41,384 nucleotides of DNA, taken from positions 1-41,384 of the forward strand of contig ONIN01000014.1 of NCBI GenBank assembly GCA_900317905.1, in the 5' to 3' direction. Below the pieces are notes generated by a model, which was not told where the DNA came from, ran no database searches, and saw nothing but the letters and a program-made list of their open reading frames with translations. A program made the position numbers and the translations under genes. Positions 1-41,384 of this stretch are shown here, in pieces. Source of the stretch: an uncultured Eubacteriales bacterium (lineage in GTDB: Bacteria; Bacillota; Clostridia; Oscillospirales; Oscillospiraceae). Each line of letters opens with the position of its first letter. Within the stretch, counting starts at the first letter, position 1.

Positions 1-354
1 CCCATGACAGCGCTGGAGGGCAAGGGCATGGCGACGGACACGGCACCGCCCACCGCTTTTGCGGCGGGACAGGGGCGGCCCCGGCGAGGGCGGGCGCGCT
101 TTCCCCCGTGCGCGCACGACAGCGACGGGGGCGGCCCTGGCCTGGTGATGGCCCTTCCCCGCGCTGGGCCATCATGGCGGTGCTGTGTTCGGCGTCATGC
201 TTGTCTCGACCCTTGCACCCTGCGCTATGGTGGCCTCCATACACGGAAGGGGCCCAGGCTGTGGCGGCGCATCACCTGGCGACCGTGCGCGGGGCTGTGT
301 GCCAGCGGGGCCACGGACGCTAGCGTTTCTGCGAGTATCGGGGCGGTTCCAGGC
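1..354. other. GC-rich stretch without an assignable gene
   Basis: A reading frame stays open through most of this stretch, but its translation is rich in Arg, Pro, Cys and Gly, matches no family I know and has no convincing ribosome binding site. I read it as non-coding DNA in which high GC removes stop codons. There are local inverted repeats, for example TGATGGCCC at 146-154 facing GGGCCATCA at 166-174. It could be part of a structured RNA or of a gene that begins outside the window. Confidence 0.4.
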
Positions 355-383
355 TTGCATTATTGCGCCCAGGGTGGTATAAT
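355..383 (+). promoter_or_regulatory. Sigma-70-type promoter
   Basis: TTGCAT at 355-360 and a perfect TATAAT at 378-383 are 17 bases apart. No good reading frame follows, so it probably drives a non-coding transcript that starts near 390. Confidence 0.6.
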
Positions 384-389
384 GGTAGC

Positions 390-528
390 GTGGAAGTGTA
401 GGCATTCGCATCCCCCCTACACTGTGATCGGAGCGGCTTTACAATTTCATATCTTGCCAGGTCATGCTCTCAGCCTCCATAGTGATTACTCCAGCCGCTC
501 CACTTGCCCCGGTACATCTGTGCCGGGG
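390..528 (+). ncRNA. Possible small structured RNA
   Basis: The stretch follows a strong promoter and folds into three hairpins. GTGTAGG at 396-402 pairs with CCTACAC at 416-422. GGAGCGGCT at 430-438 pairs with AGCCGCTCC at 493-501. CCCCGGTACA at 507-516 pairs with TGTGCCGGGG at 519-528; this last one is followed by CTTTGCTGT and could act as a weak terminator. The opposite strand has only a 13-codon frame inside the second hairpin, which might be a remnant of a small toxin-type ORF. I cannot name an RNA family. The transcript is inferred from promoter and folding only. Confidence 0.35.
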
Positions 529-622
529 CTTTGCTGTGCTGTCGCTCCTACCCTGCGCGAATGCGCACCCTGGATGTCGCTCCCCTACGGATTCTCTTTA
601 ACAGAGCGATAAACTAATTTTG

Positions 623-652
623 AACCTCCCGCTGCGGGTGCAGCGGGAGGTT
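623..652 (-). terminator. Hairpin terminator after the ABC permease gene
   Basis: AACCTCCCGCTG at 623-634 pairs with CAGCGGGAGGTT at 641-652, a 12-bp stem just past the stop codon of the minus-strand permease gene. The following T run is short. Confidence 0.65.
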
Positions 653-656
653 GGTT

Positions 657-2441
657 TTATGCGCCGGGGGTGAAGCCGGGAGTCAGCTTGACGCCGTGGG
701 CCGTGAGCCATGCGTTGGTGTTCTCGGTGTCCGTATTGGGCGTGTAGGAGACATACCAGCTGCTGGTGGTGGGGCCTTCGCTAGGCTCGTAGAGGGAGAT
801 CTCGATGGTCGCCTCGTACTGCTTGTCGGCAAGCTCCTTGTCAAAATGCAGTCCCGTCGCACCGAAGGCGTCCTGCATGCAGTCGGGGCGGATGCCGTTT
901 TCATAGAGATCGGCCATGTCGGCGGCGGTCAGGTGCATCTGCTGCCACTCGTCGCTTTCACTGCCTTCGTCGCGCCAGTTGACCCAGGCGTCGGCGATGT
1001 GGTCGGCGTCCACCGGCAGCGGCGGGTTGATCTGGATGTTCTCGGAGCGCAGGGGCTCGCGGTTCAAGGCGTCCTCCACGGTCTTCGCGAAGTCCGCATT
1101 GTAGGCAAAGGCATACTGCCGCGCCTCGACCTCGCCGTTTTTCAGCAGATAGTTCAGGCTGATGTAGGCGCTCTCCCGCTCGTCCATCTCTTGGATCACG
1201 CCGTTGTCGAAGGCGTCCAGAATGGAACGGTGCAGCTCCTCAACGGCTTCGATGCCCTTCTCAGAGTTCACATAGAAGTTGTCGCCGGCCTGCATCATCA
1301 CGGCGTCCACCTGCTCGGGATCGGGGATCCGGTGGCCGATGCCCGGCCAGTCCAGCCGCAGGCCGCAGACCACCAGACAGCAGACCACAGCCGCCGCCGC
1401 GATGCCGATCCAGTGCTTCTTCTGGAAGACGCGAAGGGATTTCTGAATGATCATCTCGGAGATGAAATAGCCGATGACGGCGCTGACCACCGTGAGGAGC
1501 AGGTGTGTGGGCAGGCTGAACTGCACGTCGCTGACCTCCGCCACGGAGCTCATCATCAGCGGGAGCCCCAGGGCGGCGTAGAAGGTGACGATGTACTTCA
1601 AGACCGGACGCAGCTTCGGGAAGGCCACGGTGTCCTGGGCCCGCTCCATGTGGCGCTTCTGGAACAGGATGCAGGCCAGAACCGTCAGGACCGCGGCCAC
1701 GGCGGTATAGATCCACACCCAGGGCCAGCCGGTGAAGCCCGTTTCCGTGATGTCCGACTTCGTCATCAGCTGCAGGGCCGGGGAGAGCCAGACCAGCCAC
1801 TTTCCGCCGGAGAGGGAGTTGACGCCGAAGACGTAGCTGGAGATGAACCAGCTCAGCAGGGCCCAGAGGATGCCCGCCGCCAGATTCACCAGACCGTACA
1901 GGGCGATGGCCACCAGGAAGTGACCGGTCAGCGTGCAGCAGAAAACCGCGATGGAGTAGAAAATCAGGCACTCAAGAGCGCTGACGGCAAAGACCTCCAG
2001 CACGATGGAGAAGGTCACCGCGTGGTGGGCAGCCTGGACAGCCAGAATGGCGATGGCCGTCACCAGCAGGGACGAAAGCAGCATCACCGCGCCCGCCAGA
2101 TAGTGCTGCAGGAAAACGCTGCTGCGCTTGGTGGGGATGGAACTCATGAGCCCCGTCAGCTTCGTGGAAAACAGGAAATCGAAGCTGGCGACGGCGGCCA
2201 GGATGCCCGCCACCGCGGTGTAGAGCGGCATCTTTCTGAGGGTATCATAGACGTTGGCGCCGCTGGCCTCCAGCAGCTCCTTCGCGGGGATGTGCTGGCT
2301 CTCCAGATAGCTCAGGGTGCTGCCCAGAGCCACCGGGCCCAGGAAGGTCATGATCACGAAGATGATGACCCACAGGGGCCAATAGCGGCTCAGGCACCGC
2401 TTGAACAGGGTCAGATTAGAGAAGGATGTCTTTGACTGCAT
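657..2441 (-). CDS. ABC-2 type transporter permease (YtrC/D-like)
   Basis: This is the membrane subunit of an exporter-type ABC system, 594 aa from the ATG at 2441. That start has GGGAGG 8 bases upstream; a GTG three codons earlier overlaps the Shine-Dalgarno and is less likely. The N-terminal half has several membrane segments (around residues 20-45, 60-80, 100-180 and 200-270). Another pair lies near 300-345, followed by a TM-anchored C-terminal half of about 230 residues that looks soluble and probably faces outside. The gene overlaps the ATPase gene by 26 bases and is last in a gntR-ATPase-permease operon. The substrate is unknown. Related YtrA-controlled systems respond to cell-envelope stress or antibiotics, which is inference here. 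Confidence 0.8.
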   Translation of the reverse strand: MQSKTSFSNLTLFKRCLSRYWPLWVIIFVIMTFLGPVALGSTLSYLESQHIPAKELLEASGANVYDTLRKMPLYTAVAGILAAVASFDFLFSTKLTGLMSSIPTKRSSVFLQHYLAGAVMLLSSLLVTAIAILAVQAAHHAVTFSIVLEVFAVSALECLIFYSIAVFCCTLTGHFLVAIALYGLVNLAAGILWALLSWFISSYVFGVNSLSGGKWLVWLSPALQLMTKSDITETGFTGWPWVWIYTAVAAVLTVLACILFQKRHMERAQDTVAFPKLRPVLKYIVTFYAALGLPLMMSSVAEVSDVQFSLPTHLLLTVVSAVIGYFISEMIIQKSLRVFQKKHWIGIAAAAVVCCLVVCGLRLDWPGIGHRIPDPEQVDAVMMQAGDNFYVNSEKGIEAVEELHRSILDAFDNGVIQEMDERESAYISLNYLLKNGEVEARQYAFAYNADFAKTVEDALNREPLRSENIQINPPLPVDADHIADAWVNWRDEGSESDEWQQMHLTAADMADLYENGIRPDCMQDAFGATGLHFDKELADKQYEATIEISLYEPSEGPTTSSWYVSYTPNTDTENTNAWLTAHGVKLTPGFTPGA

Positions 2442-3309
2442 AGTCCGCACCTCCCAGCTCGTAGATAAAGATTTCTTCCAGACTCAGCGGCATGAAGTCC
2501 ATGTACTGCGGATTCGCCGCGTTTAAGTAAGCCGCCAGGGTGTCGGTGTTGCCCCGGAGGATCATGGTGTGCATGCGGCCGGTGGCGCTGTCGTGGAGAA
2601 TGTTCAGATCCTTCGGCAGCTCGCGGCCCTCGGGGAAGGCGATCATCACCTTCACGATGTTCTCCTGCAGGTCGTTGAGATTCCGCTCCAGCAGGATCTT
2701 GCCGCGGTCCAGGATGCCCACATGGTCGCAGACGTCCTCCAGCTCTCTCAGGTTGTGGCTGGAGACCAGCACCGTGGTGCCCCGGTCCGCCACGTCCGCC
2801 ATGACGATGCTCCAGACCTGCCGCCGCATGACCGGGTCGAGACCGTCCACCGGCTCGTCCAGGATCAGCACCTCCGGCGCGAGGCTCATGGCCAGCCAGA
2901 AGGCCGCCTGCTTCTGCATGCCCTTGGAGAATCTGCGGATGGGCTGCTTCTCGTTCAGATCAAAGGCGGAGCGGAGCTTTTCGTAGCGCTCCTGGCTGAA
3001 GCTGGGATAGAGTCCCTGATAGAACTTCTTCATGTCCCGGATGGAAGCGCTGTTGAAGTAGAACACGTCGTCCGGGATGTAGGCGATGCGCGCCTTGGCC
3101 GCCGGGTTTTCATAGATCGGCGCGCCGTCCAGGGTGATCTCGCCGCTGTCCTGCCGGTAGATGCCGGTCAGATGGCGGATGATGGTGCTCTTGCCCGCGC
3201 CGTTGGGGCCCACGAGACCGTAGACCGCGCCGGTGGGCACCGTCATGGTGAGACCGTCCAGAGCGCGAAAGCCGTCAAAGGTTTTCACCACATCTTTTAC
3301 TTGGATCAT
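2416..3309 (-). CDS. ABC transporter ATP-binding protein (YtrB-like)
   Basis: This is the ATPase that powers the neighbouring ABC-2 permease, 297 aa. It shows Walker A GPNGAGKST near residues 35-43, a diverged signature region RFSKGMQKQAAF near 127-138, Walker B VLILDEPVDGLDP near 147-159 and the H-loop SSHN near 183. The diverged signature (FSKGMQKQ instead of LSGGQ) is typical of the YtrB/YhcG-like group next to GntR regulators. The ATG overlaps the gntR stop as ATGA (3306-3309), so the two genes are translationally coupled. Confidence 0.9.
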   Translation of the reverse strand: MIQVKDVVKTFDGFRALDGLTMTVPTGAVYGLVGPNGAGKSTIIRHLTGIYRQDSGEITLDGAPIYENPAAKARIAYIPDDVFYFNSASIRDMKKFYQGLYPSFSQERYEKLRSAFDLNEKQPIRRFSKGMQKQAAFWLAMSLAPEVLILDEPVDGLDPVMRRQVWSIVMADVADRGTTVLVSSHNLRELEDVCDHVGILDRGKILLERNLNDLQENIVKVMIAFPEGRELPKDLNILHDSATGRMHTMILRGNTDTLAAYLNAANPQYMDFMPLSLEEIFIYELGGADYAVKDILL

Positions 3310-3680
3310 TTGTCTTCTCCTTCCTCGCCGATGCGGCTGCGCAGGCTCTCGGCCTTGACGCCCAGATACCGCAGCTCCTTCACCAGCTCGTCAAACTGCC
3401 GCAGCAGGGTCTGCTTCCGCTGGCTGTCCGCCGCCGGAGGCTCCATGGCGAAGCTGCCCTTCCCTGCCACCGAGCTGATGTACCCCTCCTGCTCCAGGGT
3501 CCGGTAGGCACGCTGGATGGTGTTGGGGTTGATGCTCAGCTGCTGGGCCAGCTCTCTGACCGAGGGGAGCTTCTCTCCCGGCGGGAGCGCCCCGGTCATG
3601 ATGAGCTTTCGAAGCCCGTCGCAGACCTGCTCATAGATCGGCCGCGCATCCCGATAGTTGATCGTGACCGTATGAACCAC
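3306..3680 (-). CDS. GntR family regulator, YtrA subfamily
   Basis: This is a short GntR-type repressor, about 124 aa. The N-terminal winged helix includes the typical PIYEQV, LPPGEKLPSVRELA and INPNTIQRAY segments (roughly residues 10-75). A short helical tail replaces the large effector domain, as in YtrA. It is the first gene of the ABC exporter operon and probably represses it. The frame is open far upstream, but the promoter and a palindrome lie at 3700-3755, so the start must be downstream of them. GTG at 3680 is my choice; its AAAGG site is only 2-3 bases away, so TTG at 3692 is an alternative. Confidence 0.85.
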   Translation of the reverse strand: MVHTVTINYRDARPIYEQVCDGLRKLIMTGALPPGEKLPSVRELAQQLSINPNTIQRAYRTLEQEGYISSVAGKGSFAMEPPAADSQRKQTLLRQFDELVKELRYLGVKAESLRSRIGEEGEDK

Positions 3681-3699
3681 TTCCTTTCGCAACTGTGTG

Positions 3700-3755
3700 A
3701 ACTGTATTAGCTGTGTTAGTACAGTTAAGATAGCATAGAAAACCCCCGCTGTCAA
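3700..3755 (-). promoter_or_regulatory. Promoter and palindromic operator of the gntR-ABC operon
   Basis: On the minus strand, TTGACA (3755-3750) and TATCTT (3732-3727) are separated by 17 bases. Just downstream, at the expected transcription start, is a palindrome with 7-base arms AACTGTA (3700-3706) and TACAGTT (3720-3726) and a 13-base centre. Its position fits autorepression by the GntR protein. Confidence 0.7.
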
Positions 3756-3769
3756 CAGGAACAGCGGGG
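3744..3769 (-). terminator. Terminator after the ferredoxin gene
   Basis: CCCCGCTGT (3744-3752) faces ACAGCGGGG (3761-3769), and on the minus strand the stem is followed by GGTTTTC. The -35 box of the gntR promoter lies inside this hairpin, so the terminator and the next promoter share sequence. Confidence 0.7.
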
Positions 3770-3804
3770 ATTCATAAAAACTTAAGGATTCCGACAGGGG
3801 ACGT

Positions 3805-4035
3805 TCAGGATTCTGCCGCCACCTTGCTTCTGACGATCTCCTTCGGCAGCATGGTGATGGCGTGGATCGTGCAGTCGGCGGCGCAGATGCCGCAGCCCAC
3901 GCAGTTTTCGTAGCCCACCCGGATCTGCTTTTGCTCATATTGAATGGTATTCACCGGGCAGACGCCCCGGCAGAAGCCGCAGTTGGTGCACACATCTCTT
4001 AAGATATACGGCCGCACCGTCCGCCAGAGTCCCAT
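3805..4035 (-). CDS. Small 2x[4Fe-4S] ferredoxin
   Basis: This is a 76-aa electron carrier with two cluster motifs: CTNCGFCRGVCP (Cys 16, 19, 22, 26) and CVGCGICAADC (Cys 45, 48, 51, 55). The second motif lacks the usual proline after the last cysteine. The start at 4035 is preceded by AAGGGGTGAGG; a longer frame beginning at 4107 lies inside the promoter and is rejected. The gene is monocistronic, with its own promoter (4079-4107) and terminator. Low-potential reactions encoded nearby (hydrogenase, hydroxyacyl-CoA dehydratase activation) need such carriers, but a specific partner cannot be deduced. Confidence 0.85.
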   Translation of the reverse strand: MGLWRTVRPYILRDVCTNCGFCRGVCPVNTIQYEQKQIRVGYENCVGCGICAADCTIHAITMLPKEIVRSKVAAES

Positions 4036-4078
4036 GGCCCTCACCCCTTTATTTCCGGAAATTTGATTTGATTGTTCT

Positions 4079-4107
4079 ATTATATTGGAAAACGGGAGAT
4101 CGGTCAA
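4079..4107 (-). promoter_or_regulatory. Promoter of the ferredoxin gene
   Basis: On the minus strand, TTGACC (4107-4102) and a perfect TATAAT (4084-4079) are separated by 17 bases, about 45 bases before the start codon. Confidence 0.75.
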
Positions 4108-4127
4108 TATCCGGAATCTGCGATTTG

Positions 4128-4377
4128 AAATTGGAGTTTAGCGAGCAGTCGGATGTTGTGAAAACCTAAAAAAGAATGTCATTGCGAGGAGCGAAGCGAC
4201 GTGGCAATCCGCATCCCCCGGCGGCGGACTAGAATCCAGCAGAACGTTGAAAACAAACGAATTCGCCCAACATTTTGCAAATAAACAGTCTGTACTGCAA
4301 GAGAACGGATTGCCACACCAGTCTGCGGACTGGTTCGCAATGACAAGATTTTTACTCTGCTCGATAAACTGGAATTT
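4128..4377. repeat. MITE-like repeat, copy 1
   Basis: The element is about 250 bp, with 21-base imperfect inverted ends at 4128-4148 and 4357-4377 (18 of 21 match; core AAATTSSAGTTTA). A second inverted pair lies inside: GTCATTGCGA (4178-4187) and TCGCAATGAC (4335-4344). The right-hand ~50 bases are nearly the same as in the copy at 31.2 kb. It codes for nothing convincing. Confidence 0.75.
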
Positions 4378-4400
4378 GATGCACAAATACACGCATCCAT

Positions 4401-4436
4401 TTAAAAAACAACAGACCCGCCGAAATGACGGGTCTG
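4401..4436 (-). terminator. Terminator of the SCIFF gene
   Basis: CAGACCCG (4412-4419) pairs with CGGGTCTG (4429-4436). On the minus strand the stem is followed by TTGTTTTTTAA, a good intrinsic terminator 18 bases after the stop codon. Confidence 0.85.
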
Positions 4437-4453
4437 ATTGATTCGGTTTTTGC

Positions 4454-4600
4454 TTACTTGTCAGCGTGCTCGCACTTCTGGTTGGCGATGCCGCAGCTGG
4501 TCTTGCAGGCGGACTGGCAAGAGGTCTGGCACTCGCCGCAGCCGCCGTTCTTGGCGCTGTCGCAGAGATTGCGGGTGTTCAGGGTCACGATATGCTCCAT
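4454..4600 (-). CDS. scfA: SCIFF peptide precursor (six-cysteine ranthipeptide)
   Basis: This 48-aa peptide begins MEHIVTLNTRNLC and has cysteines at 13, 21, 24, 28, 32, 36 and 43 with the NGGCGECQTSCQSACKTSC core of the SCIFF family. SCIFF peptides are nearly universal in Clostridia. Their radical SAM/SPASM maturase (ScfB) installs Cys-to-Thr thioether links, and the cell function is not settled. AGGAGG-type Shine-Dalgarno (TGGAGGAA) sits before the ATG, and the gene has its own promoter and terminator. Usually scfB follows directly; here the next gene downstream is a ferredoxin, and no radical SAM gene is seen in the window. Confidence 0.95.
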   Translation of the reverse strand: MEHIVTLNTRNLCDSAKNGGCGECQTSCQSACKTSCGIANQKCEHADK

Positions 4601-4635
4601 GGTAGGTTCCTCCATTAGTATTGATTACAATGCAA

Positions 4636-4664
4636 TATATACCACATTCTTCATTGGAAGTCAA
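4636..4664 (-). promoter_or_regulatory. Promoter of scfA
   Basis: On the minus strand, TTGACT (4664-4659) and TATATA (4641-4636) are separated by 17 bases, 36 bases before the scfA start codon. Confidence 0.7.
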
Positions 4665-4714
4665 GCAGCACCGCCCTTTTGGACAGGTTTTGCCTTTCGG
4701 GCATAAAATACGCA

Positions 4715-4743
4715 TTGACATGACAGTCAAATTCTGTTAGAAT
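4715..4743 (+). promoter_or_regulatory. Promoter of the pot operon leader RNA
   Basis: A consensus TTGACA (4715-4720) and TAGAAT (4738-4743) are separated by 17 bases. It is the only good promoter seen before potA, about 400 bases upstream of that gene. Confidence 0.75.
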
Positions 4744-4749
4744 AAGTCA

Positions 4750-5117
4750 TCTCAATCTGAAAGTCTTAATCCGATTTATAAGAGTCTTTCTGAAGCAAGA
4801 TGCGACCGCTCCTTTTGGAGCCAAGGCCACACGGACAGCCGGGTCGAATGCCGAATACCGCAGCGCGGTGGCAACTTCTGTTGCCTTATTGATGGAGTTA
4901 AAAGCTCAAGTTTTATAAGTTGGTCACTTAAAACCGGCGGACCTCGCGGTCTGCAAACTTGTGAACTGGTCAATAAGAGTAGTAAAAGTATCTATGCTAT
5001 ATAGACTCTCAACGACTGAATCGGATATTTCTATACCTGCCGTGGGATTTTTCCATGGTGGGAATCGGGATGTATCTGTGCACAAGTCACAGCCGCGGGC
5101 TGTGGCTTTTTTCTTTT
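4750..5117 (+). ncRNA. Structured leader RNA upstream of potABCD, family not recognised
   Basis: The region between promoter and potA has no good ORF but a clear fold. A long-range closing helix pairs 4769-4776 with 5019-5026 (8 bp) and 4781-4787 with 5003-5009 (7 bp). Inside are GCTCC/GGAGC (4808-4821) within CGACC/GGTCG (4803-4807 with 4842-4846). GGCAAC pairs with GTTGCC (4870-4885). A compound hairpin pairs 4907-4913 with 4955-4961 and encloses 4937-4943 with 4948-4954. AGAGT at 4976-4980 can compete with 4781-4787 for the same partner. A terminator follows, so this could be a riboswitch-type leader or a free ncRNA. I do not recognise tmRNA, SRP, RNase P, 6S, T-box or a common riboswitch in it. 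Confidence 0.65.
5088..5117 (+). terminator. Intrinsic terminator between leader RNA and potA
   Basis: CACAGCC (5088-5094) pairs with GGCTGTG (5098-5104), followed by GCTTTTTTCTTTT. It lies 28 bases before the potA start, so transport genes are expressed only by readthrough or antitermination unless a cryptic promoter exists. Confidence 0.85.
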
Positions 5118-5144
5118 GTCAAACTGCGCGGAGAGGAATTGGGA

Positions 5145-6263
5145 ATGAAAAAAATCATCGAACTGCGCGGCATCAGCAAAGCCTATGACGGCGAAACGGT
5201 GCTGGACCACATCAACCTCGACATCTACGACAACGAGTTTCTGACGCTGCTGGGCCCCTCCGGCTGCGGCAAGACCACCACGCTGCGGATGATCGGCGGC
5301 TTTGAGCAGCCGGACGAGGGCGACGTGATGTTCCTGGGGGAGCGGATCAACGATCTGCCGCCCCACAAGCGGAACGTGAACACCGTGTTTCAGAAGTACG
5401 CGCTCTTCCCCCATCTGAACGTGTTCGACAACGTGGCGTTCCCCCTGAAGGAGCGCAAGGTGCCGAAGGATGAGATCGAGCAGAAGGTCACCGAGATGCT
5501 GAAGCTGGTGAAGCTCTCCGGCTTCGAAAAGCGCAACGTCACTCGTCTCTCCGGCGGCCAGCAGCAGCGTGTCGCCATCGCGAGAGCGTTGGTGAACCAC
5601 CCCCAGGTGCTGCTTCTGGACGAGCCTCTGGGCGCATTGGATCTGAAGCTGCGGAAGGACATGCAGCAGGAGCTGAAGAACATCCAGAAGGCCACCGGCA
5701 TCACCTTCGTCTTCGTCACCCACGACCAGGAGGAAGCTCTCAGCATGTCGGACACCATCGTGGTCATGAGCGAGGGCCGCATCCAGCAGATCGGCACCCC
5801 GACGCATATTTACAACGAGCCCCAGAACGCCTTCGTGGCGGACTTCATCGGCGAAAGCAACATCGTCGACGGCGTCATGCGGGAGGATTACAAGGTCACC
5901 TTCTCCGGCCACACCTTCGAGTGCGTGGACAAGGGCTTTGAAAAGAATGAGCCGGTGGACGTGGTGGTGCGCCCCGAGGACGTGGACATCGTGCCGCTGG
6001 AAAAGGGCATGCTCCGGGGTCTCGTGACCAGCGTGACCTTCATGGGCGTCCACTATGAGATCATCATCGACATCGGCGGCTTCAAGTGGATGATCCAGAC
6101 CACGGACTTCGTGGCCGAGGGCGAGCAGGTGGGTCTCTATATCGAGCCCGACGCCATCCACATCATGAAGAAATCCGAGTATTCCGGCATGTTCGGCGAC
6201 TACTCCTCCTTCAGCATGGAGCTGGACGAGCTCTCCGACGCGGAAAGCGAGGATGCCGAATGA
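5145..6263 (+). CDS. potA: Spermidine/putrescine ABC transporter ATPase PotA
   Basis: This is the ATPase subunit of the polyamine importer, 372 aa. Walker [10 protein letters not shown] lies near residues 40-48, signature LSGGQQQR near 137-144, Walker [12 protein letters not shown] near 157-167 and the H-loop THDQEEA near 192-198. A C-terminal TOBE-type domain (about 240-350) is followed by an acidic tail. The start at 5145 follows GAGAGGAATTGGGA; an upstream in-frame start at 5055 lies before the terminator and is rejected. It is the first gene of a tightly packed operon, with its stop overlapping the potB start as ATGA. Confidence 0.95.
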
Positions 6264-7132
6264 AGCGCCGGGGCAATCTCGCGGCGCGCTGGAGTCTCGC
6301 GCCGTACAGCGCCTGGGCGCTGCTGTTTATTCTGGTGCCGCTGGTGTTCGTGGCCTACTACGCCTTCACCGACACCGACATGCACTTCACCTTCGACAAC
6401 ATCCGGAAGTTCTTCACCGCCACCAGCACCGTCACCGGTGACAACGGCGAGACCCTGCAGATCCGCACCTACATGGTGATCTTCTGGCGGTCGGTGAAGC
6501 TGGCCGTCATCTCCACCATCGTGTGCCTGCTGATGGGCTACCCCATCGCCTATATCATCGCCCGCGCCACCCCGAAGGTGCAGAAGACCGTCATCACCCT
6601 GATCATGATCCCCATGTGGATGAACTTCCTGATCCGCACCTACGCCTGGATGACCATTCTCCAGGACACGGGCATCCTGAACAATTTCCTCGCCAGCCTC
6701 CATCTGGGCCGCATGCACATCATCGGCACCGAGAGCGCCGTGGTCATCGGCATGGTCTACGACTATCTGCCCTACATGATCCTCCCGATCTATTCCATCA
6801 TGGCGAAGCTGGACTTAAAGCTGCTGGAGGCCGCCCACGATCTGGGCTGCAACGGCATCTCCACCCTGCGTCGGGTGGTGTTCCCCCTGAGTCTGCCGGG
6901 CGTGGTCTCCGGCGTGACCATGGTGCTCATCCCCTCCATCAGCACCTTCTACATCTCTCAGAAGCTGGGCAACGGCAAGTTCTTCCTGATCGGTGACGCC
7001 ATCGAGGGGCAGTATGTGGCCAACAACCTCCACTTTGCCGCCGCCATCGCTTTCATCCTCATGGTGATTCTGCTGATCGCCATGGCGCTGATGAAGCGCT
7101 ACACCGACAAGAGCGTCGCAGGAGGTGTGTGA
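6260..7132 (+). CDS. potB: Spermidine/putrescine ABC transporter permease PotB
   Basis: This is one of the two membrane subunits of the polyamine importer, 290 aa with about six membrane segments, starting around residues 17-37. The EAA loop that contacts PotA reads [25 protein letters not shown]-like near residues 193-217. The start at 6260 overlaps the potA stop. The family (PotB/PotH, binding-protein-dependent transport permease) is clear. PotC is encoded 2 bases downstream. Confidence 0.93.
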
Positions 7133-7133
7133 G

Positions 7134-9107
7134 ATGAAAATGAAACCCGCATCCAAGATCTACACCGCCTTCATCTTCCTGTTCCTGTTCGCGCCCATCG
7201 TGATCCTGCTGGTCTTCAGCTTCAACGCCTCCAAGAGCCTGAGCGTCTTTTCCGACCCCTCTTTGAAGTGGTATCGGGAGCTGTTCCGGGATGAGGAGAC
7301 CTTGAGGGCCCTGCAGAACACCCTGGTGCTGGCGGTGACAGCCTCCATCCTCTCCACCATCATGGGCACTGCCGCCGCCGTGGGCATCTACCGCCTGCGG
7401 AAGAAATACCTCAAGGCCGCCTATGACACGGTGACCAACATCCCCATGATGAACCCGGACATCATCACCGGCATCTCCCTGATGCTGATGTTCGTGTTCG
7501 TGGGCAGACTTTTCGGGCTCAGCACCAGTCTGAGCTTCTGGACCATGCTCATCGCCCACATCACCTTCTGTCTACCCTATGTGATCCTGCAGGTGCTGCC
7601 GAAGCTGCAGCAGATGGATCCCGCTCTGCCCGAGGCCGCCATGGACTTAGGCTGCACCCCGGTGCGGGCCTTCTTCCGGGCTGAGGTGCCGGAGATCCTG
7701 CCCGGCATCATCACCGGTCTGATGATGGCCTTCACCCTGTCGCTGGACGACTTCGTCATCAGCTACTTCACCCAGGGCAACGGCTTCCAGACCCTGCCCA
7801 TCCGCATCTACAACATGACGAAGAAGACCGTCACCCCGAAGATGTACGCCCTGGCGACCATCATCTTCTTCGTGATCCTGGCGCTGCTGCTTTTGACGAA
7901 CCTCGTGGACGAGGACGACAGCCGCCGGATGAAGGAGGCCCGGGCGCAAAAACGCGCCGCCAGGGGCAAGCCGCCCCGCCGTGCCGACAGCAACAAGCGC
8001 GGCATTGCCATCGTGGGCGCCATCCTGGGTCTCACCATCGTCATCATCGCCGCCATCGGCATCACCAGACCCAAGCCCGTGGAGCTGAACGTCTACAACT
8101 GGGGCGAGTACATCTCCGACGGCTCTGAGGACACCCTGGACACCATCCAGGCCTTCGAGCAGTGGTATCTGGAGGAGTACGGCTACCCGGTGAAGGTCAA
8201 CTACGAGACCTACGCTTCCAACGAGGACATGTACGCCAAGCTCAAGAGCGGCGCCGTCAGCTATGACCTGGTGATCCCCTCTGACTACATGATCGCCCGC
8301 ATGGCCGCCGAGGATATGCTGGTGCCGCTGAATTACAGCAACATCCCGAATTATGAGTACATCTCCGACAGCTTCCGGGGATTGTATTACGATCCCGATA
8401 ACCTCTACACCGTGCCCTACACCTACGGCGTCATCGGTGTGATCTACGACGCCAATCAGGTGGACGAGGAGGATCTGGGCAGCTGGGATCTGCTGTGGAA
8501 CGAGAAATACGCCGGGAACATCCTGCAGTTCAACAACTCCCGCGACGCCTTCGGCACCGCCATGTACCGGGCAGGCGCCGACGTGAATACCACGGATCAC
8601 GCCGTCTGGGACGCCGCCCTGGAGGAGTTGGCCAAGCAGCATCCCCTGGTGAAGAGTTACGTCATGGACGAGATCTACAACATGATGGAGTCCGGCGAAG
8701 CCGCCATCGCCGCCTACTACGCCGGCGACTACTTCACCATGATCGACGCGGAGTCCGACAACGTGGATCTGCAGTTCTACTACCCTGAGCCCACCAACTT
8801 CTTCGTGGACGCCATGTGCATCCCCAAGGGCTGCCAGCATCAGGAGCTGGCGGAGATCTTCATCAACTACATGCTCTCTGAGGAGCCCGCCGTGGCCAAC
8901 GCGGAGTACATCTACTACGCCAGCCCCAACCGTCTCGTCTATGAAAACGAGGACTACATCGACGAGATGGGCGAGGAGACCATGGAGATCCTCTATCGGT
9001 TCACCGATGATTTCTCCGACCTGTTCAACCGGTACGCCTACCGGAATCTGGACCAGGAGACCCTGACCTACATCAACGATCTCTGGGAGACCCTGAAGAT
9101 CAGCTAA
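7134..9107 (+). CDS. potCD: Fused PotC permease and PotD substrate-binding protein
   Basis: This single 657-aa protein carries two subunits of the importer. Residues 1-265 are a PotC-type permease with six membrane segments and an EAA loop (EAAMDLGCTPVRAFFRAEVP). A basic linker (KRAARGKPPRR) and one more membrane helix near 290-310 tether residues 315-657, a PotD-type binding protein starting with VYNWGEYISDG. The fusion replaces the lipoprotein anchor of a free PotD. The start at 7134 has GGAGGTG 6-7 bases upstream. PotCD fusions are known in some Firmicutes. Whether it prefers spermidine or putrescine cannot be read from the sequence. Confidence 0.93.
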   Translation: MKMKPASKIYTAFIFLFLFAPIVILLVFSFNASKSLSVFSDPSLKWYRELFRDEETLRALQNTLVLAVTASILSTIMGTAAAVGIYRLRKKYLKAAYDTVTNIPMMNPDIITGISLMLMFVFVGRLFGLSTSLSFWTMLIAHITFCLPYVILQVLPKLQQMDPALPEAAMDLGCTPVRAFFRAEVPEILPGIITGLMMAFTLSLDDFVISYFTQGNGFQTLPIRIYNMTKKTVTPKMYALATIIFFVILALLLLTNLVDEDDSRRMKEARAQKRAARGKPPRRADSNKRGIAIVGAILGLTIVIIAAIGITRPKPVELNVYNWGEYISDGSEDTLDTIQAFEQWYLEEYGYPVKVNYETYASNEDMYAKLKSGAVSYDLVIPSDYMIARMAAEDMLVPLNYSNIPNYEYISDSFRGLYYDPDNLYTVPYTYGVIGVIYDANQVDEEDLGSWDLLWNEKYAGNILQFNNSRDAFGTAMYRAGADVNTTDHAVWDAALEELAKQHPLVKSYVMDEIYNMMESGEAAIAAYYAGDYFTMIDAESDNVDLQFYYPEPTNFFVDAMCIPKGCQHQELAEIFINYMLSEEPAVANAEYIYYASPNRLVYENEDYIDEMGEETMEILYRFTDDFSDLFNRYAYRNLDQETLTYINDLWETLKIS

Positions 9108-9113
9108 AACAAA

Positions 9114-9137
9114 AGGAGCGGTTCGCCGCTCCTTTTT
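9114..9137 (+). terminator. Terminator of the pot operon
   Basis: AGGAGCGG (9114-9121), a TTCG loop and CCGCTCCT (9126-9133) are followed by TTTTT, right after the potCD stop. Confidence 0.9.
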
Positions 9138-9143
9138 GCATGC

Positions 9144-9267
9144 AAATTCCAGTTTATCGGGGAGTTGGATTTATTAAATCGTTGGATAGAACTTGGCTCC
9201 CTTGCGCAAAGGGAGCCGATTCTATTTCAGTCTGTTGCAGAATTCAACATCCCGCTAAACTCCAATT
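9144..9267. repeat. MITE-like repeat, copy 2 (short form)
   Basis: This 124-bp element begins AAATTCCAGTTTATCGGG and ends CCCGCTAAACTCCAATT, related inverted ends of the family seen at 4.1 kb. The centre has a perfect hairpin, GGCTCCCTT (9195-9203) and AAGGGAGCC (9209-9217), that differs from the centres of the other copies. Confidence 0.65.
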
Positions 9268-9272
9268 AATCA

Positions 9273-9302
9273 TTGCAATCCCACCGGGTTTGGTGGTATG
9301 AT
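9273..9302 (+). promoter_or_regulatory. Promoter of galM
   Basis: TTGCAA (9273-9278) and TATGAT (9297-9302) are separated by 18 bases, just after the repeat and 39 bases before the galM start. Confidence 0.55.
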
Positions 9303-9341
9303 ATCCTCACTCTGATGTTCCGATCGTAAGGAGGCGCGCTT

Positions 9342-10355
9342 ATGCTGATCTCATCCGCTCCCTTCGGCGTGACGCGCGCCGGAGAGACAGTCACGAAATA
9401 CACCATCCAGAACCGAAACGGCCTGACCGTGTCGGTGTTGAACTACGGCTGCACCATCCAGCAGATCCTGCTGCCGGTGCGGCGGAAAATGGTGAACGTG
9501 GCGCTGGGCTATGATACCATCGAGGAATACGAGGGCGGCAGCTGCTATTTCGGCGCCCTCATCGGCCGGTTCGCCAACCGGATCAGCGGCGCCCAGGTCC
9601 GCTTAAACGGCAGGACTTACCACCTGACCCGAAACGAGGGGCAAAACTACCTCCACGGCAGCTTCCACCGGAAGCTCCACACCGCGGATCTCACAGCCGA
9701 CGGAGTGGTGTTCCGCGGCTTCAGCCCCGACGGCGAGGACGGCTTCCCGGGGAATCTGACTTACTCCGTTTCCCTGCGGCTGAGTGAATACAACCAGCTG
9801 GAGCTGACCTACGACGCGGTTTCCGACGCCGACACCTTCGTGAATCTCACCAACCATACCTATTTCAACTTAAACGGCGAGGGCAACATCCTGAACCACC
9901 GCCTGAAGCTGCGGGCCGAGCAGTTCACCCCCGTGGACGCCCAGACCCTCCCCACCGGGGAGATCCGCAGCGTCTCGAAATCCCCCATGGATTTTCGCCG
10001 CACCAAGCCCATCGGCAAGGATCTGGAGACCCCCGACGAGCAGCTGCGGCTCTGCGGCGGCTATGACCACAGCTACATCCTCCGCGGCGGCCGGCTCCCC
10101 TTCGCGGAGCTGGAGTCGCCCCAGACCTACATCAAAATGGTCTGCACCACCACCCAGCCCTGTGTGCAGCTGTACAGCGGAAATTATGTAAACCAAGACA
10201 CGGCGCCGGGACTGAAGTATCCGCCGCGCGCCGGGCTCTGTCTGGAGACTCAGGGCTGGCCCGACAGTCCCAATCGGCCGGAGTTCCCCTCCGCGGTGCT
10301 GAAGGCGGGGCAGCCGTATCATCAGCAGACCACGTATCAGTTCTATCTGCCGTAA
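9342..10355 (+). CDS. galM: Aldose 1-epimerase (mutarotase)
   Basis: This enzyme interconverts alpha and beta anomers of sugars such as glucose and galactose, 337 aa. Family marks are NYGCTIQQ (about residues 35-42), GRFANRISGA, YLHGSFHR with the conserved His near 104, NHTYFNLNGEG near 172-182 with the catalytic His, GYDHSYIL near 243-250 and the general-base Glu in LETQGWPDSPN near 308. Length is typical. AAGGAGG sits before the ATG. It starts a run of housekeeping genes and is followed 12 bases later by a pseudouridine synthase; no other galactose genes are near. Confidence 0.92.
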   Translation: MLISSAPFGVTRAGETVTKYTIQNRNGLTVSVLNYGCTIQQILLPVRRKMVNVALGYDTIEEYEGGSCYFGALIGRFANRISGAQVRLNGRTYHLTRNEGQNYLHGSFHRKLHTADLTADGVVFRGFSPDGEDGFPGNLTYSVSLRLSEYNQLELTYDAVSDADTFVNLTNHTYFNLNGEGNILNHRLKLRAEQFTPVDAQTLPTGEIRSVSKSPMDFRRTKPIGKDLETPDEQLRLCGGYDHSYILRGGRLPFAELESPQTYIKMVCTTTQPCVQLYSGNYVNQDTAPGLKYPPRAGLCLETQGWPDSPNRPEFPSAVLKAGQPYHQQTTYQFYLP

Positions 10356-10367
10356 CAAGGAGAAGCT

Positions 10368-11015
10368 ATGGAGATCCTCTATCAGGACAAGTCCATACTG
10401 GTGGCGGTGAAGCCCGCGGGAGTGCTCTCCACCGACGAGCCCGGCGGCATGCCGGAGCTGGTGCGCGAGGCTCTGGGGGACGAGAAGGCCTGCGTCCGGA
10501 CGGTGCACCGGCTGGATCGGGTGGTCAGCGGCCTCATGGTGCTGGCGCGGAGCCCGAAGGCGGCCTCCCTGCTCTCGGAGCAGATCCGCGCTCACGACTT
10601 CGGCAAAACCTATCTGGCGGTGGTCCACGGTGCGCCGGAAAGTCTCAGCGGCACCTATCGGGATCTGCTGGCCAGAGATCCCAACGAGCGGAAGACCTAC
10701 GTGGCATCCAAACCCGGAAAAGGCGTCCAGGAGGCGGTTCTGGACTACGAGGTGCTGGGCTGCACTGATGAGCTCAGTCTGGTGAAGATCTATCTCCAGA
10801 CCGGCCGCACCCACCAGATTCGCTGCCAGTTCTCCAGCCGGGGGCTCCCCCTCTGGGGCGACAAAAAATACAGCACTCTGCCGGACGCGGGGCCCATCGC
10901 CCTCTGGAGCCACGCCCTCCACTTCGCCCACCCGGACACCGGCGAAATCTTATTCTTCGAGCAGCAGCCCCCGGCCATCGCGCCGTGGACTTATTTCACC
11001 ACAAATCAGGAGTGA
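10368..11015 (+). CDS. RluA family pseudouridine synthase
   Basis: This enzyme isomerises uridine to pseudouridine in rRNA or tRNA, 215 aa. It has the HRLDRVVSGLMVLARS motif near residues 46-61 with the catalytic Asp, the Y motif (KTYLAVV) and GRTHQIR near 146-152. It lacks the N-terminal S4 domain of larger family members and is a short form, like TruC/RluA-type proteins. AAGGAG precedes the ATG. The exact target base is unknown. Confidence 0.88.
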   Translation: MEILYQDKSILVAVKPAGVLSTDEPGGMPELVREALGDEKACVRTVHRLDRVVSGLMVLARSPKAASLLSEQIRAHDFGKTYLAVVHGAPESLSGTYRDLLARDPNERKTYVASKPGKGVQEAVLDYEVLGCTDELSLVKIYLQTGRTHQIRCQFSSRGLPLWGDKKYSTLPDAGPIALWSHALHFAHPDTGEILFFEQQPPAIAPWTYFTTNQE

Positions 11016-11020
11016 TTCTT

Positions 11021-11314
11021 TTGGACATCGTACAGCTTTGCGAAATCGGGATGCTGGTGGCCTTCGGATTTTCCTGGCCCTTCAACATCATCAAATCCTG
11101 GCGTTCCCGGACGGCCAGGGGCAAGAGCGTGGCCTTTGAGTTCATTGTGGTCTTCGGCTATCTGGTGGGCCTTCTGGGCAAGTTCATCACCTATGCCCGC
11201 ACCGGCGTCTGGGCCTACTCCATCTGGTTCTACTTCGCCGACATCGCCATGGTGTCCATCGACATCGCCCTCTATTTCCGCAACACCGCCCTGGATCGGA
11301 AGGCCGAAGGATGA
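11021..11314 (+). CDS. Small membrane protein, PQ-loop/SemiSWEET-like
   Basis: This 97-aa protein has three hydrophobic segments (about residues 5-22, 37-57, 63-85). After the first comes a WPFNIIKSWRSRTARGKS segment, which resembles the PQ-loop signature of SemiSWEET sugar transporters with the Gln replaced. The start is probably TTG at 11021, placed 8 bases after GGAG and 5 bases after the rluA-type stop. The next gene overlaps its stop (ATGA). The transport role is inference; three TM segments and the loop motif are what is seen. Confidence 0.65.
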   Translation: MDIVQLCEIGMLVAFGFSWPFNIIKSWRSRTARGKSVAFEFIVVFGYLVGLLGKFITYARTGVWAYSIWFYFADIAMVSIDIALYFRNTALDRKAEG

Positions 11315-11808
11315 AAAAGGAACAGTACGAAAAAATCAACGCCTGGTTTGAGCAGAAACCCAAAAGGCTCCATCTGCTGAAATCCGCGGATGTGTTCTGC
11401 GTGGGCTGCGCGGTGGCGGCGGTGCTGGAGCAGCTGTTCCGGTTTCGGATGGAGAATCCGGCGCCCACCATTCGCTTCGCCCTCACCTGCGGCGTGCCGC
11501 TGGTGCTGCTCAGCGCGGCGCGGAAATTCATCAACGCCCCCAGACCCTACGAGGTCTATGATCTCCAGCCGCTGATGCCCAGAGAGAGCCCCGGCAGGAG
11601 CTTTCCAAGCCGCCACGTGTTCTCGATTTTCGTCATCGCGGGCTGCTATCTCCACCTGCTTCCCGGCGAAGGCGCGGTACTTTTATTACTGGGTGTAATC
11701 TTAGCCGCCCTCCGCGTGCTGGCGGGACTCCACTTTGAAAAGGACGTGATCGCCGGCGCGGTGATTGGATTGCTGTCCGCCTTTGTGGGCTACGATTTGA
11801 TTCCCTGA
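11311..11808 (+). CDS. PAP2 superfamily phosphatase, membrane-bound
   Basis: This 165-aa membrane protein carries the three phosphatase motifs: KFINAPRPY near residues 69-77, FPSRH near 96-100 and RVLAGLHFEKD near 132-142. The Asp that positions the catalytic His is in HFEKD, a small variation from the usual HxxxD. Likely substrates are lipid phosphates such as undecaprenyl pyrophosphate or phosphatidic acid. It is translationally coupled to the small membrane protein before it and is last in this gene run. Confidence 0.85.
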   Translation: MKKEQYEKINAWFEQKPKRLHLLKSADVFCVGCAVAAVLEQLFRFRMENPAPTIRFALTCGVPLVLLSAARKFINAPRPYEVYDLQPLMPRESPGRSFPSRHVFSIFVIAGCYLHLLPGEGAVLLLLGVILAALRVLAGLHFEKDVIAGAVIGLLSAFVGYDLIP

Positions 11809-11875
11809 ACATTTTATGGAAGAATGTACAGGTTTTCGTCATTTTTTACAAAATTTTAGCATATTTTTTTGATTC

Positions 11876-11907
11876 CCCTGTTTGTTATTTTACAAACAGG
11901 GATTTTT
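11876..11907 (+). terminator. Terminator after the PAP2 gene
   Basis: CCCTGTTTGT (11876-11885) pairs with ACAAACAGGG (11892-11901), then ATTTTT. Confidence 0.85.
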
Positions 11908-11966
11908 AACATTTTAATCAACTTTTGTCGTTTAACAGGCTTCGGTTGCCATATGCTAACCAAATG

Positions 11967-11984
11967 TTGTTATTATAATAACGA
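11967..11984. promoter_or_regulatory. Rex-like operator upstream of the hydrogenase operon
   Basis: TTGTTA-N6-TAACGA differs by one base from the inverted repeat TTGTTA-N6-TAACAA expected for the NADH/NAD+ sensor Rex, which in clostridia controls hydrogenase and fermentation genes. It lies just before the -35 box of the predicted promoter. No rex gene is in the window. Confidence 0.5.
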
Positions 11985-11993
11985 AACAGACTA

Positions 11994-12022
11994 TTGAATA
12001 TTTTTAATCCTTCCTGTATGAT
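11994..12022 (+). promoter_or_regulatory. Promoter of the hydrogenase operon
   Basis: TTGAAT (11994-11999) and TATGAT (12017-12022) are separated by 17 bases. A small palindrome TTACA-CA-TGTAA at 12022-12033 covers the end of the -10 box and the start region and may be a second operator. Confidence 0.6.
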
Positions 12023-12093
12023 TACACATGTAACCTGTTTATTATGGCGGCATAACAAAAATTGCCGCACAAATCGGAAAAGGATGCGATCAA

Positions 12094-12567
12094 ATGGAAC
12101 AGAAGGACTACCAGCAGATTGACGAGATCCTCGACAAGTACGACCGCGACAAAGCCCGCATCATCACGATCATGCAGGAGGTGCAGAACATCTACCGCTA
12201 CCTGCCCCAGGACGTGCTGAGCTACATTGCCAAAGCGGTGGACATGAGCGAGTCCAAGCTCTACGGCGTGGCCACGTTCTACTCCAACTTCGCTCTGACC
12301 GGCAAGGGCAAGTACGTGCTGAAGGTATGTCGCGGCACCGCCTGCCACGTCCGCAAGAGCGGCAACGTGCTACGCGCGCTGTATGAGGCCACCGGTCTGA
12401 ACGAGGAAAAAACCACAACCGACGACGGCCTGATCTCCATTGAGATTGTCTCCTGCCTCGGCGCCTGCGCGCTGAGCCCCGTCGTCATGGTCAACGACAC
12501 GGTTCACGCCGCCATGACCGCCGACAAGGCCAAGGATCTGGTGGATGAGCTGAGAGCGGAGGGTTAA
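12094..12567 (+). CDS. hydC: NADH-dependent [FeFe]-hydrogenase small subunit (NuoE-like, HydC)
   Basis: This is a thioredoxin-like [2Fe-2S] protein of the NuoE family, 157 aa. Cluster ligands are in CRGTACH (Cys near 80 and 85) and CLGACALSP (Cys near 121 and 125). In bifurcating hydrogenases this subunit passes electrons between the flavin subunit and the rest of the complex. It is the first of three genes with 3-base gaps. AAAGGATG precedes the ATG, and the leader carries a Rex-like site. Confidence 0.92.
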   Translation: MEQKDYQQIDEILDKYDRDKARIITIMQEVQNIYRYLPQDVLSYIAKAVDMSESKLYGVATFYSNFALTGKGKYVLKVCRGTACHVRKSGNVLRALYEATGLNEEKTTTDDGLISIEIVSCLGACALSPVVMVNDTVHAAMTADKAKDLVDELRAEG

Positions 12568-12570
12568 GAT

Positions 12571-14451
12571 ATGGTCAACAGAATCGAATCCCAGGCCGCG
12601 CTCCAGGCTGAGCAGGCGAAATACGCCGCCGCTCTGAAGCTGGAGACGCGCCGCGTGCTGATTTGTACCGGCACCGGATGTCTCGCCAGCGGCGGACTGA
12701 AGATCTATGAGGCCCTGCAGAACCGTCTGAAGGCCCTGGGCATCCCCGTTGAAGTCGTTCTCGACGGCGAAGTCCACGGCGAGAGCGTCGGCGTGCGCAA
12801 GACCGGCTGCCACGGTCTGTGCGAGTTCGGCCCCATGCTCCGCATCGAGCCCCAGAACTGGGTCTATGTGCGCGTGCACGAGTCCGACGTGGACGAGATC
12901 GTGGAAAAGACCCTGGTGGGCGGCGAGTTCATCGACCGTCTCGGCTACCAGAAGGACGGCAAGGTCTTCAAGGCCCACGACGACATCCCCTTCTACAAGA
13001 AACAGACCCGCCGGGTGCTGAGTCTCTGCGACACCATCGACGCCCAGTCTCTGGAGGATTACCTGGCCTTCGGCGGCTACTCCGCCACTGCGAAGGCGCT
13101 GTTCGAGATGCAGCCCGACGAGATCATCAACGAGATCACCGAATCCGGCATCCGCGGCCGCGGCGGCGCAGGCTTCCCCATGGGCAAGAAATGGTCCCAG
13201 GTGGCCGCCCACGACGAGCCCGTGAAGTACATCGTCTGCAACGGTGACGAGGGCGACCCCGGCGCCTTCATGGACCGCTCCTGCATGGAGGATAACCCCC
13301 ACCGTCTGCTGGAGGGCATGATCATCGCCGGCATCGCCACCGGCGCCACCGAGGGTTATATCTACGTCCGCGCCGAGTACCCCACCGCCGTCGAGCGTCT
13401 CACCAAGGCCATCGAGCAGGCGGAGGCCGCCGGTCTCCTGGGCGACAACATCCTCGGCAGCGGCAAGAGCTTCCACATGCACATCAACTGCGGCGCCGGC
13501 GCCTTCGTCTGCGGCGAGGGCTCCGCGCTGACCGCCTCCATCGAGGGCAACCGCGGCATGCCGAGAACCAAGCCTCCGCGTACCGTGGACAAGGGCCTCT
13601 TCGGCAAGCCCACCTGCCTGAACAACGTGGAGACCCTGGCCAGCGTCTCCGGCATCATCGAAAACGGCGCCGCCTGGTACAAGTCCCTCGGCACCGAGGG
13701 CAGCACCGGCACCAAGGCCTTCGCTCTCGCCGGCAACGTGGTGAACACCGGCCTGATCGAAGTTCCCATGGGCATCACCCTCCGCGAAATCGTCTACGAC
13801 ATCGGCGGCGGCATCAAAAACGGCAAGGACTTCAAGTCCGTCCAGATCGGCGGCCCCTCCGGCGGCTGCCTGACCAAGGAGCACATGGACATCCCCATGG
13901 ACTTCGATAGTCTGAAAAAGGTCGGCGCCATCATCGGCTCCGGCGGTCTGGTGGTCATGGACGAGGACACCTGCATGGTGAACATCGCCCAGTTCTTCAT
14001 GAACTTCATCTGCGAGGAATCCTGCGGCAAGTGCACCCCCTGCCGTGAGGGTACCACCCGCATGAACGATATCCTCACTGCCATCACCAAGGGCAACGGC
14101 AAGATGGAGGACATCGAGGAGCTGCGCGATCTGGCCCAGACCATCAAGATCTCCTCGCTCTGCGGCTTGGGCAAGACGGCGCCGAACCCGGTGCTCTCCA
14201 CCCTGCAGAACTTTGAGGAAGAGTACATCGAGCACATCCGCGACAAGCGCTGCCGCTGCGGCACCTGCAAGGATCTGAGCAGCTACCACATCACCGAAAA
14301 GTGCATCGGCTGCACCAAGTGTGCCCGCAACTGCCCGGTGGGCGCCATCTCCGGCGAGGTGCGCAAGCGCCACACCATCGATCCCGGAAAGTGCATCAAG
14401 TGCGGCACCTGCAAGGCCGGCTGCCCGGTCGGCGCGATCAAGGAGGGTTAA
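12571..14451 (+). CDS. hydB: NADH-dependent [FeFe]-hydrogenase flavin subunit (NuoF-like, HydB)
   Basis: This 626-aa protein combines three parts. An N-terminal thioredoxin-like [2Fe-2S] domain (about 1-125) has TGTGCLASGG and KTGCHGLC. The NuoF core (about 135-530) has the FMN/NADH-binding GRGGAGFPMGKKW and CNGDEGDPGAFMDR segments and the [4Fe-4S] motif ESCGKCTPCREG near 483-494. A C-terminal double [4Fe-4S] ferredoxin has CIGCTKCARNCP and CIKCGTCKAGCP. This is the architecture of HydB in Thermotoga and acetogens, where NADH and ferredoxin are used together to make H2. GGAGGG precedes the start. Confidence 0.94.
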   Translation: MVNRIESQAALQAEQAKYAAALKLETRRVLICTGTGCLASGGLKIYEALQNRLKALGIPVEVVLDGEVHGESVGVRKTGCHGLCEFGPMLRIEPQNWVYVRVHESDVDEIVEKTLVGGEFIDRLGYQKDGKVFKAHDDIPFYKKQTRRVLSLCDTIDAQSLEDYLAFGGYSATAKALFEMQPDEIINEITESGIRGRGGAGFPMGKKWSQVAAHDEPVKYIVCNGDEGDPGAFMDRSCMEDNPHRLLEGMIIAGIATGATEGYIYVRAEYPTAVERLTKAIEQAEAAGLLGDNILGSGKSFHMHINCGAGAFVCGEGSALTASIEGNRGMPRTKPPRTVDKGLFGKPTCLNNVETLASVSGIIENGAAWYKSLGTEGSTGTKAFALAGNVVNTGLIEVPMGITLREIVYDIGGGIKNGKDFKSVQIGGPSGGCLTKEHMDIPMDFDSLKKVGAIIGSGGLVVMDEDTCMVNIAQFFMNFICEESCGKCTPCREGTTRMNDILTAITKGNGKMEDIEELRDLAQTIKISSLCGLGKTAPNPVLSTLQNFEEEYIEHIRDKRCRCGTCKDLSSYHITEKCIGCTKCARNCPVGAISGEVRKRHTIDPGKCIKCGTCKAGCPVGAIKEG

Positions 14452-14454
14452 GCC

Positions 14455-16149
14455 ATGGCGGATAAGAAAATGTTCATCGACGGAGTCGAGTGTCCGTTCA
14501 CCAACGAGCGCAACGTGCTGGAAGTCGCCAAAAACAACGGCATCGACATTCCTTCCCTTTGCTACTGCGAAAACCTGAGCATCTACGGCGGCTGCCGTAT
14601 GTGCATCGTGGAAAACGAGCGCGGCGGCCTGGACGCTGCCTGCTCCATGAAGCCCCGTGACGGCATGCAGATCTTCACCTACACCGAGAAGGTCCTCAAA
14701 AGCCGCCGCACCACCCTGCAGCTGCTGCTGAGCAGCCACCGTGCCGACTGCGTCACCTGCGACATGAGCGGCAAGTGCAAGCTGCAGGAATATGCCCACC
14801 GCTACAACGTGGACTCCACCCGCTTCCCCACCAACACCTACAACACCGAGCGCGTGGACGTCTCCAGCCCCTGCATCACCAGAGACCCCAGTAAGTGCAT
14901 CCTCTGCGGCCTGTGCGTCCGGATGTGCGACGAGGTGCAGAACATCGGCGCCATCGACTTCACCCAGCGCGGCAAGAAGGCCTACGTGGCCCCCGGCTTC
15001 GGCAAGATGCTCTCTGAGACCAACTGCGTCGGCTGCGGCCAGTGCGCGGCGGTCTGCCCCACCGGCGCCATCACCGTGGTCAACCAGATCGAGAAGTTCT
15101 GGAGCATGCTCCACGACAAGAACAAGAAGGTCGTCGTCCAGTACGCGCCCTCCGTCCGTGTGGGTATGGCCGAGGAGTTCGGCATGCCCGCCGACACCGC
15201 CGTCACCGGCAAGCTGGTCACCGCCCTGAAAATGCTGGGCGCCGACGTGGTCTACGACACCAACCTCACCGCCGACCTGACCATCATGGAGGAGTCCGCC
15301 GAGTTCTTCGAGAAGGTCAAAAACGGCGACAAGCTGCCCATGTTCACCTCCTGCTGCCCCGGCTGGATCCAGCACGTGGAGCACAAGCATCCCCACCTGA
15401 TGCCCCAGGTCTCCACCGCCGGCAGCCCCATGGAGATGTTCGGCGCTCTGATCCGCCAGCAGTTCAAGGACGAGGATGTCTACTCCGTCGCCATCATGCC
15501 CTGCTCCGCCAAGAAGTTCGAGGCCCAGCGCCCCGAGCTGGAGAAGGACGGCAAGCGTCTGATCGACCTGGTCATCACCACCCAGGAGCTCAACCGCATG
15601 ATCAAGGAGGCCGGCCTCAACTTCGCGGCCCTGCCCGAGTCTGAGCCCGACTCCCCCCTGGGCAAGTACACCGGCGCCGGCGTCATCTTCGGCGTCACCG
15701 GCGGCGTCACCGAGGCGGTCATCCGCCGCGTTCTCGACGACGCCAGCCCAGGAACCCTGCAGACCATCGCCGAGTGCGGTGTCCGCGGTCTGGAAGGCAT
15801 CAAGGCATTCGAAGTCAGCGCCGGTGATCTGAAGCTCCGCATCGCGGTGGCCAACGGTCTCGGCAACGCCGACAAGCTGATCGCCAAGGTGGAGAGCGGC
15901 GAGGAATACTTCGACTTCATCGAGGTCATGGCCTGCCCCAACGGCTGCATCGGCGGCGGCGGACAGCCTCCTGCCTCCAACGCCCGGAAGAGAGAGCGTT
16001 TCAACGCCATCTTCAAAGAGGACGACCGTCTGGAGCTGAAGATCCCCCAGCAGAACCCGGATCTGCAGTACGTCTACGACGAGCTGATGAAGGGCCGTGC
16101 CCACGAGCTGCTGCACATCCACTACCCGCTCCACGGCGACCACCACTAA
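14455..16149 (+). CDS. hydA: [FeFe]-hydrogenase catalytic subunit HydA
   Basis: This is the H2-producing subunit, 564 aa. The N-terminus carries a plant-type [2Fe-2S] (Cys 36 or 38, 47, 50, 63), a His-ligated cluster in HRADCVTCDMSGKC (about 101-114) and two [4Fe-4S] motifs, CILCGLCVRMC and CVGCGQCAAVCP. The H-cluster motifs are all intact: L1 TSCCPGW near 296, L2 MPCSAKKFE near 347 and L3 MACPNGCIGGGGQP near 491. A small-subunit-like tail follows, without the extra C-terminal [2Fe-2S] of Thermotoga HydA. Maturases HydE/F/G are not in the window. With hydB and hydC it should form a soluble NADH/ferredoxin-dependent enzyme. Confidence 0.95.
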   Translation: MADKKMFIDGVECPFTNERNVLEVAKNNGIDIPSLCYCENLSIYGGCRMCIVENERGGLDAACSMKPRDGMQIFTYTEKVLKSRRTTLQLLLSSHRADCVTCDMSGKCKLQEYAHRYNVDSTRFPTNTYNTERVDVSSPCITRDPSKCILCGLCVRMCDEVQNIGAIDFTQRGKKAYVAPGFGKMLSETNCVGCGQCAAVCPTGAITVVNQIEKFWSMLHDKNKKVVVQYAPSVRVGMAEEFGMPADTAVTGKLVTALKMLGADVVYDTNLTADLTIMEESAEFFEKVKNGDKLPMFTSCCPGWIQHVEHKHPHLMPQVSTAGSPMEMFGALIRQQFKDEDVYSVAIMPCSAKKFEAQRPELEKDGKRLIDLVITTQELNRMIKEAGLNFAALPESEPDSPLGKYTGAGVIFGVTGGVTEAVIRRVLDDASPGTLQTIAECGVRGLEGIKAFEVSAGDLKLRIAVANGLGNADKLIAKVESGEEYFDFIEVMACPNGCIGGGGQPPASNARKRERFNAIFKEDDRLELKIPQQNPDLQYVYDELMKGRAHELLHIHYPLHGDHH

Positions 16150-16161
16150 GACATAAGAAAA

Positions 16162-16189
16162 AGAACCTCCACCCGGGGGTTCTTTTTTT
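16162..16189 (+). terminator. Terminator of the hydrogenase operon
   Basis: AGAACC (16162-16167) pairs with GGTTCT (16178-16183), with more C-G pairs possible inside, followed by TTTTTT. Confidence 0.85.
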
Positions 16190-16220
16190 GCCGCGTTTCC
16201 ACGTCACTGCAGCCCCCAAT

Positions 16221-16249
16221 TTGCACTTCCCGCGGTTTTGTGCTACAGT
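16221..16249 (+). promoter_or_regulatory. Promoter of the methyltransferase-greA pair
   Basis: TTGCAC (16221-16226) and TACAGT (16244-16249) are separated by 17 bases, 32 bases before the start codon. Confidence 0.5.
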
Positions 16250-16281
16250 ATACGGGTATCATTTTTGAAGGAGTTACGCTT

Positions 16282-17205
16282 ATGAAGGGCGGACGAAACA
16301 AGACGCTGGACACCTCCATCGAGGAGGGCGCAAAGTATCTGGAGCGCTGCATCCGTCTCCGCGAAAAGGCGGATATTCAGGCCGTCACCGACAAGACCAT
16401 CCTGGGCGACGCCTTCGAGGTGCTGCCGCTGCTGCCGGAGAAAAGCGTGGATCTGCTGATCGCGGACCCGCCCTACAACCGGACGAAGTACTACAACGGC
16501 CGCCGGTTCTCCAAAACAGATGCCGAGGCCTACGCGGACTTCACCCGCCGCTGGCTGGCGCTTGTTCAGCCCCTTTTAAAACCCGACGCCTCCGTCTACG
16601 TCTGCTGCGACTGGGAGAGCAGTCTCATCATCGGCAGCGTCCTGCCGGAGTTCTTCACCGTCCGCAACCGGATCACCTGGCAGCGGGAAAAGGGCCGGGG
16701 CGCCGCCGCCAACTGGAAAAACGGCATGGAGGACATCTGGTTCGCCACGGTCAGCGACGACTATGTGTTCCATCTGGACGCGGTGCGCCAGCGCAGGCGG
16801 GTCATCGCCCCCTATCGCGCCGACGGAGCGCCCAAGGACTGGCAGGAGACCGAGAGCGGCAGCTTTCGGGACACCTGCCCCTCCAACTTCTGGGACGACA
16901 TCACCGTGCCCTTCTGGTCGATGAAGGAGAACACCGCCCACCCGACCCAGAAGCCGGAAAAGCTGCTGGCGAAGCTGCTGCTGGCGAGCTCCGACCCGGG
17001 CGATCTGGTGCTGGATCCCTTCCTGGGCTCCGGCTCCGCCAGCGTCACGGCGAAGAAGCTGGGGCGGCACTACCTCGGCATCGAGCGGGAGGCGCAGTAC
17101 TGTCTCTGGGCCGAGCAGCGCCTCGAAATGGCGGAGACTGACCCGACTATCCAGGGCTACACCGACGGGGTCTTCTGGGAGCGCAATTCTAACCCGAAAA
17201 AGTAA
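16282..17205 (+). CDS. Orphan DNA methyltransferase (N6-adenine/N4-cytosine, beta class)
   Basis: This 307-aa enzyme has the catalytic DPPYN motif near residues 68-72 and the AdoMet-binding DPFLGSGSA motif near 246-254, preceded by HPTQKP. Catalytic motif before AdoMet motif defines the beta order, as in CcrM-like enzymes. GAAGGAG precedes the ATG at 16282; an in-frame ATG at 16240 lies inside the promoter. No restriction endonuclease is adjacent. It is followed 18 bases later by greA and has host-like GC content, so a housekeeping or regulatory methylation role is as likely as defence. The target sequence is unknown. Confidence 0.85.
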   Translation: MKGGRNKTLDTSIEEGAKYLERCIRLREKADIQAVTDKTILGDAFEVLPLLPEKSVDLLIADPPYNRTKYYNGRRFSKTDAEAYADFTRRWLALVQPLLKPDASVYVCCDWESSLIIGSVLPEFFTVRNRITWQREKGRGAAANWKNGMEDIWFATVSDDYVFHLDAVRQRRRVIAPYRADGAPKDWQETESGSFRDTCPSNFWDDITVPFWSMKENTAHPTQKPEKLLAKLLLASSDPGDLVLDPFLGSGSASVTAKKLGRHYLGIEREAQYCLWAEQRLEMAETDPTIQGYTDGVFWERNSNPKK

Positions 17206-17223
17206 CCAATGAAGGAGCAAACC

Positions 17224-17724
17224 ATGTACGACGAACTGACACAGGTAGACATCGATAAAATGCAGGCCGAGCTGGACGAGCGGGTGCACAAGCTGCGCCC
17301 GAAGCTCATCGAGCAGGTGCAGATCGCAAGGGGCTTCGGGGATCTCAGCGAGAACTTCGAATACAAGGCCGCCAAGCAGGAGAAAAACCGCAACGACAGC
17401 CGGATCCGGTATTTGGAGCGGATGATCAAGACCGCAAAGGTCATCACCGCCAAAGAGGGCGACGGCGTGGCCCTCTTCGACACCGTCACCCTCTGGGTGG
17501 AGGAGGATCAGGAGGAGCAGGTGATCACCCTGGTCACCACCCTCCGGCAGGACCCGCTCCACGACAAGATCAGCAAGGAGTCGCCGCTGGGCCGGGCCAT
17601 CCTCGGCAAGAAGGTCGGCGACATCGCCCACGTCCAGGTGAACGACAGCTACGGCTACGACGTGGAGATCCGCAAGATCGAAAAGGGCGAGGACGACGAG
17701 AGTCTGTCCATCGGAAGCTACTGA
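17224..17724 (+). CDS. greA: Transcription elongation factor GreA family
   Basis: This 166-aa protein rescues backtracked RNA polymerase by stimulating transcript cleavage. The N-terminal coiled coil (about 1-80) has the tip motif GDLSENFEYKAAKQEKNR, with the acidic residues that enter the polymerase channel. The C-terminal FKBP-like domain includes SPLGRAILGKKVGD. AAGGAG precedes the ATG at 17224. A Phe replaces the usual Ala in GDLSENAEY. A second greA may exist elsewhere, so this may be a paralogue. Confidence 0.88.
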   Translation: MYDELTQVDIDKMQAELDERVHKLRPKLIEQVQIARGFGDLSENFEYKAAKQEKNRNDSRIRYLERMIKTAKVITAKEGDGVALFDTVTLWVEEDQEEQVITLVTTLRQDPLHDKISKESPLGRAILGKKVGDIAHVQVNDSYGYDVEIRKIEKGEDDESLSIGSY

Positions 17725-17772
17725 GTGCATCCGCCATGCATCTCTAAATTTTCCAACAAGTCAAAATGCAAA

Positions 17773-17802
17773 ATCACCTCAACCGATGATGGCTGAGGTG
17801 AT
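17773..17802 (+). terminator. Hairpin after greA
   Basis: ATCACCTCA (17773-17781) pairs with TGAGGTGAT (17794-17802). There is no T run, so termination is uncertain. The rest of 17725-17922 is AT-rich and holds nothing else I can name. Confidence 0.5.
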
Positions 17803-17922
17803 CATATTACGGTTCTTGATTTGATTCATGAGATCATTTTTAAGCTCTATTATTGATAACTCTGAATTGATATGATACAATTGACCAAACACACGGTTAT
17901 ACCTTTCGCATGAATTGAGTTT

Positions 17923-19299
17923 GTGAGTGATATTATGGGATCAAAGACAGGGCGACAAACGCATCAAAAAACAGAAAACTATTCCAACATCACGTCTTGC
18001 TTTATTGGTGTTCTTATTTCCGTCTACCTGTTCTCCTTTGGTAACGGAGGCTACGAAGCAATAGACGTTACGAAAAGACATCTCTTCTATGTGATATGTG
18101 GTGGATATTGCGCAATTGTTACGGTAATGCTGGTATATCAAAACTTGATCCGAAAAAAAACTGGAGTGAGTATTAAGCACATCATTTATAATTCGTATCT
18201 TGCGCAGTTGTTTGCGGTGCTGTATCTGCTGTTTACGCTGATATCAACGGTCACCTCACCGTATCATCAGTTCGCATGGGTTGGCGCATCGCGTGGAGAA
18301 GGGTTTATTACAATTGCGCTCTATTGCCTGACATTTGTCTATGTTGCGCAATATGTAAAAATCAGTCAATGGATGGTCTATGCGCTGGGGGTGTCCTGCG
18401 CAGTTCTGTCGTGTATATGTTTGCTGCAAATGAAGTCTGTAAACGTCTTCTCTCTGTACCCAGACGGATATACCTACTGGGATGGTGATGTTGCCTATAA
18501 TGGAAAGTATATTGGAACAATTGGAAACATCGATCATTTTAGCGCTTTTCTTAGCCTTGCAATCCCGGTTTTATGGTGTGCGGTCCTGAGAATGCGGGAC
18601 AAAAAACGATTTGTGCTATGCATTCCGCTTGTCCTGCTGTTGATTGTTCTTGTTCGGATCAGAGTAGCTGCAGGATTGCTGGCTGTGTCTGTAGGCGCGA
18701 TTCTCTGCCTTCCGTTTGTGATTCCCACTTCAAAAAGAAACAGAGGCATCATGCTCCTGTTTCTGGTTGTGCTAATATCTTTTGGTATATTCTTTGTACG
18801 TGCGCATGATTTTGACAATCAGACCCTTCATGAGGCACATGCAATGCTAAGTGGAGACTGGGATCCATCGTATGGGAGTGGAAGACTGCATATTTGGAGC
18901 GAGGTATTAAAAAAGTCTGTAAACCGTTTGGCGCTTGGATATGGCCCGGATACCATGATTTATGTCAGACTTGAACCGTTCCAAAGATACGATGACGCGC
19001 TTGGGAAAACGATCATCAGCTTGATAGATGCCGCCCACAATGAGTATTTAAACATTCTTTTCCATCAAGGTATTTTTGCTCTGTTTGCCTATCTTTGTAT
19101 GATTATGGTTTCTCTAACAGGCTGGGTAAAAAAGGCAGAAACGAGTGTGCCGGCTGCAATTTGTGGGTGCGGTATCGTATGCTATTGTATTCAGGCGTTT
19201 TTTGGAATCAGCCAACCCATTACATCCCCATTTTTCTGGGTGCTTTTGGCCTTGTTGGTTAATAGCTGCAATATTCGCATTGCTTCTGTTTTGCGGTAA
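17923..19299 (+). CDS. O-antigen ligase/polymerase-like membrane protein (Wzy_C family)
   Basis: This protein is about 458 aa, with roughly ten or more hydrophobic segments from residue 25 to 450. The large loop near 305-375 carries GSGRLHIWSEVLKKS and AHNEYLNILFHQG, the hallmarks of the O-antigen ligase superfamily that moves lipid-linked glycans to lipid A, proteins or wall polymers. The start is unsure: GTG 17923 and ATG 17935 both have weak Shine-Dalgarno sites. Base composition is clearly AT-richer than the neighbours, suggesting transfer. The SLH protein gene follows after 46 bases, so they are probably co-transcribed. Function as a protein O-oligosaccharyltransferase or wall-glycan polymerase is inference. 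Confidence 0.8.
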   Translation: MSDIMGSKTGRQTHQKTENYSNITSCFIGVLISVYLFSFGNGGYEAIDVTKRHLFYVICGGYCAIVTVMLVYQNLIRKKTGVSIKHIIYNSYLAQLFAVLYLLFTLISTVTSPYHQFAWVGASRGEGFITIALYCLTFVYVAQYVKISQWMVYALGVSCAVLSCICLLQMKSVNVFSLYPDGYTYWDGDVAYNGKYIGTIGNIDHFSAFLSLAIPVLWCAVLRMRDKKRFVLCIPLVLLLIVLVRIRVAAGLLAVSVGAILCLPFVIPTSKRNRGIMLLFLVVLISFGIFFVRAHDFDNQTLHEAHAMLSGDWDPSYGSGRLHIWSEVLKKSVNRLALGYGPDTMIYVRLEPFQRYDDALGKTIISLIDAAHNEYLNILFHQGIFALFAYLCMIMVSLTGWVKKAETSVPAAICGCGIVCYCIQAFFGISQPITSPFFWVLLALLVNSCNIRIASVLR

Positions 19300-19345
19300 A
19301 ACTATTGACGATCAAACATCTTATTTTAAAGGAGGAAAAACGCAA

Positions 19346-21403
19346 ATGAATGAATCTGTTTCGACGAAAAGAGATTATTCCGGCATCATCGGAATAGGTA
19401 TCGTTTTGATTCTCTTGGCTGTTATATTGCCACTGAGCATCAACGCGGTTGCGGCTGGGGATCCAGACTTCAGTGATGCTTACCAGTTGACACTCGAGCG
19501 CACAGTAAACATTCAAGTCAACTCGCCTGATGAATTTCCGGTCTTATCCTTCACTCCAGATGAGACGGGGAAGTATTTGCTGCAAATAACGACTTCTAGT
19601 ATATTACATATTCGCGGCAGTGTTGATGAATATAGTAGATCTGGTAATAATGAAAGCGTTGTAACGGAAGGGACCATTCTTGGAGATTATTATATTTCTT
19701 CCACCTGGGATGTGGGTTATCAGTATAAGGATGTTGGCTTGGAGGCTGGCAGGACTTATTATTTTGTAACAGCTCAGGACAGCAGATACTCATTTGGACG
19801 AGGACAATTGGCGTGTTCGATTACAAAGATCAGTAATGAAGAGACCCAAACCAACTTTGTCGACTTGTTGCTCGACCAGAAACGTAGTGCTCGAGTAGAC
19901 TCTGAGGATGACTTTCCGGTTTTCCTCTATACACCAAGCGAATCGGGAAAATACACATTGCAAATCACGACCTCGAGTGGGTTGTATATTAACAGGGATT
20001 TATATAAGCTCTCAGCGAAAAACGACGATGCGGATTCTCTGGACCTTGATGAAATCCTTGTAGGAAAAAATTACTATTCCTCAGGCAATGATGGCTACGA
20101 GTATAATGGTGTTTATTTGAAATCCGGTAATACTTACTTATTTGTCACCTCTCAGGACAGCAGATACTCTTTCGGACCGGGAACGGTAAGCTGTCTGCTA
20201 AAGAAGGAAGATACGACACCTCATCATGAAGGTGACTATCCTTTAATGCTCGGACAAACAACGAGTATTCGAGTTGATTCGCCTGGTGATTTTCCGATAA
20301 TCTCGTACACACCAAGTGAATCAGGTGAATACTTACTGCAGATAACTACATCAAGTAGCTTAAATGTCAGCGGTACGGTTGAGACCTATAAAAAGAACGG
20401 CAATTCTGGGGCTGTGAGTCCGTCAAGTTGGATTCGCGGAGATTATTTCTTTGATTTTATCGACAGAGATTTTGGAGACAGTTATATTGTGGGTTATGAT
20501 TTCAAGAACCTTAGGCTTGAAGCAGGAAATACCTACTACTTTGCTACGGCACAGGACAGCAGATACTCGTTTAATCCGGGACAACTGAACTGCCTCATTA
20601 CCAAAACAAGAGATGACCCAGGTTTGACAGCAGAAGACTTGATCGGCACATATGGTGATACTGGTCTTAAAGTTGTTGCAACGACAGTTGGTAACAGTCC
20701 GCTAAGCTTCTCAGTTATCACAGGGAAGGATGTTGTATCTGTTGACGAAAAAACAGGGCAATTAACAGTTTATAAAGCAGGAACAGCAATAATAAGAGTC
20801 ACAGCCGCAGAGACTGCTGCTTATTGCGAAGCAACAACTGAAGTAACGGTTGAAATTCACGAAGAGACACGCAACCCGTTTAACGATGTCAAACAGGGGG
20901 CATACTACTACGATCCTGTCCTTTGGGCAGTAAATCACCGGCCTCAGATCACGAATGGCACTGGTCCCAACAACTTTAGCCCGGAAAACACCTGCACACG
21001 AGGCCAGATTGTGACATTCTTGTGGCGTGCAGCGGGAGAACCAGAACCGAAGTCTACAAATAACCCCTTCACAGATGTTTCAAAGGCAGCATATTATAAT
21101 AAAGCAGTCCTTTGGGCTGTAGAGCAAGGCATCACAAATGGTACGAGTGCAACAACATTTAGCCCAAATGATCCTTGTACACGCGCTCAAGTTGTAACAT
21201 TCTTGTGGCGCTTTGAGCATGAACCAGACGCTGTTGGGACGAATCCGTTTACGGATGTTCCTTTTGGTCAGTATTACACAAATGCTGTTTTGTGGGCTGT
21301 TTCCAATGGTGTTACAAATGGCTCGAGTGCTTCAACATTCAGTCCAGACAATCCTTGCACGAGAGGGCAGATTGTCACATTCTTGTATCGAGATATGAAA
21401 TAA
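19346..21403 (+). CDS. Secreted SLH-domain protein with three internal repeats
   Basis: This 685-aa surface protein starts at the ATG after AAAGGAGG. A signal/anchor helix spans about residues 13-38. Three related units of about 115 residues follow (near 49-165, 172-290, 300-425). Each begins with an acidic FPV-like strand and ITTSS and ends with a shared QDSRYSF block; the DNA of that block is almost identical in all three, suggesting recent duplication. An Ig-like domain (about 428-505) comes next. Three SLH domains (about 509-685, with NPFTDV and ITNGT motifs) then anchor it to secondary wall polymers. AT-richer than its surroundings. The units resemble pre-peptidase-type beta domains, which is a weak impression; ligand unknown. 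Confidence 0.85.
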   Translation: MNESVSTKRDYSGIIGIGIVLILLAVILPLSINAVAAGDPDFSDAYQLTLERTVNIQVNSPDEFPVLSFTPDETGKYLLQITTSSILHIRGSVDEYSRSGNNESVVTEGTILGDYYISSTWDVGYQYKDVGLEAGRTYYFVTAQDSRYSFGRGQLACSITKISNEETQTNFVDLLLDQKRSARVDSEDDFPVFLYTPSESGKYTLQITTSSGLYINRDLYKLSAKNDDADSLDLDEILVGKNYYSSGNDGYEYNGVYLKSGNTYLFVTSQDSRYSFGPGTVSCLLKKEDTTPHHEGDYPLMLGQTTSIRVDSPGDFPIISYTPSESGEYLLQITTSSSLNVSGTVETYKKNGNSGAVSPSSWIRGDYFFDFIDRDFGDSYIVGYDFKNLRLEAGNTYYFATAQDSRYSFNPGQLNCLITKTRDDPGLTAEDLIGTYGDTGLKVVATTVGNSPLSFSVITGKDVVSVDEKTGQLTVYKAGTAIIRVTAAETAAYCEATTEVTVEIHEETRNPFNDVKQGAYYYDPVLWAVNHRPQITNGTGPNNFSPENTCTRGQIVTFLWRAAGEPEPKSTNNPFTDVSKAAYYNKAVLWAVEQGITNGTSATTFSPNDPCTRAQVVTFLWRFEHEPDAVGTNPFTDVPFGQYYTNAVLWAVSNGVTNGSSASTFSPDNPCTRGQIVTFLYRDMK

Positions 21404-21447
21404 TCAAAGATCGTTCAATGCTATTCAAGTTCTAAGCCCAAACAAAA

Positions 21448-21475
21448 AAAACCACCCTCTCGGGTGGTTTTTTCT
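21448..21475. terminator. Bidirectional terminator
   Basis: An A run, AACCACCC, a TCTC loop, GGGTGGTT and a T run form a symmetric hairpin. It serves the SLH gene on the plus strand and the ACS-like gene on the minus strand. Confidence 0.9.
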
Positions 21476-21489
21476 TTGGAAGTATCGGC

Positions 21490-22227
21490 TTACTTGTGGC
21501 CCATCTTCTTCATGCCTTCCTTGCCGAAGTGAAGCTCTTTCAGGCCCTCGACCTCGTCGCAGACAGGCTTGAAGCTGCAGCTGGCGCAATCCAGATCCTC
21601 GGGCAGACCTTCCAGAATCTTGTTCATGGTCTTGGTGACCTCTTCGCTCTTCTTGGCAGTCTCCACAAGCTTCTTGTAATCCACGGAGGGATCGGTGATG
21701 AAAATGAGCTTGACGGACTGGATGTTGGGGTTGGTGTGGTACTGTTTGATGTAGTCGGCGCCGACGCTCTTGAAGCTGATGCCCTTCTTGATGGCCTGCT
21801 TGCTGACGCGGACCTGCTCGCGGTGGCTCTCGGGGCTGACGCGGTTCATGTAGCCCTCGGGGAAGACGTGATACTTCACGAACTCCATGTTCTGGATGGT
21901 GTTGAAGGCTTCCTGCTCGTCCTTGCTGATCTCCTTGACCGCCAGGAACGCGATGCGGGCGAAGGTGGAGTCAGACTTGATCTCCTTCAGATCGGGGCCG
22001 TAGAGCAGGATCTCGTCGCCGGAGACCAGGCTGTGATCGTCGGTCACGCAGGTGAAGTTCACGGCTGCCTTGCCGCTTCCGCCCAGCTCAAAGGCGGCGT
22101 CCTTCATCATGACCAGCTCGCTGGCGCCGGTGTCCTTCCATGCGTCGCGCTCGCTGTAAGCCCACTTCTGCTTGGGGGTACCGAGCTGTTTCATCGTATC
22201 GTTAATAAAGCTGTTATAAAGATCCAT
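21490..22227 (-). CDS. Acetyl-CoA-synthase-like protein (CdhC middle-domain type)
   Basis: This 245-aa soluble protein resembles the middle domain of acetyl-CoA synthase (AcsB/CdhC). Similar features are the GDEILLYGPDLKEI strand and the RVSKQAIKKGISFKSVGADYIKQYH segment. It lacks the A-cluster domain. The C-terminus has a CASCSFKPVCDEVEGLKELHF motif (Cys near 215, 218 and 224) that may bind metal. AGGAGG precedes the start. It is 32 bases downstream of a CooC/AcsF-type ATPase, which suggests nickel handling or a partner in C1 metabolism. No CODH or full ACS gene is present here. Function is not established. Confidence 0.65.
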   Translation of the reverse strand: MDLYNSFINDTMKQLGTPKQKWAYSERDAWKDTGASELVMMKDAAFELGGSGKAAVNFTCVTDDHSLVSGDEILLYGPDLKEIKSDSTFARIAFLAVKEISKDEQEAFNTIQNMEFVKYHVFPEGYMNRVSPESHREQVRVSKQAIKKGISFKSVGADYIKQYHTNPNIQSVKLIFITDPSVDYKKLVETAKKSEEVTKTMNKILEGLPEDLDCASCSFKPVCDEVEGLKELHFGKEGMKKMGHK

Positions 22228-22259
22228 GATTGTTCCTCCTGTCAGATTCGGTCAATTGT

Positions 22260-23033
22260 TCAGATGATTTCCAGTGCCTGCAGGGCCTGCTTGACGCCGA
22301 CCATGATGTTGGAATCTTCAGGCAGCTCGAACACGCTCTTGCCCTGGATGTCGTTGGCGGCGTGCAGCGGATCGGTGGGGATGAAGGCCAGATTCTCGAC
22401 GTTCTCCAGCTTGATGAGATCATTCATGCTGGGATCCACCACGCGGTTGCAGATGATGCCGATGCGCTCATATTTGATCAGCTCGTCGGCCACTTCCTTG
22501 ATCTCCTTGCAGACGTTCACGCCCTTGGCGCTCTGGTCGGTGATCAGGATCAGGTGGGTGACCTCGTCCAGGACGCGGCGGCTGATCTGCTCAATGCCGG
22601 CCTCGCAGTCGATGACCACGTAGTCGAAGTCGCCGGCCAGCATGCTGATGACTTCCTTCAGATAGGAGTTCACCGAGCAGTAGCAGCCCGCAGCCTCGGG
22701 ACGGCCGATGGCCAGGAAGCTGAAGCCCTCGCACTCCACCATGGTGTCGAAGATGCGGAAGCGGGCCTCGTTGAGGATCTCGATAGCCTGGCGGTACTCG
22801 CCGCGCTCCGAGGTCTCGATGACGGCGTTGCGGATGTCGTCCAGGGTGTGCTCGACGTGGATGCCCAGCGCGGTGCTCAGACCGATGGCGGGGTCGGCGT
22901 CGATGGCAAGGATGCGCTTGCCGGGGTGTGCGTCCACCAGATGGCGGACGATAGCGGAACACAGAGAGGTCTTGCCCACGCCGCCTTTACCGGCCACGGC
23001 AATGATTTTGGCTTTGGTCTTGTTTTCGTCCAT
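22260..23033 (-). CDS. CooC/AcsF-type nickel-insertion ATPase (MinD family)
   Basis: This 257-aa P-loop ATPase has the deviant Walker A GKGGVGKTS near residues 14-22, the switch IDADPAIGLSTALG near 43-56 and Walker B YVVIDCEAGIEQ near 136-147. It also has CYCSVN near 116-121; paired cysteines at this position bind Ni and form the dimer interface in CooC. The family helps load nickel into CO dehydrogenase or acetyl-CoA synthase. GAGGGAAT precedes the ATG. It heads a two-gene operon with the ACS-like protein, which is probably its client or co-factor. Confidence 0.85.
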   Translation of the reverse strand: MDENKTKAKIIAVAGKGGVGKTSLCSAIVRHLVDAHPGKRILAIDADPAIGLSTALGIHVEHTLDDIRNAVIETSERGEYRQAIEILNEARFRIFDTMVECEGFSFLAIGRPEAAGCYCSVNSYLKEVISMLAGDFDYVVIDCEAGIEQISRRVLDEVTHLILITDQSAKGVNVCKEIKEVADELIKYERIGIICNRVVDPSMNDLIKLENVENLAFIPTDPLHAANDIQGKSVFELPEDSNIMVGVKQALQALEII

Positions 23034-23229
23034 GGAATTCCCTCCGATTATCTCAAATTGTTTTTTCTTTCATTCCGTATTGGCGTCCATTAGTCTACAC
23101 GCCGTATGGTTTTTACCAACTTGATCATATCATAGCAAGGGAATTGGTTTTTGTCTGTGCGTTAGTCACAAAACCGCCGAGTTTTCGCAAAAAAATTATC
23201 AATCTTCGAAAAAAGATTGATTTTCAAAG
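23034..23229. other. AT-rich spacer between AcsF-like gene and hsp20
   Basis: This stretch should hold the minus-strand promoter of the CooC-type operon, but I see no clear one. A hairpin ATCAATCTT/AAGATTGAT near 23198-23221 is the only structure noted. It holds no gene. Confidence 0.4.
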
Positions 23230-23265
23230 AAAAATTGCGCCGCGCCCAGGGGGAGGGCGCGGCGC
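23230..23265 (-). terminator. Terminator of hsp20
   Basis: GCGCCGCGCCC (23237-23247) pairs with GGGCGCGGCGC (23255-23265), an 11-bp GC-only stem. On the minus strand it is followed by AATTTTTC. Confidence 0.85.
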
Positions 23266-23326
23266 GGACTTGCACATTTTTATTGATTAAGGGGAAAAGA
23301 AGGGAAGAAAAGGATGTGTGTCTGGT

Positions 23327-23767
23327 TTACTGGATCTCGAGCCGTCTGGATTCCGGCTTCACCGGAGCCTTCTTCGGCAGGTTCAGGGTCAGGACGCCGT
23401 TTTCATAGGCGGCGCTGATGCCCTCCACATCGATCTCGGAGACGTTGAAGCTGCGCTGATAGCTGCCGTAGTAACGCTCCCGGCGGACGTATTCGCCTTC
23501 GTCGTCCTTCTCGTCGGTGTTCTCGGCGTGCTCGGCCTTGATGGTCAGGGTATCGTCCTCGATGTCAACGGTGATGTCCTCTTTCTTGAAGCCGGGGAGC
23601 TCCGCCTCCAGCTTGTAGCTCTCGCCGGTCTCGCTGATGTCGGTGCGGAAGCTGGCCAGGCTCTGGCTGTTGCCCCAGAAGGCGCGCTGCATTTCCTGCA
23701 TCTCGCGGAAGGGATCAAAGGGACGCATATGATAGCTTCTTCTCTCGATGGGCATGATTTCGAACAT
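23327..23767 (-). CDS. Hsp20/alpha-crystallin small heat shock protein
   Basis: This 146-aa ATP-independent chaperone binds unfolding proteins. After a short N-terminal arm (PFDPFREMQEM), the alpha-crystallin domain (about 38-135) shows the typical LEAELPGFKKEDI, the SFNVSEIDVEGISAAYENGVLTL block and the C-terminal LPKKA plus RRLEIQ with an I-X-I-like anchor. AGGAGG precedes the ATG. A perfect CIRCE 137 bases upstream suggests HrcA repression under normal conditions. Confidence 0.95.
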   Translation of the reverse strand: MFEIMPIERRSYHMRPFDPFREMQEMQRAFWGNSQSLASFRTDISETGESYKLEAELPGFKKEDITVDIEDDTLTIKAEHAENTDEKDDEGEYVRRERYYGSYQRSFNVSEIDVEGISAAYENGVLTLNLPKKAPVKPESRRLEIQ

Positions 23768-23903
23768 TTTATATTCCTCCTAGAATTTTAATACAGTGTT
23801 ACGAGTTTTGCGGGATCGTTTTATCTATCTCGCTCTTTCTGATATATAAATTACTCCACAAAAATGAATAAATATCCCGAATTTTATGAACAAATTGTTA
23901 ATA

Positions 23904-23930
23904 TTAGCACTCAAAATAATAGAGTGCTAA
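23904..23930. promoter_or_regulatory. CIRCE element (HrcA operator)
   Basis: TTAGCACTC (23904-23912), a 9-base spacer and GAGTGCTAA (23922-23930) match the 9-9-9 CIRCE consensus exactly. On the minus strand TTAGCA and the following TAATAT are spaced 18 apart and could be the hsp20 promoter itself. HsrA/HrcA genes are not in the window; hsp20 is the only gene downstream. Confidence 0.93.
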
Positions 23931-23993
23931 AACATCGGCGTGTGAAGTGTCATCGATAGCATATCCAGAGGATGGATTTCTATACAACGGGAT

Positions 23994-24187
23994 AAATTCC
24001 AGTTTGTAGGGGACGGCGTCCTCGACGTCCCGGCGGTATTTGTTGGATTACGAAGCGTGTGCGGCGAATTGGGAACAGGTACGAATTCGCCTGAAATCAA
24101 TCAGTCTGACTACTTCATTCTGCGTGGGACGTCGAGGACGCCGTCCCCTACGGGTTCTATCCAACTGCTCACTAAACTCCCAATTTA
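23994..24187. repeat. MITE-like repeat, copy 3
   Basis: This ~194-bp element begins AAATTCCAGTTTGTAGGGG and ends with CTCACTAAACTCCCAATTT, the same inverted end type as the other copies. Inside is a perfect 26-base inverted repeat (24006-24031 with 24126-24151) and a nested GGCGAATT/AATTCGCC pair near 24071-24099. It could fold into one long hairpin as RNA or cruciform DNA. Confidence 0.75.
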
Positions 24188-24206
24188 CCACTCCATTTTA
24201 AAAGAA

Positions 24207-24240
24207 AACCACGCTGCAGAGTTTTCCGCAGCGTGATGGT
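24207..24240 (-). terminator. Terminator after the small unknown gene
   Basis: On the minus strand, ATCACGCTGC and GCAGCGTG form a stem followed by GTTTTCTTTT. It lies just after the stop of the gene at 24255. Confidence 0.75.
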
Positions 24241-24254
24241 TTCTATGGTGTTTT

Positions 24255-24569
24255 TTACTTCTTGGTGACGGTGCAGCTGGTGACCTTGCCGACGATGCCG
24301 TAATCCGCGGCCAGGTTGTTCAACTTGCGCATGAGGCGCTCCTTCTGGCTGTTGACGATGGTGACAGCCAGCTTCTCCTTCTGGTTCTTGTTCATGGCCT
24401 TCAGCACGCCCTTGACGATCTTGGTGGTGGCCTCGGGGGTCTTGCAGGCCAGCTTCAGCGCGGGGTTCAGGTCGCCGTTCTTGCTCAGCGTCTCGAACAC
24501 CAGCGGCAGCTGGGAGTCGAGGCGGTCGGAATAGTCAATATCTTCTACGGTGAAAGTAATCTCAATCAT
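24255..24569 (-). CDS. Small protein of unknown function
   Basis: This 104-aa soluble protein begins MIEITFTVEDIDYSDRLD and ends GKVTSCTVTKK. It has a central Lys-rich helical part (about 50-85) between beta-like ends. Start 24569 has GGAGG 8 bases upstream; a longer frame lacks support. It is monocistronic with its own terminator and has host-like composition. I do not recognise the family. Confidence 0.75.
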   Translation of the reverse strand: MIEITFTVEDIDYSDRLDSQLPLVFETLSKNGDLNPALKLACKTPEATTKIVKGVLKAMNKNQKEKLAVTIVNSQKERLMRKLNNLAADYGIVGKVTSCTVTKK

Positions 24570-24698
24570 TTTGGTTCCTCCTGTATCAGTCTCTGTTTGA
24601 CACAATGAAGGTATTATAGCAGATATTTTTTGCGATTTCTACCCCAAAACCGCCTAAACTGTGCTACAATGGAAAAAAAGAAGTTGGGAGGTATGCTC

Positions 24699-25805
24699 AT
24701 GTCCGCGAGAACGAAGCGTCTCGTCGCGCTGCTGCTTGTAATGGTCCTGCTGCTCGCGGGCTGCGGCAGCCTGAACTTCTCCAGCGCCGAGGCCCCGGAG
24801 ATCATCACCACCGACGGCAGCACTCTGGGGGATCGGACCCCCTGGTGCACCGCCAACCCGGATCTGGCAGCGGAGCTTCGCGCCGCCATCGAGCGGGAGG
24901 AGAACGTGACCATCCAGGGCTGGGACACCGAAGTGATCGCCGCCTGCCTGGACGAGCTGATGGAGGAGCCGGAGCTGTTCTGGTTCCGGGGCTACCACAT
25001 CACCGCCACCACCGGTCTGCGCACCACGGCGGAGATCACCTTCACCTGGCTCTACGAGGACGGTCCCGCGAAGTATCAGGCTCTCTGCGCCAAGAGCGAC
25101 GAGATCCTGCAATACGCCCCGGTGTGGGATGACTACGAGCTGGCATTGTACCTTTACGAGTGGCTGGAGCGGAACGTGACCTACGCCGAGAACGAGGGCT
25201 ACGACCAGACTTCCTATGCCGCCATCTGCGAGGGCAGCGCGGTCTGCGGCGGCATCGCGGACGCCTTCGCCTTCCTGATGCGGTACGCGGGGCGGGACGC
25301 CTGCACCGTCACCGGCGACGCCTGGCAGGACGGAGAGAAGTCCACCCACGCCTGGAACTACGCGGTGCTGGACGGCGCCGTCTACGGCTTCGACCCCACC
25401 TGGGACAATACGGATATGTATGACGCCAACGGTGTGGAGTATCAGGCCCACGACTGGTTCGCCCTCACCAGCGAGCAGATGAACACCGCCCACACGCCGA
25501 ACACCGCGAATGCCATCACCGCCACCGCCAACGCGGACAATTACTATATCCGCCAGAACTGCCTGATCACCGAGGACAGCATGGACGCGGTCTACAACGC
25601 CATCCAGCCGCAGTTTGCCGCCGGCAGCAATGCCCTCACCTTCCGATGCGCCAGCAGGACCGTGTTCGACACCGTCTGCTTCCGGCTGTTCGATCTGCAG
25701 GAGATCTCCTCTGTCCTCAGAAGGATGGGCGCCATCGGCTACGGGAATTACACGCTGACCTATACCCAACAGCCCGATTTGTTTTCTGTGACCATTTATT
25801 TGTGA
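24699..25805 (+). CDS. Lipoprotein with transglutaminase-like domain
   Basis: This 368-aa exported protein has a lipobox LLAGC near residues 18-22, so it should be anchored in the outer leaflet of the membrane. The C-terminal part carries a transglutaminase/protease-like core: Cys in SAVCGGIADAFAFL near 182, His in STHAWNYAVL near 215 and Asp in GFDPTWDNT near 230. Such domains act on peptide or isopeptide bonds, perhaps in the wall; the substrate is unknown. The start at 24699 has GGGAGG 7 bases upstream. An extended -10 (TGCTACAAT) at 24662-24670 is the likely promoter. Confidence 0.85.
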   Translation: MSARTKRLVALLLVMVLLLAGCGSLNFSSAEAPEIITTDGSTLGDRTPWCTANPDLAAELRAAIEREENVTIQGWDTEVIAACLDELMEEPELFWFRGYHITATTGLRTTAEITFTWLYEDGPAKYQALCAKSDEILQYAPVWDDYELALYLYEWLERNVTYAENEGYDQTSYAAICEGSAVCGGIADAFAFLMRYAGRDACTVTGDAWQDGEKSTHAWNYAVLDGAVYGFDPTWDNTDMYDANGVEYQAHDWFALTSEQMNTAHTPNTANAITATANADNYYIRQNCLITEDSMDAVYNAIQPQFAAGSNALTFRCASRTVFDTVCFRLFDLQEISSVLRRMGAIGYGNYTLTYTQQPDLFSVTIYL

Positions 25806-25889
25806 GATTTGACGGAAATTCTTTGAATTATTTAATAATTCCCGTCAAGTCGCACAATAATAATGGCTGAAGTTTTGGCATCCCGTCAA

Positions 25890-25918
25890 TTGACGGAGCG
25901 GGTCTTTATGCGTATAAT
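25890..25918 (+). promoter_or_regulatory. Strong promoter of the ncRNA
   Basis: TTGACG (25890-25895) and a perfect TATAAT (25913-25918) are separated by 17 bases. No reading frame follows for 460 bases. Confidence 0.85.
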
Positions 25919-25924
25919 GAAATC

Positions 25925-26190
25925 AGAAAGCAGGTGAGGGACACCAAAACCCCATAAAGCTTTCATTAAATAGAAGGTCATTCGAGTTCGACCAGGAGGT
26001 GGGTCCCATGTACGAAGTAGACCGGCAGCGACAAGGGATCGCAAAGCCGGAGATGGCGATTTGACGCAGGTGGAATCTTACGAATGCGAGATCGAGAATG
26101 ACAAAATCCAAGAAAGAGAGGTTTCAATGATGGAACCGATCATCCAGGCGTAGCCCCGTACTTTTAGAAGGAAGAAAGTACGGGGCTATT
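25925..26190 (+). ncRNA. Structured ncRNA, probably raiA-motif type
   Basis: A ~265-nt transcript is predicted from a near-consensus promoter and a dense fold. GAAAGC pairs with GCTTTC (25926-25931/25959-25964), enclosing GGTG/CACC. GGTC pairs with GACC (25976-25979/25990-25993). GGTC also pairs with GACC (26002-26005/26020-26023). Nested CGGC/GCCG and GCGA/TCGC lie at 26023-26049, GGTT/AACC at 26120-26137, and a 14-bp hairpin at 26151-26188. The unpaired GUUCGACCAGGAGGUGGGUC-like stretch reads as strongly conserved sequence. From memory it matches the raiA-motif RNA of Firmicutes, linked to sporulation and aggregation in Clostridium; I could not align it. No raiA gene is nearby. Confidence 0.7.
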
Positions 26191-26212
26191 GCTGTGTCAA
26201 AACGCATTGCCG

Positions 26213-26242
26213 CACCGCCATGGAGGCGGTGTTTTGTATTTT
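26213..26242 (+). terminator. Terminator before typA
   Basis: CACCGCC (26213-26219), loop ATGGA, GGCGGTG (26225-26231), then TTTTGTATTTT. It should end the ncRNA transcript. Confidence 0.85.
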
Positions 26243-26307
26243 AAAAGGCATCTGACGGAGAAGCGGTCGTCCCCTCCCCTTTTGCGCGCATGTTTTCAAA
26301 AAAATGG

Positions 26308-26336
26308 TTGCAATCTCAATGGGTTCATGCTAAAAT
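26308..26336 (+). promoter_or_regulatory. Promoter of typA
   Basis: TTGCAA (26308-26313) and TAAAAT (26331-26336) are separated by 17 bases, 45 bases before the start. Confidence 0.65.
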
Positions 26337-26380
26337 ATGCATTTGTGTGAAAATGTAATTTAAATGAAAGAGTGATCCCA

Positions 26381-28201
<1,821 letters not shown>

Positions 28202-28215
28202 ATCATCATAAAAAT

Positions 28216-28252
28216 ACCACCTGCTGAGGTTGCTCTCCGCAGGTGGTTTTTT
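28216..28252 (+). terminator. Terminator of typA
   Basis: ACCACCTGC (28216-28224) pairs with GCAGGTGGT (28239-28247), followed by TTTTTG. It may also stop the converging exporter transcript. Confidence 0.88.
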
Positions 28253-28274
28253 GTTGTTTGGTTTTAATATTATG

Positions 28275-30566
28275 TCAACCGGTCTCGCCGAGCTCCAGGG
28301 GCCGCGTCCATTGCATCTCCAGCTTGACCTCCCCGGTGGCGGGGTCGGTGGACTCGGAGACCACGGAGAAGCCCTCGCGGGTATAGAACCGCACTGCCCG
28401 CTGGTTCTTCTGGAACACCTGCAGCCGGAGGCTGTCGTTGCGCTGCTTGACGAAGTCCAGCAGCCGCTTGCCGAGGCCCTGGGACTGGAGCCGCTGATCC
28501 ACGAAGAACCCGGCGATCCGATCCTCTCTCAGGCCGATGAAGCCAAGCACACTGTCCTCGCCGCCGGCCTCACCGTCCACCACGTAGACGTCCCCCTCCT
28601 TGAGGGTGTCCAGGACGGACTGGGCCTTCTGATTGAAATAGGACTCCGGCAGGAAGCTCTGGGCGCCCCGGTCGGACTGGCGCCAGATGCGCATGAGCTG
28701 CTCGGTCTCCCCCGGCTGGGCGGCGCGGGTCTGGAGGGTGTCCTCGGTGATGGCCACCCGGAACTGGGTCTCGTAGAGCTCGGTGTAGACGCCGCCGGCG
28801 CCCACCAGCTCGCTGTGCTGGCCCCGCTCCACGATCTCGCCGTCCTTGACCACCAGGATCTCGTCGGCGGCCAGAATGGTGGAGAGTCGGTGGGCGATGA
28901 GGATGCTGGTTCTGGACTGGATCAGCGGATCCAGCGCGTCCTGGATCTTCCGTTCCGAGATGGAGTCCAGGGCCGAGGTGGCCTCGTCGAAGATCAGCAG
29001 GGCGGGATCCTTCAAAAGGACTCTCGCAATGGAGATCCGCTGCTTCTCGCCGCCGGAGAGTTTTAAACCCCGGTTGCCGACCATGGTGTCCAGGCCCTCC
29101 TCCTGCTTGGCCACAAAGTCCAGGATGTTGGCGTCCCGGCAGGCCTGCAAAAGCTCCTCGTCGGTGGCGTCGGGCTTGGCGTAAAGGAGGTTATCCCGGA
29201 TGGTGCCGTTGAAGAGATAGGTCTCCTGGCTGACGATGCCCACGTTCCGTCTGAGGAAGTGGAGATCCAGCTTGCGCACGTCGATACCGTCGAATTTGAC
29301 CGAGCCGCGCTCCACATCGTAGAGTCTTGGGATCAGGTTGATGATGGTGCTCTTGCCGCTGCCGGAGGGGCCCACGATGGCGATGCTGCGGCCGTGCTCC
29401 AGCTTGAAGTTCACGTCCTTCAAAATCTGCCGCTCGGGGTTGTAGCGGAAGTCCACGTGCTCGAACACCACCTCGCCGTAGGCTTCCTCCGGGGTGATGG
29501 CGTCGGGGGCGTTCTGGATCTCCACCGGCATGTCGAAATACTCGAAAATGCGGGTGAACAGCGCCATGGAGCGGATCCAGTCCACCTGGATGTTCAGCAG
29601 GTTGTTCACCGGGCCGTACATTCTCCCCAGCAGGGCCACCAGCACGGTCACGTCGCCGACAGAGAGGTTGGAGTCGTACTTCATCATCAGGATGCCGCCC
29701 ACCAGATACAGCAGCAGCGGCCCCACGCTGGACACCGTGGAGATCACCACCCGGAACCAGCGGCCCGCCATGCCCTCCCGGATGTTCAGATCCACCAGAC
29801 GGCCGCTGGCCTCCTGATAGGTGGCGTATTCGTCGTCCTCGCGGCCGAAGAGCTTCACCAGAAGCTGACCGGAGACCGAGAGCTTTTCGTTGAGGATGCC
29901 GTTGATCTCGTCGTTGCAGCTCTGGGCCTCCCGGGTCAGCATCCAGCGGTTCTTGCCGGCTCTTCTCGTGGGCAGGGCGAACAGCGGCACGATGATGATG
30001 CCGATGGTGGCCAGTACCCAGTTTTCCCGATACATGATCACCAGCGCCGCGATCAGGGTGATGCTGTTGGACAGGATGCTGGTGAGGGTGTTGGTGATGA
30101 CCTCCCGCACGCCGGTGATGTCGCTGGTCATGCGGGTGATGATGTCGCCTTGGTTATTCGTCGTGAAGAAGGCCTGGGACATCTGCTGCATGTGGCGGTA
30201 CATCTGTCCCCGCATGTCGAAGGTGATGTGCTCGGCGATCCAGCGGTTTAAGTAGTTTTCCGCCACGCCGATCAGGTTCGCCGCCACGGTGACGCCGAAG
30301 GACAGCAGGATGTACTGCACCAGCTTCGGCATGCTGCGGGCGATGAGGCCCTCGTCGATGATCCGGCCGGTCAGCACGCTGGGCAAGAGCGTAAACACCG
30401 ACGACACCAGAATGCACAGCAGCACCAGCGCCATCTGTTTTTTATAGGGCGTCAGCCACGAGAATATCCGCTTTAACAGGGGCCACGTGACCTTCGGACG
30501 GTTTTTCATCTCCTCTTCCGTGAGGAATTTGCCGCCGCGTCCGCCGCCGGGACCGGGACCAGGCAT
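28275..30566 (-). CDS. ABC exporter fused to a GNAT acetyltransferase
   Basis: This 763-aa protein is a half-size type IV ABC exporter with an unusual tail. Residues 40-340 form the six-helix membrane domain. The nucleotide-binding domain (about 365-600) has Walker A GPSGSGKST near 398, signature LSGGEKQRIS near 507, Walker B LLIFDEATSALDS and the H-loop IAHRLST. Residues about 610-763 are a GNAT domain with IWRQSDRGAQSFLP, the acetyl-CoA loop QSQGLGKRLL and NQRAVRFYTREGF. The joint is in frame with no sign of error. Start 30566 has GGGGAG upstream and is followed by a Gly/Pro-rich segment. Substrate and acetylated target are unknown. Confidence 0.9.
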   Translation of the reverse strand: MPGPGPGGGRGGKFLTEEEMKNRPKVTWPLLKRIFSWLTPYKKQMALVLLCILVSSVFTLLPSVLTGRIIDEGLIARSMPKLVQYILLSFGVTVAANLIGVAENYLNRWIAEHITFDMRGQMYRHMQQMSQAFFTTNNQGDIITRMTSDITGVREVITNTLTSILSNSITLIAALVIMYRENWVLATIGIIIVPLFALPTRRAGKNRWMLTREAQSCNDEINGILNEKLSVSGQLLVKLFGREDDEYATYQEASGRLVDLNIREGMAGRWFRVVISTVSSVGPLLLYLVGGILMMKYDSNLSVGDVTVLVALLGRMYGPVNNLLNIQVDWIRSMALFTRIFEYFDMPVEIQNAPDAITPEEAYGEVVFEHVDFRYNPERQILKDVNFKLEHGRSIAIVGPSGSGKSTIINLIPRLYDVERGSVKFDGIDVRKLDLHFLRRNVGIVSQETYLFNGTIRDNLLYAKPDATDEELLQACRDANILDFVAKQEEGLDTMVGNRGLKLSGGEKQRISIARVLLKDPALLIFDEATSALDSISERKIQDALDPLIQSRTSILIAHRLSTILAADEILVVKDGEIVERGQHSELVGAGGVYTELYETQFRVAITEDTLQTRAAQPGETEQLMRIWRQSDRGAQSFLPESYFNQKAQSVLDTLKEGDVYVVDGEAGGEDSVLGFIGLREDRIAGFFVDQRLQSQGLGKRLLDFVKQRNDSLRLQVFQKNQRAVRFYTREGFSVVSESTDPATGEVKLEMQWTRPLELGETG

Positions 30567-30607
30567 GGAGATCTCCCCTTTCCAATCCAAATTCTGCACT
30601 TTGTCAC

Positions 30608-30636
30608 ATTATACCATTAAATCATCCGGATTTCAA
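30608..30636 (-). promoter_or_regulatory. Promoter of the exporter-GNAT gene
   Basis: On the minus strand, TTGAAA (30636-30631) and a perfect TATAAT (30613-30608) are separated by 17 bases. It is back to back with the promoter of the SGNH gene. Confidence 0.75.
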
Positions 30637-30642
30637 TTTCTT

Positions 30643-30671
30643 TTGACCCGGCTTTTTCCCTGTGGTATGAT
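30643..30671 (+). promoter_or_regulatory. Promoter of the SGNH esterase gene
   Basis: TTGACC (30643-30648) and TATGAT (30666-30671) are separated by 17 bases. The -35 boxes of the two divergent promoters are only 6 bases apart. Confidence 0.75.
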
Positions 30672-30696
30672 GAAAAAAACGACGGAGGTGGCACAA

Positions 30697-31245
30697 ATGA
30701 AGCTCGTCTGCGTGGGAGATTCCAACACCTATGGCTACGACCCCAGGTCCTTCATCGGGGATCGATATGATGCGAACACCCGCTGGACGGGGCTGCTGAA
30801 ATCCGCCGGGTTCGAGGTGGTGAATCTCGGCATGAACGGGGCCCAGATCCCCTACCGCCCGGCGTCGGTGGAATATCTGAAACAGCGTCTGGAGCCGCTC
30901 CGGCCCATGGATCATGTGACCCTCATGCTGGGGAGCAACGATCTGCTGATGGGATTTTCCCCGGAGCAGGCGGCGCTGCGGATGGCGAATCTTTTGGATC
31001 AGCTCTCAGATTATCCGATCCTGCTGATGGCGCCGCCCCGGATGCGGCCCGGCGCCTGGGTGGAAAGCCCGGAGATCGTCGAGGCTGTGGAAAAGCTCGC
31101 GTCCCACTGCGCAGCGCTGGCGAAAAAGCGGGGCCTCCCCTTCTTCGATCCGGGGCTGTGCGATCTCACCTACGACGGGGTGCATCTGTCGCCGGAGGGA
31201 CACAGACAGTTCGCGGAGAGGTTGATGAATAGGCTGGAGCAGTAA
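30697..31245 (+). CDS. SGNH/GDSL-type esterase
   Basis: This 182-aa hydrolase of ester bonds has block I GDSNTYG (catalytic Ser near 10), block II with Gly in NLGMNGAQ, block III GSNDLL near 86-91 and block V DGVHLS with the catalytic Asp and His near 165-168. No signal peptide, so it is cytoplasmic. GGAGGT precedes the ATG at 30697; earlier in-frame starts overlap the promoter. It is divergent from the exporter-GNAT gene; an acetyl-esterase beside an acetyltransferase is suggestive but unproven. Confidence 0.87.
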   Translation: MKLVCVGDSNTYGYDPRSFIGDRYDANTRWTGLLKSAGFEVVNLGMNGAQIPYRPASVEYLKQRLEPLRPMDHVTLMLGSNDLLMGFSPEQAALRMANLLDQLSDYPILLMAPPRMRPGAWVESPEIVEAVEKLASHCAALAKKRGLPFFDPGLCDLTYDGVHLSPEGHRQFAERLMNRLEQ

Positions 31246-31346
31246 ATCGGAGGTTGTCAGCCAGACCCAAAATGTGTCATTGCGAACCAGTCCACAGACT
31301 GGTTCGCAATGACAAGTTTTTTACTCTGCTCGATAAACTGCATTTT
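31244..31346. repeat. MITE-like repeat, copy 4 (decayed)
   Basis: The right part (31290-31346) is almost the same as the right part of the copy at 4.1 kb and ends CTGCTCGATAAACTGCATTTT-like. A perfect 17-base inverted repeat occupies 31276-31313 (GTCATTGCGAACCAGTC and its complement). The left end, starting at the SGNH stop codon, is only weakly similar to the family end. Confidence 0.65.
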
Positions 31347-31351
31347 CCCTC

Positions 31352-31380
31352 TTTACGAATCGGATTTCATTCGGTATAAT
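31352..31380 (+). promoter_or_regulatory. Promoter of guaA
   Basis: TTTACG (31352-31357) and a perfect TATAAT (31375-31380) are separated by 17 bases. No purine riboswitch lies between promoter and start; only 27 bases are available. Confidence 0.7.
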
Positions 31381-31413
31381 ACATTTGATTTTTAGAAAGA
31401 GAGGCGAATGCAC

Positions 31414-32397
31414 ATGAACACTTCCAACGTCCGCCCGGAGAACATGGAGCGGATCACCACCGAAGCCCTGGCCAACGCATTCATCGACGAACAGGTCGCC
31501 GCCCTGCGCGCGCAGATCGGAGACGGGAACGTGCTGCTGGCGCTGTCCGGCGGCGTGGACTCCTCCGTGGTGGCTGCCCTGCTGATCAAAGCCGTGGGCA
31601 AGCAGCTCACCTGCATCCACGTGAACCACGGTCTCATGCGCAAGGGCGAGAGCCAGCAGGTCATCGACGTGTTCCGGGATCAGCTGGGCGCGAACCTGAT
31701 CTACATCGACGCCACCGACCGCTTCCTGGACAAGCTGGCCGGCGTCTCTGACCCGGAGACCAAGCGGAAGATCATCGGCGCGGAGTTTATCAATGTGTTC
31801 GACGAGGAGGCCGCCAAGCTCTCCGACATTCGCTTTTTGGGACAGGGCACCATCTACCCCGACATCCTGGAGTCCGACGGCGTCAAGGCCCACCACAACG
31901 TGGGCGGTCTGCCGGAGGACGTGAAGCTGGAGCTGGTGGAGCCCGTGAAGCTGCTGTTCAAGGACGAGGTTCGTGTGGTGGGCAAGGCTCTGGGTCTGCC
32001 GGACAACATGGTTTATCGTCAGCCCTTCCCCGGCCCCGGTCTGGGCGTCCGCTGTGTTGGCGCCATCACCAGAGACCGTCTGGAGGCCGTCCGCGAGTCT
32101 GACGCCATCCTCCGCGAAGAGTTCGACAAGGCCGGTCTCGCCGGCAAGGTCTGGCAGTACTTCACCGTGGTGCCGGACTTCACCTCCACCGGCATCACCG
32201 ACGGCAAGCGCACCGACGCCTGGCCCGTGATCATCCGCGCCGTGAACACCCGCGACGCCATGTCCGCCACCGTGGAGCACCCCGACTGGGCCCTTCTGGA
32301 CAAGATCACCGACCGCATCACCCACGAGGTCAAGGGCGTCAACCGCGTCCTCTACGACTGCACCCCCAAGCCCACCGCCACCATCGAATACGAATAA
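31414..32397 (+). CDS. guaA: GMP synthase, ATP pyrophosphatase subunit (no amidotransferase domain)
   Basis: This enzyme converts XMP to GMP, 327 aa. The PP-loop SGGVDSS lies near residues 45-51, and GQGTIYPDILES and the C-terminal dimerisation domain (RQPFPGPGLGVR ... TATIEYE) are intact. Typical bacterial GuaA is about 510-525 aa with an N-terminal glutamine amidotransferase; here that half is absent and the protein begins with a short unique stretch. This is the archaeal-style split form, so a separate glutaminase subunit, or ammonia, must supply nitrogen. No glutaminase gene is in the window. The ATG at 31414 has GAGAGG 9 bases upstream; ATG 31408 is possible. Confidence 0.92.
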   Translation: MNTSNVRPENMERITTEALANAFIDEQVAALRAQIGDGNVLLALSGGVDSSVVAALLIKAVGKQLTCIHVNHGLMRKGESQQVIDVFRDQLGANLIYIDATDRFLDKLAGVSDPETKRKIIGAEFINVFDEEAAKLSDIRFLGQGTIYPDILESDGVKAHHNVGGLPEDVKLELVEPVKLLFKDEVRVVGKALGLPDNMVYRQPFPGPGLGVRCVGAITRDRLEAVRESDAILREEFDKAGLAGKVWQYFTVVPDFTSTGITDGKRTDAWPVIIRAVNTRDAMSATVEHPDWALLDKITDRITHEVKGVNRVLYDCTPKPTATIEYE

Positions 32398-32497
32398 TTT
32401 CGCAAAGCCCGGGAGAGGTTGAAAACACACAGTTTTTGAGCTGCTGACGCCTCTCGTGGCAACGATTTGGCAACACAACCACATTATCCAAAGAATA

Positions 32498-32538
32498 AGA
32501 GCTAACTGATTTTCTTTCGATCAGTTAGCTCTTTTTTT
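32498..32538. terminator. Bidirectional terminator at the element's left end
   Basis: AGAGCTAACTGA (32498-32509) pairs with TCAGTTAGCTCT (32521-32532), followed by TTTTTTTG on the plus strand. It stops guaA and, to a lesser degree, the converging NYN gene. Confidence 0.85.
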
Positions 32539-32541
32539 GTT

Positions 32542-33105
32542 TTACAACTCTATTGCTTTTCTCAAGCCTTTAATGTAAGTGATATTTTCATAATAGTTTT
32601 CAAGCTTGAAGTATTTTCCATTAGTAGTTGCAAAGGTTCTTAATTCAGAATGACATGCAACATCCCAAGAGTACACCTCAAACTGCCAGCCTCTCGCACT
32701 TAGCCTTTTTGCATCTGCCAAGAATCCTTCTCCTGAATTAATACCTGCTCCATCTCCAGTCAAAAGTGCAACTGTACTCGGCTCGGGATGGTCAAGCGCC
32801 AGTCTCAGTAATGCTAATTGTAACACGTGATCAGTAGTATCTGCTTCCCCATCTGTTAAGCTACGAGGAAGCAATGATGGGGTAATTCCCAACTGCCTTA
32901 CAGCATTCCAAAGAGTGTCTTCTTTTGGAGGTATACTTCCTGAAAAAAAGATGTCATCGATCGTTCGTCCATTTTGAACCAAGTTTAATAGGCCTTTGAA
33001 GTACGTACGATAAAGCTTTTTGTCCGCACCGGGTTCCTTCAGAGGAAGAACATGGTTTAGTCCTGCATAATGAATATTCGAATTATCCCAAAAAATATAC
33101 ATCAT
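32542..33105 (-). CDS. NYN-domain (PIN-like) nuclease
   Basis: This 187-aa protein is of the NYN/LabA-like PIN family, usually Mg-dependent RNases. Candidate acidic active-site residues are in FWDNSNI near 5-11, DTTDHV near 88-93 and LLTGDGAG near 115-122. Start ATG 33105 or 33102, both served by AAAGGAG. It lies 17 bases downstream of an XRE regulator gene in the mobile element, is AT-rich, and points away from the mobility genes. A role as element-borne defence or regulatory RNase is inference. Confidence 0.75.
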   Translation of the reverse strand: MMYIFWDNSNIHYAGLNHVLPLKEPGADKKLYRTYFKGLLNLVQNGRTIDDIFFSGSIPPKEDTLWNAVRQLGITPSLLPRSLTDGEADTTDHVLQLALLRLALDHPEPSTVALLTGDGAGINSGEGFLADAKRLSARGWQFEVYSWDVACHSELRTFATTNGKYFKLENYYENITYIKGLRKAIEL

Positions 33106-33122
33106 ACCACTCCTTTGTAACT

Positions 33123-33605
33123 TTATTGTATTGTTGGTGTTTTTACCCAATCTCCAGTTTGATCATATTTCGGATACTGATACCGCCAGGCGTTGTATTC
33201 CTCCTGTGTGATCTCTCCGGCCTTCAATTTCGATGCGACCTCATTCCAACTGCGCAGCATCTTATTCAGCTCAACAGCACCGGAGCCGTGAAATACATCT
33301 GCACGAAGGCAGACTTCGCCCTGCACCTCTCCGATCTTTAGCCCGTACAGATCCTCAAGCGCAAAAAGCGTATGCATCAGGCCAATATAGCTGTCAATGT
33401 CCGGGACGTTCAAAGCAGAGGGAGATACCTCCAGTGCTTGCGCCAGAGAATTGGTCAGATCCTCCTTGGGTGTTCTGGAGCCGGACTCATATTGTGCCAT
33501 GCGAATATCGGCGGATTTCTCTGGGAAGCCCATCAGGACACCGAGGTATTTTTGCGTCATTCCGCGCAGATTGCGGAAGAATCGAATTCTTTCACCAATC
33601 GCCAT
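33123..33605 (-). CDS. XRE family transcriptional regulator
   Basis: This 160-aa protein starts with an XRE helix-turn-helix (GERIRFFRNLRGMTQKYLGVLMG ... IRMAQYESGSRTP, about residues 4-50). A C-terminal region with WNEVASKLKAGEITQEEYNAWR follows, as seen in element-borne repressors. The start at 33605 has GGAG 9 bases upstream. Its promoter and the divergent promoter toward xis-int are surrounded by repeated CTAAACAAA-type boxes, so it is the likely switch that keeps the element quiet. Confidence 0.85.
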   Translation of the reverse strand: MAIGERIRFFRNLRGMTQKYLGVLMGFPEKSADIRMAQYESGSRTPKEDLTNSLAQALEVSPSALNVPDIDSYIGLMHTLFALEDLYGLKIGEVQGEVCLRADVFHGSGAVELNKMLRSWNEVASKLKAGEITQEEYNAWRYQYPKYDQTGDWVKTPTIQ

Positions 33606-33637
33606 AGAGAACAGCTCCAATCAATTGAGATAGTATG

Positions 33638-33666
33638 ACTATAGCATATTTGTTTAGACTCGTCAA
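33638..33666 (-). promoter_or_regulatory. Promoter of the XRE-NYN pair
   Basis: On the minus strand, TTGACG (33666-33661) and TATAGT (33643-33638) are separated by 17 bases, with a CTAAACAAA box inside the spacer. Confidence 0.75.
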
Positions 33667-33762
33667 GAAAAATTAAATAAATTTGTTTAGATTATATAGC
33701 AAAAACAGTTGACTATAGCAAAAATGTTTAGTATAATGCGGGTACTAAACAAATTAGTTTAG
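33649..33762. promoter_or_regulatory. Operator array between divergent element promoters
   Basis: The core TTTGTTTAG (or CTAAACAAA) occurs near 33649-33657 and 33682-33690. ATGTTTAG occurs near 33724-33731, and a palindrome CTAAACAAATTAGTTTAG lies at 33745-33762. Boxes sit inside the spacers of both promoters, as expected for a repressor that blocks both directions. Confidence 0.7.
33709..33737 (+). promoter_or_regulatory. Promoter toward xis-int
   Basis: TTGACT (33709-33714) and a perfect TATAAT (33732-33737) are separated by 17 bases. It precedes a ~290-base leader before the excisionase. Confidence 0.8.
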
Positions 33763-34032
33763 TTTGCACCTTGAAAACTGAATAGCCGTCCGAAGGGGGA
33801 TACAACGGGAGCGTCGCCATGAAACGAGCGCACGCCGGGGAAATACGCCGCGGGGAACAACGAGGCAGGAACCGACTTCGGGCAAACGGCAAAGAGACCT
33901 GTTCTTTGGCAGAAAACGCATATTTCAAAAGAACTTATATGCAAATCATGCTGACTTGTGGTGAAAAGGGTGTAAAAAAGCCTTTCTCGTCGGCTAGTGA
34001 GTGGAGGGGTTTTTACCTTGCGAAGGGAGGTG
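33763..34032 (+). other. Long untranslated leader before xis
   Basis: This leader starts with CACCTTGAAAACTGAATAG and resembles leaders seen upstream of excisionase genes in other clostridial elements. A frame from ATG 33819, with GGGAG 8 bases upstream, stays open to 34130. Its product (MKRAHAGEIRRGEQ...) is of low protein quality and overlaps xis, so I do not call it. The leader may carry RNA-level control. Confidence 0.4.
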
Positions 34033-34041
34033 ATGAGAGAA

Positions 34042-34221
34042 ATGGATCTTTTTATGACGGTAGACGATGTGGCAAAGGAACTGGGTATTTCCAAGTCCTA
34101 TGCATACAAAGTCGTTCAAAGGCTCAATGAAGAGCTGAAAGCAAAGGGTTACCTGACGATCTCCGGTCGGGTCAATCGTACGTTTTTCATGGAGAAATAC
34201 TGCTATGAAGGAGGAAAATAA
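34042..34221 (+). CDS. xis: Excisionase-like helix-turn-helix protein
   Basis: This 59-aa DNA-binding protein has a MerR/excisionase-type helix-turn-helix (MTVDDVAKELGISKSYAYKVV, about residues 4-24) and a short basic wing. It is placed 2 bases before the integrase gene, as in many ICE/IME modules, so a role in excision directionality is likely. GGGAGG lies 11 bases before ATG 34042; ATG 34033 is also possible but very close to it. Confidence 0.8.
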   Translation: MDLFMTVDDVAKELGISKSYAYKVVQRLNEELKAKGYLTISGRVNRTFFMEKYCYEGGK

Positions 34222-34223
34222 AA

Positions 34224-35297
34224 ATGGCAGTTTACAAGGATAACAATTCAAACACATGGCGTGCTGTTTACCGCTATACCGATTGGAACGGTGAGCGGAA
34301 GCAGACGCAGAAGCGCGGCTTTCAGACAAAGCGCGAGGCGCAGGCGTGGGAACGCGAGCAGCTATGCAAAACAAGCTCTGAGATGGACATGACGTTCAGC
34401 AGCTTCGCAGAACGATACACAGAAGATCTGAAGCCGCGTTTGAAGGAAAACACATGGGCGACGAAAGAGCACATTCTTCAAACAAAGCTGCTCCCATTCT
34501 TCGGAAAGCTGAAGATGAGCAGCATCACGCCGCAGCAGGTTATTACATGGCAGAACGATCTGATGAAACGAAAAAATCATAAAGGGAAGCCTTATTCTCA
34601 GGTCTACCTGAAAACCATTCACAATCAGCTCAGTGCAATGTTTAACCATGCGGTCAAGTATTACGGGCTCAAAGAGAATCCTTGCAGAGTTGCCGGCAGC
34701 ATGGGGAAAAGCAAGAGTCATGAGATGCTGTTCTGGACAAAGGAGGAGTATCTGAAGTTCGCGGACGCCATGATGGACAAACCCATGTCGTACTACGCTT
34801 TTGAGATGCTGTACTGGTGCGGTATTCGGGAAGGGGAGCTCCTGGCGCTGACGCCGGCGGATTTTGATTTTGAAAAATGCACAGTTTCCATTACAAAATC
34901 CTATCAGAGGCTGAAGGGGCAGGATGTCATCACGCCGCCCAAGACCGAGAAAAGCAATCGTGTGATTGCAATGCCGAGTTTTCTGAAAGATGAGATGCAA
35001 GATTATCTGCGAATGCTTTATGACGTCGGAGATCACGACAGGATCTTTCAGATCACGAAAAGCTATCTGCACAGAGAGATGGATCGTGGTGCAAAGGAAT
35101 CGGGCGTGAAACGCATCCGCATTCACGATTTGCGACACAGCCACATTTCGCTTCTCATCGATATGGGATTCAGTGCAACAGCGATTGCGGATCGTGTCGG
35201 ACATGAAAGCATCGATATTACGTATCATTACGCACATCTGTTTCCGTCCAAGCAGACGGAAATGGCTGACAAACTGAACATGGAAAGGAGTGCTTGA
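34224..35297 (+). CDS. int: Tyrosine recombinase/integrase
   Basis: This 357-aa phage-type integrase has an N-terminal arm-binding domain (about 1-50, WRAVYRYTDWNGERKQTQKRG) and a SAM-like core-binding domain (about 55-150). The catalytic domain carries Arg in CGIREGELLAL near 193, HDLRHSH near 299-305, His in GHESIDITYHYAHL near 325 and the Tyr nucleophile near 334. All catalytic residues are present, so it should be active. AAGGAGG precedes the ATG. It follows xis and overlaps the downstream start region. Confidence 0.95.
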   Translation: MAVYKDNNSNTWRAVYRYTDWNGERKQTQKRGFQTKREAQAWEREQLCKTSSEMDMTFSSFAERYTEDLKPRLKENTWATKEHILQTKLLPFFGKLKMSSITPQQVITWQNDLMKRKNHKGKPYSQVYLKTIHNQLSAMFNHAVKYYGLKENPCRVAGSMGKSKSHEMLFWTKEEYLKFADAMMDKPMSYYAFEMLYWCGIREGELLALTPADFDFEKCTVSITKSYQRLKGQDVITPPKTEKSNRVIAMPSFLKDEMQDYLRMLYDVGDHDRIFQITKSYLHREMDRGAKESGVKRIRIHDLRHSHISLLIDMGFSATAIADRVGHESIDITYHYAHLFPSKQTEMADKLNMERSA

Positions 35298-35299
35298 GC

Positions 35300-35626
35300 A
35301 TGTCAGCAAAGAACAGAGACGAGAGAAATCGTTGGAGGAATATCACTGTGGGATTTCGAGTTTCTCCCGAAGAGAGTGAGCAGATCAACGCCGCGGTGGC
35401 GCTCTCTGGCCTGTCAAAGCAGGAATATTGTTATCGGCGCTGTATGAAGCGTGACATTGTCGTGCAGGGTAATCCGCGCGTGTATAAAGCGCTGCGCAAC
35501 AGGTTGGACGCAGTGTATTCCGAGCTTTGCCGGATCGAAGCCGGGACCGGCGTAGATCCGGATCTTCTCGCGATCATTCGCATGATGGCAGAGATCCTGA
35601 ATGGATTGAAGGGAGGATCGGAATGA
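35300..35626 (+). CDS. MobC-like relaxosome accessory protein
   Basis: This 108-aa protein has a ribbon-helix-helix-like N-terminus (ITVGFRVSPEESEQINAAVALSGLSKQEYC) and a helical C-terminus, the layout of mobilization proteins that help the relaxase nick oriT. It starts at 35300 (or TTG 35294) right after int, and its stop overlaps the next gene (ATGA). Alternatively it is a regulator of the replication/transfer genes. Confidence 0.65.
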   Translation: MSAKNRDERNRWRNITVGFRVSPEESEQINAAVALSGLSKQEYCYRRCMKRDIVVQGNPRVYKALRNRLDAVYSELCRIEAGTGVDPDLLAIIRMMAEILNGLKGGSE

Positions 35627-36759
35627 CAGAAAAAGAAAAGGTCGTCCCAAGCGCATCTGTTGGCGCAGATGCAGGACGGCCAATTCCATATGAATCTGAA
35701 ATCAGTATAGCGCAGCCGGAGGCAGATGGCAAGAAAAACTTTTCGGAGATCATGCGGGAATACAACGCTTTTACGCGGCAGCATGATCCGAATCGGCTCC
35801 ATGCGGTGACGATCACCGAACTCATGGAGGAAGAGCACGAAACCCGGCCTCCCATCTTGGACGGGCTGCTCTATCCGGGTGTGTATCTCCTCGCCGGGGC
35901 AGAGAAAATCGGCAAGTCCTTTCTGGCTCTGCAGCTCGCGTATACTGTCGCAACCGGGCAGTCGCTATGGGGCTTGAAGACCTCCGGCGACGAGGTGCTC
36001 TATCTCGCACTGGAGGATACCAATGACCGGCTGCAGCGGCGCTTCTTTCGGATGTTCGATACCGAAACGACAGACCGCATGTATATCGCGATCAACTGCA
36101 AACATTTGAGCGAGGGCCTGGTCGAAGAGCTGGAGAGCTATCGTCGGGAGCACCCACACATTCGGCTCATCATCATCGATACGCTCCAGAAGATTCGAGA
36201 GGCGTTCGCGGATTGGAGTTATGCCAAGGATTCTGACGTGATCTATGAGCTCAAGCAATATGCAGACGCCAACGGCCTTTGCATCCTGCTTGTTCATCAC
36301 ACACGAAAGCAGAAGGCAAATGACGTCTTCGAGATGATCTCCGGTACCCGTGGTCTGGGCGGAAGCGCGGATGGGGAAATTGTTATGTGCAAGCAGAACC
36401 GCACCGATCCATATGCAACGCTGCAGACGACCGGACGGGACGTGATCGATCAGAAGCTGTATCTGAAGCGCGATCCGAAGCGACTGTTATGGGAGTTGGA
36501 ACGCATGGAAATCGGGTCGGAGATCGAGCCGCCTGATCCACTCTATTCATCCATTGACGCGATGCTCACGCCGGAACATCCACAATGGGAGGGCACTGCA
36601 TCGGAGCTTAAGGATGTTCTGCAAACAGAACGCAGCGCCAAGTCCCTCGGTATGTGGCTGAAGATCCATCGACAGGAGCTGATGACACGGCACGGCATTC
36701 GTTGCACCACGCGCAAAACCAGGGAGCGTAGGACGATTACACTCATGCGGGAGGCGTGA
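35623..36759 (+). CDS. RepA-like AAA ATPase
   Basis: This 378-aa protein carries a RecA-fold ATPase of the RepA/AAA_25 group. Walker A-like LLAGAEKIGKSFLALQLA lies near 88-105, EVLYLALEDTNDR near 126-138, Walker B LIIIDTLQKIRE near 180-191 and LLVHHTRK near 224-231. RepA-type proteins are hexameric helicases for plasmid or element replication, so the element may replicate after excision. The C-terminal ~90 residues look like a winged helix. Confidence 0.8.
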   Translation: MTEKEKVVPSASVGADAGRPIPYESEISIAQPEADGKKNFSEIMREYNAFTRQHDPNRLHAVTITELMEEEHETRPPILDGLLYPGVYLLAGAEKIGKSFLALQLAYTVATGQSLWGLKTSGDEVLYLALEDTNDRLQRRFFRMFDTETTDRMYIAINCKHLSEGLVEELESYRREHPHIRLIIIDTLQKIREAFADWSYAKDSDVIYELKQYADANGLCILLVHHTRKQKANDVFEMISGTRGLGGSADGEIVMCKQNRTDPYATLQTTGRDVIDQKLYLKRDPKRLLWELERMEIGSEIEPPDPLYSSIDAMLTPEHPQWEGTASELKDVLQTERSAKSLGMWLKIHRQELMTRHGIRCTTRKTRERRTITLMREA

Positions 36760-36943
36760 CGACTGTGACAACCGTGACGACCTATGACCGCGCATAATAA
36801 GTTGTCACAGTCGTCACGGTTGTCACGGTCATGGGCTTAACACAGCCGCAGCCTCGCAGAGCGCGAAGCACTTTTGATGCGCAGTGTCAAAAGTGCTTTT
36901 GCGTTACTCTTGACAAGAGTAACAGAACCCGCCGCTGCGCGGC
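36755..36943. other. Hairpin cluster, candidate origin of transfer
   Basis: Four inverted repeats are packed before the relaxase gene. CGTGACGACTGTGACAAC (36755-36772) faces GTTGTCACAGTCGTCACG (36801-36818), perfect over 18 bases. A 12-base pair lies at 36866-36877/36887-36898. GTTACTCTT-GAC-AAGAGTAAC lies at 36903-36923, and GCCGC-TGC-GCGGC at 36931-36943. GTCAC words repeat directly at 36800-36826. Position before mobV fits oriT; the RepA-type neighbour also permits a replication origin. Confidence 0.6.
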
Positions 36944-36994
36944 GAAAGGAAGATAGGATGAAAATATTATGTAAACTAATGGGAGACGATACAA

Positions 36995-38170
36995 ATGAAA
37001 AGAACCATCAGCGTGATGGTGGGGAAAGGTTCACTGAAGCACAACAGCCGCGAGTTTCTGGCGGCAAATGTGGACCCCGAGCGTACCCACCTGAATATTG
37101 AATATTGCAATGATGACATCCGAGATGTGTACCATGATATATTCGATGCAGCTCAGGAGCGGCACAACGAACGTCAGAAGCGTGCGGATCGCCGTATTGA
37201 GGACTACTACGAAAAGATCTGTGCCGGCAAACAGGAAAAACCCTTCCACGAGATCATCGTTCAGATCGGCAACTGCAACGACACCGGCGCAACTACAGAG
37301 GCCGGGGAGCGCGCTTGTGCTGCGCTGGACGAATACTATCGCGGGTTCCAGGCTCGAAATCCAAACCTCCGAGTCTTCTCCTCACACCTGCATAACGATG
37401 AGGCGACGCCGCATATTCACATCGATTTCGTACCGTTTATCACCGGCAGCAAGCGTGGGATGGATACCCGCGTCTCGCTGAAACAGGCGCTGGCAGCGCA
37501 GGGCTTCCACGGCGGCACGCGACGAGAAACAGAATGGAGCCAGTGGGTCGAATCTGAAAAACAACAGCTTGCCATTGTCATGGAGCGCCACGGCTTTGAG
37601 CGCATGGATCTGGGCACACATGAAAAGCACCTCTCCGTGCTGGAGTATCAGAAGAAGATGCGCGCCGCCGAGGTCAAGGAGCTGGAAAATCGGCTGAATG
37701 CTGACTATGAGGAGGCCGGAGAACTGGAAGTGCGCCTCTCTCACCTGCGGGAGATTGACACGAAGGTGCAGGAACTCCAGAAAGAGCTGGATACCAGCCC
37801 AGACTACCAACTCCCGGAACCGCCTCCGCTCATGTCAGCGAAAAGCTACATGACCAAGCTGGTGCAGCCGTTGATTGACCGGCTGAGGAAGCTGCTTCTC
37901 AAGATGGTCGCCCACTACATGGATCTCAAGTGCGACTATGACACGATGTCCCGCAAGTACAGTCGGGCGGTACAGGAGAAGGCGCAGTACGGCTCCCGCA
38001 TCGAAGAACTGGTTACGGAAAATAACCAACTGAAAAAGGAAAACCGGGATTACAGACTGCTGCGGAAAGTATTTGGAAATGAACAGATCAATCGAATGCT
38101 TGCGCGAGCGAAATTTGCACAGGAACAGCAGCACATCGACCGTGCTGTGAAATACAATCCAGAAAGGTGA
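36995..38170 (+). CDS. mobV: MobV family relaxase
   Basis: This 391-aa relaxase (Pre/Mob group) nicks oriT and pilots the strand. The N-terminal catalytic domain (about 1-215) has the HLHNDEATPHIHIDFVPF metal-binding motif near 131-148. A long coiled coil follows (about 225-270 and 330-375). The first residues, MKRTISVMVGKG, lack the usual HxxR motif, but the metal site is complete. GGGAGACG precedes the ATG. No secretion genes are near, so it depends on another conjugative system. Confidence 0.9.
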   Translation: MKRTISVMVGKGSLKHNSREFLAANVDPERTHLNIEYCNDDIRDVYHDIFDAAQERHNERQKRADRRIEDYYEKICAGKQEKPFHEIIVQIGNCNDTGATTEAGERACAALDEYYRGFQARNPNLRVFSSHLHNDEATPHIHIDFVPFITGSKRGMDTRVSLKQALAAQGFHGGTRRETEWSQWVESEKQQLAIVMERHGFERMDLGTHEKHLSVLEYQKKMRAAEVKELENRLNADYEEAGELEVRLSHLREIDTKVQELQKELDTSPDYQLPEPPPLMSAKSYMTKLVQPLIDRLRKLLLKMVAHYMDLKCDYDTMSRKYSRAVQEKAQYGSRIEELVTENNQLKKENRDYRLLRKVFGNEQINRMLARAKFAQEQQHIDRAVKYNPER

Positions 38171-38178
38171 GAACGACC

Positions 38179-38550
38179 ATGAAAGAAAACTTTTTTGATG
38201 AGAGAAGCGGACTGTGGTATGAGCTGAGAGGCGAGCAATATTTTCCATGCGTGACTGCACCGGAGTCGCCCCGGATCGGCATCTGGGGCGAGCGTCGGAG
38301 ACGCTATCTCCGGGAGTATCAGCGCCTGTTGTACGACGCAATGCGGCTCAGTGGTCAACTGAATGATCATTTGGAGGAAATTGACCGCGCTGCAGAAGAA
38401 ATGCTTTCTCGGTTGGTGGAGCAGATGGCATCAAAGCAGGGCATCACCGAGAAGCTCAAAGCGGAGCATCAAATGGAATGGGTGCAGAAAATGAACGCCA
38501 TCCAGTCCAGCGCAAAGGAGATCGTTTACAACGATCTAATCTATGCATAA
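38179..38550 (+). CDS. tnpV: TnpV transposon-encoded protein
   Basis: This 123-aa protein of the TnpV family has the motifs VTAPESPRIGIWGERRRRYLRE near 26-47 and the conserved end AKEIVYNDLIYA. TnpV is common on clostridial mobilizable elements, near mobV, and its biochemical role is unknown. It is 8 bases after mobV and is the last gene of the element. Confidence 0.88.
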   Translation: MKENFFDERSGLWYELRGEQYFPCVTAPESPRIGIWGERRRRYLREYQRLLYDAMRLSGQLNDHLEEIDRAAEEMLSRLVEQMASKQGITEKLKAEHQMEWVQKMNAIQSSAKEIVYNDLIYA

Positions 38551-38558
38551 TAGTAAGA

Positions 38559-38591
38559 AAGCTCCCGCAGGTAGGGTGCCTGCGGGAGCTT
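38559..38591 (+). terminator. Terminator after tnpV
   Basis: AAGCTCCCGCAGG (38559-38571) pairs with CCTGCGGGAGCTT (38579-38591), a 13-bp stem without a long T run. It may also end the converging dehydratase operon. Confidence 0.75.
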
Positions 38592-38629
38592 GAGAAGAGG
38601 GGAAGAAGGGAAAAGGAGATTCTCTGATC

Positions 38630-38800
38630 TCAGAACTTAATATCGACCTCTTTGCGGTCGAACATGGTGTTGACCTGTTTGTATGCCCAGCCAAGAACCT
38701 TCTGATCGAGGTTCCAGAAATAGACCACGAACAGGACACCGACCGTAATGCCGGAGATCTTGCAGGTCTTTTTCAAGATGTTCATGATAATGGGATTCAT
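38630..38800 (-). CDS. Small membrane protein in the dehydratase operon
   Basis: This 56-aa peptide begins MNPIIMNILKKTCKISG. It has one membrane helix (about 15-32, ITVGVLFVVYFWN) and a charged tail ending DRKEVDIKF. AGGAGG lies 7 bases before the ATG, and the gene starts 11 bases after the activator gene stop. It is probably co-transcribed with the dehydratase genes. I do not know its function. Confidence 0.8.
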   Translation of the reverse strand: MNPIIMNILKKTCKISGITVGVLFVVYFWNLDQKVLGWAYKQVNTMFDRKEVDIKF

Positions 38801-38811
38801 GCTGATCCTCC

Positions 38812-39606
38812 TTACTTTCTGGCGAGACCCTTCTGGCGAGCGTACTCGGCAGCGCCCAGAGCGCCCATCAGCTGGGGATCGGTCTTGAGCTCGACGACCT
38901 TGAACTTCAGGACGTGCTCAATGGCTTCCTTCAGACCAGCGTTCTTCGCGCAGCCACCGGTGAGGGTGATGCTGTCTGTGGCGCCGGCCTTCTTGGCCAT
39001 GACGAAGCAGCGCTTGGCAACCGCCATCTCGATGCCGGCGGCGATCTCGTCCATGGGCTTGCCTTCGCCGACGAGGGTGATAACCTCGGACTCAGCGAAA
39101 ACGGTGCACTGAGCGGTGATCGGAATGACGTTCTTCGCGGTGAGGGAGAGGTTGGAGAAGTCCGGCAGGCTCATCTCGAAGGAGCGGGCCATGGCCTCGA
39201 AGAAACGGCCGGTACCGGCGGAGCACTTGTCGTTCATCGCGAAGGACTTGACGGTGCCGTCAGTGTCGATGCTGATGCCCTTAACGTCCTGGCCGCCGAT
39301 GTCGATGATCGCGCGGACGTCGGGGTTGGTGACATGCACGCCCATGGCGTGGCAGGAGATCTCGGAGATGTTCTCGTCAGCGAACGGAACCTTGTTGCGG
39401 CCGTAGCCCGTACCGATGAGGTAGGCCAGATCCTTGGAGCTCTTCAGACCGGCAGCCTTGCAGACCTCGTCCATCGCAGCGATGGCGCTCTGCTCAGCGT
39501 TGATCTTGGAACGGATGGTGGTGTCAGCCAGCATCTTGCCGGTCTCGTCCATAATAACAGCCTTGGTGTAGGTGGAGCCCACGTCGCAACCGCCAAAATA
39601 TTTCAT
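38812..39606 (-). CDS. 2-hydroxyacyl-CoA dehydratase activator (HgdC/FldI family)
   Basis: This 264-aa ATPase of the ASKHA fold forms a homodimer around one [4Fe-4S] cluster. It drives an electron into the dehydratase at the cost of ATP. Phosphate-binding GGCDVGSTYTKAVI lies near 5-18, the cluster Cys in NDKCSAGTGRFFE near 128 and in ITAQCTVFAESEV near 167, and IIDIGGQDVKGI near 100-111. AGGAGG precedes the ATG. It is downstream of the dehydratase subunit and must receive electrons from a ferredoxin or flavodoxin. Confidence 0.93.
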   Translation of the reverse strand: MKYFGGCDVGSTYTKAVIMDETGKMLADTTIRSKINAEQSAIAAMDEVCKAAGLKSSKDLAYLIGTGYGRNKVPFADENISEISCHAMGVHVTNPDVRAIIDIGGQDVKGISIDTDGTVKSFAMNDKCSAGTGRFFEAMARSFEMSLPDFSNLSLTAKNVIPITAQCTVFAESEVITLVGEGKPMDEIAAGIEMAVAKRCFVMAKKAGATDSITLTGGCAKNAGLKEAIEHVLKFKVVELKTDPQLMGALGAAEYARQKGLARK

Positions 39607-39655
39607 GATAGTATGTTCCTCCTAAGAATGTTGTAATAAAAAGTAGTAGAGATGA

Positions 39656-41384
39656 TTACCAGGAAGCCTCGTCGTCGAACTCGATCAGGGACGGGTCGAC
39701 AGGCTCGGCGTGCATAACGTTGACCATGTAGTTGCTCACGCGGGCACGCATGTCCTTACGGGAGATGGTACGCGGATCCATCAGGTCGTGCTCGACCCAG
39801 ATCAGGTGCACGTTGTTCTCACGCGCCTGGTCGTCGAACAGGCCCATCAGGCCGGCCATCGTCTTGCAGCTGACGTGCTGATACAGGATGGCGATGTCAG
39901 CATTGAAGCTCTTCAGCTGACGCCACAGCTCACCAAGGACGTGATCGTGGCCGCCGTTGGTATGGCGACGCATGACCATGCGCTCGTACAGACGGCAGAG
40001 GTCGCGGATGGCCTCTTCCTTGTCGGTGGTGTTGAGCATCTTGGTGTAGTTCAGCGCTTCCATCTCAGCCAGGATGTAGATGCCCCAGCTGTTGGCAAGC
40101 CAGTTGGAGAAGTTGGCATAGAAGTGCGCCGGCTGGCCCCAGATCAGGGCGCGGTGACGCGCATAGCCGCCGCGGTAAGCGGGCAGACGCTTCTCATAGG
40201 TCTTGTACATGGTGTCGCGGAGCTTGCGCTGCACGGCGATGCCTTCGGGGAAGAGGCCGCCGTCCATCTCGTAGTTCCACTTACGGAACAGCTCGTAGGA
40301 GGAGCCGACCATCTGCGGATACGGAGTGGAGTTCATTTCCCACTTCTCAAGCTCGATGCGGGTGCACTCGTTCATGATGTCCATGGTCTTGAAGTAGTTG
40401 TCCCAATCCCACTTCTCGCCGGACAGACCCTCGACCCACTTGATGCACTCCTTCATATCGGCAGCAGCGCACTCGATGGTATCCTCGTCGTCGTAGCGGA
40501 CGGGGAAGCACAGCGGGTAGTAGGGCAGGTACTTGCCGAAGCGGCGGTCCTGGAAGGAGGACGCCATGGTGGAGCCGTCGCAGGGCATGGAGGACGCGAT
40601 GAAGCCCATGCCGCAGATCGGATACTCGTCCATGATGGCGCAGCCGCACTCCGCAACGGGCAGCGGGCAGGCGTCGCCGGGCAGACCGTACTGCTCGACC
40701 GCGTCGATGAACGGGATCAGAGCGAGCTGGTCCAGCTCGGAGGACATGAAGACGGGGATCATCTGATAAGGCATACTGATGAGGTTCGGGAAGCCGGCCA
40801 TCATCTGAGCCATGGTCATCTCGTCGAACAGAACGATACGCTTGGACAGCTCCTTGTCGCCGCCGAGACGGGCGTCAGCGCGGAGCTGGGTCTGGATCTG
40901 CCACTCGGCCCAGTGGGTGATGGCGCCCCACATCTGGATGTCGGACTTCAGCAGCTGGCCGCGGCGGCCGAGGTTGGAACGGTCGATGGCCACGGGGGTG
41001 CCGAGGTAGGAGGCGAACCAGTGATACTCAAACAGAGCAAGCGCGATGGAGATGGGGTCCTTCATGATCATGGCGGTCATGCCGGCCCAGGTCTTCAGCC
41101 AGCCGGCGAAGTCGATGCCGACGGACTTGAGGCCCTTCCACTCACGGCGGGAGAACGCGATGGCGTCCTTCTTGTAGAGCCAGCCGAGGTGCTTGTCGCC
41201 GTTCATGATGATGTCCATCTTCTCGGCGGGAGACATGGCCATGAAGCTCTTGAACTCGCCGACGACGCGGTCCTTGTCGCGCTCAAGGCTGAGCTTGGTC
41301 TTTCTCTTGACCTCGCCCCAGTCGATCTCCTTGATCATCTGCGTCCAGATCTTGAGATCCGGACCCATGTTTTTCTTAAGCCAT
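39656..41384 (-). CDS. 2-hydroxyacyl-CoA dehydratase family subunit (5' end outside window)
   Basis: At least 570 aa of a BcrC/HgdB-type subunit that should carry a [4Fe-4S] cluster and remove water from (R)-2-hydroxyacyl-CoA, or reduce an aromatic acyl-CoA. Cysteines lie in GDACPLPVAECGCA, DEYPICGMGF, YPLCFPVRY and YQHVSCKTMAG. The frame is open through the window edge (WLKKNM precedes the first ATG at 41368, which lacks a Shine-Dalgarno), so the gene is probably partial. It is longer than the usual 380-440 aa subunits, and no second subunit is seen in the window. The substrate cannot be named. Confidence 0.85.
   Translation of the reverse strand, partial: WLKKNMGPDLKIWTQMIKEIDWGEVKRKTKLSLERDKDRVVGEFKSFMAMSPAEKMDIIMNGDKHLGWLYKKDAIAFSRREWKGLKSVGIDFAGWLKTWAGMTAMIMKDPISIALALFEYHWFASYLGTPVAIDRSNLGRRGQLLKSDIQMWGAITHWAEWQIQTQLRADARLGGDKELSKRIVLFDEMTMAQMMAGFPNLISMPYQMIPVFMSSELDQLALIPFIDAVEQYGLPGDACPLPVAECGCAIMDEYPICGMGFIASSMPCDGSTMASSFQDRRFGKYLPYYPLCFPVRYDDEDTIECAAADMKECIKWVEGLSGEKWDWDNYFKTMDIMNECTRIELEKWEMNSTPYPQMVGSSYELFRKWNYEMDGGLFPEGIAVQRKLRDTMYKTYEKRLPAYRGGYARHRALIWGQPAHFYANFSNWLANSWGIYILAEMEALNYTKMLNTTDKEEAIRDLCRLYERMVMRRHTNGGHDHVLGELWRQLKSFNADIAILYQHVSCKTMAGLMGLFDDQARENNVHLIWVEHDLMDPRTISRKDMRARVSNYMVNVMHAEPVDPSLIEFDDEASW

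Follow-up and report, generated by a model that had tools for sequence, protein, structure and literature searches.

Results

The pot operon and its promoter

The window, that is, the whole stretch of 41,384 nucleotides analysed here (contig ONIN01000014.1 of an uncultured Eubacteriales bacterium), carries polyamine import genes on its forward strand, to which all coordinates refer unless indicated otherwise. The first gene downstream of the leader described below is potA (5145..6263), encoding a spermidine/putrescine ABC transporter ATP-binding protein (NF043075, 571 bits, cut-off 550). It is followed by the permease gene potB (6260..7132), whose best NCBIfam match is PotB at 199 bits, below the cut-off of 348, and by a potC-potD fusion (7134..9107) joining a permease and a substrate-binding protein in one frame of 657 aa, with NCBIfam scores below and Pfam domain scores above the respective cut-offs. 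An Orn/Lys/Arg decarboxylase is present in the genome, in which no spermidine synthase, AdoMet decarboxylase or carboxynorspermidine synthase match was found and the nspC match was weak and below cut-off. As the genes for spermidine synthesis were unmatched, the importer may be the genome's source of spermidine, with the reservation that in a genome 79.6% complete the absent genes may be missed ones.

A consensus promoter had been claimed ahead of the leader in an earlier note on this DNA, and the consensus scan places it at 4715..4743, with a -35 element TTGACA (4715-4720), a -10 element TAGAAT (4738-4743), a 17-nt spacer, a TG before the -10 element and 11 of 12 consensus matches. The same note had seen no other promoter; likewise, the scan returned no sigma-70-like site in 5109-5145, a range covering the interval 5117-5145 in which the note had allowed for a separate potA promoter. 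We infer a transcription start near 4750, giving a leader of about 395 nt up to potA at 5145. Among related loci, a promoter-like site (at least 9 of 12 matches) was found upstream in 122 of 161, near-duplicates included, as compared with 14 of 161 single-base shuffles; the shuffles used here and in the terminator, arm, P0 and segment tests below keep base composition, not dinucleotides.

Two further elements were observed upstream. A 48-aa SCIFF precursor gene (six-cysteine ranthipeptide; TIGR03973, 80.2 bits, cut-off 50) lies on the reverse strand at 4454-4600 and is transcribed away from the pot promoter. The repeat CATTGCGAGGAGCGAAGCGACGTGGCAATCC at 4180-4210 occurs in three copies in the genome (up to 3 mismatches), has an inverted partner by eye near 4310-4345, and resembles the end of a small mobile or palindromic element.

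Anatomy of the leader

Folding of 4745-5160 gave -142.9 kcal/mol (z = -4.62), a value as low as which was not reached by any of 100 shuffles. The outermost long-range helix comprises 8 bp between ATCCGATT (4769..4776) and AATCGGAT (5019..5026), and its sequence differs among homologues. Inside it lies P0, the outer part of which consists of 7 bp between AGAGTCT (4781-4787) and AGACTCT (5003-5009), so that the 8+7-bp long-range helix of the earlier note is recovered at the positions given there. The inner part of P0, in which AGCAAGAT (4794-4801) pairs with ATCT (4990-4993) and TGCT (4995-4998), was not part of that description, nor were the pairing of the terminator with the core and the extreme conservation of the RNA, both of which are treated below.

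Within P0, a domain matching the Rfam family RF02440 and supported by covariation spans 4803..4854. It contains P1 (4803-4807/4842-4846), P2 (4808-4821), a GGC/GCC helix (4825-4827/4838-4840) and a proposed CGG/CCG pseudoknot (4832-4834/4851-4853), the pairs of which never vary in the 61-sequence alignment A2. An extra hairpin (4857..4869), confined in the alignments to a subgroup to which the window belongs, is followed by the covariation-supported P3 hairpin GGCAAC...GTTGCC (4870..4885). The P4 domain (4886..4976), also supported by covariation, is made up of P4 (4886-4893/4969-4976, UUAUUGAU/GUCAAUAA), P5 (4895-4907), P6 (4912-4920/4957-4965, UUUAUAAGU/ACUUGUGAA), P7 (4922-4935) and P8 (4937-4954). 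The conserved segments of the RNA include ACGGACAGCCGGGUC and UUAUUGAUU.

At the 3' side, the P9 hairpin AGAGT...ACTCT (4976..5009) is formed by 4976-4980/5005-5009 and an inner AGTA/TGCT helix (4987-4990/4995-4998), and is mutually exclusive with P0. Its 6x6 internal loop, AGUAAA/AUAUAG (4981-4986, 4999-5004), is strikingly conserved and is possibly a defined tertiary motif or contact. A linker hairpin (5036..5062) separates P9 from the intrinsic terminator, which the earlier note had also placed before potA and which the scan finds within 5081..5113 as 11 pairs at 5084-5108 plus a T-run.

Relation to RF02440 and to pneumococcal F59

When 4650-5250 was searched against Rfam 15, positions 4803-4854 matched model positions 1-54 of RF02440, 'Streptococcus sRNA SpF59 (ldcC RNA)', at 70.2 bits (gathering score 37.2), and no other family, SAM-I and T-box included, was returned up to E = 1. 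A T-box leader was accordingly dropped as a candidate. RF02440 was likewise the sole Rfam family on the RNA in 8 of 8 homologous loci at gathering scores, and by score it is the same family as the RNA of the window. The entry, which is typed as an sRNA, is limited to P1, P2 and the strand next to them, whereas the RNA of the window type is about four times as long and adds P0, P3-P9 and a likely expression platform. Thus, the earlier statement that no known class could be recognised is correct in part, since 54 nt of the leader belong to a family filed as a Streptococcus sRNA.

Distribution, size and divergent members

Of 300 genomes sampled from the window's family, 80 had a match to RF02440 at E <= 0.001 (79 over the cut-off), as did 18 of 398 sampled from its phylum (18 over the cut-off); among 14 control genomes, only Lactococcus lactis had one. 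At least 118 loci were recovered when titled genome contigs were scanned with a sequence pattern. A covariance model of P1-P4 (R1, 164 positions) matched 20 of the 398 phylum genomes and 51 of 197 order genomes, with one copy each; the match ran end to end in all 20 + 51 positives, the weakest of which skip inner parts. As the loci are related, these and the following counts represent non-independent samples. Among the matches listed, most come from Oscillospiraceae/Ruminococcaceae, Lachnospiraceae and other Clostridia, with several Bacillota orders represented, and Paenibacillus, Bacillus, Neobacillus, Kurthia, Lactococcus, Acidaminococcus and Phascolarctobacterium also occur. The matches listed further include one MAG labelled Spirochaetes (L101) and one labelled Synergistaceae (L138), reflecting either transfer between phyla or binning errors.

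Across 131 aligned non-redundant leaders, a stretch of about 205 nt that runs from P1 through GACTCT is strongly conserved. Three divergent copies (L182, L226 and L229) are without the P1/P2 domain, and three others (L131, L228 and L230) keep P1-P4 and have no recognisable P5/P6; the two domains may therefore be separable. Both Lactococcus loci, L131 and L144, deviate in P5-P8, so the P6-based antiterminator described below may not hold in the Lactococcus lineage or in streptococci. The shortness of the Rfam entry may reflect a P6 mechanism that does not extend to streptococci.

Covariation

The short pattern was placed in 163 of 164 loci (L044 was left out), of which 154 had enough flank and 131 were kept by a 90% identity filter. 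From these 131, 73 were chosen, and 12 of the 73 were left out of the model because of long inserts or poor alignment. In A2 (61 sequences, MAFFT), an alignment not fitted to the structure although the structure itself was drawn from a member, 91.8% of cells were paired and 28 of 52 pairs vary in both partners, as compared with 30-47% paired for slid structures. The divergent members found with R1 strengthened this result: in A3, a model-aligned set of 98 of the 231 loci that leans towards the model, 94.3% of cells were paired and both partners vary in 37 of 49 pairs, a count reached by 0 of 500 shuffles, with slid structures at 32-43%. Covariation among homologues, which the earlier note had proposed looking for, is hence present. 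Support is thinner for P4 and P6, where most pairs vary on one side or barely, than for P1, P2, P3, P5 and P8. In 6 rows of A3, the outer pair of the GGC/GCC helix is replaced by A-U.

A custom R-scape-like test over all column pairs (131 sequences, 60 simulated nulls) returned only P1 and P2 pairs at E <= 0.05, as variation in the 3' half is too low; the best P3 pair reached E = 0.27. For P1 itself, RNAalifold on the trimmed alignment had paired the 5' strand GACC with a distant 3' GGUC. This pairing was rejected since the base preceding GACC and the one following the nearby GGGUC change together (UA in 52, GC in 41 and CG in 28 of 130). The strands of P0 were compared as duplexes in 119 loci, near-duplicates included: own strands gave -16.2 kcal/mol, permuted strands -13.5 (0 of 200 permutations reached the own value) and shuffled strands -7.9.

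These data also bear on attenuation by a leader peptide, in which a ribosome would sense ornithine, arginine or a polyamine. Such control is known for other polyamine genes, as with speFL of enterobacteria, and a short TTG frame can be read by eye across P5 in many members. Against this, in 36 of 123 leaders the spacer length is not divisible by 3, so that the frame is lost, a frame of at least 10 codons preceded by an SD sequence lies inside the RNA in only 7 of 157 (near-duplicates included in both counts), and the covariation is that of RNA stems. Without a conserved translated short frame, assignment to the leader-peptide attenuators was rejected, and we give such a mechanism almost no credence.

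Gene context

The loci were collected by the sequence of the RNA itself, and the gene context is thus not circular. After merging near-duplicates, 230 of 231 loci (L225 was unplaced) gave 205 distinct ones, and in 197 of these a polyamine gene is the first one recognised downstream; 7 of the others were too short and 1 had another gene. First genes were SpeD (70), Orn/Lys/Arg decarboxylase (57), PotA (46) and carboxynorspermidine synthase (24), where only the first recognised gene was counted, reference proteins were drawn from the same loci with self excluded, and an unrecognised gene may lie in between (the median match starts 243 nt past the reference point). In the titled loci with at least 1600 nt downstream, a subset of the 163 above, polyamine genes come first in 93 of 93: PotA in 28, Orn/Lys/Arg decarboxylase in 27, SpeD in 26 and carboxynorspermidine synthase in 12. 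Subsequent genes include SpeE, SpeB, PotBCD and NspC. Representatives of SpeE, SpeD, agmatinase and NspC pass the NCBIfam cut-offs; the representative decarboxylase and carboxynorspermidine synthase fall below these and pass Pfam's for their families. RF02440 itself hence sits on polyamine genes, so the match is not to a family unrelated to polyamines, a possibility the earlier note had raised.

One copy of the RNA (L209; R1, 134.7 bits), with a terminator visible by eye, precedes a gene that is not recognised as a polyamine gene and by eye resembles a secreted peptidase. It is possibly a new regulon member or a rearrangement.

The label 'ldcC RNA' suggests that someone tied the RNA to ldcC, and SP0916, the Streptococcus pneumoniae gene before which F59 lies, is presumably a lysine or arginine decarboxylase. 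In published catalogues, F59 is listed with 82 nt between SP0915 and SP0916 (PMC3395615), as srn235/F59 with 327 nt at 869478-869804 (PMC12323649), and with a lung phenotype (PMC4387999). That all three catalogue it as a pneumococcal sRNA, and that RF02440 is typed as one, would fit a trans-acting sRNA (Rfam's SpF59) standing before polyamine genes by chance. We consider this very improbable, since genes of one pathway lie downstream in 197 of the 205 loci, the terminator 5' arm is tied to its own core (see below), and the pneumococcal entry at 869478-869804 before SP0916 looks like a terminated leader. A terminated fragment of a cis-acting leader may have a further role in trans.

Terminator and predicted antiterminator

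Terminators were sought in the 130 of 163 loci in which the P6 motif was found and 450 nt of downstream sequence were available. A strict terminator follows the RNA in 93 of these 130 leaders, near-duplicates included, as compared with 3, 0 and 0 of 130 in three single-base shuffles. With near-duplicates removed the count is 80 of 107, leaving 27 of 107 without; some leaders failing the strict rule have imperfect terminators (L033 and L035), and others without a strict terminator may act differently.

In the window, the strand shared by the 3' sides of P8 and P6, CUGcaaACUUGUG (4951..4963), is predicted to pair with the terminator 5' arm as an antiterminator, 4951-4953 with 5090-5092 and 4957-4963 with 5081-5087. 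The other half of this pairing is CACAAGUcaCAG (5081-5092), that is, the terminator 5' arm and the 3 preceding bases. Over the 80 non-redundant leaders, the duplex between the arm and this P8-3'/P6-3' strand averages -14.5 kcal/mol; arms exchanged among loci gave -11.8 (sd 0.24; the best of 300 exchanges was -12.5, and 0 of 300 were as low) and shuffled arms -7.9. At least 6 contiguous arm/core pairs occur in 78 of 80 leaders versus 40 of 80 shuffled. When 16 segments were scanned along the RNA in 93 leaders, P8-3'/P6-3' stood out at -8.3 kcal/mol over shuffle, the others ranging from -1.0 to +1.7. The own arm had a median rank of 19 of 93 against its own core and fell in the top tenth in 32 of 93 (near-duplicates included); it is seldom the best partner, as would be expected where the P6 strand hardly varies. 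The shared P6 sequence accounts for most of the fit of the arm, to which a locus-specific component is added.

The alternative pairing partner proposed in the earlier note, AGAGT (4976-4980) competing with 4781-4787, is real and conserved and pairs with ACTCT (5005-5009), but it is the P8/P6 3' strand (4951-4963) that contacts the terminator instead. A direct link of the P0/P9 switch to the terminator was sought and none was seen; the link runs via P8/P6. Forced folds of the 66 of 93 leaders with all elements located (near-duplicates included) gave P0 in 51 and P9 in 6 in the terminated state. Conversely, P9 formed in 51 and P0 in 0 in the antiterminated state, the zero being partly by rule because nested folding forbids P0 together with the antiterminator.

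At equilibrium the terminated state was more stable in 66 of 66 leaders, by a mean of 15 kcal/mol, and control would therefore have to be kinetic. In the window, even before the terminator 3' arm exists, the P6 state is still lower (-115.0 vs -109.6). Such thermodynamics would also be expected of a structured 5' UTR serving stability or folding without switching. That reading appears extremely improbable in view of the two mutually exclusive helix sets and of terminator arms and P0 strands that match the locus they come from better than they match other loci. The layout of a riboswitch or attenuator, possibly a polyamine-responsive one of a new class, as suggested earlier for this leader, is thus supported by the homologues, the covariation, the gene context and the alternative pairing of the terminator.

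Discussion

A candidate polyamine OFF switch

The evidence assembled from sequence comprises a covarying fold, two mutually exclusive helix sets, a terminator, a promoter and a polyamine gene context. Taken together, these point quite firmly to a cis-acting, metabolite-sensing riboswitch that would act as a transcription-terminating OFF switch, its ligand being most likely spermidine or a related polyamine. Direct ligand binding, the identity of the ligand and the OFF direction are what we infer from this pattern, the direction because P6 is part of the conserved core and a ligand stabilising the core should promote termination. Control by an end product would be expected to work in this direction. 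Spermidine is the first candidate since the genes share it as product or cargo, and since import may be the genome's source of it.

In the proposed mechanism, transcription would start near 4750. With ample polyamine, spermidine being the best guess, the core P1-P8, closed by P0, would keep the 3' strand of P8/P6 within P6; with this strand held, the terminator (5084-5113) would form and RNA polymerase would stop before potA. When polyamine is scarce, P6 would open, 4951-4963 would pair with 5081-5092 as the antiterminator, P9 would replace P0 and potABCD would be read.

The same terminator switch in cis could respond to a different signal, either a leader-binding protein or one of the pathway metabolites SAM, decarboxylated SAM, agmatine and putrescine. 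The gene context fixes the pathway and not the ligand, and SpeD and SpeE use SAM and its product. Nevertheless, PotA comes first in 46 of the 205 loci and the window's genome gave no SpeE, SpeD or carboxynorspermidine synthase matches, so an imported polyamine fits better than SAM. A protein-binding site is usually smaller than a metabolite aptamer, and the long near-invariant stretches of the RNA are typical of the latter. We therefore regard a signal of either kind as unlikely, and retain a polyamine, with spermidine foremost, as the preferred ligand.

Comparison with known systems

The spermidine riboswitch derived from SAM-I (Salvail et al. 2023, PMC10853860) resembles the proposed model in that it is an OFF switch acting by premature termination before speE, speB and ldcC. 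It is described there as keeping the four-stem SAM-I aptamer and as rare and narrow in distribution. In contrast, the leader studied here has no SAM-I match up to E = 1, is built from different helices, is widespread and precedes importer genes too; identity with the SAM-I type was ruled out on the missing core match and the differing helices.

Likewise, the potE and odc1 motifs are structured RNAs near polyamine-related genes (PMC8632094). There, potE is described with weak covariation support and without an obvious expression platform, and odc1, which is filed as a uORF element, is a pseudoknot-containing hairpin of alpha-proteobacteria. The RNA of the window is distinct from both motifs as described. 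In Borrelia burgdorferi, spermidine lowers the importer mRNA and an early 3' end at the potB 5' RNA rises (PMC10319736), which is reminiscent of the behaviour proposed here. However, the 3' end lies inside the coding sequence in that case, changing codons abolishes the effect, and only a small hairpin is described (PMC10319736).

The literature searched, mainly outside subscription journals, held no account of this RNA as a switch or riboswitch. The sole bacterial polyamine riboswitch class found in print is rare and narrow in distribution, and its authors expect more (PMC10853860). The RNA of the window is a probable new riboswitch class. With slightly less assurance than for the single leader, but still in favour, we propose that a widespread class of polyamine riboswitch in Bacillota has gone unrecognised and that RF02440 represents only its visible part. 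The class would have a core of about 200 nt with the P0/P9 switch and the P8/P6 antiterminator, would govern both spermidine synthesis and import, and would have an origin independent of the SAM-I-derived class. Polyamines are abundant RNA-binding cations. The size of the RNA and its two separately losable domains leave room for two binding sites or for the sensing of two polyamines.

Significance

If this proposal is correct, a natural large aptamer exists that must discriminate between polyamines, and it would be usable for sensing polyamines. The pneumococcal sRNA that PMC4387999 lists with a lung phenotype would be reinterpreted as a terminated leader. The class would be a common one, standing before speD, decarboxylase, carboxynorspermidine and pot genes, and it would account for feedback control by polyamines in many Clostridia of the gut as well as in Paenibacillus and relatives of Bacillus.
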